Under the pieces are notes generated by a model, which had not been told where the DNA came from, did no database searches, and saw only the letters and a list, made by a program, of their open reading frames with translations. Positions 1-64,000 of a stretch of DNA of 64,000 nt are shown in pieces. Numbering within the stretch: the stretch's first letter is position 1; each line of letters opens with the position of its first letter. A program made the position numbers and the translations under genes. This DNA is from Planctomycetota bacterium (GTDB lineage Bacteria; Planctomycetota; UBA1135; GCA-002686595), in assembly GCA_016795245.1 (NCBI GenBank), contig JAEUIA010000015.1, positions 1 through 64,000 on the forward strand, written 5' to 3'.

Positions 1-325
1 GCGGCTTTACGCCGGCGAAGATGCACCACACGAGCCTGGCTCGGTACGGTCAAACTCGGACGAACGCCACTGCGCAAATCGCGAACCCCGAGGTCAACAA
101 TGGGGTGGGGTCTGGTTGGGTGAGTTCGGTGCCGGTATGGAAGTGTTGAGGGGTGGGGTTCGGTGTCGGTCTGGAAACGTTGCGGGGTGCGTTCGGTGTC
201 GGACTGGAAACGTTGAGGGGCGGGTTCGGTGTCTGCCTGGTAACGTCGAGGGGCGTCCCTCTGCGACGAGTTTGCAGTCGGGCTCTGCGGACTCGGCGTA
301 GACGGGAAGGCGCTGCGCCGGCGCT
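1..325. other. Non-coding left edge before the prenyltransferase-like gene
   Basis: No convincing gene is visible here. Short open frames exist only because the repeat lacks stops. The stretch lies beyond the 3' end of the minus-strand gene that ends at 326, and about 130 bases are taken up by a 33-bp tandem repeat. The first 19 bases, read in reverse complement, resemble part of the hairpin arm at 21874-21892 (12 identical bases, then a further short match); this may be chance. Confidence 0.6.
124..256. repeat. Four-copy 33-bp tandem repeat
   Basis: Copies begin at 124, 158, 191 and 224 (spacing 34, 33, 33). Each starts GTTCGGTG and contains a version of TGGAAACGTTG followed by AGGGG or CGGGG. 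The copies have diverged by a few bases each. The core TCGGT-M-TGGAAACGTTG is also found at both outer ends of the palindromic element at 12035-12537, so the array looks like a local expansion of a dispersed repeat. There are no variable spacers, so this is not a CRISPR. Confidence 0.85.
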
Positions 326-2080
326 CTACCGCGCCGCCATCCCCAACGCCATCAGCGCGTAGGCCGTCGCCAGTTGCGGATTGCCTTCGTACCAGCGCTC
401 CGAATTCTCATTGGTCCACGAACCCGCACGCGACTGCAAACCCACGATCCTCCCCGCGAGATCCTTGCGCCAGCTGTGTGTCTTGCCCTGTGCATCGGTG
501 ATGGTGTCCGCGCCGTACAGATCCAGCGCCTTGGCCATCGTGTGGAAGTAGTAGTAGAGACCCTGGTACGCGGCGCCCGGATCCACCGAGACATCGAAGC
601 CCGGGTTCACGTCGAGCGTGTAGTTCTTCGAGACCCATTCGAAAGCCGCCTTCATGCGCGGATCGTCCTTGGGCAATCCGGCGAACGCGTAGCCTTTCAA
701 CAGCGCGTACGTCATCGATCCGTAGGAACGCGGCACGCGCTTGCCGCCTTCCAGATCGACGAAGCCTGCGAAAGACTGGCCCGGTGCGTACGCCGATCCG
801 CCGTCGTCGCCGCCCGTGATCGTCTTGCCGCCGTCGGGGATCGCGATGTCATTCGATTCCGAGCGATTCTGGCAGCGCTCCAAGAACTTCAGCGCGCGCT
901 GGAAGGCTTCGTGATCCTTCTCCAGGCCCGAGTCGCTCAAGGCTTCGAGCGCCATCTGCAGGTTGGACAGGTCGGGCCTCTCGCTGGAGCCGTAGCCGAT
1001 GCCGCCGTAGTAGGGGTGATCGGCCGAATAGCCTTCCTCGGCGCCGACTTGCAGCGCGACGATCCAATTGCGCGCCTTCTCGATAACGGGCTTGAACTCG
1101 GGTTTGTGCGCGCGCACGAGCGCCATGATCGCAGCGCTCGTCGTGTAGTTCGCGACGCGACCTTGATGGATCGAGCCGTCGGGTTGCTGCTGCGTGACGA
1201 GCCACGCGAGGCCTTCGTCGATGACGCTTTGGATCTGCGCCGGACGCGGCTCGGGCACGGCCAGCAAGCCGCCCAACGCCATCGCCGTCATGCCTGCGTC
1301 GGGCTTGCCCGGCGCGCCGTAGCGGCCCTTGTCCGCTTGCGCGGCGAGCCAGGTCGCGCCCCTCTCGATCGCCGCGAGCGCCCGCGCCTTGTCCGCGGGC
1401 TCGAAGGCGGGCAGCGGTTTCGGCGCAGCACCGGGTGCGTCGGCCGGCTTCAAGATCGGGTACGCGCGCACCAGCGTCATCACGGCTTGCGCGGTCTCGC
1501 GCACCTTGCCGCCCGGACCGTCCCACGTGCCTTCCGCATTGCGGCCGGCGAGCAGACTCTTCATCGCTGCGATCAATTCGTCGCGCGCAGCGGGTAGCGG
1601 CTTGTCGTTCCAGATCGAGGCCTCGTCGGGTTGCTTGCCCAAAAAGGCCATCGCCTTCTCGAGTGCGGCGCCGGTCGAGACGTGCGCGTGCAACGCCAGT
1701 GCCGCGGCGGCGACGCGCGTCTGGCGCGCCTTGGCCTCGCCCGTCGCGTCGGCATCGTGGATCGAGCCGTCGGCTGCCTGCCGGCTGACCAGGTAGTCGA
1801 GTGCGCGCTGCACGAAAGGTCCGTCGACGCGTTGGTACTTGCGCGGAGAGCGAATGAATGCGCGCAGGACGATGGCCGTCGTCTCGACGCTGCCGCCGTA
1901 CGCTCCGCTGTCCTTGTCCTGCGCGTAGCGCAGCCAGCGCAAGCCGCCGTCGATGTCGTTCTTCAAATCGAGCACGGCGAGCGGTTTCTCGGCAGGCGCG
2001 GCGGACGGGGCCTGAGCGTGGACGGGGAGGACGGGCAGCGCGCACAATACGGCTGCGGCGAACAGTGCGTGGATCTTCAT
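326..2080 (-). CDS. Secreted prenyltransferase/squalene-cyclase-repeat protein
   Basis: 584 residues. A clear Sec signal peptide (hydrophobic core LFAAAVLCALPVLP, then VHAQA) predicts export. The rest consists of alpha/alpha-barrel type repeats seen in terpene cyclases and prenyltransferases: several Q/N-x-x-DGSI or EGTW turns (about residues 97-101, 180-186, 294-300) and long Ala/Leu helices. The DxDD or DCTA motif that would mark an active squalene or oxidosqualene cyclase was not found, so sterol or hopanoid synthesis should not be inferred. Exported proteins of this fold are common in planctomycetes; their substrate is unknown to me. The gene stands alone and is divergent from the glycosyltransferase gene at 2250. 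The ATG at 2080 places the signal peptide exactly at the N-terminus. Confidence 0.8.
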   Translation of the reverse strand: MKIHALFAAAVLCALPVLPVHAQAPSAAPAEKPLAVLDLKNDIDGGLRWLRYAQDKDSGAYGGSVETTAIVLRAFIRSPRKYQRVDGPFVQRALDYLVSRQAADGSIHDADATGEAKARQTRVAAAALALHAHVSTGAALEKAMAFLGKQPDEASIWNDKPLPAARDELIAAMKSLLAGRNAEGTWDGPGGKVRETAQAVMTLVRAYPILKPADAPGAAPKPLPAFEPADKARALAAIERGATWLAAQADKGRYGAPGKPDAGMTAMALGGLLAVPEPRPAQIQSVIDEGLAWLVTQQQPDGSIHQGRVANYTTSAAIMALVRAHKPEFKPVIEKARNWIVALQVGAEEGYSADHPYYGGIGYGSSERPDLSNLQMALEALSDSGLEKDHEAFQRALKFLERCQNRSESNDIAIPDGGKTITGGDDGGSAYAPGQSFAGFVDLEGGKRVPRSYGSMTYALLKGYAFAGLPKDDPRMKAAFEWVSKNYTLDVNPGFDVSVDPGAAYQGLYYYFHTMAKALDLYGADTITDAQGKTHSWRKDLAGRIVGLQSRAGSWTNENSERWYEGNPQLATAYALMALGMAAR

Positions 2081-2249
2081 GGCGGCATCCTATAGCTGGC
2101 TGCACGTCGCTTTCTACTCGCTGAGAGCCCAGGAATCCCGCACGGCGAGCGTGCCGGCGTGAATTCGAGCTTCCAGCGGATTCGTGCTGGCGGAGGCCCG
2201 GCTCTCGACGCTCTTATGCGCGCGCCTGTATCTTTGGGTTCGAATCAAC

Positions 2250-2921
2250 GTGCAGACCCGGACTACTGCGATCGTCACGAAAAGGCCGGCACCTGGTGTC
2301 GTGAAGACCCGCCTCGTGCCCACCCTCAGTTCGAAACTCGCGGCCGACCTCGCGCTCGCGCTGCTCGACGACACCGTGGCGAAGTGCCGTCTTGAGGTCG
2401 GGTTCGAGACGATCCTGTGCGTCGCTCCGCCCGACAGCGTCAGCTGGTTCGAAGAGCGCTACGCAAGCGTGGCGCGAATCGTGCCGCAGGTCGGTGACGG
2501 ACTGGGCGAGCGCCTCGCCAACCTGTTCGAACGCGAACTCAGCGTCCCTGGCCGCACGCTGGTCGCCATCGGTTCGGATGCGCCGCACATCCCGTCCGAC
2601 GTGTGTCGCGAGGCACACGAGCGCCTCGAGCGCGGCGCCGGGCTCGTGGTCGGCCTCGACGACGGCGGCGGTTATCACTTGATCGGCATGAGCGCCCCAC
2701 ACGCGGAACTGTTCACCGGTGTGCCGATGTCGAGCTCCAACATGGGCGAGCGCACGGTGCGCATGGCGCGTTCCATGGGCCTCGTCGTGGAGTTCGTCGA
2801 GCGCGCGTTCGACATCGACGAGCCCGCGGACATGCAGCGCCTGGTCGAGTTGATCGGGCGCGATCGGCAACTGGCGGAGCGACTCCCGCACACCGCCGCG
2901 TTTTTCGCGCGAACGCTCTGA
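2250..2921 (+). CDS. TIGR04282/DUF2064-type glycosyltransferase
   Basis: About 223 residues from a GTG at 2250. The N-terminus (TAIVTKRPAPGVVKTRL) is the nucleotide-binding start typical of the TIGR04282 family, related to GT-A glycosyltransferases and linked in some genomes to arsenosugar synthesis. Other family features are IGSDAPHIP (about 110-118), DDGGGYHLIG (about 142-151) and the final FDIDEPAD. The open frame continues upstream to an ATG at 2184, but the extra 22 residues do not look like this family, so GTG 2250 is preferred; no strong ribosome site decides it. The gene converges on the acyltransferase with a 2-bp gap. No arsenic genes are nearby, so the acceptor is unknown. Confidence 0.75.
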   Translation: MQTRTTAIVTKRPAPGVVKTRLVPTLSSKLAADLALALLDDTVAKCRLEVGFETILCVAPPDSVSWFEERYASVARIVPQVGDGLGERLANLFERELSVPGRTLVAIGSDAPHIPSDVCREAHERLERGAGLVVGLDDGGGYHLIGMSAPHAELFTGVPMSSSNMGERTVRMARSMGLVVEFVERAFDIDEPADMQRLVELIGRDRQLAERLPHTAAFFARTL

Positions 2922-2923
2922 GT

Positions 2924-3595
2924 TCAGTTGTCGTCGCCGAGGTCGACGATCGAAGCTTTCAAGGTGGCCAGCACTTCCTCGCGCGTGCCGACGAGCTGCG
3001 GCGGGGGACCGATGCGCACTTCGCAGAAAAACGGCAGCGGCACGAATTCGCCCTTGGGCAGTGCCCGCCCGAAGTTGCGCAGGTGGATCGGAACGACCGT
3101 CAGGGACGGATAGGATTCGATCAGGTGTGCGATGCCCGGTTTGAAGTCGTGGACTTCCTCGCCTTCTCCGCGCGTCCCTTCCGGAAACAAGATCAGACAG
3201 CTGCCGGCCGACATCGCCTCGCCCATCACCTTGAGCGGATGATTGTCGCGGCGGATGTGTTTGCGGTCGATCGGCAGGATGCCGATGAAGGTGTGACTCA
3301 AGAACTTGATGATCTTGTTGCGCTCGAAGTAGTCGCTGGCTGCGCAGGGTCGAATGCGCCACAGATCGCGCAGTGGGAACAGCGACATCAGCGCCACTGT
3401 GTCGAGGTGACTCGAGTGGTTTGCGATCAGTACAAACGCTCCACTCGCGGGCAAGTGCTCCCGGCCCTTCACGCGCATCCCGACGAACAGTCGCAGGAAC
3501 GGCCGTACAAAAGCCGCGAAGAACAAGATCTGCGCCAGTCGTCTCACAGCCAGTAGAAGCGCACGATGTGGTAGAAGGCCGGAGCCGCGTAGCAC
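2924..3595 (-). CDS. plsC: 1-acyl-glycerol-3-phosphate acyltransferase (PlsC family)
   Basis: 223 residues. The acyltransferase signatures are present: NHSSHLD (HX4D catalytic box, about residues 59-65) and FPEGTRGEG (about 136-144). A hydrophobic N-terminal stretch suggests membrane attachment. The enzyme would acylate lysophosphatidic acid to phosphatidic acid, the substrate of the CdsA encoded just upstream. Its start lies 52 bp inside the 3' end of cdsA in another frame, so the two are probably translated from one message. It is the last gene of the minus-strand lipid operon that begins near 6257. Assignment to AGPAT rather than another lyso-lipid acyltransferase rests on context. Confidence 0.88.
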   Translation of the reverse strand: MLRGSGLLPHRALLLAVRRLAQILFFAAFVRPFLRLFVGMRVKGREHLPASGAFVLIANHSSHLDTVALMSLFPLRDLWRIRPCAASDYFERNKIIKFLSHTFIGILPIDRKHIRRDNHPLKVMGEAMSAGSCLILFPEGTRGEGEEVHDFKPGIAHLIESYPSLTVVPIHLRNFGRALPKGEFVPLPFFCEVRIGPPPQLVGTREEVLATLKASIVDLGDDN

Positions 3596-4506
3596 AGTGA
3601 GTCCACGCGATCGATCATGCCGCCGTGCCCGGGCAGCAACGTGCCGAAGTCCTTGACGCCGAAGTCGCGCTTGACCGCCGACATCACCGCTCCTCCGGCG
3701 AAGCCCGCGACGTTCGCGACCAGTGCGACGCCGATCGTCTCCATCACCGAGAACGGCGTCAGCGAACGCAGCACCAGCGCGAGCAAGGCCGCGGCCACGA
3801 CTCCGAGGACGAAACCCTCCCAGGTCTTGTTCGGGCTGATGCCGGGCAAGATCTTGTGCCGGCCGAAGAGCTTGCCGAAGCAGAACTGCAGCACGTCGCT
3901 CATCTCGACGGTGAACACCAGGAACAAGAGCAGGCCGCGCCCGTCGATGCCGTTGGCTCGATCAGGCGTGAGTTGCGCGATCCACGCGAGGTGCGAGAGG
4001 CCGAACACGAACGCCATCAGGCCCCATTGGATTTGCGAAGCCGAGGCGACGAAACCCGTCGTTTCGCGCGCCAGCACGAGGCGCAACGGCAGCCACAGGA
4101 ACATCCACACCGGGATGAACACCAGGAACATCTGGTACCAGTCCTGCGCGATCCACAAGTACTGAACCGGGATCGAGAGGAACGCCCACAACAGCGCACG
4201 GTGATCCGCGGCGCGCGTGTGCAAGAGCGTGACGTACTCCTTCAGCGCCCAGAAGCTCACGAACGCGAACAGTGCGAGCGCGACGAACTCGTTCGACAGG
4301 ATCGCGCCGAAGAACACGGTGGCCATGACCCACCACGCCCGCGTACGCGCCCAGAACTCGTGCGCGGCCTTCTCCGGAATGCGGCCACGCAAGATGAACG
4401 AGACCGCGGTCGCCAGGACGAGGATCGCGAGCACGACGAGCGCCGCATGTCCGATGACGCCGGCGGAGCGAAAGTGTTCGCCGAGGCGTTCGATCCAGTG
4501 GCTCAT
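3544..4506 (-). CDS. cdsA: Phosphatidate cytidylyltransferase (CdsA family)
   Basis: 320 residues, strongly hydrophobic with about eight membrane segments. The C-terminal half carries the CDP-diglyceride synthase signature: PNKTWEG (about 212-218) and, near the end, the Asp/Gly-rich DFGTLLPGHGGMIDRVDS region, split here as DFGTLLPG and HGGMIDRVDS. The enzyme would make CDP-diacylglycerol from phosphatidic acid and CTP. Its ATG at 4506 overlaps the stop of the CDP-alcohol transferase gene (ATGA), a sign of translational coupling. Longer open frames extend upstream but run into the neighbouring gene in another frame. This protein may be a second, operon-specific CdsA rather than the housekeeping one. 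Confidence 0.9.
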   Translation of the reverse strand: MSHWIERLGEHFRSAGVIGHAALVVLAILVLATAVSFILRGRIPEKAAHEFWARTRAWWVMATVFFGAILSNEFVALALFAFVSFWALKEYVTLLHTRAADHRALLWAFLSIPVQYLWIAQDWYQMFLVFIPVWMFLWLPLRLVLARETTGFVASASQIQWGLMAFVFGLSHLAWIAQLTPDRANGIDGRGLLLFLVFTVEMSDVLQFCFGKLFGRHKILPGISPNKTWEGFVLGVVAAALLALVLRSLTPFSVMETIGVALVANVAGFAGGAVMSAVKRDFGVKDFGTLLPGHGGMIDRVDSLCYAAPAFYHIVRFYWL

Positions 4507-5120
4507 CACGCCCTCTCGCGCAAGATGGTGAGCGCCTTGGCGGCGCGGCGCGCGGTGGTCCAGACTCCCAATGCTGCGCCGCTTGCGAGCACGATGGGCC
4601 ACGCGCCGGTCGTCTGCGGCCAGATCGCTGCGAAAAGGCCCAGCGCTCCGACCACGAACGCACGATCGCTCTTGCCCATCGGGCCGTCGTAGCGGCGACC
4701 TGCTCCGAGGGCTTGCGCGTGCAGTCCGGCGACTTCGGTCAAGCCGCCTGCAAGGGCGAACGCGACCGCAGACCACAACGCGGCCGGCGCGAGGAACGCG
4801 AGCGGAACGTACAGAACCGCATCCGAAACGACGTCGCCGACTTCGTTCAGCACGGCCCCGGCCGGCGAAGTCATGTCATGTTCACGCGCCATCATCCCGT
4901 CGAGCGCGTTCAAGGCCATGCGCACGAACAGCCAGGTCGGCAGCAGCGCGAAGGACAATCGCTCCGGCCCGCGCCAGGCGAGGCAGGCGCCGACGGCGAG
5001 CGAGCCGAGGAGCGCCGCGCAGGTGATGTGGTTGGGGGTCGCGCCGAGCCTCACGAGCGCGCGCGCGAGCGGTCGCAGCAAGGCTTGGAAACGCGGCTTC
5101 AGGTCGTAGACGGAGACCAT
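4506..5120 (-). CDS. CDP-alcohol phosphatidyltransferase family protein
   Basis: 204 residues, mostly transmembrane. The family signature D-G-x2-A-R-x8-G-x3-D-x3-D is complete (DGMMAR at about 74-79, GAVLNEVGDVVSD at about 88-100). It would transfer an alcohol head group onto CDP-diacylglycerol, releasing CMP. The head group cannot be read from the sequence; PgsA-, Pis- and YnbA-like enzymes share the motif. It sits directly upstream of and overlaps cdsA, with plsC following, so the operon holds acyl transfer, activation and head-group attachment together. The KAS III-like gene lies 57 bp upstream on the same strand. Confidence 0.88.
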   Translation of the reverse strand: MVSVYDLKPRFQALLRPLARALVRLGATPNHITCAALLGSLAVGACLAWRGPERLSFALLPTWLFVRMALNALDGMMAREHDMTSPAGAVLNEVGDVVSDAVLYVPLAFLAPAALWSAVAFALAGGLTEVAGLHAQALGAGRRYDGPMGKSDRAFVVGALGLFAAIWPQTTGAWPIVLASGAALGVWTTARRAAKALTILRERA

Positions 5121-5177
5121 CGTGAGGCGGGGACAGTCGAGTGCGTCAGCCTAGCGTCCGCCTGAGCGCATTGCGTC

Positions 5178-6257
5178 TCAGCGCACGGCCAACATCTGAC
5201 AGTTGAGTCCGCTGCCGATCCCGAGCAGAGCCACGCGGTCGTTCGGGCGGATGAATCCGTGCTCCTCTGCGCATGCGAACGTGAGTGGCAGCGAGACCGA
5301 GCCCACGTTGCCGAAAGTCTCGTAGGTCGGAAAATCGCGCTCCGGAGGCAGTCGCAGGGACCCGAGGATCAGGCGCCGATGCGACGCGCCGACCTGGTGC
5401 GTGACGACGCGGTCGACGTCGGCGCGCGTCCAGCCGCTCTCGCGTTCGAAATCCGTCCACGTGGCCTGAGCCAGAGTGTTCCCCGCCAGCAGCAGAGCTT
5501 CGGAGTCGGTCTCCATCAGCAGACCGTCGCCGTCGACATCGCCGCGGCACAGGTCGACGTGTTCGCTCGCCGCGCGCGCGGCCGCAGCCAGGAGACGCCG
5601 CGGGTTGCGCGCGATGGAGGAATGCGCCAGCACGCACGCTGCGGCGCCGGATCCGATCGTGAGCGAGGCGTAGGCGCGTTTGAGCGCGTCGCGATTCGCG
5701 CGTGCATCCGGCGGAGCCGCGAGCAAGGCCTCGATCGTGCGTTCGATCAGCGGTTCGCCGTTCTCGCCGGCGACGACCAGGGCGGCCTCGATGGCGCACG
5801 CTTCGATCATCTGCGCGACGACGACCATGGCGTTCGTGAAACCCAGACACGCATTCGAGATGTCGAACACGTTGCACGCGGGCCGCAACTCCAACGCGCG
5901 ATGAACGAACGATGCCGTCGCGGGTTCGATGTGGTCGCGGCAGACGCCGGCGTGGATCAAGCAACCGATGTGCGCGCGGTCGATGTCGCTCGCGCGCAAC
6001 GCCAACTCGCCGGCGCGCGCCGCGGCCTGGCTGGGTCGCAGGACGGGTTCGAAGAACCGTCGCTCGCGGATGCCGCTCATCAACTCGATGCGTCCCTCCG
6101 ACAGGCGCAAGCGTTCGTAGATGGGGGCGAGGCGCGCTTCGATCGCGGCCGAAGTGACCACGCGCTCGGGCGCGACGTAGGCGAAGCTCTCGATGTGGAC
6201 GTCGTGGAAGCGCACGGGAGGGGGGGGCCCCGAAAGGCGGGCGAAGAAGATAAACAC
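5178..6257 (-). CDS. 3-oxoacyl-ACP synthase III-like thiolase (FabH/OleA family)
   Basis: Up to 359 residues. The catalytic triad of KAS III-type thiolases is visible: Cys137 in SNACLGF, His in THQVGASH and Asn in TFGNVGS. The C-terminal GIGSGLNCQ turn is also typical. The enzyme would catalyse Claisen condensation of acyl thioesters; whether it initiates fatty acids (FabH) or condenses two long chains (OleA-like) is undecided. The ATG at 6257 adds an unusual MFIFFARL leader; a GTG at 6215 beginning VRFHDVHIESF fits family N-termini better, but a G-run of nine precedes it and no ribosome site is clear. It leads the minus-strand lipid operon. Confidence 0.78.
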   Translation of the reverse strand: MFIFFARLSGPPPPVRFHDVHIESFAYVAPERVVTSAAIEARLAPIYERLRLSEGRIELMSGIRERRFFEPVLRPSQAAARAGELALRASDIDRAHIGCLIHAGVCRDHIEPATASFVHRALELRPACNVFDISNACLGFTNAMVVVAQMIEACAIEAALVVAGENGEPLIERTIEALLAAPPDARANRDALKRAYASLTIGSGAAACVLAHSSIARNPRRLLAAAARAASEHVDLCRGDVDGDGLLMETDSEALLLAGNTLAQATWTDFERESGWTRADVDRVVTHQVGASHRRLILGSLRLPPERDFPTYETFGNVGSVSLPLTFACAEEHGFIRPNDRVALLGIGSGLNCQMLAVR

Positions 6258-6365
6258 TGGCGCCGGATCCGAACCATCCGACCCGATTTCATCGGATGCG
6301 GGCCTGCAAGCGTGCTCCCGTTGCGGCCCGGGCCTCCCTCGGGCATCCTCATTCCTCCCCGTCCC

Positions 6366-7613
6366 ATGCCCCCGTCCCTACCCACGATCCTGCACGTGGA
6401 CATGGACGCGTTCTATGCGTCCATCGAGATCCGCGACAATCCGTCGCTCGCGGGTCTGCCTGTCTGCGTAGGTGGTCCGTCCGATCAGCGCGGTGTGATC
6501 TCGGCCGCTTCGTACGCGGCGCGCAAGTTCGGCGTGCGCTCGGCGATGCCGACGGCGGAGGCGCGGCGCTTGTGCCCGGACCTCGTGTTGTTGCCGCCGG
6601 ATTTCGAGCGCTACACGAAGGCGTCGCGCGAGATCATGGCGATCTTCAGGAACTACACGCCGCTCGTCGAGCCGCTCAGTTTGGACGAAGCGTTCCTCGA
6701 CGTGTCGGGCTGCGAGCGCTTGTTCGGAGATGCGGTGGAGATCGGGCGCGCGATCAAGCGCGAGATCTTGAGCAAGACCGGGCTGGTTGCATCGGTCGGC
6801 GTCGCGCCCAGCAAGTTCCTGGCGAAACTCGCGAGCGATCTCGACAAGCCCGACGGGTTCCGCGTCATCCAACCGGACGAAGTGCGCTCGGTGCTCGATC
6901 CGTTGCCGGTGTCGAAGGTGTTCGGCGTCGGGCCGCGCACGGCGAAGCGCCTCGAATCGTTGGGCGTGATGACGATCGGCGACCTCGCGCAGCGCGAGCG
7001 GCGTGACGTCGTGCGCGAGTTCGGCGCGAGCGGTGCCTGGATCCACGATCTGGCGCACGGCATCGACACGCGCCGCGTGACGCCGCGGCGCGAGGAAAAG
7101 AGCCACGGGATGGAACGCACCTTCCCGCAGGACGTGACCGACCGCGAAGAATTGCGATTGGCGCTGCTGTCGTTCTGCGAAGACGTCGCGTTCGGATTGC
7201 GCGACAAGGGGCTGCGAGGGCGCACGGTGACGTTGAAAGCGCGCTACGGCGACTTCACGACGTTGACGCGCACGAAGACACTGACGGCGCCGACGAACCT
7301 GGGTCCGCGGATCTTCACGACGGCGCGCGAACTGCTGGACAAGATCCCGCCCGGACCGCTGCGCTTGATCGGCGTGCAGGTCTCGGGGCTGTCGGACGTG
7401 CGCGTGGCGGTGCAAGAATCGATGTTCGGCGACTTGGAGCCCGAGCTGCGCGGCCCGCGCGGAACCGCGCAACCTTCGCGCGCCAAACTCGAGCGCGCGA
7501 CCGAAGGCATCGACAAGCTGCGCAAGAAATTCGGCCGCACCGCCGTCGTGCGCGCGAGCCTGCTCGGTCGCGATCGCCTCGAAGGCCGCGACGGCAGCGA
7601 CGCGACGCCTTGA
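6366..7613 (+). CDS. dinB: DNA polymerase IV (Y family, translesion)
   Basis: 415 residues. Y-family hallmarks in order: LHVDMDAFYASIE (palm Asp, about 10-22), YAARKFGVRSAM (about 49-60), PLSLDEAFLDV (catalytic Asp-Glu, about 103-113), SVGVAPSKFLAKLASD (about 142-157) and the helix-hairpin-helix VFGVGPRTAKRL. A little-finger domain follows. The C-terminal tail (about residues 375-415) is basic and lacks an obvious QLxLF clamp motif; QESMFGDLE at about 346-354 may serve instead. Replicates across damaged DNA. It is divergent from the KAS III-like gene. The ATG at 6366 is the nearest start to the conserved N-terminus; no LexA-type box was recognised. Confidence 0.95.
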   Translation: MPPSLPTILHVDMDAFYASIEIRDNPSLAGLPVCVGGPSDQRGVISAASYAARKFGVRSAMPTAEARRLCPDLVLLPPDFERYTKASREIMAIFRNYTPLVEPLSLDEAFLDVSGCERLFGDAVEIGRAIKREILSKTGLVASVGVAPSKFLAKLASDLDKPDGFRVIQPDEVRSVLDPLPVSKVFGVGPRTAKRLESLGVMTIGDLAQRERRDVVREFGASGAWIHDLAHGIDTRRVTPRREEKSHGMERTFPQDVTDREELRLALLSFCEDVAFGLRDKGLRGRTVTLKARYGDFTTLTRTKTLTAPTNLGPRIFTTARELLDKIPPGPLRLIGVQVSGLSDVRVAVQESMFGDLEPELRGPRGTAQPSRAKLERATEGIDKLRKKFGRTAVVRASLLGRDRLEGRDGSDATP

Positions 7614-7624
7614 ACGGCGACTCC

Positions 7625-7641
7625 ACGCGTCTGCGACGCGT
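7625..7641. terminator. Hairpin between dinB and the DUF1003 gene
   Basis: Perfect 7-bp stem (ACGCGTC / GACGCGT) with a 3-nt loop, located 11 bases after the dinB stop and touching the stop of the convergent DUF1003 gene. The T-tract is weak (TATTTACTC), so its function as a bidirectional terminator is plausible but not certain. Confidence 0.5.
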
Positions 7642-8381
7642 TATTTACTCTTCGCATTTCGTTCGGCTAGTTCAGTCAAGAGATCGATCTGGAGTTCCTG
7701 CAACTCGACCATGTGTTGCCATTGTGAATGCAGCAAGTGATCGACCTTCTCGTGCAGGCTGGCGACCTCCAACTCGGCCTTGAGATTGATGCGGAAGTCG
7801 TGGTCCGCTTGCATCCGGTCGCGCGCGCTCAGGCGCTTCTGCGACATCATGATGATCGGCGCCTGCACGGCGGCCAGGCACGACAGGATTAGGTTCAGGA
7901 GGATGTACGGATAGGGATCGAAGGTGCGCGTTGCGAGGTACCCGTTCATTCCGATCCACGCCGCCAGGAACACGAAGAACCCAGTGACGAACGGCCACGA
8001 GCCGCCGACAGCTGCTACACGATCGGCCACACGTTGTCCAAACGTGGCATCGCTCCAGAACTGCTTCTCGATGTCCTCGGCCATGGTCAGGTGCTGAGTT
8101 GCCTTGCGCGAGATGTCTGCCTCGACCTCCGACAACTCGCCCCGTTCGGCGGCAAGGCGGCTCATCTGGAAAACGATGCGTTCGCGCGTGAGACACGCGT
8201 GGCAGATCCAGGATTCATGAGTCCACTCGGGATTGCGGCCGGCGATGGCATCGAACTGTGCGGGCCGAACTCCGCTCGCAGGAATCAGCGCGCGGCGGTC
8301 GAATTCCTTGCGACACAAGGCGCACGCTGCTCTCTGGTGTGACACGTGGCGGCGGGATGATTCCTCTCGTTCGGACTTCAT
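7641..8381 (-). CDS. DUF1003 membrane protein with N-terminal zinc-ribbon-like segment
   Basis: 246 residues. The C-terminal half matches DUF1003: two membrane helices around WPFVTGFFVFLAAWIG and PYILLNLILSCLAAVQ, then APIIMMSQKR and a conserved soluble helix with DFRINLKAE. The N-terminal about 75 residues carry Cys pairs (CALCRKEF and ICHACL) that could bind zinc; a Cys-containing N-terminus of this kind occurs in some members of the family. The function of DUF1003 is not known to me. The gene lies in its own transcription unit between dinB and polA. Confidence 0.85.
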   Translation of the reverse strand: MKSEREESSRRHVSHQRAACALCRKEFDRRALIPASGVRPAQFDAIAGRNPEWTHESWICHACLTRERIVFQMSRLAAERGELSEVEADISRKATQHLTMAEDIEKQFWSDATFGQRVADRVAAVGGSWPFVTGFFVFLAAWIGMNGYLATRTFDPYPYILLNLILSCLAAVQAPIIMMSQKRLSARDRMQADHDFRINLKAELEVASLHEKVDHLLHSQWQHMVELQELQIDLLTELAERNAKSK

Positions 8382-8451
8382 GGCGGTGTAGGATGGGGCC
8401 AGTCGGCGAAACCGACGTCATCCTAGCGTGCCGGGCGGGGCTGCTGTGCCC

Positions 8452-11160
8452 TCAGTGCGCTTCCAGCCAATTAGCGCCGTGGCCGAAATCGACTTGCAGC
8501 GGCACGCGCAGCCGCACCGCGTTCATCATGCAGTCGCGCACGAGGTCGGTCATGGCGGCGAGCTCGCTCTCGGGCGTTTCGAGCAGCAGTTCGTCGTGCA
8601 CCTGCAGCAGCAGGCGTCCCTTGAGCTGCGACTGCTCGAGGCGTGCTTCGAGCTCGATCATGGCGCGCTTGATCACGTCGGCGGCGGAACCCTGCACCGG
8701 TGTGTTGACCGCGGCGTTCTCGGCGAACACGCGCATGCGCGGTTCGGGACTGTTGATCTCGGGGAAGCGCCGGCGGCGGCCGAGCAGGGTCTCGACGTAG
8801 CCCTGCGTGCGCGCCATCTCGAGCGTGGCATCGATCCAGCCGCGCACCTTGGGGAAAGACGCGAAGTAGCGCTCGATGAACTGGCGCGCTTCGGGCACGG
8901 TCAAGTTCGTCTCGCGCGCGAGCCGCGCCGGGCCCATGCCGTACAAGAGGCCGAAGTTGATCGCCTTGGCGCGCGAGCGCATCTCGCGCGTCACGAGCTC
9001 GGGCATGATGTTGAAGATCGTCGCCGCCGTCGCGGCGTGGATGTCCTTGCCCTCGGCGAAGGCCTTGACCAGGCCCGGATCGCCGCACAGGTGCGCCAAC
9101 ACGCGCAACTCGACCTGGCTGTAGTCGGCCGACAACAAGACCCACTTGCCGTTCGAGTCCGGTTTCTTCGGCACGAAGGCACGCCGCAGCGCGCGTCCGC
9201 GGACGGATCGCACGGGAATGTTCTGCAAGTTCGGATCGCTCGAAGCCAGTCGCCCGGTCGCAGCCGTCACCTGGCTGAAGGAGCAGTGCACGCGACCGGT
9301 CTTCGGGTTCACGAAGGTCGGCAGCGTGTCGAGGTACGTGCTCTTCAGTTTCTGCACTTCGCGGTACTCGAGCAGTGCCTTGACGATCGGCACGTCCTCG
9401 TAGTGCTGTTCCAGCGTGGCGGCGTCCGTGGACCAGCCGGTCTTGGTTTTCTTCGGGCGCTTGACGCCGGCGTCGTTTTGAATCTGGAGCTTCTCGAACA
9501 GCACTTCGCCGAGCGCTTTGGTGCTGTTGACGTTGAACTCCTCGCCCGCGAGCGCATGGATCGACTTAACAGCTGAATCGATGTCGACTTCGAGCTCCTT
9601 GCCGATCTCGCTCAATACATCGACGTCGAGCGTGATCCCGCGCTCTTCCATCGCCGTCAACACCGGGACGAGCGGCATTTCGAGTTCGCGGAACAATTGG
9701 ACCGCCTCGTTCTCCTCCAACTCGCGCTCCAACACCTTCTTCAAGCGGAACGTGACGTCGGCATCTTCGCAGGCGTACTCGGCGACCTTTTCGACCGGCA
9801 CCAGGTCCATCGTGACCTGGTTCTTGCCCGTTCCGATCAGTGCGTTCGTCGGGATCTTCTGCAGGTCGAAGAAGGTCAGCGCCAGTTCGTCGAGCCCGTG
9901 TCGCCGCGCGCTGCCGACCGCGCAATACGAAGCGACCATCGTGTCGAAGTCGGGCGGCGGCAGACTCAGGCCCGCGGCCTTGAACACCAGCCAGTCGTAC
10001 TTCGTGTTCTGGCCGATGCGTTCGAGCTTGGGATCGGTGAGCAGGGGAGTCAGCGCCGCGAGCAACTCCTTGCGTCCACCCGGAAGCACCGGCGGATCGG
10101 CGTTGAAGGGCACGTAGAAGGCGCGCAGGTTCTTGGCGCTGAAGCTCGCGCCGACGATCTCGGCCTGCAGCGGGAACAGACTCGTCGTCTCGGTGTCGAC
10201 AGCGAACGACTGCGCGCGCGTGAGCTCCGCGATCATGGCTTCCAGCGACTTGCGGTCGGTCACGGTCACGTAGTCGCGCTCTTCGCTCGAGCGCGCCGGT
10301 CCGGAGACCTTTTGCACCAGGCTTTGGAACCCGAACTTGTGGAACAACGCCACGAGCTCTTTCGGATCGGGATCCGGCGGCTTGATGCCCTCCAACCCCG
10401 GATCCAGCGGCACATTCGTGCGGATCGTCACCAGGTCCAAGGACAGCTTGAGCTGATCCATGTCGCGCAGGATGTGTTCGCGCGCCTTGCCTTTGATGTC
10501 CTCGACGTGCGCCAGGATGTTCTCCAGCGTCCCGTACTCGTCGATCAGCTTGAGCGCGCCCTTCTCGCCGATGCCGCGCACGCCGGGCACGTGGTCGGAG
10601 CTGTCGCCCATGATCGCCAAGACGTCGATCACGTGCGCCGGATCCGTGTGGAACTTCTCCTTCACCGCGTCGAAGCTCTCGATCACGAGGTCGACGCCGG
10701 GCTTGAACACGTTGTAGAGCGTCACGCGCTCGTCGACGAGTTGCATGAAGTCCTTGTCGCCGGTCACGATCATGACCTCGTAGCCCTTCTTCGACGCCGC
10801 CGTCGACAAGGTCCCGATCACGTCGTCGGCTTCGAAGCCTTTGACTTCGAACACCGGAATCCCGTGCGCGCGCACGACGTCGCGGAAGTAGTCGAGCTGA
10901 CCGACCAGTTCGTCAGGCATCTTCTGGCGCGTGGCCTTGTACTCGGGGTACATGGCGTGCCTGAAGGTCAAACCCGGCGGATCGAACGCCACCGCGATCA
11001 GATCCGGCTTCTCCTGCTCGAGGATGCGCCGCAAGGTCATCGTGAAGCCGTACGTCGCACCGATCGGCTTGCCGTCGGGCATCGTCAGGCCGGAGCGTTG
11101 CATGGCGAAGTGCGCGCGGTACGCGAGCGCGGTGCCGTCGAGCAGAAAGAGTCGCGTCAT
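8452..11160 (-). CDS. polA: DNA polymerase I
   Basis: 902 residues, the normal size for full-length Pol I. N-terminal 5' nuclease (LFLLDGTALAYRAHFA; GFEADDVIGTL; IVTGDKDFMQLV). The middle 3'-5' proofreading domain looks active: VDTETTS (Exo I), NTKYDW (Exo II) and YACEDADVT (Exo III) are all present. Polymerase motifs: A DYSQVELR, B RSRAKAINFGLLYG, C QVHDELL. Phe in the O-helix matches E. coli. The enzyme fills gaps in repair and removes Okazaki primers. The ATG at 11160 gives the standard MTRLFLLDG start; longer in-frame extensions overlap the divergent nuclease gene and are not credible. The 52-bp gap to xthA probably holds both promoters. Confidence 0.97.
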   Translation of the reverse strand: MTRLFLLDGTALAYRAHFAMQRSGLTMPDGKPIGATYGFTMTLRRILEQEKPDLIAVAFDPPGLTFRHAMYPEYKATRQKMPDELVGQLDYFRDVVRAHGIPVFEVKGFEADDVIGTLSTAASKKGYEVMIVTGDKDFMQLVDERVTLYNVFKPGVDLVIESFDAVKEKFHTDPAHVIDVLAIMGDSSDHVPGVRGIGEKGALKLIDEYGTLENILAHVEDIKGKAREHILRDMDQLKLSLDLVTIRTNVPLDPGLEGIKPPDPDPKELVALFHKFGFQSLVQKVSGPARSSEERDYVTVTDRKSLEAMIAELTRAQSFAVDTETTSLFPLQAEIVGASFSAKNLRAFYVPFNADPPVLPGGRKELLAALTPLLTDPKLERIGQNTKYDWLVFKAAGLSLPPPDFDTMVASYCAVGSARRHGLDELALTFFDLQKIPTNALIGTGKNQVTMDLVPVEKVAEYACEDADVTFRLKKVLERELEENEAVQLFRELEMPLVPVLTAMEERGITLDVDVLSEIGKELEVDIDSAVKSIHALAGEEFNVNSTKALGEVLFEKLQIQNDAGVKRPKKTKTGWSTDAATLEQHYEDVPIVKALLEYREVQKLKSTYLDTLPTFVNPKTGRVHCSFSQVTAATGRLASSDPNLQNIPVRSVRGRALRRAFVPKKPDSNGKWVLLSADYSQVELRVLAHLCGDPGLVKAFAEGKDIHAATAATIFNIMPELVTREMRSRAKAINFGLLYGMGPARLARETNLTVPEARQFIERYFASFPKVRGWIDATLEMARTQGYVETLLGRRRRFPEINSPEPRMRVFAENAAVNTPVQGSAADVIKRAMIELEARLEQSQLKGRLLLQVHDELLLETPESELAAMTDLVRDCMMNAVRLRVPLQVDFGHGANWLEAH

Positions 11161-11212
11161 GCGGGCAGTGTAGCGCTTGCGCTGCGCTTCCTCGCCGTCA
11201 CAATGCCCGCCC

Positions 11213-11983
11213 ATGGCGACGAAACTCTGCACGCTGAATTTGAACGGCATTCGATCCGCCGAGCGCCGCGGCCTGCTGAAGTGGATGGCGCGCACCAAAC
11301 CGGACGTGCTCTGTGTCCAGGAACTGCGCGCGACGCCGCAGGACGTCGAGGACGAACTGCGTGACGTGGGAGGTTGGCACTCGTGCTGGTTTCCGGCTGT
11401 GAAGAAGGGCTACGCGGGCACCGCGGTGTTCGCGAAGAAGCCGCCGGTGCGCTACGTCATCGGTTTGGGCTTCGACTACCTCGGCAACGAGGGTCGCGCG
11501 GTGCGGGCAGACTTCGCGGACTTTTCGGTCATCAGCCTCTACGTACCCAGCGGTTCGTCTTCGCCCGAACGCTTGAAGATCAAGCTCACTTTCATGGACT
11601 TGATGCTGCCGTGGGCCAAGGAACTCTTGCGCGAAAAGCGCGCGATCGCGTTGTGCGGCGACATGAACGTCGCGCCAACAGCCCTGGACCTCGCGCGCCC
11701 CAAGCAGAACGTCAAGAACTCAGGCTTCCTGCCCGAGGAGCGTGAGTGGTTCGCGCGCCTCCTGGAACTCGGCTTCGTCGACACGGTGCGCGCGCACAAC
11801 GAAGGCGTCGAGGCTCTGTACTCGTGGTGGTCGCAACGCGGCGCGGCGCGAGAAAAAGACATCGGCTGGCGCCTCGACCACATACTCGCGACCCCTCAAT
11901 TCCACGAGCGCACGCGACGCGCCTGGATCGAAAACGACGCCGGCCTGTCGGATCACGCGCCGGTGTGGGCCGAACTGGCGTGA
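11213..11983 (+). CDS. xthA: Exodeoxyribonuclease III (AP endonuclease family)
   Basis: 256 residues. Motifs of the exonuclease-endonuclease-phosphatase fold: TLNLNGIRSA (Asn, metal/catalytic), VLCVQELRA (metal Glu), GDMNVAP (Asp-Asn), WRLDHILAT and LSDHAPV (catalytic Asp-His). It would cut abasic sites and process 3' blocked ends in base-excision repair. It is divergent from polA, so two repair enzymes share a short intergenic region. The ATG at 11213 gives the canonical start; an in-frame ATG at 11177 would add 12 residues without similarity. The palindromic element begins about 50 bp downstream. Confidence 0.95.
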   Translation: MATKLCTLNLNGIRSAERRGLLKWMARTKPDVLCVQELRATPQDVEDELRDVGGWHSCWFPAVKKGYAGTAVFAKKPPVRYVIGLGFDYLGNEGRAVRADFADFSVISLYVPSGSSSPERLKIKLTFMDLMLPWAKELLREKRAIALCGDMNVAPTALDLARPKQNVKNSGFLPEEREWFARLLELGFVDTVRAHNEGVEALYSWWSQRGAAREKDIGWRLDHILATPQFHERTRRAWIENDAGLSDHAPVWAELA

Positions 11984-12034
11984 CGAACACCGAGCCGGTC
12001 CCAACGTCACACCCAGATCCCAACAAACGCTGCC

Positions 12035-12537
12035 GCCCCGCCACCCACCCCGCAACGTTTCCAAACCGACAGCCTCATACCCATGTTCTTCTCTTGACCT
12101 CAGGGCTCGAGGCGCGCGGTACTCCGCGCGACTCGAGTCCTGAGGCGGCGCTGCGTAGCACGCCTGCGAATGCCGTTGCGCTTCAACTTGCTGCGCGGCT
12201 CTTTCATCTGCTTCGCGCACACCCAGTCGCGCGCTTTCGCGCGACAGACTACGGAAGGGAGAAGTCGCAGGCAGTACTCCGAGTTCGACTGTCTCCCGTG
12301 ATGGTGATCGCAAACACCGTGGATGAGAGTGCGCGAGTGACTTGCGGCCTTGCGAACCGCGAAGCAGATGAAGGAACCGCGCAGCAACCTGAACCGCAAC
12401 GGCATTCGCAGGCGTGCTACGCAGCGCCGCCTCAGGACTCGAGTCGCGCGGAGTACCGCGCGGCTCGAGCCCTGAGGTCAAGAAAAGAACATGGGTTTGA
12501 GGATGTCGGTATGGAAACGTTGAGGGGGAGGCGAGCG
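12035..12537. repeat. Large imperfect palindrome (about 180-bp arms, 140-bp centre)
   Basis: The segment from about 12035 to 12217 is repeated in reverse complement from 12358 to about 12537, with a few scattered mismatches that increase toward the outer ends. Each arm contains a nested inverted block (CTCGAG ... CTCGAG around GCGCGG-TACTCC-GCGCG). The outer ends carry the core TCGGT-M-TGGAAACGTTG found in the tandem array at 124-256. The centre 12218-12357 is unique. Open frames cross it on both strands but translate into low-complexity, mirror-related peptides. No transposase is visible. It fills the gap between xthA and recJ and is best described as a non-autonomous mobile or structural repeat. 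Confidence 0.85.
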
Positions 12538-12563
12538 GGCGCTGTGGGCCGGGTTCGTTCTTC

Positions 12564-14333
12564 TCAACTCAACGTAGGCCGCGGCCCCGTCTTCAAGTCG
12601 GCGATCTCGAGTTCCAGATTCGTCGAACCGCGGAACGAGTTCCACTTCGGCGTGAACGCGACGTGAATCGGCATGCCCAGCGCCAGCTCGCGCGCGCGGT
12701 GGGCCTGGCCGAAAGCCATCGCCTTCAGAACCTGATTGCCTGAGCGCAGCTTCAGCATCAGGTGCGTGCCGTCCGCGCCCAAGGCGCGCGGCGTCTCGTC
12801 CAGGCGCAGGTCGTACGCGACGAGGATCGGCTTCTCGTTTTGCTCGCCGAACGGCTGGAAGCGTCCGATCTCGTTCATCAAGTCGGGCGTGACGTCGCTC
12901 CATGCAACCGCCGCATCGATCATGATCTCGGGTGCCTTGAATCCTTCCGCTCCCAGCATCTCGTGTGCCCGCGCGCAAATGGCAGCGCGCACGCGATCTA
13001 TGTTTTCAGCCGTGACCGATAATCCCGCCGCCTGTTCGTGCCCGCCGTACTGCGTGATGTGCTCGGCCGCGCCGTGCATCGCATCCAAGACGCTGAATCC
13101 AGGCACCGAACGCGCGCTGCCGCGGCCTGCATTGCCTTCCAATCCGATCACGATCGCCGGCCGCTCGAAGCGCGAGACGAGGCGCGCGGCGATGATCCCG
13201 ACGACGCCTTGATGCCAGCCCTGTCCGGCGACGACGAGCACCGGATGCAGGTTGCGGTCTGCGAACGGCGCGGCGGCGTCGATCGCGGTGCTCAACAAGT
13301 CGTTCTCGATGCGCTTGCGTTCGATGTTCAAGGCGTCGAGGTCGCGCGCGAGTGCCTTGGCTGTCGTTGCATCCTTGGCGAGCAATAGCGCGACGGCTTT
13401 CTCGGCGCTGCCCAGTCGCCCGGAGGCGTTGATGCGCGGTCCGATCTTGAACCCGACGTCCTCGCTCGAGAGTCCGCGCCCGCTGAGCCCGGCGACTTCG
13501 AGCAGGGCCGCGATGCCGGGATTCTTGGAGTTGCGCAGCGAGCGCAAGCCGTAGTGCGCGAGCACGCGGTTCTCGTCCACGAGCGGCACGACGTCGCACA
13601 CGGTCGCGATCGCGACGTAGCCCATCGCCTCGACCAGGAACTCGCGCAGATCCTCGCGCACCTTGGTCGTGCCCGACAGTTCTTGCGCCAATCCCCACGC
13701 AAGTTTGAACGCCACCGCGCCGCCGCACAGCTCGCGAAAGGGATAGCGTGCGCTCTCGAGCTTCGGATTCACGATCGCGACCGCCGGCGGCAGTTCGCCC
13801 GACGACGGTTCGTGGTGATCGGTGACGATGGTGTCGACGCCCATCGCCTTCAAGGCCGTGATCGTCTCGTGCGCCGAAGTGCCGTTGTCGACGCTGATCA
13901 CCAGCGTCGCGCCGGTCTCCTTGACCTTCTCGATGCTGTGCGGACCGAAGCTGTAGCCGTCGGTGAAGCGATTCGGGATGTGCCAGCGCGCCTGAGCGCC
14001 CAAGAGCTCGAAGAGCCGCATCAAGAGCGTCGTGCCGGTGACGCCGTCGACGTCGTAGTCGCCGTGCACCAGGATCGTTTCGCCACGCTCGATCGCGCGC
14101 GCGATGCGTGTCGTGGCGGCCTTCATGTCGGGCAGCGCGGCCGGATCGTGCAGTGCGGTGAGCTTGGGCTCGAGATGCGCCGTGGCGCGCGCGTGTTCCG
14201 TGATCCCGCGCCCCGCGAGCAAGGCCGCGCCGACGCGCGTCACGCGTTGGCCGGACATCAAGCTCTGCAGGACGGCCGGATCGTGGGTGCGCAGGGTCCA
14301 GCGAGGCGCGAGGGAGGCGAGGGTGGGGGTCAT
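12564..14333 (-). CDS. recJ: Single-stranded-DNA exonuclease RecJ
   Basis: 589 residues. DHH phosphoesterase motifs: VHGDYDVDGVTGT (motif I), SVDNGTSA (motif II), VTDHHEP (motif III DHH) and VAIVNPK (motif IV), followed by the DHHA1 region with GGHEQAAGLSV. The C-terminal OB-like domain ends near LKTGPRP. It degrades 5' single-stranded DNA in recombination and mismatch repair. The ATG at 14333 gives a family-like start (MTPTLASLAPRW); a longer in-frame start at 14441 would reach the divergent selA start region. The 3' end abuts the palindrome. Confidence 0.95.
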   Translation of the reverse strand: MTPTLASLAPRWTLRTHDPAVLQSLMSGQRVTRVGAALLAGRGITEHARATAHLEPKLTALHDPAALPDMKAATTRIARAIERGETILVHGDYDVDGVTGTTLLMRLFELLGAQARWHIPNRFTDGYSFGPHSIEKVKETGATLVISVDNGTSAHETITALKAMGVDTIVTDHHEPSSGELPPAVAIVNPKLESARYPFRELCGGAVAFKLAWGLAQELSGTTKVREDLREFLVEAMGYVAIATVCDVVPLVDENRVLAHYGLRSLRNSKNPGIAALLEVAGLSGRGLSSEDVGFKIGPRINASGRLGSAEKAVALLLAKDATTAKALARDLDALNIERKRIENDLLSTAIDAAAPFADRNLHPVLVVAGQGWHQGVVGIIAARLVSRFERPAIVIGLEGNAGRGSARSVPGFSVLDAMHGAAEHITQYGGHEQAAGLSVTAENIDRVRAAICARAHEMLGAEGFKAPEIMIDAAVAWSDVTPDLMNEIGRFQPFGEQNEKPILVAYDLRLDETPRALGADGTHLMLKLRSGNQVLKAMAFGQAHRARELALGMPIHVAFTPKWNSFRGSTNLELEIADLKTGPRPTLS

Positions 14334-14449
14334 GTCGTGCTCGGGTAGCGCACGATAGGGGATCGCCGGGGCGACTGCGAGCACCCGCACGGGGCGCAGT
14401 CCGCAACTTTTGCTTGTCGATTCGCCGCGCGCCGGAGACAACAGGCGCC

Positions 14450-15907
14450 ATGAAGGCCTCGAACAGCGATTCGCAGGCGGCGTTTCGTGCGTTGCCCTCG
14501 GTCGACGAGGTCATGCGCGATCCGCGCGCCGTGGAACTCACACGGCGGGTGCCGCGCGAGATGGTGCAGATGTTCGCGACCGGCGCGATCGACGCGTGGC
14601 GCGAGGAAATTCGCACCCAGCGGCTCGCGGGTGGGGAGCTGGAGGCGCGCCTCGCGCGCGGCGATCTGTTCGCGGCGCTGGACGCGGCCGTGGCGCGCGA
14701 ACTCGGCCGCGGCGTCAAGCGCTGCGTCAATGCGACCGGCGTCGTGCTCAACACCGGCCTCGGGCGCGCTCCGGTGCACCCCGAAGCGGCGGCGGCGATG
14801 GCGCTCGCGGCGCGGTCTTATTGCGTACTCGAAGTCGATCGCGAAACGAACGAGCGCAATCAGCGTGACGACTACCTCGGCGATCTGCTCGCGCGCGCGA
14901 CGGGCGCGGAAGCGGGCATCGGCGTCAACAACTGCGCCGCGGCGGTGATGTTGATGTTCCAGACCTTCGCCGGCGGGCGCGAAGCGATCGTGTCGCGCGG
15001 CGAGCTGGTCGAAATCGGCGGCAGCTTCCGCGTGCCGGACGTGATGGCGCGCGCCAACGCGAAGCTCGTGGAAGTCGGTACCACCAACCGCACGCGCGTC
15101 GCGGACTACGAAAAGGCGATCAACGATCGCACCGGACTGTTGGTCAAGGTCCACACCAGCAACTTCAAGATCGTCGGGTTCGTCGAGGAAGTCGGTCCGC
15201 GCGAACTGGCCGATCTGGGGGTCAGGAAGAATGTCGTGACCGGCTTCGACCTGGGCTCGGGCCTGCTCGAGATCGCGGGCGCCACCGAACTCGCGAGCAA
15301 GCTCGGTGGTGAGCCGCTGGTCAAGGACGCGGTCGCGAGCGGCGTGGACGTCGTGTGTTTCTCCGGCGACAAATTGCTCGGGGGCCCGCAAGCCGGCCTG
15401 ATCGTCGGCAAGCGTGGCGCGATCGCGGCGTTGCGCAAGAACCCGATCTACCGCGCAGTGCGGCTCGACAAGGTGACGCTCGCGGGGCTGGAGAAGACGC
15501 TGGAGCTGTTGCGCGACGGCCGCGCCGATGAAATTCCGTCGCGCGCGCTGTTGAACCTGCGTGCCGACGAATTGCGCCCGCGCGCCGAAGCACTCGCGCA
15601 GGCTCTGGCGCGGATCGACGATCTGAAAGTGGAAGTCATCCCCGAGCGCTCGCAACCCGGCAGCGGTGCCGCGCCGGATGTCTTCCTGGACACCTTCGTC
15701 GCCGCGGTGCGCCACGCGCGCCTGGGTGCGACCGCCTTGTCGCTGGCGCTGCGCCGCAACGATCCGCCGGTGTTCACGCGCATCCAGGACGGAGCCGTGC
15801 TGCTCGACCCGCGCACCCTGCTCGGGGGGGACGAGGAAGACCTCGTGCGCGCCTTCTCGAACCTTGCGGGAAGAGCGCCGGCCGCCGCGCGTCAGCCCCG
15901 CGCTTGA
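14450..15907 (+). CDS. selA: L-seryl-tRNA(Sec) selenium transferase
   Basis: 485 residues, close to the usual SelA length. The family N-terminal domain (LPSVDEVMRDP) is followed by the PLP fold with NATGVVLNTGLGR, GVNNCAAAV, GFDLGSGLL and the PLP lysine K308 in SGDKLLGGPQAG. SelA converts seryl-tRNA(Sec) to selenocysteyl-tRNA(Sec) using selenophosphate. Its partners lie close by: selD at 19260 and tRNA-Sec at 22076; the elongation factor gene selB was not found in the window. The ATG at 14450 is preferred over the in-frame ATG at 14414, which adds a non-conserved leader. Its stop overlaps the TTG start of the next gene. Confidence 0.96.
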   Translation: MKASNSDSQAAFRALPSVDEVMRDPRAVELTRRVPREMVQMFATGAIDAWREEIRTQRLAGGELEARLARGDLFAALDAAVARELGRGVKRCVNATGVVLNTGLGRAPVHPEAAAAMALAARSYCVLEVDRETNERNQRDDYLGDLLARATGAEAGIGVNNCAAAVMLMFQTFAGGREAIVSRGELVEIGGSFRVPDVMARANAKLVEVGTTNRTRVADYEKAINDRTGLLVKVHTSNFKIVGFVEEVGPRELADLGVRKNVVTGFDLGSGLLEIAGATELASKLGGEPLVKDAVASGVDVVCFSGDKLLGGPQAGLIVGKRGAIAALRKNPIYRAVRLDKVTLAGLEKTLELLRDGRADEIPSRALLNLRADELRPRAEALAQALARIDDLKVEVIPERSQPGSGAAPDVFLDTFVAAVRHARLGATALSLALRRNDPPVFTRIQDGAVLLDPRTLLGGDEEDLVRAFSNLAGRAPAAARQPRA

Positions 15908-17244
15908 ATCACGGCACGACTCAGAGCCATCCCGACGTGCTCCACCGCCACATCGACTCGCGCGAGGCGCAGCTTGCGATCCTCGGACTCGGCAGCGTAG
16001 GCCTGCCGCTGGCGCACGCCTTCGTCGCGGCCGGATTCGACGTGCTCGGCTACGACATCGACGGCGAGAAGGTCGCGCGTCTGGAGCGCGGCGACAACAC
16101 GCTGCACCATCTGCCTGAAGGTTTCGTCGCGGATCTGGTCGCGAGCGGAAGATTTCACGCCACGACGGATCCCGAGCGCCTCTCGGAAGTCGACGTCGCG
16201 ATCGTGTGCGTGCCGACGCCGCTCGATTCGGAGCGCAAGCCGGACTTGAGCTGCGTGCGCGATGCGGGCCGCAAATTGGCGGCGCACACGCGGCCTGGAG
16301 TGCTGGTCGTGCTCGAATCGACGACCTGGCCGGGCACTACGCGCGGCGTGTTGGGCGACATCTTCGCCGAACGCGGGCGCACGGCCGGAGTCGACGTGTT
16401 CCTCGCCTATTCGCCCGAACGCGAGGATCCCGGACGCAACGTTCCGGCCTCCGCGATTCCGAAACTCGTCGGCGGAACTTGTGAGCAGTCCAAGGCACTT
16501 GCGCTGCGCCTCTACTCGGCCGCCATCGAAGTCGTCGTGCCGGTCTCCAGCGCCGAAGTGGCGGAATCCGCCAAGCTGCTCGAGAACGTGTTCCGCGCGG
16601 TCAACATCGCGCTCGTCAACGAACTCAAGGTGGCGTTGGCGGCGTTGAAGGTGGACGTGTGGGAGGTCATCGATGCCGCGTCCAGCAAACCCTTCGGCTT
16701 CATGCGCTTCACGCCCGGACCCGGGCTCGGCGGGCATTGCCTGCCGATCGATCCGTTCTACCTGACGTGGATCGCGCGCGAGCACGGCGTCGCCACGCGC
16801 CTCGTCGAATTGGCGGGCGAGATCAGTCGCGAGATGCCGAAGTACGTGGTCGACCGCGCGGTCGCCGCCTTGTCGGCGCGCGGACGCGACGTCTCGGGTG
16901 CCCGCATCCTCGTGCTGGGGCTCGCGTACAAGCCCGAGGTCGACATCGTCACCGAGTCGCCGTCCATCCGTTTGATCGAACTGCTCGAGGATCTGGGTGC
17001 CGCCTGTGAGTACTCCGATCCCTACGTGCCCGTCGCGCCGACGGTGCCGGGCCACGACATCGGGCAGCGCCGCTCGCTGCCGTTGGATGCGGACGTCGTC
17101 GCGGGTTTCGACCTCGTGCTCGTCGCGACCGATCACAAGGCCTTCGATTGGGACATGGTGGCGCGCTCCGCGCGACTCGTCGTCGACACGCGCAATGCGC
17201 TCGCCGGCCGACTGGACGGGCGAGCGCACTACTTCAAAGCCTGA
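15904..17244 (+). CDS. Nucleotide-sugar dehydrogenase (UDP-GlcNAc/ManNAc 6-dehydrogenase type)
   Basis: 446 residues from a TTG overlapping the selA stop by 4 bp (TTGA). An NAD-binding Rossmann fold opens the protein (ILGLGSVGLPLAHAF, about 25-39). The middle carries the catalytic Cys279 in GGHCLPIDPFYL and the C-terminal domain has GLAYKPEVDIVTESPS. This layout is that of UDP-N-acetylglucosamine or N-acetylmannosamine 6-dehydrogenases (WbpA/WecC type), which make uronic acids for surface polysaccharide by two-step oxidation. The exact sugar is not readable. No polysaccharide genes are adjacent, so the association with selA may be only positional. The residues before ILGLG are not conserved, so the start is uncertain. 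Confidence 0.88.
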   Translation: MNHGTTQSHPDVLHRHIDSREAQLAILGLGSVGLPLAHAFVAAGFDVLGYDIDGEKVARLERGDNTLHHLPEGFVADLVASGRFHATTDPERLSEVDVAIVCVPTPLDSERKPDLSCVRDAGRKLAAHTRPGVLVVLESTTWPGTTRGVLGDIFAERGRTAGVDVFLAYSPEREDPGRNVPASAIPKLVGGTCEQSKALALRLYSAAIEVVVPVSSAEVAESAKLLENVFRAVNIALVNELKVALAALKVDVWEVIDAASSKPFGFMRFTPGPGLGGHCLPIDPFYLTWIAREHGVATRLVELAGEISREMPKYVVDRAVAALSARGRDVSGARILVLGLAYKPEVDIVTESPSIRLIELLEDLGAACEYSDPYVPVAPTVPGHDIGQRRSLPLDADVVAGFDLVLVATDHKAFDWDMVARSARLVVDTRNALAGRLDGRAHYFKA

Positions 17245-17255
17245 ACGCACCACGC

Positions 17256-18671
17256 TCAGCGCGGCGCCTCCATCCCGGCGAGTTCGTGCGGCGCGGCGCG
17301 CGCTTGGAGTTTCTTCCACGCGAACTGGCGGTCCTCCAGGCGCTCGTCGGTGTCGGCGACGACCTCGCGCATCCACTCGAGCGCCTCGGCGCGCAACCTG
17401 GGCGAACCGTTCATGGTCAGGTTCTCGGCGACCGAGAGCGCCGCGCGCGTCGACATCCCGCGCGCGCCGTCCGCGCGTGCCGCATGCCGCCCGCGCAACT
17501 CGCGCATGACTTCCGGTGCGTCGATCGGCTTCAAGCTCAGCGTCATCAGGGCTTGCGAACGCACCATCGGATCCGGATCGGTCTGGGCGATGCCCAGGAG
17601 GACCTCGGTTTTCTCCGTGTGCATCGCCGAGACCAGCATCATGCGCGCCTTGGGATCGCGATCGCTCGTGACGAGTGCCGTGTACTCCTTCTGCGCGGCG
17701 TCGAGTCCGCCGTCGCGTGAACCGAGGCGCGCGAAGGCGCCGTACTCGCCGGCCGTCGACAGCCGGGCCAGGGCTTCGGCCGCGACGGCGACCGGCGCGT
17801 GCCGCGCGATGGCGTTCAAGACCGCCTGCGCCAGGGCCGGATGGCGCCGCGAGCGCGTGAAGATCTGTTCGGCGATGGGCAGAAAGCTCGCGGAGTCGGT
17901 CGCGAGCAGCACCGCCAGCGCCGCTTCGATCGCCAGCGGATCGGTCGAATTCGCGAGGATCGAAGACAGCTCGGGCATTTCGTCGGTCGCGCGCGTCAGT
18001 TCCTCGTCGCTCTCGAGGATCGCGTGCAAGAGCGGATCGAAGTTCACCGCCCGCTCGGGCGCGCGCTCGCGCAGCGTCGTGATCGTCGCCAGCCAGCGCG
18101 CACCGACGGCCGGACGCCCATCGAAGACGAGAGCGGCCGTGAATTCGCTCAGACTCGTTCCGGTTGCGATGTCCAATCCGGTCAGTGCCTCCAGGAAGTC
18201 GTGCGTGAAAGGCCGCCCGCCCAAGGTCAGCGCCGGCCGCCGCGCATCGCAGGCCACGCCGAAACCGACTGCGAGGATGGCGCCCTGTTCCGCGGTCGAC
18301 CCGGCGCCGAGGCGGCCATCGAGCAGGAACTCCAGCACACGCCGCGGGACTTGCGGGCCGACGAGCAAGGTCTCCAGGTTGCGTTCGAAGGTCTCCCGAT
18401 CCTGCTCGAGGTAGGCGCGCGCCGTCGCGCGCAGGAGCGCGATCAGTTCTTCGTCGTCGAGTTGCACGACCAGAGGCGTGCCGCCCTGCTCGCTGTCCGC
18501 CACCGTGCGCGCTTGGGCGCGCACCACCGATTCGAGCAATTCGGGCTCGATCGACGGCCCATCCGCACGCGCGCCTTGCGGGTGGGGGACGGCAGCGGGG
18601 CGCAAGTCCAGACTACACCACACGACGCACGCGAGCACGAGTACGGCACAAGCAACGAGCAAGGCTTTCAT
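17256..18671 (-). CDS. Exported alpha-helical repeat protein, function unknown
   Basis: 471 residues. The N-terminus is a membrane anchor or signal peptide (ALLVACAVLVLACVVWC); Cys13 or Cys18 might be lipidated, but the lipobox is imperfect. The remainder is a solenoid of short Ala/Leu-rich helices, with HEAT-like segments such as DPMVRSQALMTLS and SPRLRAEALEWMREV near the C-terminus. No catalytic motif was recognised. HEAT-like solenoids usually bind proteins, so a periplasmic scaffold role is possible but unproven. It is followed upstream on the same strand by the small secreted protein gene, 8 bp apart. It converges with the dehydrogenase gene across 11 bp. Confidence 0.75.
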   Translation of the reverse strand: MKALLVACAVLVLACVVWCSLDLRPAAVPHPQGARADGPSIEPELLESVVRAQARTVADSEQGGTPLVVQLDDEELIALLRATARAYLEQDRETFERNLETLLVGPQVPRRVLEFLLDGRLGAGSTAEQGAILAVGFGVACDARRPALTLGGRPFTHDFLEALTGLDIATGTSLSEFTAALVFDGRPAVGARWLATITTLRERAPERAVNFDPLLHAILESDEELTRATDEMPELSSILANSTDPLAIEAALAVLLATDSASFLPIAEQIFTRSRRHPALAQAVLNAIARHAPVAVAAEALARLSTAGEYGAFARLGSRDGGLDAAQKEYTALVTSDRDPKARMMLVSAMHTEKTEVLLGIAQTDPDPMVRSQALMTLSLKPIDAPEVMRELRGRHAARADGARGMSTRAALSVAENLTMNGSPRLRAEALEWMREVVADTDERLEDRQFAWKKLQARAAPHELAGMEAPR

Positions 18672-18679
18672 GGCCGGCC

Positions 18680-19117
18680 TCAGTTCGCAGCCGCCGACGG
18701 CTGGATCACGCAGTTGATCGTCTTGTGATCCTCGATCCACCCGGCGTTGCCGACATCCGTGCAGTCGCAGGTGGGGACCAGCAGCTTGAACCCAAAGCCG
18801 CCGAGGAAAGCGCAGCTGCAGCGCTTCAGCCGGACCTCGAGCGTGTCGCCGGCCACGCATTCCGTGCCCTCGTTGTAGAGGCCGTCGCAGTGCCGGTGCT
18901 GCGGATAGACGATGACGAACAGCGGGCACTCGCCGATCGAGATGCCGAACGTCAGGCCGAAGAGCGTGACGCCCAGGTTGCATTGATTCGTCTTGTCCCC
19001 GTTCTCGACGTGCGCCGCGACCTCGGTGGCGATCGTGTCGGCACACGCGCTCTGAGGCCGCGCGAACGCGGCGGTGGCGAGCGCGAACAAGGCGGCGATG
19101 AAGAAATGGACTTTCAT
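18680..19117 (-). CDS. Small secreted Cys-rich protein, function unknown
   Basis: 145 residues with a clear signal peptide (FFIAALFALATAAFA) followed by RPQSACAD. The mature chain holds about ten Cys, including CSC and CDC pairs near the C-terminus, suggesting disulfides or metal binding outside the cytoplasm. No family was recognised. It lies 8 bp before the helical repeat protein gene on the same strand, so the two may be co-expressed and co-exported. The start was placed at 19117 because it puts the signal peptide at the N-terminus; the open frame continues upstream to 19273 without similarity. Confidence 0.7.
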   Translation of the reverse strand: MKVHFFIAALFALATAAFARPQSACADTIATEVAAHVENGDKTNQCNLGVTLFGLTFGISIGECPLFVIVYPQHRHCDGLYNEGTECVAGDTLEVRLKRCSCAFLGGFGFKLLVPTCDCTDVGNAGWIEDHKTINCVIQPSAAAN

Positions 19118-19259
19118 GACTGTGAGCTCCTCTAGTGTGTTTCCCCGAGCGAGCACCGCACCGTGCAGTGCCGTCACAGATCCCGACGTCCGGCGCGCGC
19201 CCCGGTTGCAGAAAAATCGCCGTGCGCTTCGAAGTCGCACGCGCGCTATGCTCTGCGCC

Positions 19260-20327
19260 ATGGAAAGCAGCACGACAAAGCGCCTGACCGACTACGCCAA
19301 CTGCGCCGGTTGAGCGGCCAAGATGCCCATCGGGCAGCTCGCGCAGGTTCTGCGCGGCGTCAGCGGTGAGAAGGACGGACGACTTCTCGTGGGACCGGAG
19401 ACCTTCGACGACGCCGGTGTCGTCGAACTCGCGGGCGTCGAAGGTCTGCCCGCGGGGACCGATCTGGCGCTCGTCCAAACCGTCGATTACTTCCCGCCGG
19501 TCGTCGACGATCCCTGGTTCTACGGCGCGATCGCGGCCGCGAATTCGGTGTCGGACGTCTACGCGATGGGCGGGCGACCCTACACGGCGCTCAACCTGGC
19601 CGGCATCCCCAAGGATTTCGCGCCCGAGTGGACGTCCGAGATCTTTCGCGGCGGATTCGAGACCATGCGTAAGGCCGGCGCACTGGTCGTCGGTGGTCAC
19701 ACCGTTCAGTCGGCCGAAGCCATGTTCGGTTTCGCGGTCACGGGCTTCGTCGATCGGCGGAAGGTCACGACCAACGCCGGCGCGCGCCCGGGCGATGTCC
19801 TGTACCTGACGAAGAAGCTCGGCATGGGCGCGCTCACGACCGCCGCGAAAGCGCAGAAGATCTCGTGGAAGGAACTCGAACCCGCAGCCGTCCAGATGGC
19901 GGCGCTCAACGACACCGCCGCCCTCGCGATGAACGCCGTCGGCGCGCGAGCGTGCACCGACATCACCGGCTTCGGTCTGGTCGGTCACGCGCGCAACATC
20001 GCCAAGGGCTCGCGCCTCACCTTGCGCATCGAACTGGCGCGCACACCGATCTTCGACGGCGCGCTGGCATTGGCGCGCGCAGGTACGTTGTCGGGCGGCG
20101 CCAGGCGCGGGCGCGCGGCCTTGGGTGACGTCGTCGCGATCCGCGCCGGGCTCGAGGAGGCGCTCGTCAACCTGGTGTTCGACGCCGAGACCTCGGGTGG
20201 GTTGATGATCGCCGTCTCACCGGCCAAAGCCGCCGCGCTGGAGAAGGAACTCGCTGCGCGCGATCTGATCGTCGCGCGGATCGGCGAGTGCGTGCCCGAT
20301 ACGGGCAAGCTCGTCGAATTGATCTAG
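19260..20327 (+). CDS. selD: Selenide, water dikinase containing selenocysteine (UGA codon 18)
   Basis: 355 residues if the in-frame TGA at 19311-19313 is read as selenocysteine. A naive start at the ATG at 19323 would miss the catalytic site. The N-terminus reads TDYANCAG-U-AAK, aligning with the SelD motif HGAGCGCK: Sec replaces the catalytic Cys17, Lys20 is kept and the second Cys is Ala. Downstream motifs fit SelD: QTVDYFPPVVDDP, AANSVSDVYAMGG, GGHTVQSAE, DITGFGLVGHA and DAETSGG. The enzyme makes selenophosphate from selenide and ATP. An in-frame ATG at 19248 would add four residues. SelA and tRNA-Sec are encoded within 5 kb on either side. The GDPD-like gene follows after 12 bp. Confidence 0.95.
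19338..19358 (+). promoter_or_regulatory. Candidate bacterial SECIS hairpin in selD
   Basis: A 7-bp perfect stem, CGCGCAG / CTGCGCG, closes a GTT triloop at 19347-19349. The loop begins 33 bases after the UGA, within the 16-37 base range described for bacterial SECIS elements, and has G in the first loop position as the model asks. A second small hairpin (TGCCC-ATC-GGGCA) lies between it and the UGA. SelB would bind the loop to direct Sec insertion. Confidence 0.7.
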
Positions 20328-20339
20328 AGCCGCGCGCCG

Positions 20340-21836
20340 ATGGCCGAGAACGAGCGGAGCGAGACTCTTTCCAGAGCGCCGCTGTCGGTGGGACCGCCGT
20401 GGATCTTCGGGCACCGCGGCGCGCCGCTCGAAGCGCCGGAGAACACACTGGTGGGTTTCGAGCGCGGGCTCGAAATCGGACTCGACGGCTTCGCGTTCGA
20501 GGTGCGCGTCGCGCAGGGCAACGAGGTCGTCGTCTTCGCGGACACGAGCGTCGAGCGCACGACCGACGGACACGGGCACGTGGCGGAGTCGACGCTGCAA
20601 GCGCTGTCCGCGCTCGACGCCGGCGGTCCGTTCGACGCGCGCTTCAAGGGCGAGCGCATTCCGGTCCTGGAGGAAGTGCTCGCGATCGCACCGCTCACGC
20701 TGGAGCACGGGGCGCCTCAGCAGTTGATCCTCGTACCCGAACGTGGAGATGTCGCGCGCACGGTGGACGTCGCGCGTGAGTTCGCGCGTCACGCTTCGGT
20801 GCGCATCGCCTCGCGCGTGCGCGAGGCCTGCGCGGAAGTGCGCGATCTGGGGCTGACGCCGCTCTGGATCATCGACGAAGCCGGCGAGCACGAGTTGGAG
20901 ATCGCGCGTTCCGAACGCTTCGCCGCTGTCGGCGCACCGGTGCGGTCGTTCGTACGGAACGAACTGATCTGGCCCACGGAGCGCTTCGGATTGGAAGCGG
21001 ATGCGCCCGCAGATCTCCTCTGGGCGTGCCGCGAGCCGCTCCACGCGCTGGTGACGAACGAGCCGCGACGCGCCCTCGCCGCCCGCGCCCTGGCGCAACT
21101 CGCGCCGCAGGATCGCTCGCCCTGGCCGGTGCAGGTGCCGACTCTGGAGGTCGAACTCGGCGGAGCCGGGGCCCTGCGCGGCGATTGGAGCGGCGCGTGG
21201 AAGGTCGCAGCGCGGGTGCGCAATCCGTTCGGCTTCGCAGTGCGTGTCGCGTGCGCGCTCGTCCCGCGCCGCGGTGCCTTCGACATCACGGGCTTGCCTC
21301 AGAGCTTCGATCTGGCGGTGGGGGAGGAACGCGAAGTCCCGTTCGAGTTGTGCGGCGGTTCGTGGCGCATCGGCGGCGATCCGGTGTTCGTCGCGCGCTT
21401 GCGCTGGCGCGCCGGGCCCGGCAGGCGTGCGGGTGAGATCGATTTCGATGCTCCGCTCGCGCGTGTGCGCACGGTGCGCGCCGACGTGCTCGCGACCCGG
21501 CTCGTGCTCTTGCGCGAAGGGCCCCGCGACGCGCAGGCCTCGATGAGTTTGCGACGTCATCGACAAAGCATGCTCGTCACCGTCGAGAATCCCGGCGACT
21601 TGCGTGACGCGCGCGTCGTCGTGCACATCCTGGGTCGCGAATACACCGGCTCACGCGGAGTGCGCGTGCCGCTGCCGGACGACTTCGACACGCGCCTCGA
21701 GGCCGTGCCGTTCTCGTGCGCGTTGGTCGCGTGGCAGGACGGCGAACGCGTCGTGCGCCGCTTCGCCGGCGGAATCGGCCCCGAGATCGATCGCGGTTCG
21801 CCGGGCCGCCTGCTGCCGTTCGCGGCTGAACACTGA
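20340..21836 (+). CDS. Glycerophosphodiester phosphodiesterase-like protein, degenerate site
   Basis: 498 residues. The N-terminal region has the GDPD opening HRGAPLEAPENT (about 22-33) and the downstream ERTTDGHG, so the fold is recognisable. However, the metal and acid-base positions are changed: the usual E-x-D is EVR and the HD before the ERTT motif is AD. Hydrolysis of glycerophosphodiesters is therefore doubtful. The C-terminal half (about 260-498) is not GDPD and resembles beta-sandwich material; no family was recognised. There is no signal peptide. It follows selD by 12 bp and may be co-transcribed, with a large hairpin just after the stop. Confidence 0.7.
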   Translation: MAENERSETLSRAPLSVGPPWIFGHRGAPLEAPENTLVGFERGLEIGLDGFAFEVRVAQGNEVVVFADTSVERTTDGHGHVAESTLQALSALDAGGPFDARFKGERIPVLEEVLAIAPLTLEHGAPQQLILVPERGDVARTVDVAREFARHASVRIASRVREACAEVRDLGLTPLWIIDEAGEHELEIARSERFAAVGAPVRSFVRNELIWPTERFGLEADAPADLLWACREPLHALVTNEPRRALAARALAQLAPQDRSPWPVQVPTLEVELGGAGALRGDWSGAWKVAARVRNPFGFAVRVACALVPRRGAFDITGLPQSFDLAVGEEREVPFELCGGSWRIGGDPVFVARLRWRAGPGRRAGEIDFDAPLARVRTVRADVLATRLVLLREGPRDAQASMSLRRHRQSMLVTVENPGDLRDARVVVHILGREYTGSRGVRVPLPDDFDTRLEAVPFSCALVAWQDGERVVRRFAGGIGPEIDRGSPGRLLPFAAEH

Positions 21837-21846
21837 TGCCGCGATG

Positions 21847-21944
21847 CGGTACACGGCTCTTTTCTCCCCGATTCGCCGGCGTAGGACCGCGTGCCGCCGC
21901 GCAGTGCTACGCCGGCGAATCGGGGAGAAGAGAGCCGAGTACCG
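21847..21944. terminator. 38-bp-stem hairpin after the selD-GDPD unit
   Basis: Arms 21847-21884 and 21907-21944 match in reverse complement at 36 of 38 positions, around a 22-base centre. It starts 10 bases after the GDPD-like stop, a terminator position, but there is no T-run and the stem is far longer than a normal intrinsic terminator. It may equally be a dispersed palindromic repeat of the genome. The arm core TTCGCCGGCGTA also occurs, in inverted form, at the left edge of the window. Confidence 0.6.
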
Positions 21945-22075
21945 TATCCGCCGCGAGGGCCGACATTGGGTGCGGCCAGGTCAGGTCGCACCGGACGGCC
22001 GGTGAGCCGGGGATGCTTCGCGCGCTGCGCCCTTGTGTGCGCGGCGGCGGATGCGTAGGAATTGCGGGTTCAAAC

Positions 22076-22173
22076 GGGAGCGGATCGGTGCTGGTGTGCC
22101 GCCCGGCCTTCAAAGCCGGTTGGGCTTCGTGAACAGCGGGGCCGGTGGGTTCGATTCCCATGCGCTCCCGCCA
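22076..22173 (+). tRNA. selC: tRNA-Sec (anticodon TCA)
   Basis: 98 bases including an encoded CCA. Acceptor strand GGGAGCG pairs with CGCTCCC; the eighth pair expected for bacterial tRNA-Sec is a G-G mismatch here. The D-stem has six pairs (CGGTGC / GTGCCG with two G-T), the anticodon arm is CCGGC-CTTCAAA-GCCGG with TCA, the long variable arm forms seven pairs (GGCTTCG / CGGGGCC) and the T-arm is GTGGG-TTCGATT-CCCAT. The long variable arm, six-pair D-stem and TCA anticodon together are diagnostic. It decodes the UGA in selD. Confidence 0.95.
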
Positions 22174-22193
22174 TTCTCCTGCCCCCCCCCTGC

Positions 22194-23201
22194 ATGGCCC
22201 TGCGCGAAACGATCACGATCCGTCCCTTCGAGGCCGGGGACGAAACCGCAATCCTGGCGGCACTCAACCGCCCGGCGCCGCGCGGTGCGATCGCGACGCC
22301 GGTACGCGACGTCGAGGAGTGGCGTTGGTTGTACGAGCGCAACCCCGCCGGCGCGCGCATCATGCTCGGCTTCGACGAGGGCGGTGAAGTGCTGGCGCAG
22401 TGCGCGGGCCTCTCGTTGCGCGCGCGGCTCGAAGGGCGTCCGACCACGTTCTGCATCGCGCTCGACGGGTTGAACGTACGCTCGGAGCGCACGGGTCACT
22501 TGCGACGCGGTCTGTTCACGGCGACGTGCGAGGCCTTCCGCGAAGCCTGGGCCGGCGAAGGCGAGGGGCGCTACGCGTTCCTGTACGGCGCGGTGAGCAG
22601 CACGAACCCGCGCCTCGGGCGGGCGCCGCTCTCGACCCCGTTTCTGCGCGAGGGCTTCGCGCACGTCCTCGAGTTGCCCTGCACCCCGATCAGCCACGCG
22701 GACGTCGCGGTGCGCGAGGTCGAGCGCTTCGACGGCGATGCTGCGGAAGTCTTCGAGCGCGTCGCCCTGGATGCGCGCGCGGTCCTCGTGCGCGACGCGA
22801 GCTTCTTGAACTGGCGCTACGTCGAACGACCCGGCAAGCCCTACCGCCGCGCGCTGGCGTACGCGGGCACGCGACCGATCGGTGTCGCCGTGTGGCGCGC
22901 GGCGGAATACGAGGGTCGGCCGGCGGCGTGGCTCTGCGAATGGATGGTCCCCGGCGGCGAGCCCGCCGGAGCGCGCGCCTTGTTGGCGTGGGTCACGGAG
23001 TGCGCGCGTGCGAGCGGACTGGAATGCGTCGTACTCGAGTGTTCGCCGTTCGCGCGCGACTGGAGCGAGTTCCAAGCGCTGGGCTTTCGCGTGCGGCGCG
23101 CGCGCCATCACTGGATCGGCGCTGCGCATTCGTCGGTGCACGACGCGCGCTTCTTCGCGCGGCACCTGCAGATCTCGCTCGGAGATCTGGAATTCACATG
23201 A
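22194..23201 (+). CDS. GNAT family N-acetyltransferase (first of a tandem pair)
   Basis: 335 residues. It has the general arrangement of large GNAT proteins (Acetyltransf_9/Eis-like): TITIRPFEAGDE at the N-terminus, then a beta-rich middle with NVRSERTGHLRRGLF in the region that binds the acyl-CoA pyrophosphate, and a second domain with FLNWRYVERPGKPYR. Substrate is unknown. Its stop overlaps the start of a paralog (ATGA), sharing W-Y/A-x-x-NPAG, the NWR motif and a similar C-terminal end. It starts 20 bp after tRNA-Sec, so it may be expressed from the tRNA promoter region. ATG 22194 is the only sensible start because upstream codons lie within the tRNA. Confidence 0.75.
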   Translation: MALRETITIRPFEAGDETAILAALNRPAPRGAIATPVRDVEEWRWLYERNPAGARIMLGFDEGGEVLAQCAGLSLRARLEGRPTTFCIALDGLNVRSERTGHLRRGLFTATCEAFREAWAGEGEGRYAFLYGAVSSTNPRLGRAPLSTPFLREGFAHVLELPCTPISHADVAVREVERFDGDAAEVFERVALDARAVLVRDASFLNWRYVERPGKPYRRALAYAGTRPIGVAVWRAAEYEGRPAAWLCEWMVPGGEPAGARALLAWVTECARASGLECVVLECSPFARDWSEFQALGFRVRRARHHWIGAAHSSVHDARFFARHLQISLGDLEFT

Positions 23202-24184
23202 AGACCTACACCATCCGTGCGATGACGCACGCGGATGACGACGGGGCCTTCGCGGCGTGGAATTCGGTCACCGCGACGAGTTTGTTCGCGCGCACGCGCT
23301 CGCGCGACGAATGGACGTGGGCCTACCGCGACAATCCCGCCGGACGCGCGGCCTTCGTCGCCGAACACGAGGGCGGAATCGCGGCCTTGTACGCCGCATT
23401 GCCGATCAAGACCTGGATCGAAGGCGAAGTCCACACGTTCGGACGCATCGTCGACAGCCTCGTCCTGCCCGCGCATCGCTCCGGTTTGAAGCGCCCGGGA
23501 TTGTTCGTCGGAGTCGGGCGCAAGTTCTTCGAACACTTCGGGCTCAAGGACTCGGGCGCCGTGTTCTTCGGCTGGCCCGAAGAACAACAGTGGCGCGTCG
23601 GCGAGCGGTTTCTGTCGTACGCGCCCTTGCGGCACGAGATCGTGCTCGCGCGCGAAGTACCGGAGGGAACCGGCGCCGTACCGGAGAGCGTGGAGGAGAT
23701 CTCGCGCTTTGGGCCTGAGTTGCGCGACTTGTACGAGCGCAGCGCGCGTGCTTTCGGCGCGTCGACCGTACGCGACGACATCTACATGAACTGGCGCACG
23801 GTGGACCGACCCAACGTGCGCTACCGGCGCTTCGGCGTGCGCGATGCGCAAGGCATGCTGCGCGGCGTGGCGGTGCAGCGCACCTGTCACTTCCTGGGCG
23901 AAGAGGCGAGCACGCTGGTCGACTGGCTCGTGCCCCACGAGGAAGAAGCGGTCGCGGATCGATTGCTCGCCGCGCTCGCTGCGTGCACGCGTGCGGATCG
24001 CGTGCGGCGCCTGTACACGCTCGTGCCGCCGTGGTCGTCGTGGTTCGAGTGGTTCCAGTCGCGCGGCTTCCAAGCGCAGCCGACGGAGTACGTGCTCGGG
24101 GGCCGCAGCTTCAGCGCGCGCCACGATCTGGGCTGGTTGCGCGAGCGCTGGTGGTACCAGTTGTCCGATAGCGACTTCGTCTAG
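23198..24184 (+). CDS. GNAT family N-acetyltransferase (second of a tandem pair)
   Basis: 328 residues, overlapping the preceding gene by 4 bp. Paralogous features: IRAMTHADDDGAF start, AYRDNPAGRAAFVAEHEGG, the acyl-CoA loop region SLVLPAHRSGLKRPGLF, MNWRTVDRPNVRYR and a closing LSDSDFV that mirrors ISLGDLEFT of its neighbour. Such pairs may act as a heterodimer or on successive substrates; both are inference. No substrate clue is visible, though proteins of this layout often sit in surface-polysaccharide or secondary-metabolite loci. A short tandem repeat follows the stop. Confidence 0.75.
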   Translation: MKTYTIRAMTHADDDGAFAAWNSVTATSLFARTRSRDEWTWAYRDNPAGRAAFVAEHEGGIAALYAALPIKTWIEGEVHTFGRIVDSLVLPAHRSGLKRPGLFVGVGRKFFEHFGLKDSGAVFFGWPEEQQWRVGERFLSYAPLRHEIVLAREVPEGTGAVPESVEEISRFGPELRDLYERSARAFGASTVRDDIYMNWRTVDRPNVRYRRFGVRDAQGMLRGVAVQRTCHFLGEEASTLVDWLVPHEEEAVADRLLAALAACTRADRVRRLYTLVPPWSSWFEWFQSRGFQAQPTEYVLGGRSFSARHDLGWLRERWWYQLSDSDFV

Positions 24185-24210
24185 GTTCGCGCTGCTGCGG
24201 CGCTGTTCGG

Positions 24211-24303
24211 CTCGGCTTGCGCCTTCGTCGGTGCTATCTGACTCGGCTTGCGCCCTTGGCGGTGTCGTCCGACTCGGCTTGCGCCTCGTAGGTGCTGGTC
24301 GAC
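24211..24303. repeat. Three-copy 31-bp tandem repeat
   Basis: Units start at 24211, 24242 and 24273, each opening CTCGGCTTGCGCC and closing GTGCT or GTGTC plus GA. The first 13 bases are invariant and the middles drift. The array fills the 121-bp gap between the GNAT pair and the convergent small secreted protein gene. It does not resemble the 33-bp repeat at 124-256. Confidence 0.8.
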
Positions 24304-24305
24304 GC

Positions 24306-24536
24306 TCAGCGCGCGAGCACGGTCAGGAGCGCCATCGAGGTGCGCTCGAGTCCGACGAGGAGGCGCACGTGCAGCGCCGGGTTGCCGCCGCAGAAGGGGC
24401 AGTCGGCCGGATCGGGATCGCTGACCGTCGCGCTCGCCTGGCACGGCGTCGCGGCCGGGATCGTGAGGCGCGCCGAAGCGGTCGTGGCCAGCGCGACGAG
24501 CAGGGAGAGAGCGGTGATGCGGAGTGCGATCTTCAT
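24306..24536 (-). CDS. Small secreted protein with CPFC motif
   Basis: 76 residues. A signal peptide (ALRITALSLLVALATTASA) is followed by a short mature chain with three Cys, two of them as CPFC, then GGNPALHVRLL. No family was recognised. CPxC resembles a redox or zinc site, but the chain is too short for a thioredoxin fold. The start at 24536 places the signal peptide at the N-terminus. The gene stands alone between a tandem repeat and the NfeD cluster, so coding status rests on the signal peptide and codon phase only. Confidence 0.55.
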   Translation of the reverse strand: MKIALRITALSLLVALATTASARLTIPAATPCQASATVSDPDPADCPFCGGNPALHVRLLVGLERTSMALLTVLAR

Positions 24537-24715
24537 GGTTTCTGGTCCAACCTTCTGACCCAAGGCTATGCCTCGTGGGCCGTGTGCGCAAGCCGCAGGA
24601 CGCGAGGAAGCGCCTTGAAACGTACAGGGTATGTGTCGGACGCCTCGACACCCGGGGTTGAGGTCGCGCCTCGCGATGCTGAAGCGCGGGCCTCCATGCC
24701 CTACACTTGTCGCCC

Positions 24716-26293
24716 GTGAAACGCGCAACCCATCACGCCCTTCAGGCTTCAGCCCGCGCGCTCGCGCTCCTGGCTCTCTTCTTGGGAGCCGTGGCCTGCG
24801 GAGGCGGGCAGCCCGAGAATGGGCCGGAGGCCGCCACTGCGGGGCCGGCCGGGATCACCTACGTGCGCCTTGCAGGAGAACTCGGATCGAGTTCGTCCGC
24901 ACCGATCGACATCGGCACGCAGGCCTTGATCCAACGCGGCATCCGCGCCGCGCAGAGCGCGGGTCACAAGACCCTGCTGCTCGAGATGGACACGGGCGGC
25001 GGTTCGCTCGAAGTGCTGTGGAACATCGAGAAGCTCCTGATCGCCGCCGAGGAAGACGGCATCCAGGTCGTGACCTGGGTGCACCTGCACGCCGGATCGG
25101 CGGGTGCGCTGCTGACGCTCTCGTCGCAGCGCGTGTACATGAGCTCGGGCGGCACGATCGGTTCGGCCGAGCCCGTGACGCAAGGCGCGCAGGGATTGGA
25201 AGAGCTGCAGGGCGGCGTGAAGGAAAAGATCGTCTCGTTCCTGCGCTCGCAGTACGCGTCGCTCGCGGAGAAGCGCGGCCGCCCGCCCGCCCTCGCGATC
25301 GCGATGGTCGACGCGGACGCCGAAGTGCGCCAGGTCAAGGTCGATGGGGAATTGAAGCTCATCACCGGCGACGAATGGGATTCGCTGCGCGAGGCCGGCG
25401 CCGACTACGAACTCGTGCGCGTCGTGCTCGCGCGCGGTCGCCTGCTCAACTTGACGGCGCGCGAGGCGGTCGAGCTGCGCTTCGTCGACGGCATCGCCGA
25501 TTCGCTGGCGGAGGTCATCCAGAAACTCGGCTTGCCGCCGGACGTCGTGGTCTCGCCCGCGCTCGAGCTGTCGAACGGCGACAAGTTCGCGGTCTGGCTG
25601 GAGCGGCTCACGCCGCTGCTCTTGATGGCGGGACTCTTGTGCGCCTACCTCGAGCTCAAGCTGCCCGGGTTCGGGCTGCCCGGCATCCTGTCGATCGCCT
25701 GTTTCGCGCTCGTGCTCGCGGGGCAGTACCTCGCCGGCCTGGCCGACGTTCCGCACATCGTCGCCGTCGCCCTGGGCGCGGCGTTGATCGCGGTCGAGAT
25801 CATCCTCGTCCCCGGGACACTGTGGCTCGGGATCAGCGGACTCATCCTCGTCGTCGGCGGATTGATCCTGGGCAGCCTGGGTCCGGGCTTCGATTTCGGC
25901 AGCCCGATCGATCGCGATCGGATCATCGATGCGACCGCGCGCATCCTGATCGCCGCTTCGGTCGCGCTGGTCCTGGCACTTCTGTTGTCGCGCTATCTAC
26001 CGAAGACGCCGGTCATGAAGCACCTGGTCTTGATCCCCGCCGGCGAAGCCCCCGCTTTCGCGGGTGCGATGCCCGAAGCGGTCGAACTCACGCAACACTC
26101 GACGCGCGTCGGAGCGAGAGGTGCTGTCACGTCCGACCTGCGGCCGGTCGGAAAGGTCGTGCTCGACGCGCACCCGACCTTCGAGTGGGAAGCGCGTTCC
26201 ACCGGTCCGGTGATCGAGCGCGGAGCGCGCGTCCGGGTCGTCGAAGTCGCCGCGGCGAGACTCGTGGTCGAGCGTGAAACGGAGAACTCATGA
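24716..26293 (+). CDS. NfeD-type membrane serine protease with ClpP-like domain
   Basis: 525 residues from a GTG at 24716. The N-terminus looks like a lipoprotein signal (LFLGAVAC, Cys about 22). Next comes a ClpP/SppA-like domain (about 40-250) with MDTGGGS and HAGSAGALLTLSS, whose Ser fits the NfeD nucleophile, and TIGSAEPV. Five or so membrane helices follow (about 295-430), then an OB-fold NfeD domain (about 445-520; RVGARGAV ... GARVRVVEV). Full-length NfeD proteins are partners of flotillins/stomatins and may cleave membrane proteins near them. The short NfeD and floA follow on the same strand, the first with a 4-bp overlap. Confidence 0.88.
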   Translation: MKRATHHALQASARALALLALFLGAVACGGGQPENGPEAATAGPAGITYVRLAGELGSSSSAPIDIGTQALIQRGIRAAQSAGHKTLLLEMDTGGGSLEVLWNIEKLLIAAEEDGIQVVTWVHLHAGSAGALLTLSSQRVYMSSGGTIGSAEPVTQGAQGLEELQGGVKEKIVSFLRSQYASLAEKRGRPPALAIAMVDADAEVRQVKVDGELKLITGDEWDSLREAGADYELVRVVLARGRLLNLTAREAVELRFVDGIADSLAEVIQKLGLPPDVVVSPALELSNGDKFAVWLERLTPLLLMAGLLCAYLELKLPGFGLPGILSIACFALVLAGQYLAGLADVPHIVAVALGAALIAVEIILVPGTLWLGISGLILVVGGLILGSLGPGFDFGSPIDRDRIIDATARILIAASVALVLALLLSRYLPKTPVMKHLVLIPAGEAPAFAGAMPEAVELTQHSTRVGARGAVTSDLRPVGKVVLDAHPTFEWEARSTGPVIERGARVRVVEVAAARLVVERETENS

Positions 26294-26766
26294 CGATCGC
26301 GATCGTGCTGCTCCTCGCGGGCCTGGTGTTGATCGTGATGGAACTCATGTTCCCGTCGCTGGGCGCGCTGGGCATCCTCGCGGCCTTGTGCTTGATCGGC
26401 TCGATCTCGTACGCGTTCGCCGAGGACCGCGACATCGGCATCGGATTCCTGGTGGCGACGGCGGTCCTCGTGCCGACGGCGATCATGCTGGGCTTCAAGC
26501 TGCTCCCCAAATCACCGCTGGGCAAGGTCCTCGTGAACCCCGGCGTTTCGACGACCGACAACGCCGCCGTCGACCTGCGCGACCGCGGACTCGTCGGCAA
26601 GATCGGGATCGCCGAGAACCTGCTGCGCCCCGCGGGCACGATCCAGATCGACGGCCGGCGCGTCGACGTGGTCACGCGCGGCGAACCGATCGAGGCCGGA
26701 GCGCGCGTGCGCGTGCTCGAGGTCGAAGGCAATCGCGTCGTGGTCGTTCGCGAACCACACGCCTGA
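26290..26766 (+). CDS. Short NfeD-like protein (membrane plus OB-fold)
   Basis: 158 residues. Two or three membrane helices at the N-terminus (IAIVLLLAGLVLIVMELMF) lead to an NfeD OB-fold domain with GLVGKIGIAENLLRPAGTI and GARVRVLEVEGNRVVV. It lacks the ClpP-like domain, as in the short NfeD class. It overlaps the upstream full-length NfeD by 4 bp and precedes floA by 30 bp. In the family, short NfeD proteins accompany FloA-type flotillins and are thought to bind them. Confidence 0.88.
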   Translation: MTIAIVLLLAGLVLIVMELMFPSLGALGILAALCLIGSISYAFAEDRDIGIGFLVATAVLVPTAIMLGFKLLPKSPLGKVLVNPGVSTTDNAAVDLRDRGLVGKIGIAENLLRPAGTIQIDGRRVDVVTRGEPIEAGARVRVLEVEGNRVVVVREPHA

Positions 26767-26796
26767 TATCCACCTAGAAGAGAGAGAGACTCGAAC

Positions 26797-27876
26797 ATGA
26801 CTCAAGACACGCTGTTCTTGCTGCTGATCCAGGCCGGCAAGAGTTCCGATCAGACCGAATTGACGGACGTCCTGAAGTGGCTGGGCCTGGGTGTGCTCGG
26901 CATCTTCCTGCTGTTCTTCCTGGTGCTGCTCCTCAAGTTCGCGAACCTGTACGTGCGGTCCGTGACGACGAGCGCCGGGATCGGGCTCTTCGACATGTTC
27001 GCGATGCACCTGCGCAAGGTGAATCCGGCCACGATCCTCGACGCGAAGATCATGCTCGTGCAGTCGCGCATCGAAGCCGTGTCGACGCGCGACCTCGAAG
27101 CCCACCTGCTCGCCGGCGGCCGCGTGCAGAAGGTCGTCACTGCATTGATCAGCGCGAACCGCGCCGGCATCGACCTCGACTTCCGCACCGCGGCGGGCAT
27201 CGACCTCGCCGGCCGCGACGTGCTCGACGCGGTGAAAACCAGCGTCACGCCCAAGGTCATCGACTGCCCGAACCCGGCATCGGGCAAGAGCGAAGTCGCT
27301 GCAGTTGCGAAAAACGGTATTCAAGTGCTCGCAAAAGCGCGCGTCACCGTGCGCACGAACATCAAGCGCCTCGTCGGCGGCGCCGGCGAAGAGACGATCA
27401 TCGCGCGCGTCGGCGAAGGCATCGTGTCGACGATCGGTTCCAAGGACTCGCACAAGGACGTGCTCGAAAACCCCGACTCGATCAGCAAGACGGTGCTCGC
27501 GCGCGGCCTCGACGCGGGCACCGCGTTCGAGATCGTCTCGATCGACATCGCCGACGTCGACATCGGCGTGAACATCGGCGCGCGTCTGCAAGCCGACCAG
27601 GCCGAAGCCGACAAGCGCGTCGCGCAAGCCAACGCCGAGAAGCGCCGCGCGATGGCCGTCGCCGCTGAACAGGAATTCAAGGCGGTGGTCCAGGAGAACC
27701 GCGCCAAGGTCGTCCTGGCCGAAGCCCAAGTGCCGCTCGCGATCGCCGAGGCACTCAAGTCCGGAAACCTGGGGGTGATGGACCTCTACCGGCTGAAGAA
27801 CATCGACTCCGACACCAAGATGCGCTCGAGCCTGTCGACGCCCGAGACTCCGCCCGGCGGCGAAGGCGCGGGCTAG
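26797..27876 (+). CDS. floA: Flotillin-like protein FloA
   Basis: 359 residues. A single membrane-associated hairpin (about 27-48) is followed by the SPFH core of the FloA family: [50 protein letters not shown] and [19 protein letters not shown]. The C-terminal Ala/Glu-rich coiled region ([19 protein letters not shown]) supports oligomerisation. FloA scaffolds membrane microdomains. A purine-rich ribosome site (AGAAGAGAGAGA) precedes the ATG. The gene lies directly after two NfeD genes, the standard context. Confidence 0.95.
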
Positions 27877-27892
27877 ACCCGGGCAGCACGCG

Positions 27893-28621
27893 ATGCTCCT
27901 CCCGCAGTCACTGATCTTCGCCGCGCTCGATCTGGGCGAGATCATCCAGTGGATCGCGAACCACATCGGCCCGATTTTCGTGGCCGTCTTCTTCTTCATT
28001 GTCCCGATCCTGAAGGCGATCAAGGAGTCCGCCGAGAAGAAGCGCAAGCAAGCCGGCCAGGCCAGCGTGCCGCAGGCCGAAGAGCGCGAGGCCGAGAGCG
28101 ACGGCCGGCGCATGTGGGAAGAGTTGTTGCGCGGCGAGACGACTGCGTCGGTCCTGCCGCCGCCCGTCCCTCCCGCGCCGCCCGCGACGGCGTCGTTCGA
28201 AGGCGCCGAGCAGGCAGCGGATGCGCCCAGCCTCGCCGGACGCTTGTCGGATTTCGCGGACGCTGGCGACGAGAACGCCCTGGAAAGCGAGTCCGCGGTC
28301 GACCAGGAGCGGCGCGCCGTCGAGATCAACGACGAGATGTTGCGCGTCGAGATGCTGCGACGCTCGGACTTCCTGGCGCGCGAGCGTGAGTCGGCGGCGC
28401 GCAAGACCGTCGCGCCGGACGGGATTTCGACCTTCACGGAGACCGCGCCCGGGCTGGCCGCCGTCAGCCGCGGCGCGTCCGCGCGCCAGAGCCTGTTCGT
28501 GCCGGGCGAGTCGCGCCGCAGCGCGCTGCGGCGCGCGATCATCGCGCGCGAGATCCTGGGCCAGCCGCTCGCGCTGCGTTCGCGCAACGACGCGTTGGGT
28601 CCGACCGCGCTGTCGGATTGA
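27893..28621 (+). CDS. Membrane-anchored FloA companion, function unknown
   Basis: 242 residues. One N-terminal membrane helix (PIFVAVFFFIVPIL) is followed by a basic stretch, a Pro-rich linker (about 80-95), a long acidic helix and a distinctive C-terminus, SALRRAIIAREILGQPLALR. To my reading this tail is the conserved part and recurs in planctomycete proteins beside floA; that is memory of the family, not a search. It starts 16 bp after floA. A scaffold partner of the flotillin is the simplest guess. Confidence 0.7.
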   Translation: MLLPQSLIFAALDLGEIIQWIANHIGPIFVAVFFFIVPILKAIKESAEKKRKQAGQASVPQAEEREAESDGRRMWEELLRGETTASVLPPPVPPAPPATASFEGAEQAADAPSLAGRLSDFADAGDENALESESAVDQERRAVEINDEMLRVEMLRRSDFLARERESAARKTVAPDGISTFTETAPGLAAVSRGASARQSLFVPGESRRSALRRAIIAREILGQPLALRSRNDALGPTALSD

Positions 28622-28632
28622 CATTCGGCGCG

Positions 28633-29145
<513 letters not shown>

Positions 29146-29425
29146 GCGTCGCGCCACCGGCGCCGGGGCGCGCTAGACCAGCCGGCGCACCTGTACGTAA
29201 ACTATTGTTATAAAAGGTCTTGTGTTCAGCATTCGGGCCTGGACCGGCGCCCGCGACGGCCCCGAACACCCCTCCGCAGGGCGCCTGGAACCGTCCCAGA
29301 GCTTGATCGCGGCCGAGCTTACGGCCAAATAGGAGCCTCCTAGAGGCCCCGCCGCATCGCGCGGAGGCCGATTTCACCCCACGAGAATTCCCGACAAACT
29401 CGATCGGGACCCAGGAAGCAAGCAG
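29146..29425 (+). promoter_or_regulatory. 280-bp intergenic leader with AT-rich patch before the H1-like gene
   Basis: Within GC-rich DNA the stretch 29194-29220 is strikingly AT-rich and contains TATAAA at 29209-29214, a possible -10 hexamer; no good -35 is visible at the expected distance. About 210 bases then separate it from the ATG at 29426, long enough for a structured 5' leader. A purine-rich site (AGGAAG) lies 9 to 14 bases before the ATG. No terminator was recognised for the upstream gene. Confidence 0.4.
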
Positions 29426-29737
29426 ATGAGCCAGAACTACGATCGCCTGGTCCAGGCCGTCAACGATGTGCGCGACGACGTCGAGAAGGCCGACGGCGGC
29501 AACAAGGCAGCGACCGCTCGCGTCCGCAAGGCGATGATGGACGTCAAGAACATCGCCCAGGACATCCGCAAGGAGATGCTCGAGAAGCGCGACTCCGGCG
29601 GTTCTCCGCCCGCCAAGCCCGCTCCCGGCTCCGGTGCGCCGAAGCCCGGTCCCGGCGCCGGCGGCCCGAAGCCCGGCGGTCCGGGCTCGATGCCCGGCGG
29701 CGGCGGCTTCAAGCCGGGCGGATCCGGCCTGCGCTGA
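29426..29737 (+). CDS. Histone H1-like (Hc1-type) protein with Gly/Pro-rich tail
   Basis: 103 residues. The N-terminal half (YDRLVQAVNDVRDDVEKA, then GGNKAATARVRKAMMDVK and AQDIRKEML) matches the short helical domain of chlamydial Hc1 and planctomycete H1-like proteins, which carry the same NKAAxTRxRKA motif. In those proteins the C-terminus is usually Lys/Ala-rich and binds DNA. Here it is instead Gly/Pro-rich (PGSG, PGPGAGGPKPGG, PGGGG) with only scattered Lys, so DNA compaction is less certain. Strong expression is suggested by the isolated leader, good ribosome site and following terminator. Confidence 0.8.
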   Translation: MSQNYDRLVQAVNDVRDDVEKADGGNKAATARVRKAMMDVKNIAQDIRKEMLEKRDSGGSPPAKPAPGSGAPKPGPGAGGPKPGGPGSMPGGGGFKPGGSGLR

Positions 29738-29791
29738 GCGCGCGCCGCACGGGTCCGCGCTCCGCGCAGCCTGTGCCGTTTCTCGTTCCAC

Positions 29792-29838
29792 GCGAGCGCC
29801 CGTCGGTGAACCCCGGCTGGGCGCTCGCTTCCGTTTCT
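29792..29838 (+). terminator. Intrinsic terminator after the H1-like gene
   Basis: A perfect 10-bp stem, GCGAGCGCCC (29792-29801) with GGGCGCTCGC (29819-29828), is followed by a T-rich run TTCCGTTTCT. It lies 55 bases after the stop at 29737. The loop can extend the stem with further GC pairs. Confidence 0.75.
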
Positions 29839-29885
29839 GCCTCGCGCTTTCGTCCGCACCACACACCCTGTCCGGGAATGCACCG

Positions 29886-30473
29886 ATGTCCATCACAGGC
29901 CGTCTGACCTGCGCGGTCGCCACTCTGCTCCTCGTCGGCTTCGCGCTGCAGCCCCGCGCTGTGCTCGCGTACGAGGACGAAGCCTCGCCTGCAAATCCGC
30001 TCGCGCGCGCGACGACGCTCGTCCTGTTGCGGCACGCGGAGAAAGACCCGGCCGGCGACAAGCGCGATCCGGGGTTGTCCGCGGCCGGCAAGCTGCGCGC
30101 GGAAGCGTTGGCGAAACACTTCGCGGCGGCCGGAGTCACACACCTCTTCGCCACCGAGTACCACCGCACCCAGGACACGCTCGCGCCGCTCGCGCAGAGT
30201 TCGGGTGTGAAGACGACGGTGACGAGCGGCGCGAAGACCGCGGAGCTCTTGCTCGCGCTCAAATCCCTTCCGCCCGGTTCCGTCGCGCTGGTTGCAGGCC
30301 ACTCGAACACCGTGCCGCAGATCGCGCAACATTTCGGCCTCGCACTCGCGCACACGGAGACCTCGGAGCACGGAGCCGTCTTGCCGGAAGATGCCTTCGA
30401 CCGCCTGTACGTGATCACGCTCCCGCCCGAGGGCTCGAAAGTCGCGCCCGCGCTGTTGGAACTGCGCTACTGA
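29886..30473 (+). CDS. Secreted histidine phosphatase, SixA/phosphoglycerate-mutase-like
   Basis: 195 residues with a signal peptide (VATLLLVGFALQPRAVLA). The histidine phosphatase core has LLRHAEKD (catalytic His in RHA), the second His in AGHSNTV, and EYHRTQDT (supporting Arg). This is the small SixA-like branch. Export means its substrate is outside the cytoplasm and is unknown. It converges with mqnD and overlaps that gene's 3' end by 7 bp. The terminator of the H1-like gene separates it from upstream transcription. Confidence 0.85.
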   Translation: MSITGRLTCAVATLLLVGFALQPRAVLAYEDEASPANPLARATTLVLLRHAEKDPAGDKRDPGLSAAGKLRAEALAKHFAAAGVTHLFATEYHRTQDTLAPLAQSSGVKTTVTSGAKTAELLLALKSLPPGSVALVAGHSNTVPQIAQHFGLALAHTETSEHGAVLPEDAFDRLYVITLPPEGSKVAPALLELRY

Positions 30474-31303
30474 AGGATCTCGAGCGCGGGCGCATCCGCG
30501 GGCGCGAGTCCGGCGCGGCGTGCCCGTTCGCCGAACACCGCGAGCGCGCGTGCGCCGGTCGCACCCAGATCGAGCGTCCACTCGTTCACGTACAGCGCGA
30601 CGTGCGCCTCGATCACCGCGTCCTCGAGTTCGCGTGCGTGCGCGCGCATCGTCACCAGCGCCTCGAGAGGGTGCGCGCGCGCGTGGTCCAGGGAGCGGCG
30701 GATGGCGGAATCGAGTTCGTGAAGCGTCGCCGTGCCCAGGCTACGGCGCGCCAGGATGCCGCCCAGGGGCAGCGGCGCTCCGACCGCGTCTTCCCAGGTC
30801 GTCCCCAGGTCTTCGTGGAGCTCGAGCCCGTGGCGCGCGTAGGTGAAGCGGCCCTCGTGGATGCACACGCCGTAGTCGGCGGTGCCCTGCGCGAGGCGCG
30901 GCATGATCGCGCTGAAGAGCGTGTGTTCGACGCGCTGCAATTCGGGATGGAACGAGCGCAGGAGGAAGTGCGCGGTCGTGCGCTCTCCCGGCGACAGGAC
31001 GCGCGCCTCGGCGAGCGGCGGCGCACCCGGGCGCGCGAGGAGGAGCGGTCCCACACCGAAACCGAGTGCTGCGCCCGCGCGCAGGACCAGCGCCTCGCGC
31101 GCGAGCGGGAGGGCTGCGAAGAAGCTCGCCTTGGACGCGTCGAACTCGCCGCGCGCGAAAGCGGCGTTCAGGGATTCGACGTCGTGCAGTTCGAACTCGA
31201 GATCGAAGGTCTCGGCGCGCACTGCGCCGCTCAGCAGGCCGTGAAACGTGAACGTGTCGTTGGGGCAGGGCGAGATGCCGAGGCGCAACACACGGCGCTT
31301 CAT
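30467..31303 (-). CDS. mqnD: 1,4-dihydroxy-6-naphthoate synthase (MqnD)
   Basis: 278 residues with the periplasmic-binding-protein-like fold of MqnD. Conserved parts include LGISPCPNDTFTFHGLL, DASKASFFA, YGVCIHEGRFTY and DLGTTWEDA with PLPLGGI. It cleaves cyclic dehypoxanthinylfutalosine to 1,4-dihydroxy-6-naphthoate in the futalosine menaquinone route. Its ATG overlaps the stop of the futalosine hydrolase gene (ATGA), so the two steps are coupled. The N-terminus at 31303 matches the family; a longer in-frame start was rejected because it overlaps mqnB. Confidence 0.95.
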   Translation of the reverse strand: MKRRVLRLGISPCPNDTFTFHGLLSGAVRAETFDLEFELHDVESLNAAFARGEFDASKASFFAALPLAREALVLRAGAALGFGVGPLLLARPGAPPLAEARVLSPGERTTAHFLLRSFHPELQRVEHTLFSAIMPRLAQGTADYGVCIHEGRFTYARHGLELHEDLGTTWEDAVGAPLPLGGILARRSLGTATLHELDSAIRRSLDHARAHPLEALVTMRAHARELEDAVIEAHVALYVNEWTLDLGATGARALAVFGERARRAGLAPADAPALEILQ

Positions 31304-32022
31304 CACACGCGATCCGGCGCGCGCGCGATCGCCGACGAGCGCAACACTTCGAGTGCGCACAGACGCGCCGCGCCCAGCGCCGAAGGAATGCGCCAGTTCG
31401 CGGGATCGCGGTCGCCGACGACGTTCGAGACACCGCGCACGATGGAGAGCGGGACCTCCGCGAGTGCGCAGGCGAGCGCGACGGCGAATCCTTCCATGTC
31501 CTCGGCCAGCGCTTCGGGAAAACGCGCGCGCCGCAGGGCCGCTTGCTCAGGTGAAGCGGAAGCGGCGCAGGTGGTCAACAGCAGCGCGGCGCGCGCCGGA
31601 TCGCGCAAGGCGGAGGCGTCGGCCAGCGCGCTGCGGCCCGCGAGCACGATGCGGTCGTGGATCGGCTGAGAGTCGCCCGCTTCACCGCCCGGCCACTGCG
31701 GGAAGCCCATCGCGGTCGGCCCCATCAGCGTCGCGCCTTCGCCCGCGCCGATGCCTTCGATCGCGACGGCGTCGAATTCGACGGCGCTGCCCACCGGCAG
31801 TCGTTCGGCGTCGAAGGTGCCGCAGATCCCGACGAGGAGCACGCGCGCGGGCCTCAAGGTCGCCAGCAATTCCGCCGTGCGCGCGGCGGCGGCGATCGGG
31901 CCGAACCCGCACAAGGAGATGAGCGCCGAGGCGCTCTCCAAGCTGCCGTGGTCCTCGATACGACGGCGCTCGACGGCGGTCGGAATCAAGACGAGCGTGG
32001 GGGATCCAAGGGGGGCGGGCAT
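31303..32022 (-). CDS. mqnB: Futalosine hydrolase (MqnB)
   Basis: 239 residues of the purine nucleoside phosphorylase-like fold. Features: LVLIPTAVERRRI at the N-terminus, CGFGPIAAAARTAELL, LLVGICGTFDA and AEDMEGFAVALAC, the last carrying the Glu that contacts the ribose and EDMEG typical of nucleosidases. With mqnD downstream in a 4-bp overlap the assignment as futalosine hydrolase is strong. It releases hypoxanthine from futalosine to give dehypoxanthinylfutalosine. ATG 32022 (MPAPLGSPTLVL) is preferred over 32067. Confidence 0.92.
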   Translation of the reverse strand: MPAPLGSPTLVLIPTAVERRRIEDHGSLESASALISLCGFGPIAAAARTAELLATLRPARVLLVGICGTFDAERLPVGSAVEFDAVAIEGIGAGEGATLMGPTAMGFPQWPGGEAGDSQPIHDRIVLAGRSALADASALRDPARAALLLTTCAASASPEQAALRRARFPEALAEDMEGFAVALACALAEVPLSIVRGVSNVVGDRDPANWRIPSALGAARLCALEVLRSSAIARAPDRV

Positions 32023-32126
32023 GGGGAGAAGAGTCTCGACCGTGCTCGCGCACGCGTCAAGTGGCACGCAGGCCGCGCAGAGTGCCTGTTCAGCGCGCTC
32101 GGCGAGTTGGCGTTATCGTGTCGCGC

Positions 32127-33893
32127 ATGATCACCACCGAGCACCGTGCGCTGCGGCGCAATCCTCGCGCCCTGTACTTCGTCCCGGCGGCCCTGCTGTT
32201 CGCCCTCGGTGCCTGTCGCACGCACAGTGCGATCGCAACCGACGCGCGACCTGCGACGCTGGTCGAGCGCCGCACCCCGACGGAGATCCTGTTGGCGGAG
32301 GCGCGTTCCTCGAACCGCGTCGTCGAGACGACGCGCACACTGGCAGAGCAGTTTCCGAAGCGCTTGACCGGATCCAAGGGCTACGACGACGCAGCCGCAT
32401 GGGCGGTCGAGCAGTTCCGCGCCGCCGGCCTGGATGCGCGACTGGAGACGTGGGGCGAATTCCCGGTGCGTTTCGATCGCGGCACGCAGACGGGCCGCAT
32501 CGTCGCGCCCGCGGAAGAGTCGCTGGAGTTCGCGACGATGGCCTGGTCGGCCGGAACGAACGGACCCACGCGCGGTCGCGCCGTGCTGGAGCCGCGCACC
32601 CAGGCTGAATTGGACGCGCTCGACAAGGAGGCTGCGTTCAAGGGCGCCTGGATCGTGCGCACGGATTCTCAAGGCGACGCGAAGTTCAAGCGGGCCGTGC
32701 GCGAGGCGCTCGATGCGGCGGGGATCCTCGGCACGTTGCGGGCCGGCAGCAAAAGCGGATTGCTCACGATGGGCGGCAACCACCGCGTCGATCCGGCAAA
32801 GCTCCCGACGCAAGTCGACATCAAGCTCGCGAGCGCGCAGCACGAGGCACTCGTCGCGCGGCTCGAACAGGGCGAAGCGTTGGAACTCGAATTCGACATC
32901 GAGAATCGCTTCACGCCTGGACCTGTGCCGTGCACCAACGTCGTCGCGGACCTCGTCGGCACGCGCTTTCCCGACGAATACGTGATCGTCCAAGGCCACC
33001 TCGATGCGTGGGACGGCGCCGAGGGGGCACAGGACAACGCTTCCGGCTGCGCGACCGCGCTCGAAGCCGCGCGCTTGATCGCGGCGAGCGGCATGCGTCC
33101 CCTGCGCACGATCCGTTTCGTGCTGTACGGCGGGGAAGAACAGGGTCTCTTGGGTTCGCGCGGCTACGTGAAGATGCACGAGGCCGAACTGGACAGGATC
33201 AGCGTCGTGATGACGCACGATGCGGGCGCCACCTACCTCGCCGGGATCGACGCGACCTACGCGATGATGGCCGACATGCGCCGCGTCACGGCACCGCTCG
33301 AAGGCTTGGATCCGCGCTTTCCGTTCCGCGTCCGTGAGGTCGACGGGCTCGTGAACTCGGGTGATTCGGATCACGCGCCGTTCGTCTCCGCCGGTGTACC
33401 GTCGTTCTTCTGGCATCAGAGCGAGCGCGGTTACGAGTACGTGCACCACACCCAGCACGACGTCTTCAGTCAGATTCCGCTCGAGGAGCTCGAACACTCG
33501 GCCGTCGTCGTGACCATGTGCGCGTTCGGCTTCGCCAATCTGGAGCACAAGCTCGACCGCACCGACTCGAAACCGATCGAGCGGCGCCGTATGGGCGTGC
33601 AGTTGGATGCCGACGCGGTGGTCGTGCGCGTGACCGGCGACAGCCGCGCGCAACGGGCCGGCTGGCAGGAGCAGGATCGCATCATCGAGGTCGACGGCGT
33701 CGAGGTGCGGTCGCAGCGCGACGTGCTGGAGCGTCTCCAATCCGGCGGCGCGAAGAAGACGTTCCGTCTGGCGCGCGGGGCCGAAACAGTGGTGACCACC
33801 TTCGATTACAGCGACGAGCCGGCCGAGCAGGAGCGCAGCCAACGCGCCGAGCGGCGCGCTGCTTTCCGCGTGAAAAACGGCCAGAGTCCCTGA
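32127..33893 (+). CDS. M28 family metallopeptidase lipoprotein with PDZ domain
   Basis: 588 residues. The N-terminal signal ends in a lipobox (LLFALGAC), so it is probably a lipoprotein. A PA-like insertion precedes the M28 catalytic core, where the zinc ligands are visible: QGHLDAWDG (His, Asp), QDNASG (Asp), GGEEQG (Glu-Glu), MTHDAGA (Asp) and HHTQHDV (His). A PDZ domain near the C-terminus (about 490-560; QLDADAVVVRV, AGWQEQDRIIEVDGVEV) may bind peptide ends. It would act as an exported aminopeptidase or carboxypeptidase. It is divergent from mqnB. ATG 32127 was chosen because it puts the signal at the N-terminus. Confidence 0.9.
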   Translation: MITTEHRALRRNPRALYFVPAALLFALGACRTHSAIATDARPATLVERRTPTEILLAEARSSNRVVETTRTLAEQFPKRLTGSKGYDDAAAWAVEQFRAAGLDARLETWGEFPVRFDRGTQTGRIVAPAEESLEFATMAWSAGTNGPTRGRAVLEPRTQAELDALDKEAAFKGAWIVRTDSQGDAKFKRAVREALDAAGILGTLRAGSKSGLLTMGGNHRVDPAKLPTQVDIKLASAQHEALVARLEQGEALELEFDIENRFTPGPVPCTNVVADLVGTRFPDEYVIVQGHLDAWDGAEGAQDNASGCATALEAARLIAASGMRPLRTIRFVLYGGEEQGLLGSRGYVKMHEAELDRISVVMTHDAGATYLAGIDATYAMMADMRRVTAPLEGLDPRFPFRVREVDGLVNSGDSDHAPFVSAGVPSFFWHQSERGYEYVHHTQHDVFSQIPLEELEHSAVVVTMCAFGFANLEHKLDRTDSKPIERRRMGVQLDADAVVVRVTGDSRAQRAGWQEQDRIIEVDGVEVRSQRDVLERLQSGGAKKTFRLARGAETVVTTFDYSDEPAEQERSQRAERRAAFRVKNGQSP

Positions 33894-34035
33894 TCTCTGG
33901 AGTCTTTTGCCTCCAGCCGCGCGCGGCGGGCGGATCGGCGGTTATCATCCAGACCTGCGGCACGCGATCGCTCTCGAGGTCCGTGTGCGCTCGTCCCGCG
34001 ATTCTCTTGAACTCTCTGTTTGGGTTGGTTTCTCC

Positions 34036-35595
34036 ATGTTCCATCGCAACGCGACGACCTTTTTCCTCCTCTCCACTGTCCTCGGTTCGACGGTCGCGTC
34101 TGCTCAGGACGTCGTGTTCCTGACCGACTCAGGCAACGACTACGTCGTGCGCTGCGTGGACCAGAACCAGAACGGCAGTTTCAACGACACCGGCGACATC
34201 ACGGTCTACTACGACGGCACGACGGGCCCCGTCACGCTCTCGACCAACCTCGGGATCTGCCTCGGGCCGAACGATTCCGTGCTGGTCTGCGACGCAAGCA
34301 CGGACGTCGTGGTGTCCCTGCGCGATTTGAACAACGACGGCGACGCGCTCGACGCGGGGGAAGCGACGATCTACTTCGACGGCCGCGTGGGCGGTAACGC
34401 GCAGGGCACGATCATGGGCTCCGCGCAGAGTCTCGTGTACGACTTTGCGACCGGCAAGCTGTGGATCGCCACCGCCTCGGTCACGGGTGCGCTCGACGAA
34501 ATTCAGGTCGTGCAGGACTTGAACAACGACGGCGACGCCAACGATCTCATGGAGAGCGGCGCCTTCTGGACCGGTGCCAGCACGGCCTACCTGCCGCAAG
34601 CCGTCGTGCTCGATGCGGCCGGCAACATCTTCTACACCGAGAACGGCACCGCCGTTCCTAAGGGCGTGTACCAGCTCAAGGACCTGAACAACGACGGCGA
34701 CGCCAACGACGCGGGCGAGCACATTCCCTTCTTCCTCATGCCCGTCACTACGCCCGTGCCGTTCATCTGGTCGCTGGAAATCGATGCGCAGGGCTGGTTC
34801 TACGTCGGCGAGGCCACCGGCGACATCGTCTACCGCTTCAAGGATCTGAACAACGACGGGGATGCCAGCGATCCGGGAGAATCCACGGGCTACTTCGCCA
34901 GCATCGCCGCCTCGCTGTGGGACACGGCCGCGGCCTGCGACGCGCTGTACGTCAGCGAGGGCACCACTCCGCAGCGCATCTACCGGCTGATCGACGCCAA
35001 TCAGGACGGCGTGATCGGGGCGGGTGAGTCGATCGAGATGTACATCGAAACCGGACCCAACCCGGTCATGATCGACAATGCCCGCGGCATCGTCGTGCGC
35101 CCCGCACCCTGCGGCACGCCGTCGACGCCGTTCTGTTTCGGCGACGGAACCGGCACGGCCTGTCCGTGCGGCAACGCCGGCGCAGCGGGCAACGGCTGCG
35201 CCAATTCGTCGATTCCTAGCGGAGCGCAACTCGCGGCCAGCGGCGTCGCGGGAGCCTCGCTGGGCACCGACACGCTCGTGCTCACGGCGACGAACGTCCC
35301 CGGTCCGGGGCTCTTCTTCCAGGGCACGACCCAATTCGCTGGCGGCGCCGGCATCACCTTCGGCGACGGACTCCTGTGCGCCGGAGGAACGATCACCCGC
35401 ATGGGTGTCGTGTTCCCGGTCGGAACGACCGCGTCGTACCCCGGCGGTCTGACGCCGAATCCGATTCACATCGCCGGCGCCACGGCCTCAGGCGACGTGC
35501 GTCACTACCAGTGCTGGTACCGCGACGCTGCTGTCTTCTGCTCGGTCGCGACCTACAACCTCACGCAGGGTCTCACCCTGACCTGGGGGCCTTGA
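34036..35595 (+). CDS. Secreted EF-hand-repeat protein with shared Cys-rich C-terminal domain
   Basis: 519 residues. Signal peptide FFLLSTVLGSTVASA. The middle (about 30-360) looks like a beta-propeller and holds five D-L-N-N-D-G-D-type loops (DLNNDGDALDAGE, DLNNDGDANDLME and others) that resemble calcium-binding EF-hand or dockerin loops. The last about 150 residues, from FCFGDGTGTACPCG to LTQGLTLTWGP, form a domain nearly identical in layout to the end of the next protein. That domain is probably a cell-surface or extracellular module; its role is unknown to me. The ATG at 34036 gives the signal peptide directly. Confidence 0.8.
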   Translation: MFHRNATTFFLLSTVLGSTVASAQDVVFLTDSGNDYVVRCVDQNQNGSFNDTGDITVYYDGTTGPVTLSTNLGICLGPNDSVLVCDASTDVVVSLRDLNNDGDALDAGEATIYFDGRVGGNAQGTIMGSAQSLVYDFATGKLWIATASVTGALDEIQVVQDLNNDGDANDLMESGAFWTGASTAYLPQAVVLDAAGNIFYTENGTAVPKGVYQLKDLNNDGDANDAGEHIPFFLMPVTTPVPFIWSLEIDAQGWFYVGEATGDIVYRFKDLNNDGDASDPGESTGYFASIAASLWDTAAACDALYVSEGTTPQRIYRLIDANQDGVIGAGESIEMYIETGPNPVMIDNARGIVVRPAPCGTPSTPFCFGDGTGTACPCGNAGAAGNGCANSSIPSGAQLAASGVAGASLGTDTLVLTATNVPGPGLFFQGTTQFAGGAGITFGDGLLCAGGTITRMGVVFPVGTTASYPGGLTPNPIHIAGATASGDVRHYQCWYRDAAVFCSVATYNLTQGLTLTWGP

Positions 35596-35800
35596 TCTTC
35601 GGTGCTCGAAAGGCCGACGCGTGCGGCCTGGATTCACACTGCATTCCCGCTCCTTCGTCCTCCAAACCTCGCGTTGATCGTGCCTTGACGGGCGCGTGTC
35701 AACGTCACTTCTGAGATCCATTCATCACCGGATTGCGCCGCGCGCGCTCTCCCCATTCTTCGTTTCCAAGTTTCCCCAACCTCGGAGTCTCACCCAACCC

Positions 35801-38335
35801 ATGCGTACCTATCAATCTCTCCTGGCGCTCGCTTGTGCGAGCGTCGTGTCCGCGAGCGCACTCGCTCAAGACAGCGTTTCCAAGGTCAACGGCCTGCCCG
35901 GCGACGCGGTCGACCCGCACGACGCGACCGAGCAGATCAATGACTACGTGGTCGACCTGACTTCGTTCCGCTCGTCGTGGGACAAGGTCTTTGCGGTCGC
36001 CCCGATCTCCAAGGCCAATCAGCAGCGCAACAACGCGCCGCTCTTCTTCACGGGCCAGATCAACGCGCAGGCTTTGTCGCGCGGCGTCGCGTCGGGTGTG
36101 CCGTTCCTGCGCGGCCAGTACGCGCTGTGGAACATGCCCGGATTCGGCGTCCACAACGATCCGGCGCGCAACGATCCCGGGGCCGCAGTCTCCACGGTCG
36201 GCCAGAGCGGCTACCAGTTCGGGTTCGGCTATCAGGATTTCGCCGACGGCGATCCGACGGGCACCAACCTGCGCTACATCACCGGCGGCATCGTCAACAT
36301 GAAGCCCACCGAGCCGTCACGCTTGTTCGTGTCGCGCGTCGTCGCCGCCACCAACGGCACCAGCGACGGTTGCAGTCTGGCCGCGTTCGGAATGGGCGCG
36401 GTGGACGAGAGCGGAAACGTCCACTTCCGCGCCGATCAATTCGGAACCACGGTCGCCGGCTGCCCGACCTTCACGCCCTTCACGGGCAACAACCTGTTCC
36501 GGGTCGACATGGCTGCGCGCACGGCGGTCGTCAACGCGCTCTCCTCGGGTTTCCCGGTCGGAGGTGACGGTCCGGCGACGACGTGGCTCCTGCAGAATTC
36601 GACGGTCACGCACAACGTTCCGAACTGCGTTCCGGCACTGCTCGCCGGGCGTTCCATCCTGATCGGCACGAACTTCAATCGCGAATACATCTACGAGAGC
36701 GCGCCGGGCGTCTACACGAACGCCGCGCCGAATGCGCACCTCGCCGGGCTCGCCGATCACCGCGGTGCGGCCGGTTACTCCAAGCGCTACCACCCGAACC
36801 TGTTCCCGGGCGGCGTCAACGGAACGGCGGCCATCCTCAGCCAGACCGTGGCGGGCAGCGGCGCGCTGCGCGACAGCCTCGCCATCTGGGGCATTGCTGC
36901 GAACGGCAACCTGGTGTCGCCGATCGCGCGCACGCTGCCGGCACCGGCGCCGGGCCTGGATCCGGATCAGCCGACGTGGACTCCGACGACTTCCCAGGAA
37001 TTCGATCACTACCACAGCCAGACGGCCTTCCAAGGCGGTTCGGCGCAAGTCTCCGTGGGCAGCGACCAGGCCGGCAATCTGCTGGCGGCAGGCGTCGTGT
37101 ACTACGGCTTCACTCCGCCCGTCGTGACGCCGTTCACGAACCCGCGTAACTACATCGCCGTCGCACGCATCGATCCTTTGACGGGCACGACGACGTGGCG
37201 CGCGGCGGCGTGGACGGACACGACCGGCGGCAAGAACATCTATCAGAACGGCACCACCGTGATCGGCAACCTGCGTCCGTTCGCTTCGGGCTTCGGTCCG
37301 ACGATGTCGGCGCCGATGATCGATTCGGTCGGCAACGTGTGGTTCGTGGGTTCGTACGAGCTCACGGCGACCCCCGGTGCCGTGAACGTCGGCGTATTCC
37401 GCGCGGTTCTCGATCCGGCAGCGTTCTCCTACAGGCTCGAACTGGTCCTCGCTCAGGGCCAGGTGTTCGCCGGTCGCAATTCGGGCCGCAACTACCGCGT
37501 CGACTTCCTGACGTTGAATGACTCGGACTCGATTTCGTCCGGCGCTGCGTACTCCGGCAATATCTCCGAGGTGGCACACCTCGATCAGACGACTGTAGGC
37601 CTCGCGACGAACGATTCGCGCACTCTGGGCGGCATCGTGATCTCCGCTGCCATCACCTACGACAACAACAACGATGGGATGTTCGTGCGCTCGACCGGTA
37701 CGGGCGGCGTGCCCGGCAGCCCGGACGAGGACTACAACGTGATGCTCTACATCGCGGCTGCGAAGGACTGCAATTCGAACGGGATCCCCGACGATCGTGA
37801 GATCGCCGACGGAACCGCGACCGACTCGAACAACAACGGCATTCCCGACTCCTGCGAAGGCGTCGTCGGCATTCCGTTCTGCACCGGCAGCGCCGTGGGC
37901 ACCAGCTGCACGAACTGCGGGAACAACGGTGCGCCGGGTCACGGTTGCGCGAACTCGGGCTTCCCTTCGGGCGGCTTGCTGTCGGCCACGGGCAATCCGG
38001 GCGCTTCGGCGGGCACGGACACGCTCGTCCTGACCGCGTCGAACATCACCGGTCCGGGTCTCTTCTTCCAATCGAACGGCACCGGTCTGGTTCAGTTCGG
38101 TGACGGTCAGCTCTGCGCCGCGGTCGGCATCACCCGCATGGGTGTCGTCTTCCCCGTCGCGGGTGCAGCCAGCTACCCGGGCGGCCTCACGCCGAACCCG
38201 ATCCACATCGCGGGCGCGCCGATCAATCCCGGCGACACCAAGCACTACCAGTGCTGGTACCGCGACGCGGTCGCGTTCTGCACCACGGCGACGTTCAACC
38301 TGACGCAAGGGTTGTCCATCACCTGGGGGCCTTGA
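35801..38335 (+). CDS. Large secreted protein with thrombospondin-3-like linker and shared C-terminal domain
   Basis: 844 residues from ATG 35801, which heads a signal peptide (LLALACASVVSASALA). The main part (about 25-650) is beta-rich and Asn/Gly/Thr-rich, with no family recognised. Near 655-690 are calcium-binding-type repeats DCNSNGIPDDREI and DSNNNGIPDSCEG, similar to thrombospondin type-3 motifs common in planctomycete surface proteins. The final about 150 residues repeat the C-terminal domain of the preceding gene: CTNCGNNGAPGHGCANS, TDTLVLTASN, GPGLFFQ, RMGVVFPV, GGLTPNPIHIAG, HYQCWYRD and LTQGLSITWGP. A 205-bp gap with no clear promoter separates the two genes; a hairpin follows. 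Confidence 0.8.
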   Translation: MRTYQSLLALACASVVSASALAQDSVSKVNGLPGDAVDPHDATEQINDYVVDLTSFRSSWDKVFAVAPISKANQQRNNAPLFFTGQINAQALSRGVASGVPFLRGQYALWNMPGFGVHNDPARNDPGAAVSTVGQSGYQFGFGYQDFADGDPTGTNLRYITGGIVNMKPTEPSRLFVSRVVAATNGTSDGCSLAAFGMGAVDESGNVHFRADQFGTTVAGCPTFTPFTGNNLFRVDMAARTAVVNALSSGFPVGGDGPATTWLLQNSTVTHNVPNCVPALLAGRSILIGTNFNREYIYESAPGVYTNAAPNAHLAGLADHRGAAGYSKRYHPNLFPGGVNGTAAILSQTVAGSGALRDSLAIWGIAANGNLVSPIARTLPAPAPGLDPDQPTWTPTTSQEFDHYHSQTAFQGGSAQVSVGSDQAGNLLAAGVVYYGFTPPVVTPFTNPRNYIAVARIDPLTGTTTWRAAAWTDTTGGKNIYQNGTTVIGNLRPFASGFGPTMSAPMIDSVGNVWFVGSYELTATPGAVNVGVFRAVLDPAAFSYRLELVLAQGQVFAGRNSGRNYRVDFLTLNDSDSISSGAAYSGNISEVAHLDQTTVGLATNDSRTLGGIVISAAITYDNNNDGMFVRSTGTGGVPGSPDEDYNVMLYIAAAKDCNSNGIPDDREIADGTATDSNNNGIPDSCEGVVGIPFCTGSAVGTSCTNCGNNGAPGHGCANSGFPSGGLLSATGNPGASAGTDTLVLTASNITGPGLFFQSNGTGLVQFGDGQLCAAVGITRMGVVFPVAGAASYPGGLTPNPIHIAGAPINPGDTKHYQCWYRDAVAFCTTATFNLTQGLSITWGP

Positions 38336-38357
38336 TTCGAGACGGCAGGGGCTGAAC

Positions 38358-38381
38358 GGAAGCCGGCGTGAGTCGGCTTCC
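38358..38381 (+). terminator. Hairpin after the large secreted protein gene
   Basis: Perfect 8-bp stem GGAAGCCG (38358-38365) with CGGCTTCC (38374-38381) and an 8-base loop, 22 bases after the stop. It lacks a T-run, so termination would have to be weak or Rho-assisted. Confidence 0.45.
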
Positions 38382-38487
38382 ATCCGCACCGCTTTGGACA
38401 CGAATCGGCCGCGTGGGCACCCGCCTGCGCGGCCTTCGCTATCTCGTGCTCGCGCCTGCGCACGGAAGTGAGCGATACTGCTGGGGC

Positions 38488-41400
38488 ATGCTCGACACGA
38501 TTCAACGCATGGCGCGCCGCGTACTCGGGAGCACGCTCGTCGTCGGCGTCGTGCTGTCCGTCTGCACGAGCGCTCGCCCTCTGGATCGCCTGACGGATCA
38601 TCGCCGAGTGACGACGTGGACGACGGCCGACGGGCTGCCGCAGAACACGATCAATGACATGGTCCAGACTGCGGACGGGGCCTTGTGGATCGCGACATTC
38701 GGCGGCTTGCTGCGGTTCGACGGACTGCAGTTCCGCGTGTTCGATCGGCATTCGCTGCCCGGGCTGCCTTCGATTCGCGTCACGGCGCTCGCCACCGACA
38801 AGAGCGGCGGACTGTGGGTCGCGGTGCAATCCGGCGAGATCGTCTACATGCGCGACGGGCGCGTCACCCAGACGATCAAGGTGCCGGCGGAGTTGAGCGA
38901 GCCCCTCGTGGTCAAGCTCGCACCGGACAGTTCGATGTACGTGCGCGGAAGTTCGGGCGCTCTCGCGCAGTGGTCGGCCGGCACGTGGGACGCGATGATC
39001 CCGATGGACTTCGGCAGCGGCAGCTACGAGAACCTGATCATCGGGCAGGGCGGAGAGGTGTGGGCCGGGATGCTGCGCGAGGTGCGCCGCTTCGACGCGC
39101 GAGCCGGGCTCCTGGATTCGTTCCCCGTCGACGGACGCGTTCCGGCGATCGCGTCGAGTGCGGACGGTGTGTGGTTGGGGCTCGAACGCGGGAGTCTGGC
39201 GCGTCTCTTCGGCGGAGTGCTCGAGCGGCTCGAGTTCGACGGCGAGAGCCCCGAAGTCGTGACGGCGATCCTGCCCGACGGCGCCGGCAGCCTGTGGCTC
39301 GGGACCAACCGCGGTCCGCGTCTCGCCCATCCGCTCGCAGACGGCCGCTATCGCCTGGAGGCACCGCCGAGCGGTGTGCCGACGGTGTTCGTCGTGCGCG
39401 CATTTCTGCTCGATCGCGAAGGCAATCTGTGGGTCGGTTCGGAGGCGCACGGTCTCCTGCGCATCACGCGCCGCTACGTCGATCGGTTCGCCTTGCCGGA
39501 CGAGTCTCCCGCGACCGCGCTCGCGCCGGACGGCGATGGGGGAGCTTGGATCGGATTCGGTTGTTCAGGACTGGCGCATCTCGCGCGCGACGAGCAGACG
39601 CTGCAACGCGTGAGCATGCCTGCCGTCGCGGACCGCAAGGCGTGCATCGACTCGTTGATGATCGACCACGAGCGCGGGTTGTGGATCGGTGGACAGGGAC
39701 ACGTACTGCTGCGGACCGGTGCGCACCATGCGCCCATCCACGTTCCGCTTCGCAACAACGACAAGACCGGGCCGATCGTACGCACGCGGGACGGTCACAC
39801 GTGGGTCGCGTTGGAAAGCGGCGTGCTGTTGCATTTCGATGAAGAACTCCGCGCCCTCGAATCCACGAACGTGCCGGGACTCGTGTGTCTCGTTCCTGGA
39901 GAGGACGGCAGCCTCTGGCTGGGAGGCACGGGTTTCGTCGAGCGGCGCTTCCAAGATCGTGTCGAGCGCTACGACTCCGCCGTCGGCATGCCGCAGTCCG
40001 ATGTGCGCGACATCCTGCTTGAACCTGACGGCAGTGCGTGGATCGCGACCTACGGCGATGGTCTCGTGCGACTCGCCGAGGGGCGGGTGACGGTGCTGTC
40101 GCTCGCGCATGGCCTGCCCGACAGCGCGATCTCGCGCATCCTCGACGACCGATTGGGTCGGCTGTGGCTGCTTTCGAATCGCGGATTGATCCCCGTCGCG
40201 CGTTCCGAGCTCTCGGCTTTGGCCGATGGGCGCGTGGCCCGCATCGATCCCGTGCTGCTCGGGCCGGAGAGCGGCGTGTCCGAAGCCAACTTCGGCGGAC
40301 CGGCGGGCTTTCGTGCCGACGACGGACGACTGTGGTTCGGCACGATCGCCGGCGTCGTGCGTCTCGATCCGGCCGAGTTTCCGTTCAATCGCACGCCGCC
40401 GACCGTGCGCATCGAGGGGCTCGTCACCGAAGACACCACCCTCGACTTGTGGGGTACGGTCGAAGTTCCGCCGGCGACGCGGCGCATCGTCTTCGCTTTC
40501 ACCGCCTCGGCGCTCGCGGCACCGGAGAAAGTGCGCTTCAAATTCATGCTCGCGGGCTACGACGACCAGTGGGTCGATGGCGGCGATCAACGACAGGTCT
40601 CCTACACCGGGCTCGCGCCGGGCGACTACACGTTTCGCGTGTTGGCGCGGAACGAGGACGGAGTCTGGAGCCAGGAAGCAGCGCGGCTCCCCGTGCGCGT
40701 GCTGCCGGCCTGGTGGCAGACACTGCCCGTGCGCATCGCGGCCGTGCTGGTGATCGTCGGACTGCTCCTCGGAGTGCACATGCTGCGCTTGCAAGCGGCC
40801 GAACGCCGCGGGCGTGCCTTGCTCGAAGCGACGGAGGGGCGAGCACGTGCCGAATTGCGTGCATCGCACCTGCGCGACGACCTAGCACACGTGTCGCGCG
40901 TCGCGACCGCGGGCGAACTCGCGACATCGCTCGCGCACGAAGTCAATCAGCCGCTGGGGGCGATCGTCGCCAACGCCGAGGCCGGCCTGCGCGCGCTCGA
41001 ACGCGGTCAAGCCGATGTCAAGGACATGGAAGAGATCCTGCGTGCGATCGCGCGCCAGGGTGAGCGGACGTCAGAAGTGATCCAGCGTCTGCGCCAATTC
41101 ATGCGCAAGCACGCCGGCGAACGCCAGGACTTGAACCTCAACACCACGGCGAAGGAAGTCTTGCCGCTGTTGCGCCGTGAACTGGAAGAGCACGCCGTCG
41201 AAGTCACGCTGGACCTGGATGAGGACTTGCCCGGTGTCGTCGCGGACCGTATTCAGATGCAGCAGGTGCTCGTCAATCTCGTGAAGAACGCTTGCGAGGC
41301 CATGTCGGCGACGGCCGGGCCCCGTCGCGTCGAATTGCGCACGCAGAAGCGCAACGGGCGCGTGATCCTGGAGGTGCGCGACTCCGGCCCCGGGCTGGCA

Positions 41401-41592
41401 CCAGACGTGGTCGGGCGCGTTTTTCAGCCCTTCGTGACCACGAAATCCACCGGAATGGGTTTGGGGCTGTCGATCTGCCGCTCGATCGTCGAAGCTCACG
41501 GCGGGCGACTCGATGTCAGCAGCGCGAGCGGCAGCGGGAGTACATTCTCGGTCGAACTTCCTCTGAAGAACCCGAAGGGAGCAGCGACGTGA
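38488..41592 (+). CDS. Two-component propeller sensor histidine kinase
   Basis: 1034 residues from ATG 38488. A membrane segment near the N-terminus (STLVVGVVLSV) is followed by about 600 residues of propeller repeats (TADGLPQNTINDM, DGALWIATFGGLLRFDG, GLPDSAISRIL). Next is a Y_Y_Y domain (FKFMLAGYDDQWVDGG, GLAPGDYTFRVLARN), a second membrane helix (about 750-772), and a kinase core of the FixL/HisKA type: His817 in SLAHEVNQPLGA, N-box NLVKNACEAM, DSGPGL and GMGLGLSICRSIVEAHGG. Sensors of this kind detect extracellular ligands, often glycans in Bacteroidetes. The stop overlaps the regulator gene start (GTGA). A longer in-frame start at 38368 has no similarity. Confidence 0.9.
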   Translation: MLDTIQRMARRVLGSTLVVGVVLSVCTSARPLDRLTDHRRVTTWTTADGLPQNTINDMVQTADGALWIATFGGLLRFDGLQFRVFDRHSLPGLPSIRVTALATDKSGGLWVAVQSGEIVYMRDGRVTQTIKVPAELSEPLVVKLAPDSSMYVRGSSGALAQWSAGTWDAMIPMDFGSGSYENLIIGQGGEVWAGMLREVRRFDARAGLLDSFPVDGRVPAIASSADGVWLGLERGSLARLFGGVLERLEFDGESPEVVTAILPDGAGSLWLGTNRGPRLAHPLADGRYRLEAPPSGVPTVFVVRAFLLDREGNLWVGSEAHGLLRITRRYVDRFALPDESPATALAPDGDGGAWIGFGCSGLAHLARDEQTLQRVSMPAVADRKACIDSLMIDHERGLWIGGQGHVLLRTGAHHAPIHVPLRNNDKTGPIVRTRDGHTWVALESGVLLHFDEELRALESTNVPGLVCLVPGEDGSLWLGGTGFVERRFQDRVERYDSAVGMPQSDVRDILLEPDGSAWIATYGDGLVRLAEGRVTVLSLAHGLPDSAISRILDDRLGRLWLLSNRGLIPVARSELSALADGRVARIDPVLLGPESGVSEANFGGPAGFRADDGRLWFGTIAGVVRLDPAEFPFNRTPPTVRIEGLVTEDTTLDLWGTVEVPPATRRIVFAFTASALAAPEKVRFKFMLAGYDDQWVDGGDQRQVSYTGLAPGDYTFRVLARNEDGVWSQEAARLPVRVLPAWWQTLPVRIAAVLVIVGLLLGVHMLRLQAAERRGRALLEATEGRARAELRASHLRDDLAHVSRVATAGELATSLAHEVNQPLGAIVANAEAGLRALERGQADVKDMEEILRAIARQGERTSEVIQRLRQFMRKHAGERQDLNLNTTAKEVLPLLRRELEEHAVEVTLDLDEDLPGVVADRIQMQQVLVNLVKNACEAMSATAGPRRVELRTQKRNGRVILEVRDSGPGLAPDVVGRVFQPFVTTKSTGMGLGLSICRSIVEAHGGRLDVSSASGSGSTFSVELPLKNPKGAAT

Positions 41593-42212
41593 AAAGCGAC
41601 GGCACCATCTTCCTGGTCGACGACGACGACGATCTACGGCAAGCGACGGCGCGATTGTTGCGCGCCAACGGCTACCGCGTGAAGGAGTTCGCCGACGCTG
41701 CGAAATTTCTCGAAGCGTACGACGCGCAGGCGGCCGGTTGCATCCTGCTCGACTTGCGCATGCCGGGCATGAGCGGTCTGGAGATGCAAGAGCAGCTCGC
41801 GCAGCGGGGAGCACCGCCGCCGATCGTGTTCCTCACCGGGCACGCCGACGTCCCGACGAGCGTCTACGCGATGAAACACGGCGCGATCGATTTCCTGCAG
41901 AAGCCGGTGCGCGAGACCGAACTGATCGCAGCGCTGGATCGCGCGTTGTCGATCGATACGAGCACTCGCGGAGATCGGCACGAGTTGGCTGCGCTCGAAG
42001 CGCGCTACGCGACGCTGACGCCGCGCGAGCGCGAAGTGTTCCTGGAGCTCGTGTCGGGCCAGCGCAACAAACAGGCGGCGTTCGCCCTGGGTATCACCGA
42101 ACGTACGGTGAAATTCCATCGCGCCAAGGTGCTCGAAAAGATGAAGGCGGAGTCACCCGTCGAATTGGGGCGCATGGCGGAGCTGTTGCACATCCGCCCG
42201 GCGCAGGGCTGA
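41589..42212 (+). CDS. FixJ-family response regulator
   Basis: 207 residues. Receiver domain with FLVDDDDD acidic pocket, phospho-acceptor Asp55 in ILLDLRMPG, FLTGHADVP and the conserved Lys in FLQKPV. A C-terminal LuxR-type helix-turn-helix follows: LTPREREVFLELVSGQRNKQAA and ITERTVKFHRAKVLEKM. The GTG start overlaps the sensor kinase stop by 4 bp, so the two form a pair. It is likely a transcription activator; no target site was identified. It converges with the amidohydrolase gene across 14 bp. Confidence 0.95.
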   Translation: MKSDGTIFLVDDDDDLRQATARLLRANGYRVKEFADAAKFLEAYDAQAAGCILLDLRMPGMSGLEMQEQLAQRGAPPPIVFLTGHADVPTSVYAMKHGAIDFLQKPVRETELIAALDRALSIDTSTRGDRHELAALEARYATLTPREREVFLELVSGQRNKQAAFALGITERTVKFHRAKVLEKMKAESPVELGRMAELLHIRPAQG

Positions 42213-42226
42213 GGCCGGATGCAGGC

Positions 42227-43138
42227 TCAGGCGAGGCGCAGCAAGCGGCGCGCATTGCCGCCGAAGATCGCTTCTTCCGCCGCGACGCTCGTGCCCAGCG
42301 CACGCAGCGCCGCGTGCTGCTCCTCGAAGCGGTCCTTGCGCCAACCGGCTGGAAACACGTTCGAATCCGTTCCGAACAGGATGCGCTCGTGCCCCAGGGT
42401 CTCGAGCGCGCGCGCGAACACTTCGGTCAAGGTCGGTTTGGGCGTCTGCGTCGCCATCCACGAGTTCGACGAGCTGGTGTCGACGAACACGTTCGGTGCC
42501 GACGCGCCCGCCATCAGAGTTTCGCGCAAGAACCCCGCGCCGAAGTGCGGAATGACGAACGCCGTTCGCGGATGGGCATTGGCGGCCGGAATGAGCTCGA
42601 GCGGATCGGCAAACGTCAGATCCTGGAGCCGCGGAAGCTGTAGCAGATCGCGCAGCTTCACGATCAACACGCCGCAGTGCGCGAAGCACACCGCCCGGTG
42701 ATCGTCGAGCGCAGCGAGCAGCGGCCTGGCTTCGCTGCCGCTCAGGCGGTAGTGGTGGAGTGCGGGAAACAGCAATACGCCACGGATCGATCCGGCCTCT
42801 AGCAAGCCGCGAATCCTGGCCGCAGCGCCTTCGACGCGCGGGTTGACGACGGCGAAGGCCGACAAGCGCCCCGGCGAGTGGCGCGCGGCCTCGCACACGG
42901 CGGGGACTTCTTCGGGCACGCTGGCGAACGTGCACATGTGCTCGACTTGATGCCGGTCGAGTTCAGCGACCCAACGCGCAGCATGTTCGACGGCGCCCTC
43001 CGCCGGCAGTTGAATGCCGGTGCGACGGGAGAGTTCCGCGAGCTTGGAGCGCACGTCGCCCGTGAGCGGCGATTGGGCGGCCAGGGTCTCGAAAAACACG
43101 CGACCGAAGAAATGCGCGTGGAAATCGATGACCTTCAT
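42227..43138 (-). CDS. Amidohydrolase-related TIM-barrel protein (ACMSD-like)
   Basis: 303 residues. Metal-binding signature FHAHFF at the N-terminus (HxH), then HFGAGF for a further ligand and FGTDSNVF near the C-terminus, the pattern of amidohydrolase-2/ACMSD-like decarboxylases and hydrolases. The substrate cannot be deduced. It is followed by the FkbM methyltransferase gene on the same strand 6 bp upstream, so the two may be co-transcribed. No catabolic operon is nearby. Confidence 0.85.
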   Translation of the reverse strand: MKVIDFHAHFFGRVFFETLAAQSPLTGDVRSKLAELSRRTGIQLPAEGAVEHAARWVAELDRHQVEHMCTFASVPEEVPAVCEAARHSPGRLSAFAVVNPRVEGAAARIRGLLEAGSIRGVLLFPALHHYRLSGSEARPLLAALDDHRAVCFAHCGVLIVKLRDLLQLPRLQDLTFADPLELIPAANAHPRTAFVIPHFGAGFLRETLMAGASAPNVFVDTSSSNSWMATQTPKPTLTEVFARALETLGHERILFGTDSNVFPAGWRKDRFEEQHAALRALGTSVAAEEAIFGGNARRLLRLA

Positions 43139-43144
43139 GGAATC

Positions 43145-43981
43145 TCAGCCCTCGCGCAGAGAGCGGGCCAAGGCGCGCAGACGCCCCACGGGTCCGCCGA
43201 CGTGGAACGGAACCCCGCGCGTCGCGTACAAGTCGAGCCCGCCCTTGACCGGGTCGCGCGTGCTCATCTGGCGTTGAATGCGCTCCGGCTTCATCGGATA
43301 GGGCGCGGCCGTGGCCTTGCCCAGCGTGAATCCGCGGTCAACGAGGAATTGCAAGAGCTGGATGCCCGTGGCGTCGCGCAGTGCATACGGCCAGTATTCG
43401 ATCAGGAGCGCTGTCGCCGGGCTCATCTCGAGAATGCGCGTCATTCCGCAGAGAGCGTGCCACTCCGATCCCTGCGTGTCGATCTTGATCACGCGAAACG
43501 GTCCGCGCACGACATCGTCCACGCGCTCGACGACGATCTGCAACATGTCGCCTGAGCCCATGTCGGGCTGGCGCACGCCGCTGGGTCCGAGGATGCGATT
43601 GTCACCGAAGTTGCGCGACGAGAGCGCGATGAAGCCCACGCCTACCGCGGATCCGGCCGCACAGCGGTGCAAGGTCGCCTTGCCGCGCCCGATCTTCATG
43701 GCGCGCTCCAGATTCTTTTCGCACACGTCCGCGATGGCGGGCACAGGTTCGAAACAGTGCACGTCCGCGCCGGCCATGACGGCCTGTACGCCGAACCAGC
43801 CGACGTTCGCGCCGAGGTCCAGCACGCGGTCGCCCGGGTTCAGATGCGCGCGAAAGAGACGCGTCTCGTGCTCTTCCCACATCCCGCGCGCGATGGCGGG
43901 GCCGATGACGGCATCTTCGGCCAACACATCGAAGTCCACGCCCAGACTCGGCACGTGCAGGGTCTTCGTCTTCAAGGCCAT
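43145..43981 (-). CDS. FkbM family methyltransferase
   Basis: 278 residues. SAM-binding motif VLDLGANVGWFG (about 54-65), then DVHCFEPVPA and the FkbM-typical FRVIKIDTQGSEWHAL. FkbM enzymes methylate hydroxyls of sugars or polyketides; the acceptor is unknown here. The ATG at 43981 (MALKTKTLHVPSLG) fits; an in-frame ATG at 43999 adds six residues. It is the first gene of a two-gene minus-strand unit with the amidohydrolase. Confidence 0.88.
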   Translation of the reverse strand: MALKTKTLHVPSLGVDFDVLAEDAVIGPAIARGMWEEHETRLFRAHLNPGDRVLDLGANVGWFGVQAVMAGADVHCFEPVPAIADVCEKNLERAMKIGRGKATLHRCAAGSAVGVGFIALSSRNFGDNRILGPSGVRQPDMGSGDMLQIVVERVDDVVRGPFRVIKIDTQGSEWHALCGMTRILEMSPATALLIEYWPYALRDATGIQLLQFLVDRGFTLGKATAAPYPMKPERIQRQMSTRDPVKGGLDLYATRGVPFHVGGPVGRLRALARSLREG

Positions 43982-44089
43982 GGTCAGTGACTGTACCAAC
44001 GGGATGATCTCCTTCGAAAGTTCGACCGCGCACGTCGTACCCGTAGGCTCGACTGCGCGGTCTTCTGCACTGTCCTCTGAGCGCGGCTC

Positions 44090-44641
44090 TCAGCCGCCCA
44101 GGTTCGGAGTCGAGGTCATCGAGGCGCCGCCGCCCGTCACGTAGGCGAACTCGGTGCCCCAGTTGCGCGAAGCACACTGGAAGTAGCCGGTGTTCTTGAG
44201 CGCCATGTCGGCGGTCTCGAACGCGCGCACGCCCAGCACGTAGAACTTCGAGTCGCCTTTGCAGCCCGCCGTGCCCTTGTCGTAGACGTAGTAGCGGTAC
44301 TGGTAGGTCGCGTCGTTCAACGGGTCCTTCGGAATGGCCTGCAAGTAGCCTTCCTGCAGCAGGTCGGGGATGAAATCTCCATCCTGGGAAACATCCCAAC
44401 CGCCGAAGGCCGCGTTCTGCTTCGCCGCCGGGTAGTAACCCTTGTCGATGTAGAACTGATCGACAGCGTTCTTGATGGCGCGCATGTCCGACAAGCGTCG
44501 CGCGTCACGCGATTGCGCCATGCGGTTCGTCACGCGCGGGATGAGCGCGCCCGCGAGAATCGCGAGGATGGAAATCACGACCACCAGTTCGATGAGCGTG
44601 AATGCAGAGCGTGACGTGTGCTTGTGGTTGTTGGTCACCAT
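44090..44641 (-). CDS. Type II secretion/type IV pilin-like pseudopilin (GspG-like)
   Basis: 183 residues. The class III prepilin signal TSRSA-FTLIELVVV is followed by a hydrophobic helix (SILAILAGALIP). The residue before the cleavage site is Ala rather than the usual Gly, which is rarer. The C-terminal part has YIDKGYYPA and a Tyr-rich region as in major pseudopilins. It is divergent from the secretion operon beginning at 44882 with a 240-bp gap that should hold both promoters. A second pseudopilin closes the operon at 52327. Confidence 0.85.
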   Translation of the reverse strand: MVTNNHKHTSRSAFTLIELVVVISILAILAGALIPRVTNRMAQSRDARRLSDMRAIKNAVDQFYIDKGYYPAAKQNAAFGGWDVSQDGDFIPDLLQEGYLQAIPKDPLNDATYQYRYYVYDKGTAGCKGDSKFYVLGVRAFETADMALKNTGYFQCASRNWGTEFAYVTGGGASMTSTPNLGG

Positions 44642-44881
44642 GATCTTGGAGGGGTGGACCGCTGCTCGAGAGGACGGGGAAAATGGGGGACGGAGAGTCT
44701 CGAGTTCCGGTCTTGGTCCAGGGGGGATATCGGACGTGGGACGGACAACCTGAAGCGATGACCCGGCTCTCAAGCGCATTCCCGCTCCATCCGAAGAAAG
44801 GTCGTCCCATCCATCCCTGCCACACGTCCGAACTTTCCAAGTCCGGCATCCAGTGGCGGCCGGAAGGAAATTCCGACCACC

Positions 44882-46363
44882 ATGTTCGAGAATCGGTCCA
44901 AGTCAGCGCACATCGCCGTACTCTCGCTCGAACGCGAGTGTGTCGAGTGGCTGTCCAGGGATTCGTCCGGTCGTGAATGCGTCACGACGGTCGCAGTCCA
45001 GGGACAAGGTCCGGAAGCGCTGGCCAAGGCGGCGGTGGAAGCCGCGCGCGAGGCCGGGAGCGCGCCCGGGCGCTGTGTCGTGGCCTTGGGCACCGGGCTC
45101 GTCAAGCAGCGACTCTTCACCTTGCCGGCGCTCTCGCGCGCGGAAACGCGCGCCGCCCTGGCGCGCAAGGCCGCCGGACTGTGCGAAGGCGAATTGGATG
45201 AGGTCGCTTTCACCGCGCTCTGCGTCGACGGTGTGGCGACGTCCGGCGCCGAAGGACGTGCACCGCGGACCGAAATGCGTTGGCTGATCGTAGCCTTGAA
45301 GCGCGACGAGGCTCGTCGTCGCATCCTCGCGTTGTCGAAAGCCGGATTTCACGTGGTGCGCACCGTGTCGAGTCAGCTCTCGTGTCTGGCGCGAGCGGCA
45401 CAACTCCGCGGAGAAGCCCAGAACGCGACGATCGCGGTGTCCGCCTTGCGCCGTTCAGCGGCGGTTGCGCTGATCCAAGGCGACACGCTCCTGAACGAAA
45501 ACCTGCTCGACGGTGACGTGCGTGCACAACCGGCACTCGCGATGAGCATCGTGCAGGAACTGAAGAGTTTCGACGCCGCCTGGCGCAAAGCCAACCGCGG
45601 AGGCGCCGTGGCGCAGGTCGTGTTGCTCGGACTGCCGCGCGAGCGCGCGCCGCTGTTCAAGACCGCCGTGCAGGCCGCCTTGCCGAATGCCGTCGTCATC
45701 TTGCCTTCGGACTCCGCCTCGGAGGTGCAATTCGCGGCGGACGGAGGCACGAGTTCGGACTCCGGACCGGACGACGGGCGCATCGAAGCCCTGTCCGCCT
45801 GTCGCACGACCGGCGGGTTCCAGATGGACTTGACCTTGCCGACTCCATTGCGGCCGAAGGCCGTGGCGCTGTCGCTGGTCGCCTTGTTCGCGACCCTCAC
45901 CTGCGTCGCGACCGTCGCCTACAAGCCTGCGCGCAGCAATGAACTGAAAGAGCTCGAAGCGATCGCCGCGATTCATGCGCGCACAGCCGGACTCGAAGGT
46001 CTGCGCCGCGCGAACGCCAGAGACATGGACTCGATCCGTGTGTTGGAGGAGATCACTGCGCGCAACGCCGACGTCCTGTCCAGAGGCTGGCCGCTGCGCG
46101 TGGTTGCCGGCGAAGTCTTGGGAGCACTCGACGGGCGCGCGGCGCTCGTCGGCCTCGACCTCGGTGAGTACAGCCGGGGCCAACTGGAGTTCTCCGGCGT
46201 CACTTCCGCCAATCCCGCGCGCGCCATCCTCGAAGTGCAGCGCATCACTGCGAACCTGGAGTCGATTCAGCGCTTCGACACCGTGGTGTCGGAGCCGTCC
46301 GGGACCGTCCCGACCGGCGAACAGCCCATCAGCTTCAAGCTGAAAGCGCATCGCAACCCCTGA
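44882..46363 (+). CDS. PilM/PilN (GspL)-like assembly protein
   Basis: 493 residues. The N-terminal about 300 residues look like the actin-like cytoplasmic fold of PilM or GspL (HIAVLSLERECVEW, VVALGTGLVKQRLFTLPAL). One membrane helix (AVALSLVALFATLTCVATVAY, about 318-338) follows and a periplasmic coil/ferredoxin-like part resembles PilN. The single chain therefore seems to join PilM and PilN functions, as GspL does. It sits first in the operon with a purine-rich ribosome site (GGAAGGAAA). The gene is 2 bp before the PilO-like gene. Sequence motifs are weak; position carries much of this call. Confidence 0.7.
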   Translation: MFENRSKSAHIAVLSLERECVEWLSRDSSGRECVTTVAVQGQGPEALAKAAVEAAREAGSAPGRCVVALGTGLVKQRLFTLPALSRAETRAALARKAAGLCEGELDEVAFTALCVDGVATSGAEGRAPRTEMRWLIVALKRDEARRRILALSKAGFHVVRTVSSQLSCLARAAQLRGEAQNATIAVSALRRSAAVALIQGDTLLNENLLDGDVRAQPALAMSIVQELKSFDAAWRKANRGGAVAQVVLLGLPRERAPLFKTAVQAALPNAVVILPSDSASEVQFAADGGTSSDSGPDDGRIEALSACRTTGGFQMDLTLPTPLRPKAVALSLVALFATLTCVATVAYKPARSNELKELEAIAAIHARTAGLEGLRRANARDMDSIRVLEEITARNADVLSRGWPLRVVAGEVLGALDGRAALVGLDLGEYSRGQLEFSGVTSANPARAILEVQRITANLESIQRFDTVVSEPSGTVPTGEQPISFKLKAHRNP

Positions 46364-46365
46364 CC

Positions 46366-46980
46366 ATGAATCGCATCGACAACCTCAACACCGGACGCGG
46401 AACGCGTGCAGCCACGATCCTCGTGCCGGCTCTGCTCCTGATCCTCGGTATGTCCGGCGTCGTCGCCAAGCCGACCTTGGGCCTGGAGACGGCACGGCGC
46501 CAGCGTGCCGAAGTCGAGGGGCGTGAAGGCGAATTCGAGCGCGAACGCTTGCGTCGGGCCGAGTTCGAAAGCCAGGGCGGCAGTGAGCGCCTGGCCCAGT
46601 TGCGCGCAGCCGTCACGCGCGTGATCCCGGCGCGCATGTCGGCCTTGGACCTGCAGAACATCGTCGTCCTCATGGCGCGACGGCACGCGATCGACGTGCA
46701 GACGATCGAGATCGGGAACGCGCTCGAGACCGATTTCGAGCCCATCGAGGATCGGATCCTCGCAGTGAACGTCCACGCCCGCGGGGTGGGGACGCTCGGC
46801 GGGTTCGTGAACTTCGTCGAGGGCGTTCAAGCCGCAGGCGTGGCAGCCTGCGTGCTCGACTGCACGCTCTCGCGCATGCAAACCGACGACCCGCGTTTCG
46901 AATTCCGAATCACCCTCTCTTTTCATCACCGCGACACCTTGCTGGCCGCAATGGACGAATCGCAACGAGGTGACGCGTGA
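46366..46980 (+). CDS. PilO/GspM-like inner-membrane assembly protein
   Basis: 204 residues. One N-terminal membrane helix (ATILVPALLLILGMSGVV), a charged coiled-coil (about 38-80; ETARRQRAEVEGREGEFER), then a ferredoxin-like periplasmic domain (NIVVLMARRHAIDVQTIEI, GFVNFVEGVQAAGV). This is the layout of PilO and GspM, which contact the PilN/GspL subunit encoded just upstream. The start is 2 bp after the previous stop and the end overlaps the next gene by 4 bp. Confidence 0.72.
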   Translation: MNRIDNLNTGRGTRAATILVPALLLILGMSGVVAKPTLGLETARRQRAEVEGREGEFERERLRRAEFESQGGSERLAQLRAAVTRVIPARMSALDLQNIVVLMARRHAIDVQTIEIGNALETDFEPIEDRILAVNVHARGVGTLGGFVNFVEGVQAAGVAACVLDCTLSRMQTDDPRFEFRITLSFHHRDTLLAAMDESQRGDA

Positions 46981-47912
46981 CACCCAAATCCAAGCAGATC
47001 CTCGCGGCCGTGCTCCTCGTCGGAGTCGCCGTCGTGTGGGTACCCCAGATCCTGTCCGCCGACACGCGCAGCCCGGCGAATCCGCTGCCCGAGATCCCGG
47101 CCGACGGTGGGGGCGCGATCGCGGTCGAGCCCGCAGCACCTGCGTTCGGGTCCAATCCGGTCGAGCCCGTCGATCCTGGGGCTGGGCTGGTCGGAGGCTT
47201 CGACTCGGATTCCAATGCGGTGCAGGGCAACGATCACGACGACCTGGCGCGATCGCTGACCGACGCCGTTGCACAGGCGAAGCGCATCTTGCCCGACAGC
47301 GCCGGTCTGGATCTGGACAAGTTGGCCGCTGCGTGGAACGCGCCGAAGACGATCGCCGCGACGCCTGCGACGCTACCGGAAACGAGCGAGTTCCCGGTCC
47401 GTGCGCACGAGTCGGCGAGCGCGACACCCCCGGTCGATCTGACTGTGTCCGCGAATCCGATCGACGCCTTTCTCGCGCGACATCCGTTGCGCGGGACTTT
47501 GATCGGCTCCGCCCGGCGTCAAGCGTTCCTGGGCCCGATCGTCGTCAACGTCGGTGACGAACCCGTGCGTGGTCTGACCGTGACTGCGATCGAACAAGGT
47601 TACGTGCTCTTCGACCATGCCGGCACGCGCGTGCGCTTCGACCTGATTCCCTTTCAAGCGCGGCCTACAGCGAACGTCCCAAGCTCCGCCGGAAACACCG
47701 GTGCCGGGGCCTCCGCTGCAGCCGCACAGGCGACCGGTGCGAACGTGAGCACGGGTTCGATCATGGGTGATTTGCAAAAGCTGTTGCCGCTCTTGCAGGA
47801 AGCCGCGGCGACGAGCGCCGGCGTCGACAGCGCGGCTGCACCGACCACCGATTCCAAGACACCTGCGGCGACGACGACCGGATCCACGGTCAAACTCAAG
47901 GAACAGAAGTGA
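46977..47912 (+). CDS. PilP/GspC-like periplasmic link protein
   Basis: 311 residues from a GTG overlapping the previous stop. One N-terminal helix (QILAAVLLVGVAVVWVP), a long Pro/Ala/Ser-rich linker (about 33-145), and a small beta domain with PLRGTLIGSARRQAFLGPIV and GLTVTAIEQGYVLFDH, similar in style to the HR domain of GspC or PilP that docks the secretin. A disordered Ala/Thr-rich tail ends the protein. It overlaps the secretin gene by 4 bp. Confidence 0.7.
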   Translation: MTPKSKQILAAVLLVGVAVVWVPQILSADTRSPANPLPEIPADGGGAIAVEPAAPAFGSNPVEPVDPGAGLVGGFDSDSNAVQGNDHDDLARSLTDAVAQAKRILPDSAGLDLDKLAAAWNAPKTIAATPATLPETSEFPVRAHESASATPPVDLTVSANPIDAFLARHPLRGTLIGSARRQAFLGPIVVNVGDEPVRGLTVTAIEQGYVLFDHAGTRVRFDLIPFQARPTANVPSSAGNTGAGASAAAAQATGANVSTGSIMGDLQKLLPLLQEAAATSAGVDSAAAPTTDSKTPAATTTGSTVKLKEQK

Positions 47913-49426
47913 TCCAGAACTCGACGATCATCCACGCCGCTCTGGGCTTTGCGCTGGTCGGACTCGCGGCCTGTCAAGCCTTCGAGCCGTCCGTGCACAT
48001 GCAACAGCAAGCGCCGCGCGAGCCGCGCGAAGCTCTGCGTCCGACGCTGACCTTGCCGCCGCCCGTCGTGGAACCGGAGCCCGATTTCGCTCTGCCCCCG
48101 GCGTTGAAACGCGGTCACCTGCCTGTCGGCGAGCCCGTTCAACTCGAGTTCCGCGACACGCCCTTGGCTGAGGTCATCCACCACATCAGCCGCGCAGCGG
48201 GCATCAATGTCTATCTGGACGCGGCCTTGGACACGCGCGTGGACGTGACCTTCCCGCGCATCACGCTCGACGACGCGCTGCAGGTCTTGCTCACGCGCAA
48301 CTCGCTGATGCTGGTCGAGGATCCGCCGGGGATGTTCTGGATCACCGGTGACGGCGACAACCAACCCAGTGAGCGACGTTTCAAGCTGCGGTCCGCGCGC
48401 GCAGCCGAAGTCGAGCCGAATCTGAAGGCCCTGATTCCGGCCGGCGCGCAGATCGTGGTGGACAGCGAGCAGAACTTCGTCATGGTGCGCGGCAAGCGTG
48501 CGGACGTCGAGTTCGTGGCGCAGTACCTCGACGCCGCCGACCGGTTGAAGCAGCAGGTCTTGATCGAGATGCGCATCGTCGAAGTGACGCTGGACGAGCG
48601 TTTCGAGATCGGCGTCCAGCATGATTTCAACGGCATCGACGTCGGGAACGACTCGGTCTCGATCCTGCAGCAGTTCGCGACCACCACGGGCGAATTCAGT
48701 CTGAACTTCCAATCGGCGAACGGCGTCGTGGATTCGACGCTGGAGGCCTTGGGGCGTTACGCCGGGGTCGAACTGCTCAGCTCGCCGCGCGTCGTCGCGG
48801 TGAACAACACCCAGGCTTTGATCGAGATCATCCGCGAGGTGCCCTACATCCAGAGCACGACGAACGTCACCAGCGGCACCAGCGGCGGAGTCGGAACGAG
48901 TTCGACCCAGGAAGTAGCGTTCAAGCCGGTCGGCGTGAAACTGCAGGTGACACCTGCGATCCGCGCCGGCGGAGTCATCGAGTTCAACGTCACCCAGGAT
49001 CTGTCGGAAGTCGCGGAGTTCTTGAACGGCGTGCCCGCCGTGGACCGGCGCACGCTGACCTCGCGCTTCCAGGTGCGCGACGGCGAAACGCTGGTCGTGG
49101 GCGGCTTGATGCAAGACCGCAAGAGCAAGGCCGACCGCGGTATTCCGTTCCTGATGGACATCCCGTTCCTCGGCGCCCTGTTCAAGAGCAAGGAAGACCG
49201 TCTCGACAAGCGCGAGATGCTCGTGTTCCTTTCGCCGCGCATCATCACCCTCGACGAGACCAGCGGCGTGACCGACTCGTGGCGCCAGGTGCTCGATTCG
49301 CGCCGACGCGAGATGGGCCTCGAACCCAAGGTCTTGGAAGAGCGGCGCGCGGCAAGCGAAGAGGCGGCGCGCCTCGAACGCGAGAAGAAGGCGGCGCAAG
49401 CGGCTCGCGGCACCGATCCCAAATGA
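47909..49426 (+). CDS. Secretin of the GspD/PilQ family
   Basis: 505 residues. Lipoprotein-type signal (ALVGLAAC). N-terminal STN-like domain (VQLEFRDTPLAEVIHHIS ... VDVTFPRITLDDALQVLL), a NolW-like N1 domain (FKLRSARAAEVEPNLK ... NFVMVRGKRADVEFV), and a C-terminal secretin barrel with LLSSPRVVAVNNTQA, VGVKLQVTPAI and VVGGLMQDRKSK. It would form the outer-membrane pore. The GTG start overlaps the previous gene by 4 bp; the stop overlaps the ATPase gene by 4 bp. Shorter than most GspD proteins because there are fewer N domains. Confidence 0.92.
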   Translation: MIQNSTIIHAALGFALVGLAACQAFEPSVHMQQQAPREPREALRPTLTLPPPVVEPEPDFALPPALKRGHLPVGEPVQLEFRDTPLAEVIHHISRAAGINVYLDAALDTRVDVTFPRITLDDALQVLLTRNSLMLVEDPPGMFWITGDGDNQPSERRFKLRSARAAEVEPNLKALIPAGAQIVVDSEQNFVMVRGKRADVEFVAQYLDAADRLKQQVLIEMRIVEVTLDERFEIGVQHDFNGIDVGNDSVSILQQFATTTGEFSLNFQSANGVVDSTLEALGRYAGVELLSSPRVVAVNNTQALIEIIREVPYIQSTTNVTSGTSGGVGTSSTQEVAFKPVGVKLQVTPAIRAGGVIEFNVTQDLSEVAEFLNGVPAVDRRTLTSRFQVRDGETLVVGGLMQDRKSKADRGIPFLMDIPFLGALFKSKEDRLDKREMLVFLSPRIITLDETSGVTDSWRQVLDSRRREMGLEPKVLEERRAASEEAARLEREKKAAQAARGTDPK

Positions 49427-51111
49427 CAGTAGCCGTCAAAGGTCGGCTCGGTGATCGACTCCTCTCGAAGGGGTTGGTCAGCAAGGAGCAACTCGACGTC
49501 GCGCTGAAGGAGCAGCAGCGCGCGCACCGGCCTTTGGGCGAGATCTTGATCTCGCTCGCGTTCGTCTCGCAGGAGAGCATCACGCGTCTCGTGGCCGAAG
49601 ATCTCGGCTGTGCGTACCTGTCGGCGACCGAAGTCGACCCCGACCCGTTGCTCGTATCGGCGCTCGATCCGACCTTCGTGCGCGACACGCTGTCGTTCCC
49701 GGTCCGCATGCAGGGCGGTTCGCTCCTGGTGTTGATGGCGGACCCCGACGACACCGAGCGCGTCAGCCAGGTGCGCAACCGCTTCCCGTATCCGCTCGAA
49801 ATCGCGCTGACGACCGAGAGCGACATCCTCTGGTTACTCGCGCATCACGTGCGCGGGCAGACGGCACGGACTGCGCAGTTGTTCGCCGAAATCGCGGCCG
49901 AAGACGCGGGCGCGGACCTGCCGGTCGAGAAGATCACGCAGGCCGTGTTGCTCGACGGCATCTACCGCGGTGCGACCGACGTCCACATCGAACCGGATGC
50001 CCGCGTGACTCGCGTGCGCTATCGCATCGACGGCATCTTGCAACCGGGCGAAAACCTGCCCACCCAAGTCACGTCCGGCGTCGTGTCACGCATCAAGATC
50101 ATGTCGGGGCTGGACATATCCGAGCGTCGTCGCCCGCAGGACGGGCGCATTCGTTTCACGTTCGACGATCGCAGCGTAGACCTGCGTGTCTCGATCATGC
50201 CGACGACCGACGGCGAGAACGTAGTCATCCGCATCCTCGACAAGAGCGGCACGAGCGGCAAGTTGCATGCGCTCGGCATCGCGCCCGAGCAGGTGCGCGC
50301 GCTGCAGACGATCGCGACGCGCTCGCACGGCCTGTTCCTGGTCACGGGCCCGACCGGGTCGGGCAAGACCACGACGTTGTACTCGCTCTTGGGTGAAGTC
50401 GACGCGATGGGACGCAACGTCGCCACCATCGAGGATCCGGTGGAGTACCGCCTGCCGCTCTTGCGCCAGAGCCAGGTCGATCCGGCCATCGGGTTCGGAT
50501 TCCAAGAGGGATTGCGGGCGCTCTTGCGCCAGGACCCCGACGTCGTGCTCGTCGGCGAAATCCGCGACTCCGAGACGGCGCAGATGGCCATCAAGGCGTC
50601 GATGACCGGACACCTGGTCTTCTCGACCTTGCACACCAATACCGCGCTGGGTGCGATTCCGCGACTCGTCGACATCGGCATCGATCCGTACCTGATCGAG
50701 GACTCGCTGATCGGCGTCATGGCTCAGCGTCTCGTGCGCCGTGTCTGCAGATCGTGCGCGCGCCCGGCCGAGCTCGACGAACACGAACTGCGCTGGCTCG
50801 GCGGCGAGGCCGGACAACCCATGACGGCCGTAGGGTGCGAGCGCTGTCGTGCGACGGGCTACTCGGGGCGCACCGTCATCTCCGAGTTGTTCCTGCCCGA
50901 CGATGTCTCAGCCGAAGCGATTCGCGGAGGTGCCGACATCTCCCTGCTCAAGCAGCTCACGGCCGCCTCCGGCATGAGCACCATGGCGGACGACGGACGC
51001 GCGAAGGTGCGCGCCGGCATCACGACCCGGGCGGAAGTCGAACGCGTGAACCGCAGTCATCGCCTCGACGTCGAAGAGCGCGAGGCCTGCCTGCTCCGGA
51101 AGACTCTGTGA
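49423..51111 (+). CDS. GspE/PilB secretion ATPase
   Basis: 562 residues. The N-terminal part (GDRLLSKGLVSKEQLDVALK) is the GspE-N/MshEN-like domain. Nucleotide-binding motifs follow: GPTGSGKTTTLY Walker A (about 308-319), Asp box region TIEDPVEYRLP, Walker B VVLVGEIRDSETAQ, and HTNTALGAI. A tetra-Cys zinc site (CRSCARP and CERCRATGY) is typical of GspE/PilB. It powers pilus or pseudopilus extension. Longer in-frame upstream starts lie within the secretin gene; ATG 49423 overlaps its stop and is right by coupling. Confidence 0.96.
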   Translation: MTVAVKGRLGDRLLSKGLVSKEQLDVALKEQQRAHRPLGEILISLAFVSQESITRLVAEDLGCAYLSATEVDPDPLLVSALDPTFVRDTLSFPVRMQGGSLLVLMADPDDTERVSQVRNRFPYPLEIALTTESDILWLLAHHVRGQTARTAQLFAEIAAEDAGADLPVEKITQAVLLDGIYRGATDVHIEPDARVTRVRYRIDGILQPGENLPTQVTSGVVSRIKIMSGLDISERRRPQDGRIRFTFDDRSVDLRVSIMPTTDGENVVIRILDKSGTSGKLHALGIAPEQVRALQTIATRSHGLFLVTGPTGSGKTTTLYSLLGEVDAMGRNVATIEDPVEYRLPLLRQSQVDPAIGFGFQEGLRALLRQDPDVVLVGEIRDSETAQMAIKASMTGHLVFSTLHTNTALGAIPRLVDIGIDPYLIEDSLIGVMAQRLVRRVCRSCARPAELDEHELRWLGGEAGQPMTAVGCERCRATGYSGRTVISELFLPDDVSAEAIRGGADISLLKQLTAASGMSTMADDGRAKVRAGITTRAEVERVNRSHRLDVEEREACLLRKTL

Positions 51112-52301
51112 ACACCTACGCCTACACCGCCGTCGCGCAGAGCGGCGAGCGTTTGAAAGCGCATGCACGCGCGCGCTCGGAGGTCGACCTCGACCGCGAT
51201 CTCGAGGCGCGCGGACTCGTCTTGACGACCGCCAAGATCGTGCACGGCGAGGGCAAGAAACGTCAGCATCGGCTGGATCGTGCTGCGCTGCTGTCGTTCA
51301 CGACGCAACTCGCCACCGTCAGCGGCGCAGGCGTTCCGATCGTCGAGGGCATGCGCAGCATCGGCTCGCGACTCGAGAACAGCGAATCGCGCGAACTCGT
51401 CTCCGAGATGGTCGCGGGTCTGCAAGCCGGCGAGAGTCTGTCCGAAGTCATGGAGCGCCATCCACGCGCCTTCCCGCCCGTGTACCGCTCGTCCGTCGTC
51501 GCGGGCGAAGCCGCCGGCTCGCTCGACTCCGTGCTGGAGCGACTGGCGAAGTACCTCGAATGGGCGCAGGGCATGCGCGCGACCGCGGTGCAGGCGCTGA
51601 TCTACCCCTGCATCCTGATGTCGGCGATCTTCGGGCTCATCCTGGTGCTGCTCTACTACGTGCTGCCGCGCATCATCGGCATGTTCCCCGGCGGGCGCGA
51701 GAGTCTGCCGGCGCAAACGCGGTTCGTCTTGGGCGCATCCGATTTCCTGCGCGAGAACGTCTTCGTGCTCGCCGTCGCCGCGATCTTCGTCGCTTGCGCG
51801 TGGACGACCTGGGTGCGTACACCCCAAGGTCTGGCGCGCTTTCACGGCGTGCTGCTCAAGATCCCGCGCCTAGGCAAGGTGCAGCGCCAGATCGCGACCT
51901 CGCGCTTCGCGAGCACGGCCAGCATCTTGCAAGCGGCAGGCTGTGACGTGTTCACGGTCCTCGGTGTCGCCGGTCACGCCTGTGGCAACAAGGCCATGGA
52001 GCAGGCCTTCGAACGCGCCGCCGAATCCGTGCGCCGCGGAACGACCATTTCGGAAGGGCTCGATCGCGAGCCCGAGATCGATCCGCTCCTGCGTCAGATG
52101 GTCGGCGTCGGGGAGAAGAGCGGCGAACTCGATCAGTGCCTGGACCGGCTCGTGCGCTACTACGACGACGAGATCCCGCGCAGTGTGAAAAGATTTCTGA
52201 CCGTGCTCGAGCCCGCGCTCCTCGTGGTCGCGGCCTGCATCGTCGCCTTCATTTTGCTGGCTGCCCTCATGCCCATCTTCGAGCTGTACGAAAAGATGTG
52301 A
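51108..52301 (+). CDS. GspF/PilC inner-membrane platform protein
   Basis: 397 residues from a GTG overlapping the ATPase stop by 4 bp. It has two T2SSF domains: the first with FTTQLATVSGAGVPIVEGM and GESLSEVMERHP, the second with SRFASTASILQAAGCDVF and GEKSGELDQCLDRL. Membrane helices around 170-190, 220-240 and 365-385 complete the fold. The protein connects the ATPase to the pilin-loading platform. Twenty-five bases separate it from the second pseudopilin. Confidence 0.95.
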   Translation: MNTYAYTAVAQSGERLKAHARARSEVDLDRDLEARGLVLTTAKIVHGEGKKRQHRLDRAALLSFTTQLATVSGAGVPIVEGMRSIGSRLENSESRELVSEMVAGLQAGESLSEVMERHPRAFPPVYRSSVVAGEAAGSLDSVLERLAKYLEWAQGMRATAVQALIYPCILMSAIFGLILVLLYYVLPRIIGMFPGGRESLPAQTRFVLGASDFLRENVFVLAVAAIFVACAWTTWVRTPQGLARFHGVLLKIPRLGKVQRQIATSRFASTASILQAAGCDVFTVLGVAGHACGNKAMEQAFERAAESVRRGTTISEGLDREPEIDPLLRQMVGVGEKSGELDQCLDRLVRYYDDEIPRSVKRFLTVLEPALLVVAACIVAFILLAALMPIFELYEKM

Positions 52302-52326
52302 TGGGACCCAAGGCTCTCCAGCACGC

Positions 52327-53034
52327 ATGAATCTCACACTTGCAGCTCGCGGCGCCACCCGGCGCGCCGGATTCACCCTGATCGAGATCATCGTGGTCAT
52401 CACGGTGCTGTCGATCCTGGCCGGAGCGGCCGTGCCCGTGGTTCAAAAGGCCATCGCGACGGCGGCGCGCAAGACGACGCGCGCCGAACTCGAGGTGCTC
52501 GCGGAGGCGGCGCGCGAGTACTGCCGCGACACGAACAACGTGCCGCTCTCGATCCTCGATCTGGAACGCGATCCGCGCCGCGCGAACTCCGTCGGGTGGT
52601 CCGGCCCGTACGTCAGCGGTGCGATTCCTGTTTCGGCCACGAAGTCGGGTTTCGCCGCCGACGCCTGGTCGCGCGACTACCGGGTCACGAGCGGCACGAC
52701 GCTCGTCATCACGAGTGCGGGCGACGACGGAGTCTTCGGCGACGCGAACGACATCGCGATCACGGTCGATTTCACTGCGATCCGGCGCGAGAAGACGCTC
52801 TTGAAGCTTGCGACGATCAACCAGGCGGTGACGCTGTACAACGCGGCCTACCAGAGCACGTCGCCGCTGTCGTCCAATTACTCGACCGCGCTCAATCGGC
52901 TGGTTGCGACACGCTTCTTGCCGGACAGGAATTCGTACTTGAAGGACTCCTGGAACACGAACTTCACCGCCGACCCGCCCGGTCGCGCGCCGCTCGTGAA
53001 GGTGCGCTCGACGTCGATTCCTCAGGCGCCCTGA
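52327..53034 (+). CDS. Type II secretion/type IV pilin-like pseudopilin
   Basis: 235 residues. The prepilin signal RRAG-FTLIEIIVVI has the standard Gly before the cleavage site and Glu at +5, followed by the hydrophobic helix (TVLSILAGAAVPVV). The mature domain is longer than GspG and has GDDGVFGDANDIAITV, a possible metal-binding loop. It closes the secretion operon. No prepilin peptidase (PilD/GspO) or retraction ATPase (PilT) is found in the window, so processing depends on genes elsewhere. Confidence 0.85.
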   Translation: MNLTLAARGATRRAGFTLIEIIVVITVLSILAGAAVPVVQKAIATAARKTTRAELEVLAEAAREYCRDTNNVPLSILDLERDPRRANSVGWSGPYVSGAIPVSATKSGFAADAWSRDYRVTSGTTLVITSAGDDGVFGDANDIAITVDFTAIRREKTLLKLATINQAVTLYNAAYQSTSPLSSNYSTALNRLVATRFLPDRNSYLKDSWNTNFTADPPGRAPLVKVRSTSIPQAP

Positions 53035-53093
53035 GAGCGCAGCGCGCTCGCGCTCGCTATTCTGTGCGGCCCTACAAGTGGGGGAACCGCCGC

Positions 53094-53585
53094 ATGGAAA
53101 CCTGGTCGATCGAACTCGAAAAGGAGTACTTCAAGTTCTCCTCCGCACACTTCCTGATCTTCCCCGATGGAAGTGCCGAACGCTTGCACGGCCACAACTA
53201 CCGTGTCTTCGTCGAGATCGACGCCGAGCTCACGCAGTTCGGGCTGGTGTTGGATTTCAAGATGGCGAAGCCGGTCGTGCGCGAGTTGTGCGACGAACTC
53301 GACGAGCGCTGGCTGATCCCGGGAGAGCACGCCGTGTTGACCCACGGCACGCGACCCGACGGCGTCACCGAAGTGCGCTACCTGGACCGCTACTACGCGG
53401 CTCCGCACGAAGACGTGCTGGTGTTGCCGATCAACAACACGAGCTCCGAGAACCTGGCGACCTGGTTCGGCCGGCAATTGGCCGCGCGCCTCGCGCAGCG
53501 CTTCCCCGATGTGAAGGTCAAGCGCCTGCGCGTCGCGATCGAAGAGACGCTGGGACAGCGCGGCGTGTACACCTTCGAAGGCTGA
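53094..53585 (+). CDS. 6-pyruvoyl-tetrahydropterin synthase-like protein, PTPS-III type
   Basis: 163 residues. The zinc ligands of the PTPS/QueD fold are present (FSSAHFLIF, LHGHNYRVFVE) and the C-terminal IEETLGQRGVY fits. The Cys that normally precedes LHGH by four residues is Ala, and a Glu stands three before (SAERLHGH). That Glu pattern is known for PTPS-III enzymes, which make 6-hydroxymethyl-dihydropterin for folate and can replace FolB. Assignment to folate rather than queuosine is therefore favoured but not proven. No other folate or queuosine gene is adjacent. ATG 53094 gives the family start. Confidence 0.8.
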   Translation: METWSIELEKEYFKFSSAHFLIFPDGSAERLHGHNYRVFVEIDAELTQFGLVLDFKMAKPVVRELCDELDERWLIPGEHAVLTHGTRPDGVTEVRYLDRYYAAPHEDVLVLPINNTSSENLATWFGRQLAARLAQRFPDVKVKRLRVAIEETLGQRGVYTFEG

Positions 53586-53634
53586 GCAGGAGGAGCGCGC
53601 TGCGCGCTCGCCGCGGACCTGGGGCAAAAGCGAC

Positions 53635-53657
53635 GCGGGCCGTCTGGGACGACCCGC
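53635..53657. terminator. Hairpin between convergent PTPS and MORN genes
   Basis: GCGGG-C-CGTC pairs with GACG-A-CCCGC around a TGG loop, with one internal mismatch. It lies 50 bases after the PTPS-like stop and 38 before the convergent gene's stop, the expected place for a shared terminator; a CTCTCTCTG run follows. Confidence 0.5.
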
Positions 53658-53694
53658 GCGCTCTCTCTGATCCATCTCCAGATTCAACGAGACC

Positions 53695-54036
53695 TCAGCG
53701 ATCTCCTCCCACTTCGGACGAGACCTTGTCGCCGGCTCGGTAGTTTCCCGAGCGTTCCGCGTCTACGGTTCCGTCCGCGTTCCAAAAGCGCCATTCACCC
53801 TCCATGCGGCCGGCTTCGTAGCGGCCCTCGGACTGCTTCGTGCCGTTCGAGTACCAGCGCTCTCCCAGGCCGTCGCGGCGGCCCGCGTCGTATTCGATCC
53901 GCGATTCGATCTTGCCCGACGCGAAGTAGGTGGTCTGAGCCCGCGCCTCGCGCTCGGAGTCCGTGCCCTGACCGAAGAGGATGGTCGCGCCCAGGCCGAG
54001 GACACCGATCAACGCGAGCAGGGTAGGGGTTTTCAT
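53695..54036 (-). CDS. Small secreted MORN-type repeat protein
   Basis: 113 residues. A signal peptide or membrane anchor (LLALIGVLGLGATILFG) precedes two or three MORN/YwqK-like repeats (YFASGKIESRIEYDAGRRDG, YSNGTKQSEGRYEAGRMEG and WNADGTVDAERSGNY). These repeats form a beta meander found in YwqK-type antitoxin-like and junction proteins. Function here is unknown. It lies downstream of the HExxH lipoprotein gene on the same strand, 71 bp apart. Confidence 0.75.
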   Translation of the reverse strand: MKTPTLLALIGVLGLGATILFGQGTDSEREARAQTTYFASGKIESRIEYDAGRRDGLGERWYSNGTKQSEGRYEAGRMEGEWRFWNADGTVDAERSGNYRAGDKVSSEVGGDR

Positions 54037-54107
54037 GGCGCCCCGATGGACGCCGCACCCATCCCAGGCTTCCCGAGAAATCCGGCGCGATTCCAGGCAC
54101 CTTGGGG

Positions 54108-55247
54108 TCAGTGCCCGGCGAGGCGCGGTCCGCTGCGGCGCACGGCGTGCTCGATGTCGGAACGGAAGGGTTCCATCGAAGCGATCGCGAGGCCGCGGCC
54201 GGCGGGCCCGGAGACGGCGATGAAGGCCTCGAGTTGGACGATGTCGTCCAGGATCTCGCGCTCGAGGCCGACCGGGCCGAGGTAGTGCGCGACCGTCGAC
54301 GCCAGGAATTCGGGATGCGCGCGCACGATCTCGGCGATCTCGCGCGGCGTGAACGCCTCTTCGATGGCGGCGCGCAGGTCCGCGCGCTCGAGTCCCAACC
54401 CGGCGGCTTCGAGCAGGCGCTCGGCCGGCACTTGCGACAATCCCTCGCGGCGCGCGTTGACGCACAGTTGATGCAGGCCCTCGATGCCGACGCGATCGGC
54501 GATGCGCTGCACGACCAGGAACGCGATGCCGTAGTAGGCCTTCTTCTGGGAAGGCGTGAGATCACTCGACGAGAGTCCGGCTTCCTCGTCGAAGACGCGC
54601 AAGGGATCGACGTCGATGCGCGGTTCGCCTTCGAGGCGCAGGCGCGCGGACCAGCACACGTCGCGTTGATCCGGGCGATCCGTGGAGGGCAGCGCGAGGT
54701 CGATGTCGAGCACGAGGCCACCGGTCGAGAACGCGGCGCTCGCCAGTCGTCCAGCGCTGAGCCGCGCGGCCGCGTCCGGACACAAGAGCGTCGAGATGTA
54801 GTCGCACAGGCCTTCCTCGAGCGTGCCGGGCAAGGTCTCCCAACTCCTGCCGAGCGAGGCGTGCACGAGTTCGTGCGCGAGCGTGCGCTCGATGTTCTCC
54901 GAGCCTTCGCGCAAGTGGATGCGGCGCGCGCTGTGCGCGTAGAACCCGTCGGCGTCGCTGTAGGCGCTGGATTGGAACTCGTAGAGCGCCGGGACGTCCT
55001 GCACCCAGATCTCGATGTCGCGGCGCCTCGAGTCCGGCACGAGCGCGAGGACTCCGGGCAGCAGGCGATCGAAAGCTTGACCGACGCGCTCGGCCGTCAG
55101 CGGGGAGGCGGCGCGCACCACGCCTTCCTGTGCCCGGGTGTGTTCACGCGGCGGGCTGACCATGCAGCCGCCGGCTAGAACTGCGGTCGCCGCGATCGCC
55201 GCCCAACGCAGGGGTGCGATCGGGCCCGCGGGGACGCTTGCCTTCAT
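54108..55247 (-). CDS. HExxH zinc-metalloprotease-like lipoprotein
   Basis: 379 residues. A signal ending in LAGGC suggests a lipoprotein. The active-site helix TLAHELVHA (HExxH, about 122-130) is followed by a second Glu in LEEGLCDY about 21 residues later, giving the gluzincin pattern. The rest of the chain has no family I recognise. It may cleave peptides at the cell surface, but activity is inference from the motif. The gene heads a minus-strand unit with the MORN protein. Confidence 0.72.
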   Translation of the reverse strand: MKASVPAGPIAPLRWAAIAATAVLAGGCMVSPPREHTRAQEGVVRAASPLTAERVGQAFDRLLPGVLALVPDSRRRDIEIWVQDVPALYEFQSSAYSDADGFYAHSARRIHLREGSENIERTLAHELVHASLGRSWETLPGTLEEGLCDYISTLLCPDAAARLSAGRLASAAFSTGGLVLDIDLALPSTDRPDQRDVCWSARLRLEGEPRIDVDPLRVFDEEAGLSSSDLTPSQKKAYYGIAFLVVQRIADRVGIEGLHQLCVNARREGLSQVPAERLLEAAGLGLERADLRAAIEEAFTPREIAEIVRAHPEFLASTVAHYLGPVGLEREILDDIVQLEAFIAVSGPAGRGLAIASMEPFRSDIEHAVRRSGPRLAGH

Positions 55248-55331
55248 CGTCTGGGACCTCGATGAAGACTATCCCGCGATTCCGAATGGGGTCGGAACCG
55301 CGGGATTCGTGCGCGAAGACCTGTCCGACGC

Positions 55332-55934
55332 TCAGTCGCGCGCGTCGAGGGCGGGGATCTGCACCTCGGCGTAGTCGATCAGGGAATCCGGCAACTCGGG
55401 CAGAGCCGCATCACTCAGCGCCGCGGCGTAGCCGGTGTAGGAGGCCTCGACCACGAGCGTCCAGGGCGAAGCGCCCCAAGCCGGCACCACGACCAGGTGG
55501 AATTCGCGCGCAGAGCTCAGCCAGAACGTGCCCGTCTCGTCGCCGTAGGGCAGCGTGAATGCACCCACGAAGGCACCCAGGTAGGGGTCGTAGACCCACA
55601 CGTCGAGGTCCGTCCACGGGTCGTCGACGAACAGTGTGAAGTCGATGCGGCAGGGACCGTTGCCCGAGAACGCGAGTCCGTCCTGCGGATCCGAACCGTC
55701 GTCGGTGGAGAAGCCCTCCACGTAGATCGGGTGGCCAGGCGAGACCGTGCCGAACCAGGGCGCGAGCCACGCGGTGTCGTTCGGCTCGCCTTCCCAGTAG
55801 ATCGGCGGCGGCGGCGGCGCGGGCGGCGGCGCGGGCGGCGGCGCGTGGACGGTGACGGAACCGTGGCAGGCGGCGAGGAGAGCGCTCGCGATCACGACGG
55901 CGCGGGACAGAGGGAGCTTGTGGATGGTGTTCAT
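55332..55934 (-). CDS. Small secreted Pro-rich protein, function unknown
   Basis: 200 residues. Signal peptide with a possible lipobox (ALLAAC), a Pro/Ala-rich linker (about 31-45, PPAPPPAPPPPP), then a beta-sandwich-like domain with EGEPNDTAWLAPW, LDVWVYDPYLG and PWTLVVEASYTGY that resembles bacterial pre-peptidase C-terminal (PPC) domains. Such domains often occur in exported proteins as stability or anchoring modules. It lies 84 bp before the HExxH lipoprotein gene's own 5' end on the opposite side of a short gap, both on the minus strand. Confidence 0.7.
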   Translation of the reverse strand: MNTIHKLPLSRAVVIASALLAACHGSVTVHAPPPAPPPAPPPPPIYWEGEPNDTAWLAPWFGTVSPGHPIYVEGFSTDDGSDPQDGLAFSGNGPCRIDFTLFVDDPWTDLDVWVYDPYLGAFVGAFTLPYGDETGTFWLSSAREFHLVVVPAWGASPWTLVVEASYTGYAAALSDAALPELPDSLIDYAEVQIPALDARD

Positions 55935-56071
55935 CGGGGACCTTCCGGCACTCGGGGTGCAAGGGAACCGAGGGACCACGGCGCAAGGCTCGTGCCCGCC
56001 CCGAACTGGCCTGAGGGCCGATCCGCGCCGGGTCTGTCCTCTGTCAGGGACGCCCGTGCGCCGCGACTGCC

Positions 56072-57070
56072 CTACCCGAGGATCAGGCGCGCGGCTTCGA
56101 AGACGGCGTCGACTTCGAGGTCGCGCATGCAGGGATGGCCCTCGACGTTGCAGTCGCGGCGGCGGCAAGGCGAGCACGGCACGGCGTGCGACACGAGCGC
56201 TTGTCGCACGCGAAACGGCCCGGTGCGCGCGGGATCGGCCGCGCCGAAGAGCGCCACGACGGGTGTATTCACGGCCGCGGCCATGTGCAGCGGACCCGTG
56301 TCGGGGCCGATGAACAAGCGGCTCGAAGCGATCAAGCCGCCGGTCTCTTTCAAGCTGAGTTGCCCGGCGTGCGACACGATGGATTGTGGGTTCACGCCTG
56401 CGCGCGCGCGGATCGCCGCGATCTCGTCGGCTTCGTTGGCGCTGCCCGAGAGGTGTACGGTCGCGCCGAGTTCCCCGACGAGTCGCGCGCACAACGCCGC
56501 CCACTTGTCCGCGTACCAACGGTTGGCGCTCTTCGTGGCGCCGGTGTGCACCACGATGCGCTTCTCCGCGGCGGCCGGAGGGGCGAAAGGTTCCACGGGC
56601 AGGTCGTAGCGCGGTGTCACTGCCGGACAGCCCAGGAAGTCCGCGAACTCCAGGTATTGCGCGACCGTCACGCCCGGACGCGGGTTCGCCGGAATGCGAT
56701 CGGTCGCGAACAGCCACGCGCCTTCCTTGCTGCGCGCGCGGTCGAAGCCCACGCGGTACCGCGCCCCGGTGGCACGCGCGATCAAGGCACTCTTCAAGAT
56801 GCGCTGCAAGTCGATCACGAGGTCGAAGCGGCGCGCGCGCAACTCGCGCCGCAGCGGCATCCAGTTGGCGGAGCGTTTCACGTCCGCGACGAGGAATTCG
56901 TCGACGGCGGGATGTCCCGCCACGAGACCGTGCGCGAGCGGGGCGATGATCCAGGTGATCCGGGCGTGCGGCGCCGCGGCGCGCAGACGGTTCACGAATG
57001 GCAAGCTGTTCACGACGTCGCCGATCGCGCCCAGTTTGACGATTCCAATCCGTTCGGCTTCGAAGCGCAC
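56072..57070 (-). CDS. Glycosyltransferase family 9 (heptosyltransferase-like)
   Basis: 332 residues. The family 9 pattern is clear: KLGAIGDVVNSLPFVNRL at the N-terminus, VIDLQRILKSALIA, VVHTGATKSANRWY (donor-binding turn) and IGPDTGPLHMAAA. The C-terminal Cys cluster CSPCRRRDC and CM is common in heptosyltransferases I/II. It would add a heptose or related sugar to lipopolysaccharide core. No other LPS genes are adjacent. It is the downstream neighbour of the alkyltransferase-like gene (51 bp). Confidence 0.9.
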   Translation of the reverse strand: MRFEAERIGIVKLGAIGDVVNSLPFVNRLRAAAPHARITWIIAPLAHGLVAGHPAVDEFLVADVKRSANWMPLRRELRARRFDLVIDLQRILKSALIARATGARYRVGFDRARSKEGAWLFATDRIPANPRPGVTVAQYLEFADFLGCPAVTPRYDLPVEPFAPPAAAEKRIVVHTGATKSANRWYADKWAALCARLVGELGATVHLSGSANEADEIAAIRARAGVNPQSIVSHAGQLSLKETGGLIASSRLFIGPDTGPLHMAAAVNTPVVALFGAADPARTGPFRVRQALVSHAVPCSPCRRRDCNVEGHPCMRDLEVDAVFEAARLILG

Positions 57071-57121
57071 GTCGCGGGGGAGGGTAGCGTCTCGCGCGCG
57101 CGGGTGCGACGGACGGTGCGC

Positions 57122-57631
57122 TCAACCCCGTGCGACCTTGCGGCGGGAAGGTCCGGCAGTCCGCTTGCGCGCTGCCGGTTCCAGTTGGCGCGCGGTCGGC
57201 GCGTCCTTGGGTACGAAACCGCGCTCGCCGGCGGTGATGTCGGAATCGAAGGCCTCGACGAAGAGCGGATCGAAGGTCTCGAGGCGCGGGTCGGTGAGTT
57301 CGACGAACTGGCAGGTCTTGTAGTTGCCGACGCAGACCGCGCGCACGCGTCGGGCCCAGCGGAAGATCGACTCGCCCTCGCGTGGTCGCGCGCCGTCGCG
57401 CCGCAAGCGATCCAACTGCAGCGCCGCGCGCTCGGGATCGATCGAGAACCCTCCGTGCGCGGTCACGGCGCGTTGCCAGGGCGCCTTGCCCCCGGGCGGA
57501 TAGCTCGTGAGCACGCGCCCCGCCGCGCGCGCGGCGCCGGGTTTGCCGGCCATCAGGGCGATCTCGCCGAAGCTGCGCGTCTGGCCCTTCGGGATCGATT
57601 TCAGTGCGGTGATGTAGACGCTCTCTTCCAT
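57122..57631 (-). CDS. Alkyltransferase-like protein (MGMT fold without catalytic Cys)
   Basis: 169 residues. The N-terminal about 100 residues are the DNA-binding fold of O6-alkylguanine-DNA alkyltransferases (SIPKGQTRSFGEIALMAG, then GRVLTSYP). The catalytic motif PCHRV is replaced by PWQRAV (Trp52), the mark of alkyltransferase-like (ATL) proteins, which flag O6-alkylguanine for nucleotide excision repair instead of accepting the alkyl group. The C-terminal 65 residues are not in the family and are basic at the end (RKRTAGPSRRKVARG). ATG 57631 is preferred; upstream in-frame codons lack similarity. It is divergent from miaB. Confidence 0.85.
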   Translation of the reverse strand: MEESVYITALKSIPKGQTRSFGEIALMAGKPGAARAAGRVLTSYPPGGKAPWQRAVTAHGGFSIDPERAALQLDRLRRDGARPREGESIFRWARRVRAVCVGNYKTCQFVELTDPRLETFDPLFVEAFDSDITAGERGFVPKDAPTARQLEPAARKRTAGPSRRKVARG

Positions 57632-57814
57632 GGTTCCTCCCGTGGAGACTCTTCCAGCCGATGTCCCGCGCACACGTGGTTCTCTCCGCGCGCGACCTGT
57701 GCCATTCCAGACGGCCGTGCCGCGCGGGGGTTGCGGAAGAATTCGCCGAGCGTTCCCAAACCCTTGTCCGCACGGCACAATCGCACGCTCGAATTCGCGC
57801 CAGGCGCTCCGCTC

Positions 57815-59251
57815 ATGTCCCTACGCCGCTTCCAATCCCGCCCCACGCAAGACGCCGCAGTCAGCGCGCCGCGCGTGCACGTGGTCACCTTCGGGTGCCA
57901 GATGAACAAGTACGACTCGCTGCTCGCGGAGGGTCGGTTCAAGCGCCAGGGCTACGTCACGACCGAGAGCATGACCGACGCCGACGTGGTGCTCTTCAAC
58001 ACCTGTTCGGTGCGCGAGCACGCCGAGGAGCGCACGTATTCGTGGCTCGGCGAGCTGAAGCACGCCAAGCAGTCCAACCCTGAGCTCGTGATCGGCGTGA
58101 TGGGCTGCATGGCGCAGCGCGTGGGCGACGAGATCTTCGCGCGCGCCGGGCACGTCGACATCGTGGCCGGCACGCGGCAGTTCGCGAACTTGCCGCGCCT
58201 CGTCGAAGAGGTGCGTGCCAGTCGCGCGCTCGGCCTGCACGACCGTGCTGCGCGCATTCTGGCCTTGGAGATGAACGACGCGGTCGCGGTCGATCGCGCC
58301 GACGAGCCTTACGACGGCGGATTGCACGCGTACCTGACGGTGATGCGCGGTTGTGATCTCAATTGCACGTACTGCATCGTGCCGACGGTGCGCGGGCGCG
58401 TGATGAGCTATCCGATCGATGCGCTAGTGGCCGAGGCCGCGCAGTTCGTCGAAAAGGGCGCGCGCGTGATCACGCTGCTCGGGCAGACCGTGAACAGCTA
58501 CGGTGAGGACTTTGCGGCACCGAATGACGGCGGGCCGCGCGCGCGCGGACGTCAAGGCCGCGCGAGCCTCGCCGACGTGCTCTACCGCCTGCAGGATTTG
58601 CCGGGCCTCGAACGCATCCGCTTGATCACGCTGCATCCGAGCTACGTGACGCAGGCTTTGGCCGAAGCGATCCGCGACTGCGACAAGGTCGATCGCTTCC
58701 TGCCGATTCCCGCGCAGTCGGGCTCCGACGACATGCTGCGCGCGATGAAGCGCGGTTACACGACTGACCTGTACCGCCGCCGCATGGAGATCCTGCGCAC
58801 GGCCGTGCCCGACATCGAGCTCGGCAGCGACTGGATCGTGGGATTCCCGGGTGAAACCGACGCCGATTTCGCCGCCACCGAGCGCTTCCTGGACGAGCAG
58901 GCTTTCGCCGTCAACTACGTCTTCAAATACGATCCGCGCCCGACGACGCACGCGGCCGAGAAGCTCGTCGACGACATCCCGGAGAGCGTGAAAAAAGCGC
59001 GCAACCAACGCCTGTTGCAGCAGTCCGAAGCGATGAGCCTGAAGCGCCACCTCGCACACGTCGGCTCACGCCGGCGCGCGTTCGTCGAGATGCCTTCCGA
59101 TCGCCATCCCGGCATGCTAGTGGCGCGCACCACGCACAACTTGATGCTGACCTTGCCCGGTGACGCGACGCTCGTCGGTCGGATGGTCGATGTGCAGGTC
59201 GAGAGTGCGACGGCCTATTGCCTGTCGGGTACGCTCGCCGCATCCACCTGA
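57815..59251 (+). CDS. miaB: tRNA-2-methylthio-N6-dimethylallyladenosine synthase (MiaB)
   Basis: 478 residues. N-terminal UPF0004 domain with its three cluster Cys: VTFGCQMNKYDS, FNTCSVREHAEERT and MGCMAQR. Radical-SAM domain with VMRGCDLNCTYCIVPTVRG (CxxxCxxC) and LGQTVNSYG, and a C-terminal TRAM domain. It adds a methylthio group at position 37 of tRNAs reading U-starting codons. ATG 57815 is used; the open frame extends far upstream without similarity. The 3' end overlaps the antisense ParD-like open frame. Confidence 0.96.
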   Translation: MSLRRFQSRPTQDAAVSAPRVHVVTFGCQMNKYDSLLAEGRFKRQGYVTTESMTDADVVLFNTCSVREHAEERTYSWLGELKHAKQSNPELVIGVMGCMAQRVGDEIFARAGHVDIVAGTRQFANLPRLVEEVRASRALGLHDRAARILALEMNDAVAVDRADEPYDGGLHAYLTVMRGCDLNCTYCIVPTVRGRVMSYPIDALVAEAAQFVEKGARVITLLGQTVNSYGEDFAAPNDGGPRARGRQGRASLADVLYRLQDLPGLERIRLITLHPSYVTQALAEAIRDCDKVDRFLPIPAQSGSDDMLRAMKRGYTTDLYRRRMEILRTAVPDIELGSDWIVGFPGETDADFAATERFLDEQAFAVNYVFKYDPRPTTHAAEKLVDDIPESVKKARNQRLLQQSEAMSLKRHLAHVGSRRRAFVEMPSDRHPGMLVARTTHNLMLTLPGDATLVGRMVDVQVESATAYCLSGTLAAST

Positions 59252-59611
59252 TTCGATTGCGGTTGAATCGCGTTGACGGGAGATGAGCCCGTCGCGCAAC
59301 TTCCGCATCGTGTCTGATCCGTCGAGCAGGAGACCGGCGCGGACTTCGGCGAGACCCCTGTCGATCAGGCTCTTCACATGTGTCTTCGCGCGTTCGAAGA
59401 GTTCGGGCGGGAGACTCGACTCTTCGCTCACTGTGAGGCCCTCGACGAGCCACTTCTCGATGAGCCGGCGCTGTTCGGCATCCTGCAACAGACACAGTCC
59501 TTCGCGCACGACCTCGCTGGCCGTGCGAAAGCGACCCGAGGCCACCTGGGCTTTGACGAAGTCATCGAGTGCGGGAGGAACGGACACGTTGATTGTCTGA
59601 CGATCACCCAT
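59117..59611 (-). CDS. Orphan ParD-like antitoxin with read-through tail
   Basis: 164 residues in this reading, against about 80-100 for ParD. The ribbon-helix-helix part is convincing (INVSVPPALDDFVKAQVASG, TASEVVREGLCLLQDAEQRR). After about residue 120 the frame runs antisense through the last 135 bases of miaB, and the tail is not ParD-like, so the original stop seems lost. A ParE toxin normally overlaps the 3' end, but here miaB occupies that place. The unit is therefore probably a decayed antitoxin. ATG 59611 (MGDRQTINVS) fits; a start at 59656 adds unrelated residues. Confidence 0.7.
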   Translation of the reverse strand: MGDRQTINVSVPPALDDFVKAQVASGRFRTASEVVREGLCLLQDAEQRRLIEKWLVEGLTVSEESSLPPELFERAKTHVKSLIDRGLAEVRAGLLLDGSDTMRKLRDGLISRQRDSTAIESGGCGERTRQAIGRRTLDLHIDHPTDERRVTGQGQHQVVRGARH

Positions 59612-59750
59612 GACTTCAGCCTCGACTGAAGTCGGATGTGTGTCAAAAGTCGCCACAAGTTGCGCTCGAGCCGCCTCTGGTGGGCCGGGGTGGGGGGCGG
59701 ACCCTACCCTGCGAATAGCGAGCCCAGGCCAAACCCGTCACGATGGGCGC

Positions 59751-60026
59751 ATGCATCCCGACCGCGAGGACACCTTCCTCATCCTCTCGCTGTCGATGTC
59801 GCAGCGCGAATTCGTCGAGATCGAAGCGTCGCGGTCAGGATGCGCGACAACCGGCGAGTATCTGCGGCGTCTGATCCGAGCGGAAGAGGAGCGCGCCTCA
59901 GCGGCAGAACTGGAGCGCAAGCTCATCGTCGGCCTCGAGAGCGGTGACGCGCTCGAAATGACGCCAGCCCACTGGGAGCAGAAGCGGCGCGATCTGGTGG
60001 AGCGCCTCGGCCGGCGGCAACCGTGA
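59751..60026 (+). CDS. Second orphan ParD-like antitoxin
   Basis: 91 residues, a normal ParD length. The N-terminal strand (FLILSLSMSQREFVEIEAS) and helix (TTGEYLRRLIRAEEERASA) form a ribbon-helix-helix domain, and the C-terminal LIVGLESGDALEMTPAHWEQ matches the toxin-neutralising tail of ParD proteins. The expected ParE reading frame does not follow: the next 157 bases contain no recognisable toxin before the YncE-like gene on the other strand. It is divergent from the first ParD-like gene by 139 bp. Both may be solitary antitoxins or remains of two modules. Confidence 0.72.
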   Translation: MHPDREDTFLILSLSMSQREFVEIEASRSGCATTGEYLRRLIRAEEERASAAELERKLIVGLESGDALEMTPAHWEQKRRDLVERLGRRQP

Positions 60027-60183
60027 CGGAGATTGGCTCGGACCTGCGAGTCAGGCGAGACGCGGCTCCGACGGTTCAGATCCAGATTTCCGCCGCAGGC
60101 ATCGTCTGCGCCGTGAGTCCGGACGTCCATGTTCTCGGCTGCTCAAGTCGCTTTCTCGTAGCCCCCACGCTCAAGCGACGGCA

Positions 60184-61245
60184 TCACCAACTGCGACTCG
60201 GAGGTGCTCGTCGAAACGCCCACGCCAGACCATCGGGTCCGCCGGGAGCTGCGATCGTCGTGCGCACGCGGCGCTCCTCGAGGTCGATGACGGCCACGCG
60301 ATCGGCGGCGGCGAGCGAGACGAAGGCGTAGCGCGAGTCGGGATCGATCAAGATGCCGACCGGCACCGGTGAGCCGGGCTCGAACATCGGCGGCAGCGAG
60401 GCTGAAGGAGCGTCGCTGCGCTCGAGCGGGATGCGCGTCGCGACGTTCTTCGTGCGCGCGTCGATCAGCGCGATTTCACCTGTCGCGGCACACGAAACGG
60501 CGACGAGCGATCCGTCGGGCGCGACCGCCAATCGAATCGGCAAGCGCAGATCGTGGATCACCGCGATCACCTTCAAGCTGACCGGGTCGATCACGACCAC
60601 CTTGTTCTCTTCGTTGTCGCCGACCCAGATCTCGCCGTTCGGCGCCACGTCGATGGCTTCGGGGCGCGTGCCCATCTCGACGACGTGCGCGAGCGTGCCT
60701 TGCTCCAGGTCGAGCACGCTGATCGAGCCCGAACCGGCGTTCGAAGTGTAGGCTCGTTTCTTGTCAGGCGACAACGCCAGCATGTGCGACAACTCTGCGC
60801 CAGTCGGGATCGCGCGCGTCACCTTCCCTGAACGCAAGTCGACTTCGAGCACGGCGTTGCTCGTTTCGCTGGTCACGAGCACCGTGCTGCGCCGGTCGAG
60901 GAACGCGATGCCGTGCGGCCGTTCGTGCGGTGCCAGATCGATCAGGCGCTCGCGCCGCTCTTCGACCAAATCAAACACCGACAACGTGTGCCCACGCACC
61001 GTGCCGTCGCCGTAGTTCGCAATCACCGCGTACTGACCGTTGCGCGAGACGCACACCTCGTGCGGGCCGGTTTCGGTCGCGAACACGTGCTTCACGAATC
61101 CGCCGTTGGGCTCGACGACGACTGCTTGCGCCGCGTCCTTCTCCAGCACGATCAAGTAGCTGCCCGGCCACACTTCGGCGACCTTGGGCGCGGAAGCGCA
61201 GCCCGGAAAAAAGAGCAGCGGCGCGAGCAGGATGAGCTTCGACAT
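60184..61245 (-). CDS. YncE-like beta-propeller lipoprotein
   Basis: 353 residues. A lipobox (LLFFPGC) follows a short hydrophobic signal. Blades of a seven-bladed propeller are visible as repeats of the form PHEVCVSRNGQYAVIANYG, LSHMLALSPDKKRAYTSN, IDVAPNGEIWVGDNEENK and GILIDPDSRYAFVSLAA. This is the YncE/surface-layer 40-residue repeat family; ligands are unknown. The ATG at 61245 is chosen for the signal; the open frame continues upstream through the intergenic region. It follows malate dehydrogenase by 56 bp on the same strand. Confidence 0.8.
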   Translation of the reverse strand: MSKLILLAPLLFFPGCASAPKVAEVWPGSYLIVLEKDAAQAVVVEPNGGFVKHVFATETGPHEVCVSRNGQYAVIANYGDGTVRGHTLSVFDLVEERRERLIDLAPHERPHGIAFLDRRSTVLVTSETSNAVLEVDLRSGKVTRAIPTGAELSHMLALSPDKKRAYTSNAGSGSISVLDLEQGTLAHVVEMGTRPEAIDVAPNGEIWVGDNEENKVVVIDPVSLKVIAVIHDLRLPIRLAVAPDGSLVAVSCAATGEIALIDARTKNVATRIPLERSDAPSASLPPMFEPGSPVPVGILIDPDSRYAFVSLAAADRVAVIDLEERRVRTTIAAPGGPDGLAWAFRRAPPSRSW

Positions 61246-61301
61246 GAAGCCCGAGCCTACTCGCGCCGCTGCATCCCAGCGCGTACGAAACGCGCAAGTC
61301 G

Positions 61302-62300
61302 CTACTTCAAGAGATCGGCGACGACCGTGCGCTCCATCTCGAGCTCTTTCACGGTGGCGTTGATCTTCTCCTGGATGAAGGCGTCGATCTTGAGGCCCTT
61401 GACGATCTCCCAGCCGCCCTTGCCGTCGCTCGTCACCGGGAACGAGCAGATCAGGCCTTCCTTGATGCCGTAGCTGCCGTCGGAGACCACGCAGACCGAG
61501 TGCCATTCGCCCTTCGGCGTGGCGTGGTGCAGATCGCGCACGTGGTTCAAGAGGGCGTTCGCGGCCGAGGCCGCGCTCGAGCTGCCGCGCGCGGCGATGA
61601 TCGCGGCGCCGCGCTGTTGCACGGTCTTGAAGAAGTCGCCCTTCAACCAGGCGTGATCGCTGATGACTTCGTGCGCCGGCTTGCCGTCGATGAACGTGTT
61701 CGTGAAGTCCGGCACCTGCGTCGCGCTGTGGTTGCCCCAGATCGTCGTGTTCTTGACCGCCGTGATCGGGCGCCTGGCCTTCTGCGCGAGCTGCGCCTGC
61801 GCGCGATTTTCGTCCAGGCGCGTCAACGCCGTGAAGCGCTGCTTGGGCAGGTCCTTCGCCGAGTGCATCGCGATCAAGCAGTTCGTGTTGCACGGATTGC
61901 CGACCACGGCGATGCGCACGTCCTTCGCCGCGTGATCGTTGATCGCCTTCCCCTGGCCCGTGAAGATCGGACCGTTGACCTTGATGAGGTCGTTGCGCTC
62001 CATCCCCGGACCGCGCGGGCGGCTGCCGATCAGACACGCCCAGTTCACGCCTTCGAAACCCTGCTTCAAGTCGCTCGTCAGCACCATCCCCTGCAAGAGC
62101 GGGAAGGCGCAGTCGTCGAGTTCCATCGCGACTCCTTCGAGCCCCTTCATGGCCTTCTCGTCGGGAATTTCGATCATGTGCAGGATGACGGGCTGATCGG
62201 GTCCGAACATCTCTCCCGACGCGATGCGCGGGACGAGGGCGTAACCGATCTGACCGGCGGCGCCGGTGACGGCGACGCGGATGGGGGACTTCATGGCCAT
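61302..62300 (-). CDS. mdh: Malate dehydrogenase
   Basis: 332 residues of the MDH type 2 group (Thermus/cytosolic-like). NAD-binding [12 protein letters not shown], substrate Arg in [24 protein letters not shown], second Arg in [11 protein letters not shown] and catalytic His in [13 protein letters not shown] are all present. It interconverts malate and oxaloacetate in the TCA cycle. ATG 62300 or 62294 both fit. It is divergent from ribD. Confidence 0.96.
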
Positions 62301-62559
62301 GGTTGGAATCCGAATCTTCGAGTGCTGAACAGGGATTTACACGCGCCCGCCGAGCGCGCGCGGCGCACCAGTTTGACGGGCAAAGCGCGAAAGTGAAGAA
62401 CTCTGCCCCTCGTTTTCCTCCAGCTCATCCGCTATCGAAGCTCTCCACGAATTCCCGCGAGCGCTCCCCATGCTGTACCCTTCCTTGATCGGTTCCTTCA
62501 GTCGCCGCCCCGATTCGGGCGATTCCCCAGTGCCAGAGGACGGCGAAAATCCCTCTCCC

Positions 62560-63726
62560 ATGGCCCGCAGCAACACCGAAACCCTCGATTCCGAGCACCT
62601 GCGCACGCTTCTGGCGGGCCTGGCGCACGACGCGACGCGTTTTCGCTTCGACGTCGCGCCCAACCCCTGCGTGGGCGCGGCCGTCGTCTCGGGCACCGAG
62701 GTCATCGCGCGCGGGTTCCACCAGGTCTGGGGCGACGCGCACGCCGAGGTCAACGCGCTGCTCGAGGCCGAGCGCACCGGCACGGACAAGTCCACGTGGG
62801 ACGCGCTGGTCGTGACGCTCGAGCCCTGCTCTTCCACCGGCAAGACGCCGCCGTGCGTCGAGCGCATCCTCGCGAGCGGGATCAAGACCGTCGTCATCGG
62901 CGAGCTCGATCCCGATCCGCGCCACCGCGGCAAGGGCCTCGAACTGTTGCGTCAAGCCGGAATCGAAGTGCTGTTGCTCGAAGGCGAAGCGCCGCTCAGC
63001 GCCGTCGCGCCGCATTTTCTGTCGTGGATCGACAACGAGCGCGTGCGCAGGCCGCGGCCGTGGACGATCGCCAAGTGGGCGCAGACGCGCTCGGGCCAGA
63101 TGGTTCCGCCGCAAGGCGTCGGCGGCGGCCGCTGGATCTCGGGACCGGAGAGTCTCAAGGAAGTGCAACTCCTGCGCGGACGCGTCGACGCGATCGTCAC
63201 CGGCGTAGGCACGATCCTGGCTGACGATCCGCGCTTCACCGTGCGGCCGCCGGGCAATCTGTCCAAGCCGCCCATGCGCGTCGTGCTCGACAGCCATCTG
63301 CGCACGCCGCCGGACGCGACCATCCTGAAACCCGCGGGCGAGAACGCCGCCGGCGGAGCGGTGCACATCCTGTGCGTGGGCGGAGCTCCGGGCGAGCGCC
63401 ACCGCGCGCTCGAAGCCGCCGGTGCACACGTGCACGCGATGCACGTCGCCACCGACGACGGCGTTTCGTTGCGCGACGTGCAGACCTGGCTCCACGAACA
63501 AGGGGCACAGCGGATTCTGCTGGAGGCCGGCCCGCGCCTGCTCGCGCACTATCTGACTTCGGGTTTCGTCGACCAGGTGCGCATCTATTCCGGCGCCGTC
63601 AACGGTGGCGAAGGGCCGTCCATGGCCGGCTGGATCACGCGCCTGAAGCTGATCGCGCGCATCCAGCGCGAGTGCCACGAGGACGCGGTGCTCGAGGCTT
63701 TCGTCGAGCACGAACGCAGCGATTGA
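62560..63726 (+). CDS. ribD: Bifunctional riboflavin deaminase/reductase RibD
   Basis: 388 residues from ATG 62560. Deaminase zinc motifs: NPCVGAAVV, DAHAEVNALL (His-Ala-Glu) and TLEPCSSTGKTPPC (Cys pair). The reductase domain begins near 185 with GGRWISGPESL and GVGTILADDPRFTVR and ends with ILLEAGPRLLAHY. It catalyses the second and third steps of riboflavin synthesis. A longer in-frame ATG at 62470 adds 30 non-conserved residues; neither start has a strong ribosome site, so it remains open. No other rib gene and no FMN riboswitch were seen in the window. Confidence 0.92.
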   Translation: MARSNTETLDSEHLRTLLAGLAHDATRFRFDVAPNPCVGAAVVSGTEVIARGFHQVWGDAHAEVNALLEAERTGTDKSTWDALVVTLEPCSSTGKTPPCVERILASGIKTVVIGELDPDPRHRGKGLELLRQAGIEVLLLEGEAPLSAVAPHFLSWIDNERVRRPRPWTIAKWAQTRSGQMVPPQGVGGGRWISGPESLKEVQLLRGRVDAIVTGVGTILADDPRFTVRPPGNLSKPPMRVVLDSHLRTPPDATILKPAGENAAGGAVHILCVGGAPGERHRALEAAGAHVHAMHVATDDGVSLRDVQTWLHEQGAQRILLEAGPRLLAHYLTSGFVDQVRIYSGAVNGGEGPSMAGWITRLKLIARIQRECHEDAVLEAFVEHERSD

Positions 63727-63794
63727 CCGGCCGCGCGCGCATCTCGCGCGCCGCTCTTCCCATGGCAGCGCTCGTGCCCTAGAACGTTCCGGCG

Positions 63795-64000
63795 ATGACT
63801 CCGCGCCGGAACTCTCTCTTCGCGCTCTGCGTGGTCGTGTTCACGGCGTTCGGCTGCGTCACGCGGCCGCCGGAGCCGCGCGCGAGCGTCGCCGTCGAAG
63901 CCACGCGCGCCGTCTACGAGGGTTGGGATGCTTTGCAAGCGCGCCCGCAGCGTCCGCTCGCGGCGAGCGCGGCCTTCGAGCGAGCGTTGCTGCTCGCGCC
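63795..64000 (+). CDS. Lipoprotein, truncated by the window end
   Basis: At least 68 residues, continuing past the last base. The N-terminus is a lipoprotein signal with lipobox (VVFTAFGC). The visible mature part (VAVEATRAVYEGWDALQA, then AAFERALLLA) is helical and could begin a TPR-like array, but too little is present to judge. It starts 68 bp after ribD on the same strand. Confidence 0.65.
   Translation, partial: MTPRRNSLFALCVVVFTAFGCVTRPPEPRASVAVEATRAVYEGWDALQARPQRPLAASAAFERALLLA

Follow-up and report, generated by a model that had tools for sequence, protein, structure and literature searches.

Known SelD selenoproteins and the locus studied

The SelD of Haemophilus and the Pasteurellales carries the motif GUGCK, in which the second Cys is kept. 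Its selenocysteine (Sec) occupies the catalytic position (PMC4561486), as predicted for the planctomycete SelD described here, whose motif instead reads GUAAK, with a Cys at position -3 relative to the site. SelD is among the most widespread bacterial selenoproteins (PMC1794560), and 19% of the SelD genes in a 2015 survey encode the Sec form, SelD-Sec (PMC4561486). The SelD of Aquifex aeolicus (PDB 2yye, 2zod, and 2zau), a predicted selenoprotein (PMC1242214), belongs to the same fold family and shares the motif G-[U/C]-A-A-K, in which Ala takes the place of the second Cys, but comes from a different phylum and has Ser at the position three residues before the site. For planctomycetes, the accessible part of a study on strains P1 and P2 reports Sec machinery, SelU, and several selenoproteins, and in that part SelD is listed as machinery and not described as a selenoprotein (PMC4807772). 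Since the SelD-Sec family and planctomycete selenoproteins were already known, the gene presented here has good support but falls within an established class. A preliminary description of the locus is confirmed in its facts but had implied more surprise than is warranted: SelD-Sec is well known, and the Ala is also found in A. aeolicus. The more unusual aspects are a selenoprotein-rich planctomycete family and a CxxU motif, which may matter more than SelD itself.

The window, i.e., the whole stretch of 64,000 nucleotides that was analyzed, is contig C64 of a 4.47-Mb planctomycete assembly comprising 136 contigs. Its named relatives comprise MAGs of the Planctomycetota as well as Pla163, whose genome (CP036290) is complete. 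The relevant features are as follows.

14414..15907, + strand: selA, L-seryl-tRNA(Sec) selenium transferase, start codon uncertain (TIGR00474, 484.5 bits)
19260..20327, + strand: selD coding sequence, 355 residues, predicted Sec at codon 18 (frame, TIGR00476 and Pfam matches, conservation, structure alignment)
19311..19313, + strand: in-frame TGA predicted to be read as Sec, catalytic site (kept in 33 of 36 other same-family genomes; Cys codon in more distant homologs)
19339..19357, + strand: predicted bSECIS hairpin of 8 bp, with a 7-bp core at 19340-19356 and the loop GTT at 19347-19349 (bSECIS constraints, covariation, synonymous null, fdhF-like apex)
20340..21836, + strand: GDPD-like gene between selD and selC (Pfam PF03009; near selD in relatives)
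22076..22173, + strand: selC, tRNA-Sec, anticodon TCA (Rfam RF01852, 73.9 bits; ARAGORN)
Elsewhere in the genome (G000): at least 10 further TGA genes on contigs C126, C62, C113, C133, C23, C90, C1, and C100 (loci L085, L105-L112, and L130)

The selD frame and its catalytic TGA

The extended selD frame runs from the ATG at 19260 to the TAG at 20325-20327, and the TGA at 19311-19313 (codon 18) is its sole in-frame TGA. As previously described, it opens 63 nt upstream of a second ATG at 19323, from which a start-to-stop ORF caller outputs an ORF of 334 residues. With the TGA translated as U, the protein reaches 324.9 bits with the selD equivalog model TIGR00476 (cut-off, 125) in an alignment beginning at residue 8, upstream of the TGA, and the AIR synthase-like N and C domains (PF00586 and PF02769) both score above their cut-offs. 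In alignments to PDB 3u0o (E. coli-type SelD) and 2yye, the U18 column coincides with the catalytic Cys and K21 with the catalytic Lys, and the continuation Ala-Ala-Lys is common to 2yye. The positions matched by U18 and K21 are those of the catalytic Cys17 and Lys20 of E. coli SelD. The preliminary description had placed the TGA at the Cys17 position and had read the second Cys of the motif as Ala, in agreement with these alignments. The SelD of this planctomycete very probably contains Sec at residue 18, judging from its sequence and those of its relatives, through a UGA recoding that would depend on the downstream hairpin. Ordinary gene callers would cut this gene short; the analysis fixes its true N terminus and its catalytic residue.

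Conservation of the TGA and of the upstream codons

The least improbable alternative, and still a very improbable one, is that SelD is translated solely from the ATG at 19323, so that the upstream frame with its TGA is a leader and the enzyme lacks its catalytic residue. This ATG is present and gives the 334-residue ORF of the automated caller, but the codons upstream of the TGA are under protein constraint. Across 41 family-level rows, the pairwise differences at codon positions 1, 2, and 3 amount to 0.158, 0.165, and 0.366 in the 12 codons that precede the TGA; they are 0.157, 0.113, and 0.333 after it and 0.722, 0.685, and 0.695 before the start codon. By this measure, the stretch ahead of the TGA evolves as a coding region does, and the lack of upstream conservation that had been named as evidence against a Sec codon is not what the relatives show. 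A start at 19323 is further contradicted by the SelD profile alignment, which begins at residue 8, by the Cys at the TGA site in other homologs, and by the ATG itself, which is not conserved and is replaced by Leu in many relatives (e.g., L019, L022, and L025).

The TGA is found in every same-family genome with a SelD match; the 3 of the 36 in which it was not seen have no such match, and 2 of these are only 65 to 67% complete. Genome G035 of the same family has no SelD match, yet contains a SelW-like gene with a TGA; the missing SelD is probably due to assembly incompleteness. In other families of the order, 22 of 24 genomes have the TGA and the other 2 the Cys codon TGC. Most SelD matches among the matches listed from a phylum draw of 294 genomes contain one TGA. 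When the residues at the site were tallied by a motif-score search, Cys was present in all 13 inspected relatives without the TGA, so that homologs with either U or C in this column, originally proposed as the supporting observation, do exist. On a tree of 96 SelDs, 3 to 4 changes between Sec and Cys are required.

A conserved putative SECIS hairpin

The selD hairpin fits the bacterial SECIS model with its four constraints (PMC13188914), having a 3-nt GTT loop, a stem of 7 to 8 bp, a distance of 33 nt, and a folding energy of -10.4 to -12.1 kcal/mol. Its core CGCGCAG-GTT-CTGCGCG (19340-19356) is extended by an outer U-G pair; the minimum free energy is -10.4 kcal/mol with 7 bp and -12.1 kcal/mol once the eighth pair is included. 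The loop is located exactly 33 nt downstream of the TGA, as the preliminary description had noted, which is close to the top of the range of 16 to 37 nt. Compared to the fdhF SECIS of E. coli, the apex GCAGGUCUGC of that element resembles GCAGGUUCUGC of the selD hairpin, but the loop-to-UGA distance there is 19 nt, i.e., 14 nt shorter, and the selD stem lacks the bulged U of fdhF.

Because the single-sequence folding energy of the hairpin does not exceed that of shuffled sequences (z scores of -0.13 and -0.79), the comparative data carry the claim. The hairpin offset stands alone within the gene: 88% of the 41 rows pair there, whereas the runner-up offset reaches 27%. Among 328 stem cells, 314 are paired, versus 235.7 ± 6.3 under synonymous recoding (maximum, 258 in 2,000), and 27 rows are fully paired, versus a mean of 2.0 under a synonymous codon redraw. 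Four of the eight stem pairs vary on both sides, a value that none of 500 shuffles attained. In the relatives, GC pairs are replaced by ACG/CGT (A-U), TCG/CGA (U-A), GCC/GGC (C-G), and CAA/TTG (A-U), and the outer C-G by CTG/CAG. None of the five measures used was reached in 500 shuffles, and slid structures are only 22 to 59% paired. On these comparative grounds, the putative SECIS hairpin is conserved with compensatory changes, far beyond the synonymous-codon null.

Selenium machinery and gene neighborhood

In addition to selA and selC in the window, the genome harbors selB on contig C59 (349.8 bits over both parts; cut-off, 242.25) and selU on contig C12. The genome thus carries selA, selB, and selC, as expected for a bacterial selenoprotein; an absence of selB, which had been suggested as a refutation, was not observed. 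In relatives with enough flanking sequence, selA often lies upstream of selD, and the GDPD-like gene, often together with the tRNA-Sec gene, follows downstream. The GDPD-domain protein of about 500 residues is a conserved neighbor of selD in relatives and is not known to be linked to selenium.

Decoding of the TGA as another amino acid, by a reassigned code or by read-through to Trp or Gly, would also account for a frame that is open across this codon. It is even less credible than a start at 19323: most of the clear neighboring genes end in an ordinary TGA stop, homologs carry Cys at the aligned site, tRNA-Sec with the anticodon TCA is encoded along with selA and selB, and the hairpin covaries. 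Since most clear neighbors end normally at a TGA, its decoding as Sec in selD must be local. That the TGA arose by faulty sequencing or by mutation of a pseudogene is conceivable in a fragmented assembly of 136 contigs for a gene with one internal stop codon, but this can practically be dismissed, because the same TGA recurs across dozens of genomes that were assembled independently, among them the complete one of Pla163 (L059). A leader-only frame, a code reassignment, and an assembly error were accordingly rejected on the basis of conservation, Cys homologs, covariation, and independent assemblies.

The frame, the conservation of the TGA, the conservation and covariation of the hairpin, and the genes for SelA, SelB, SelC, and SelU are established. 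In the proposed mechanism, SelB with GTP and Sec-tRNA(Sec), the product of SelA and SelC, would bind the GGU-apex hairpin 33 nt downstream of the UGA at 19311, and Sec would be inserted at residue 18 of SelD during translation. Sec18 and Lys21 are predicted to form the catalytic pair that converts selenide and ATP to selenophosphate, which would serve SelA in providing Sec for SelD itself and for other selenoproteins and SelU in forming selenouridine in tRNA. As selenophosphate would feed the Sec of SelD itself, the enzyme would depend on its own product. Such a self-dependent loop is also known from other bacteria, and it appears to be the rule in the planctomycete family studied.

A putatively selenoprotein-rich planctomycete family

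Five targeted family searches of the genome revealed at least 11 TGA genes including selD. The others with a TGA at the catalytic site encode FdhA (NRT-U-HAPS), two SelW-like proteins (CLQU and CTAU), one peroxiredoxin (TPGUT), five TlpA-like proteins (W-U-x-P-C), and one AhpD-like protein (CLFU). The thioredoxin family PF00085 added no TGA gene to those of PF00578. Scanning the window by codon usage for TGA-bridged genes proved insensitive, with the TGA of selD itself outside the top 25, and the scan therefore leaves room for further such genes in the window. With at least 11 catalytic-TGA genes, the genome exceeds the six selenoproteins that define a selenoprotein-rich organism (PMC5029168) and is counted as such. 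Its relatives in the family look similarly selenoprotein rich: 38 of 39 SelW-like matches have a TGA, and among the matches listed, roughly half of the AhpC/TSA proteins contain a TGA anywhere. The bacterial selenoproteome reviews consulted do not name the Planctomycetota as selenoprotein rich, and many redox enzymes are probably missing from, or truncated in, the automated protein sets of this lineage.

A GGU-apex hairpin, reminiscent of the E. coli fdhF apex, is located 17 to 33 nt downstream of the UGA in 8 of the 11 otherwise unrelated TGA genes, whereas the control rates are 2.4% for TGA triplets across the window and 4.0% for ordinary-gene codons; this enrichment is descriptive only, because the rule was formulated after inspection of the sequences. 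By the same rule, 3 of the 11 genes have no such hairpin. For the Planctomycetota, the result is a covariation-supported set of SECIS candidates with a GGU apex 17 to 33 nt from the UGA.

The CxxU motif

The SelD studied here has a Cys three residues before the predicted Sec (CAGU, 19302-19313). Among the inspected SelDs of the phylum, a Cys at position -3 is present in 73 of 88 Sec forms versus 1 of 13 Cys forms, an association confounded by shared ancestry because the Cys forms need just 3 to 4 changes on the tree. We tentatively consider, as a rather doubtful possibility, that the second thiol of Planctomycetota SelD has moved from position +2 (the E. coli-type CxC) to position -3 (CxxU) and that the pair could close a selenenylsulfide, which might serve to protect the enzyme, or to regulate it, in a lineage whose selenoproteome is unusually large. 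Sec forms have lost the Cys at -3 on several occasions, so that it is at most helpful, not essential. Two of the Sec-SelDs without it (L151 and L152) have a Cys at position +2 instead.
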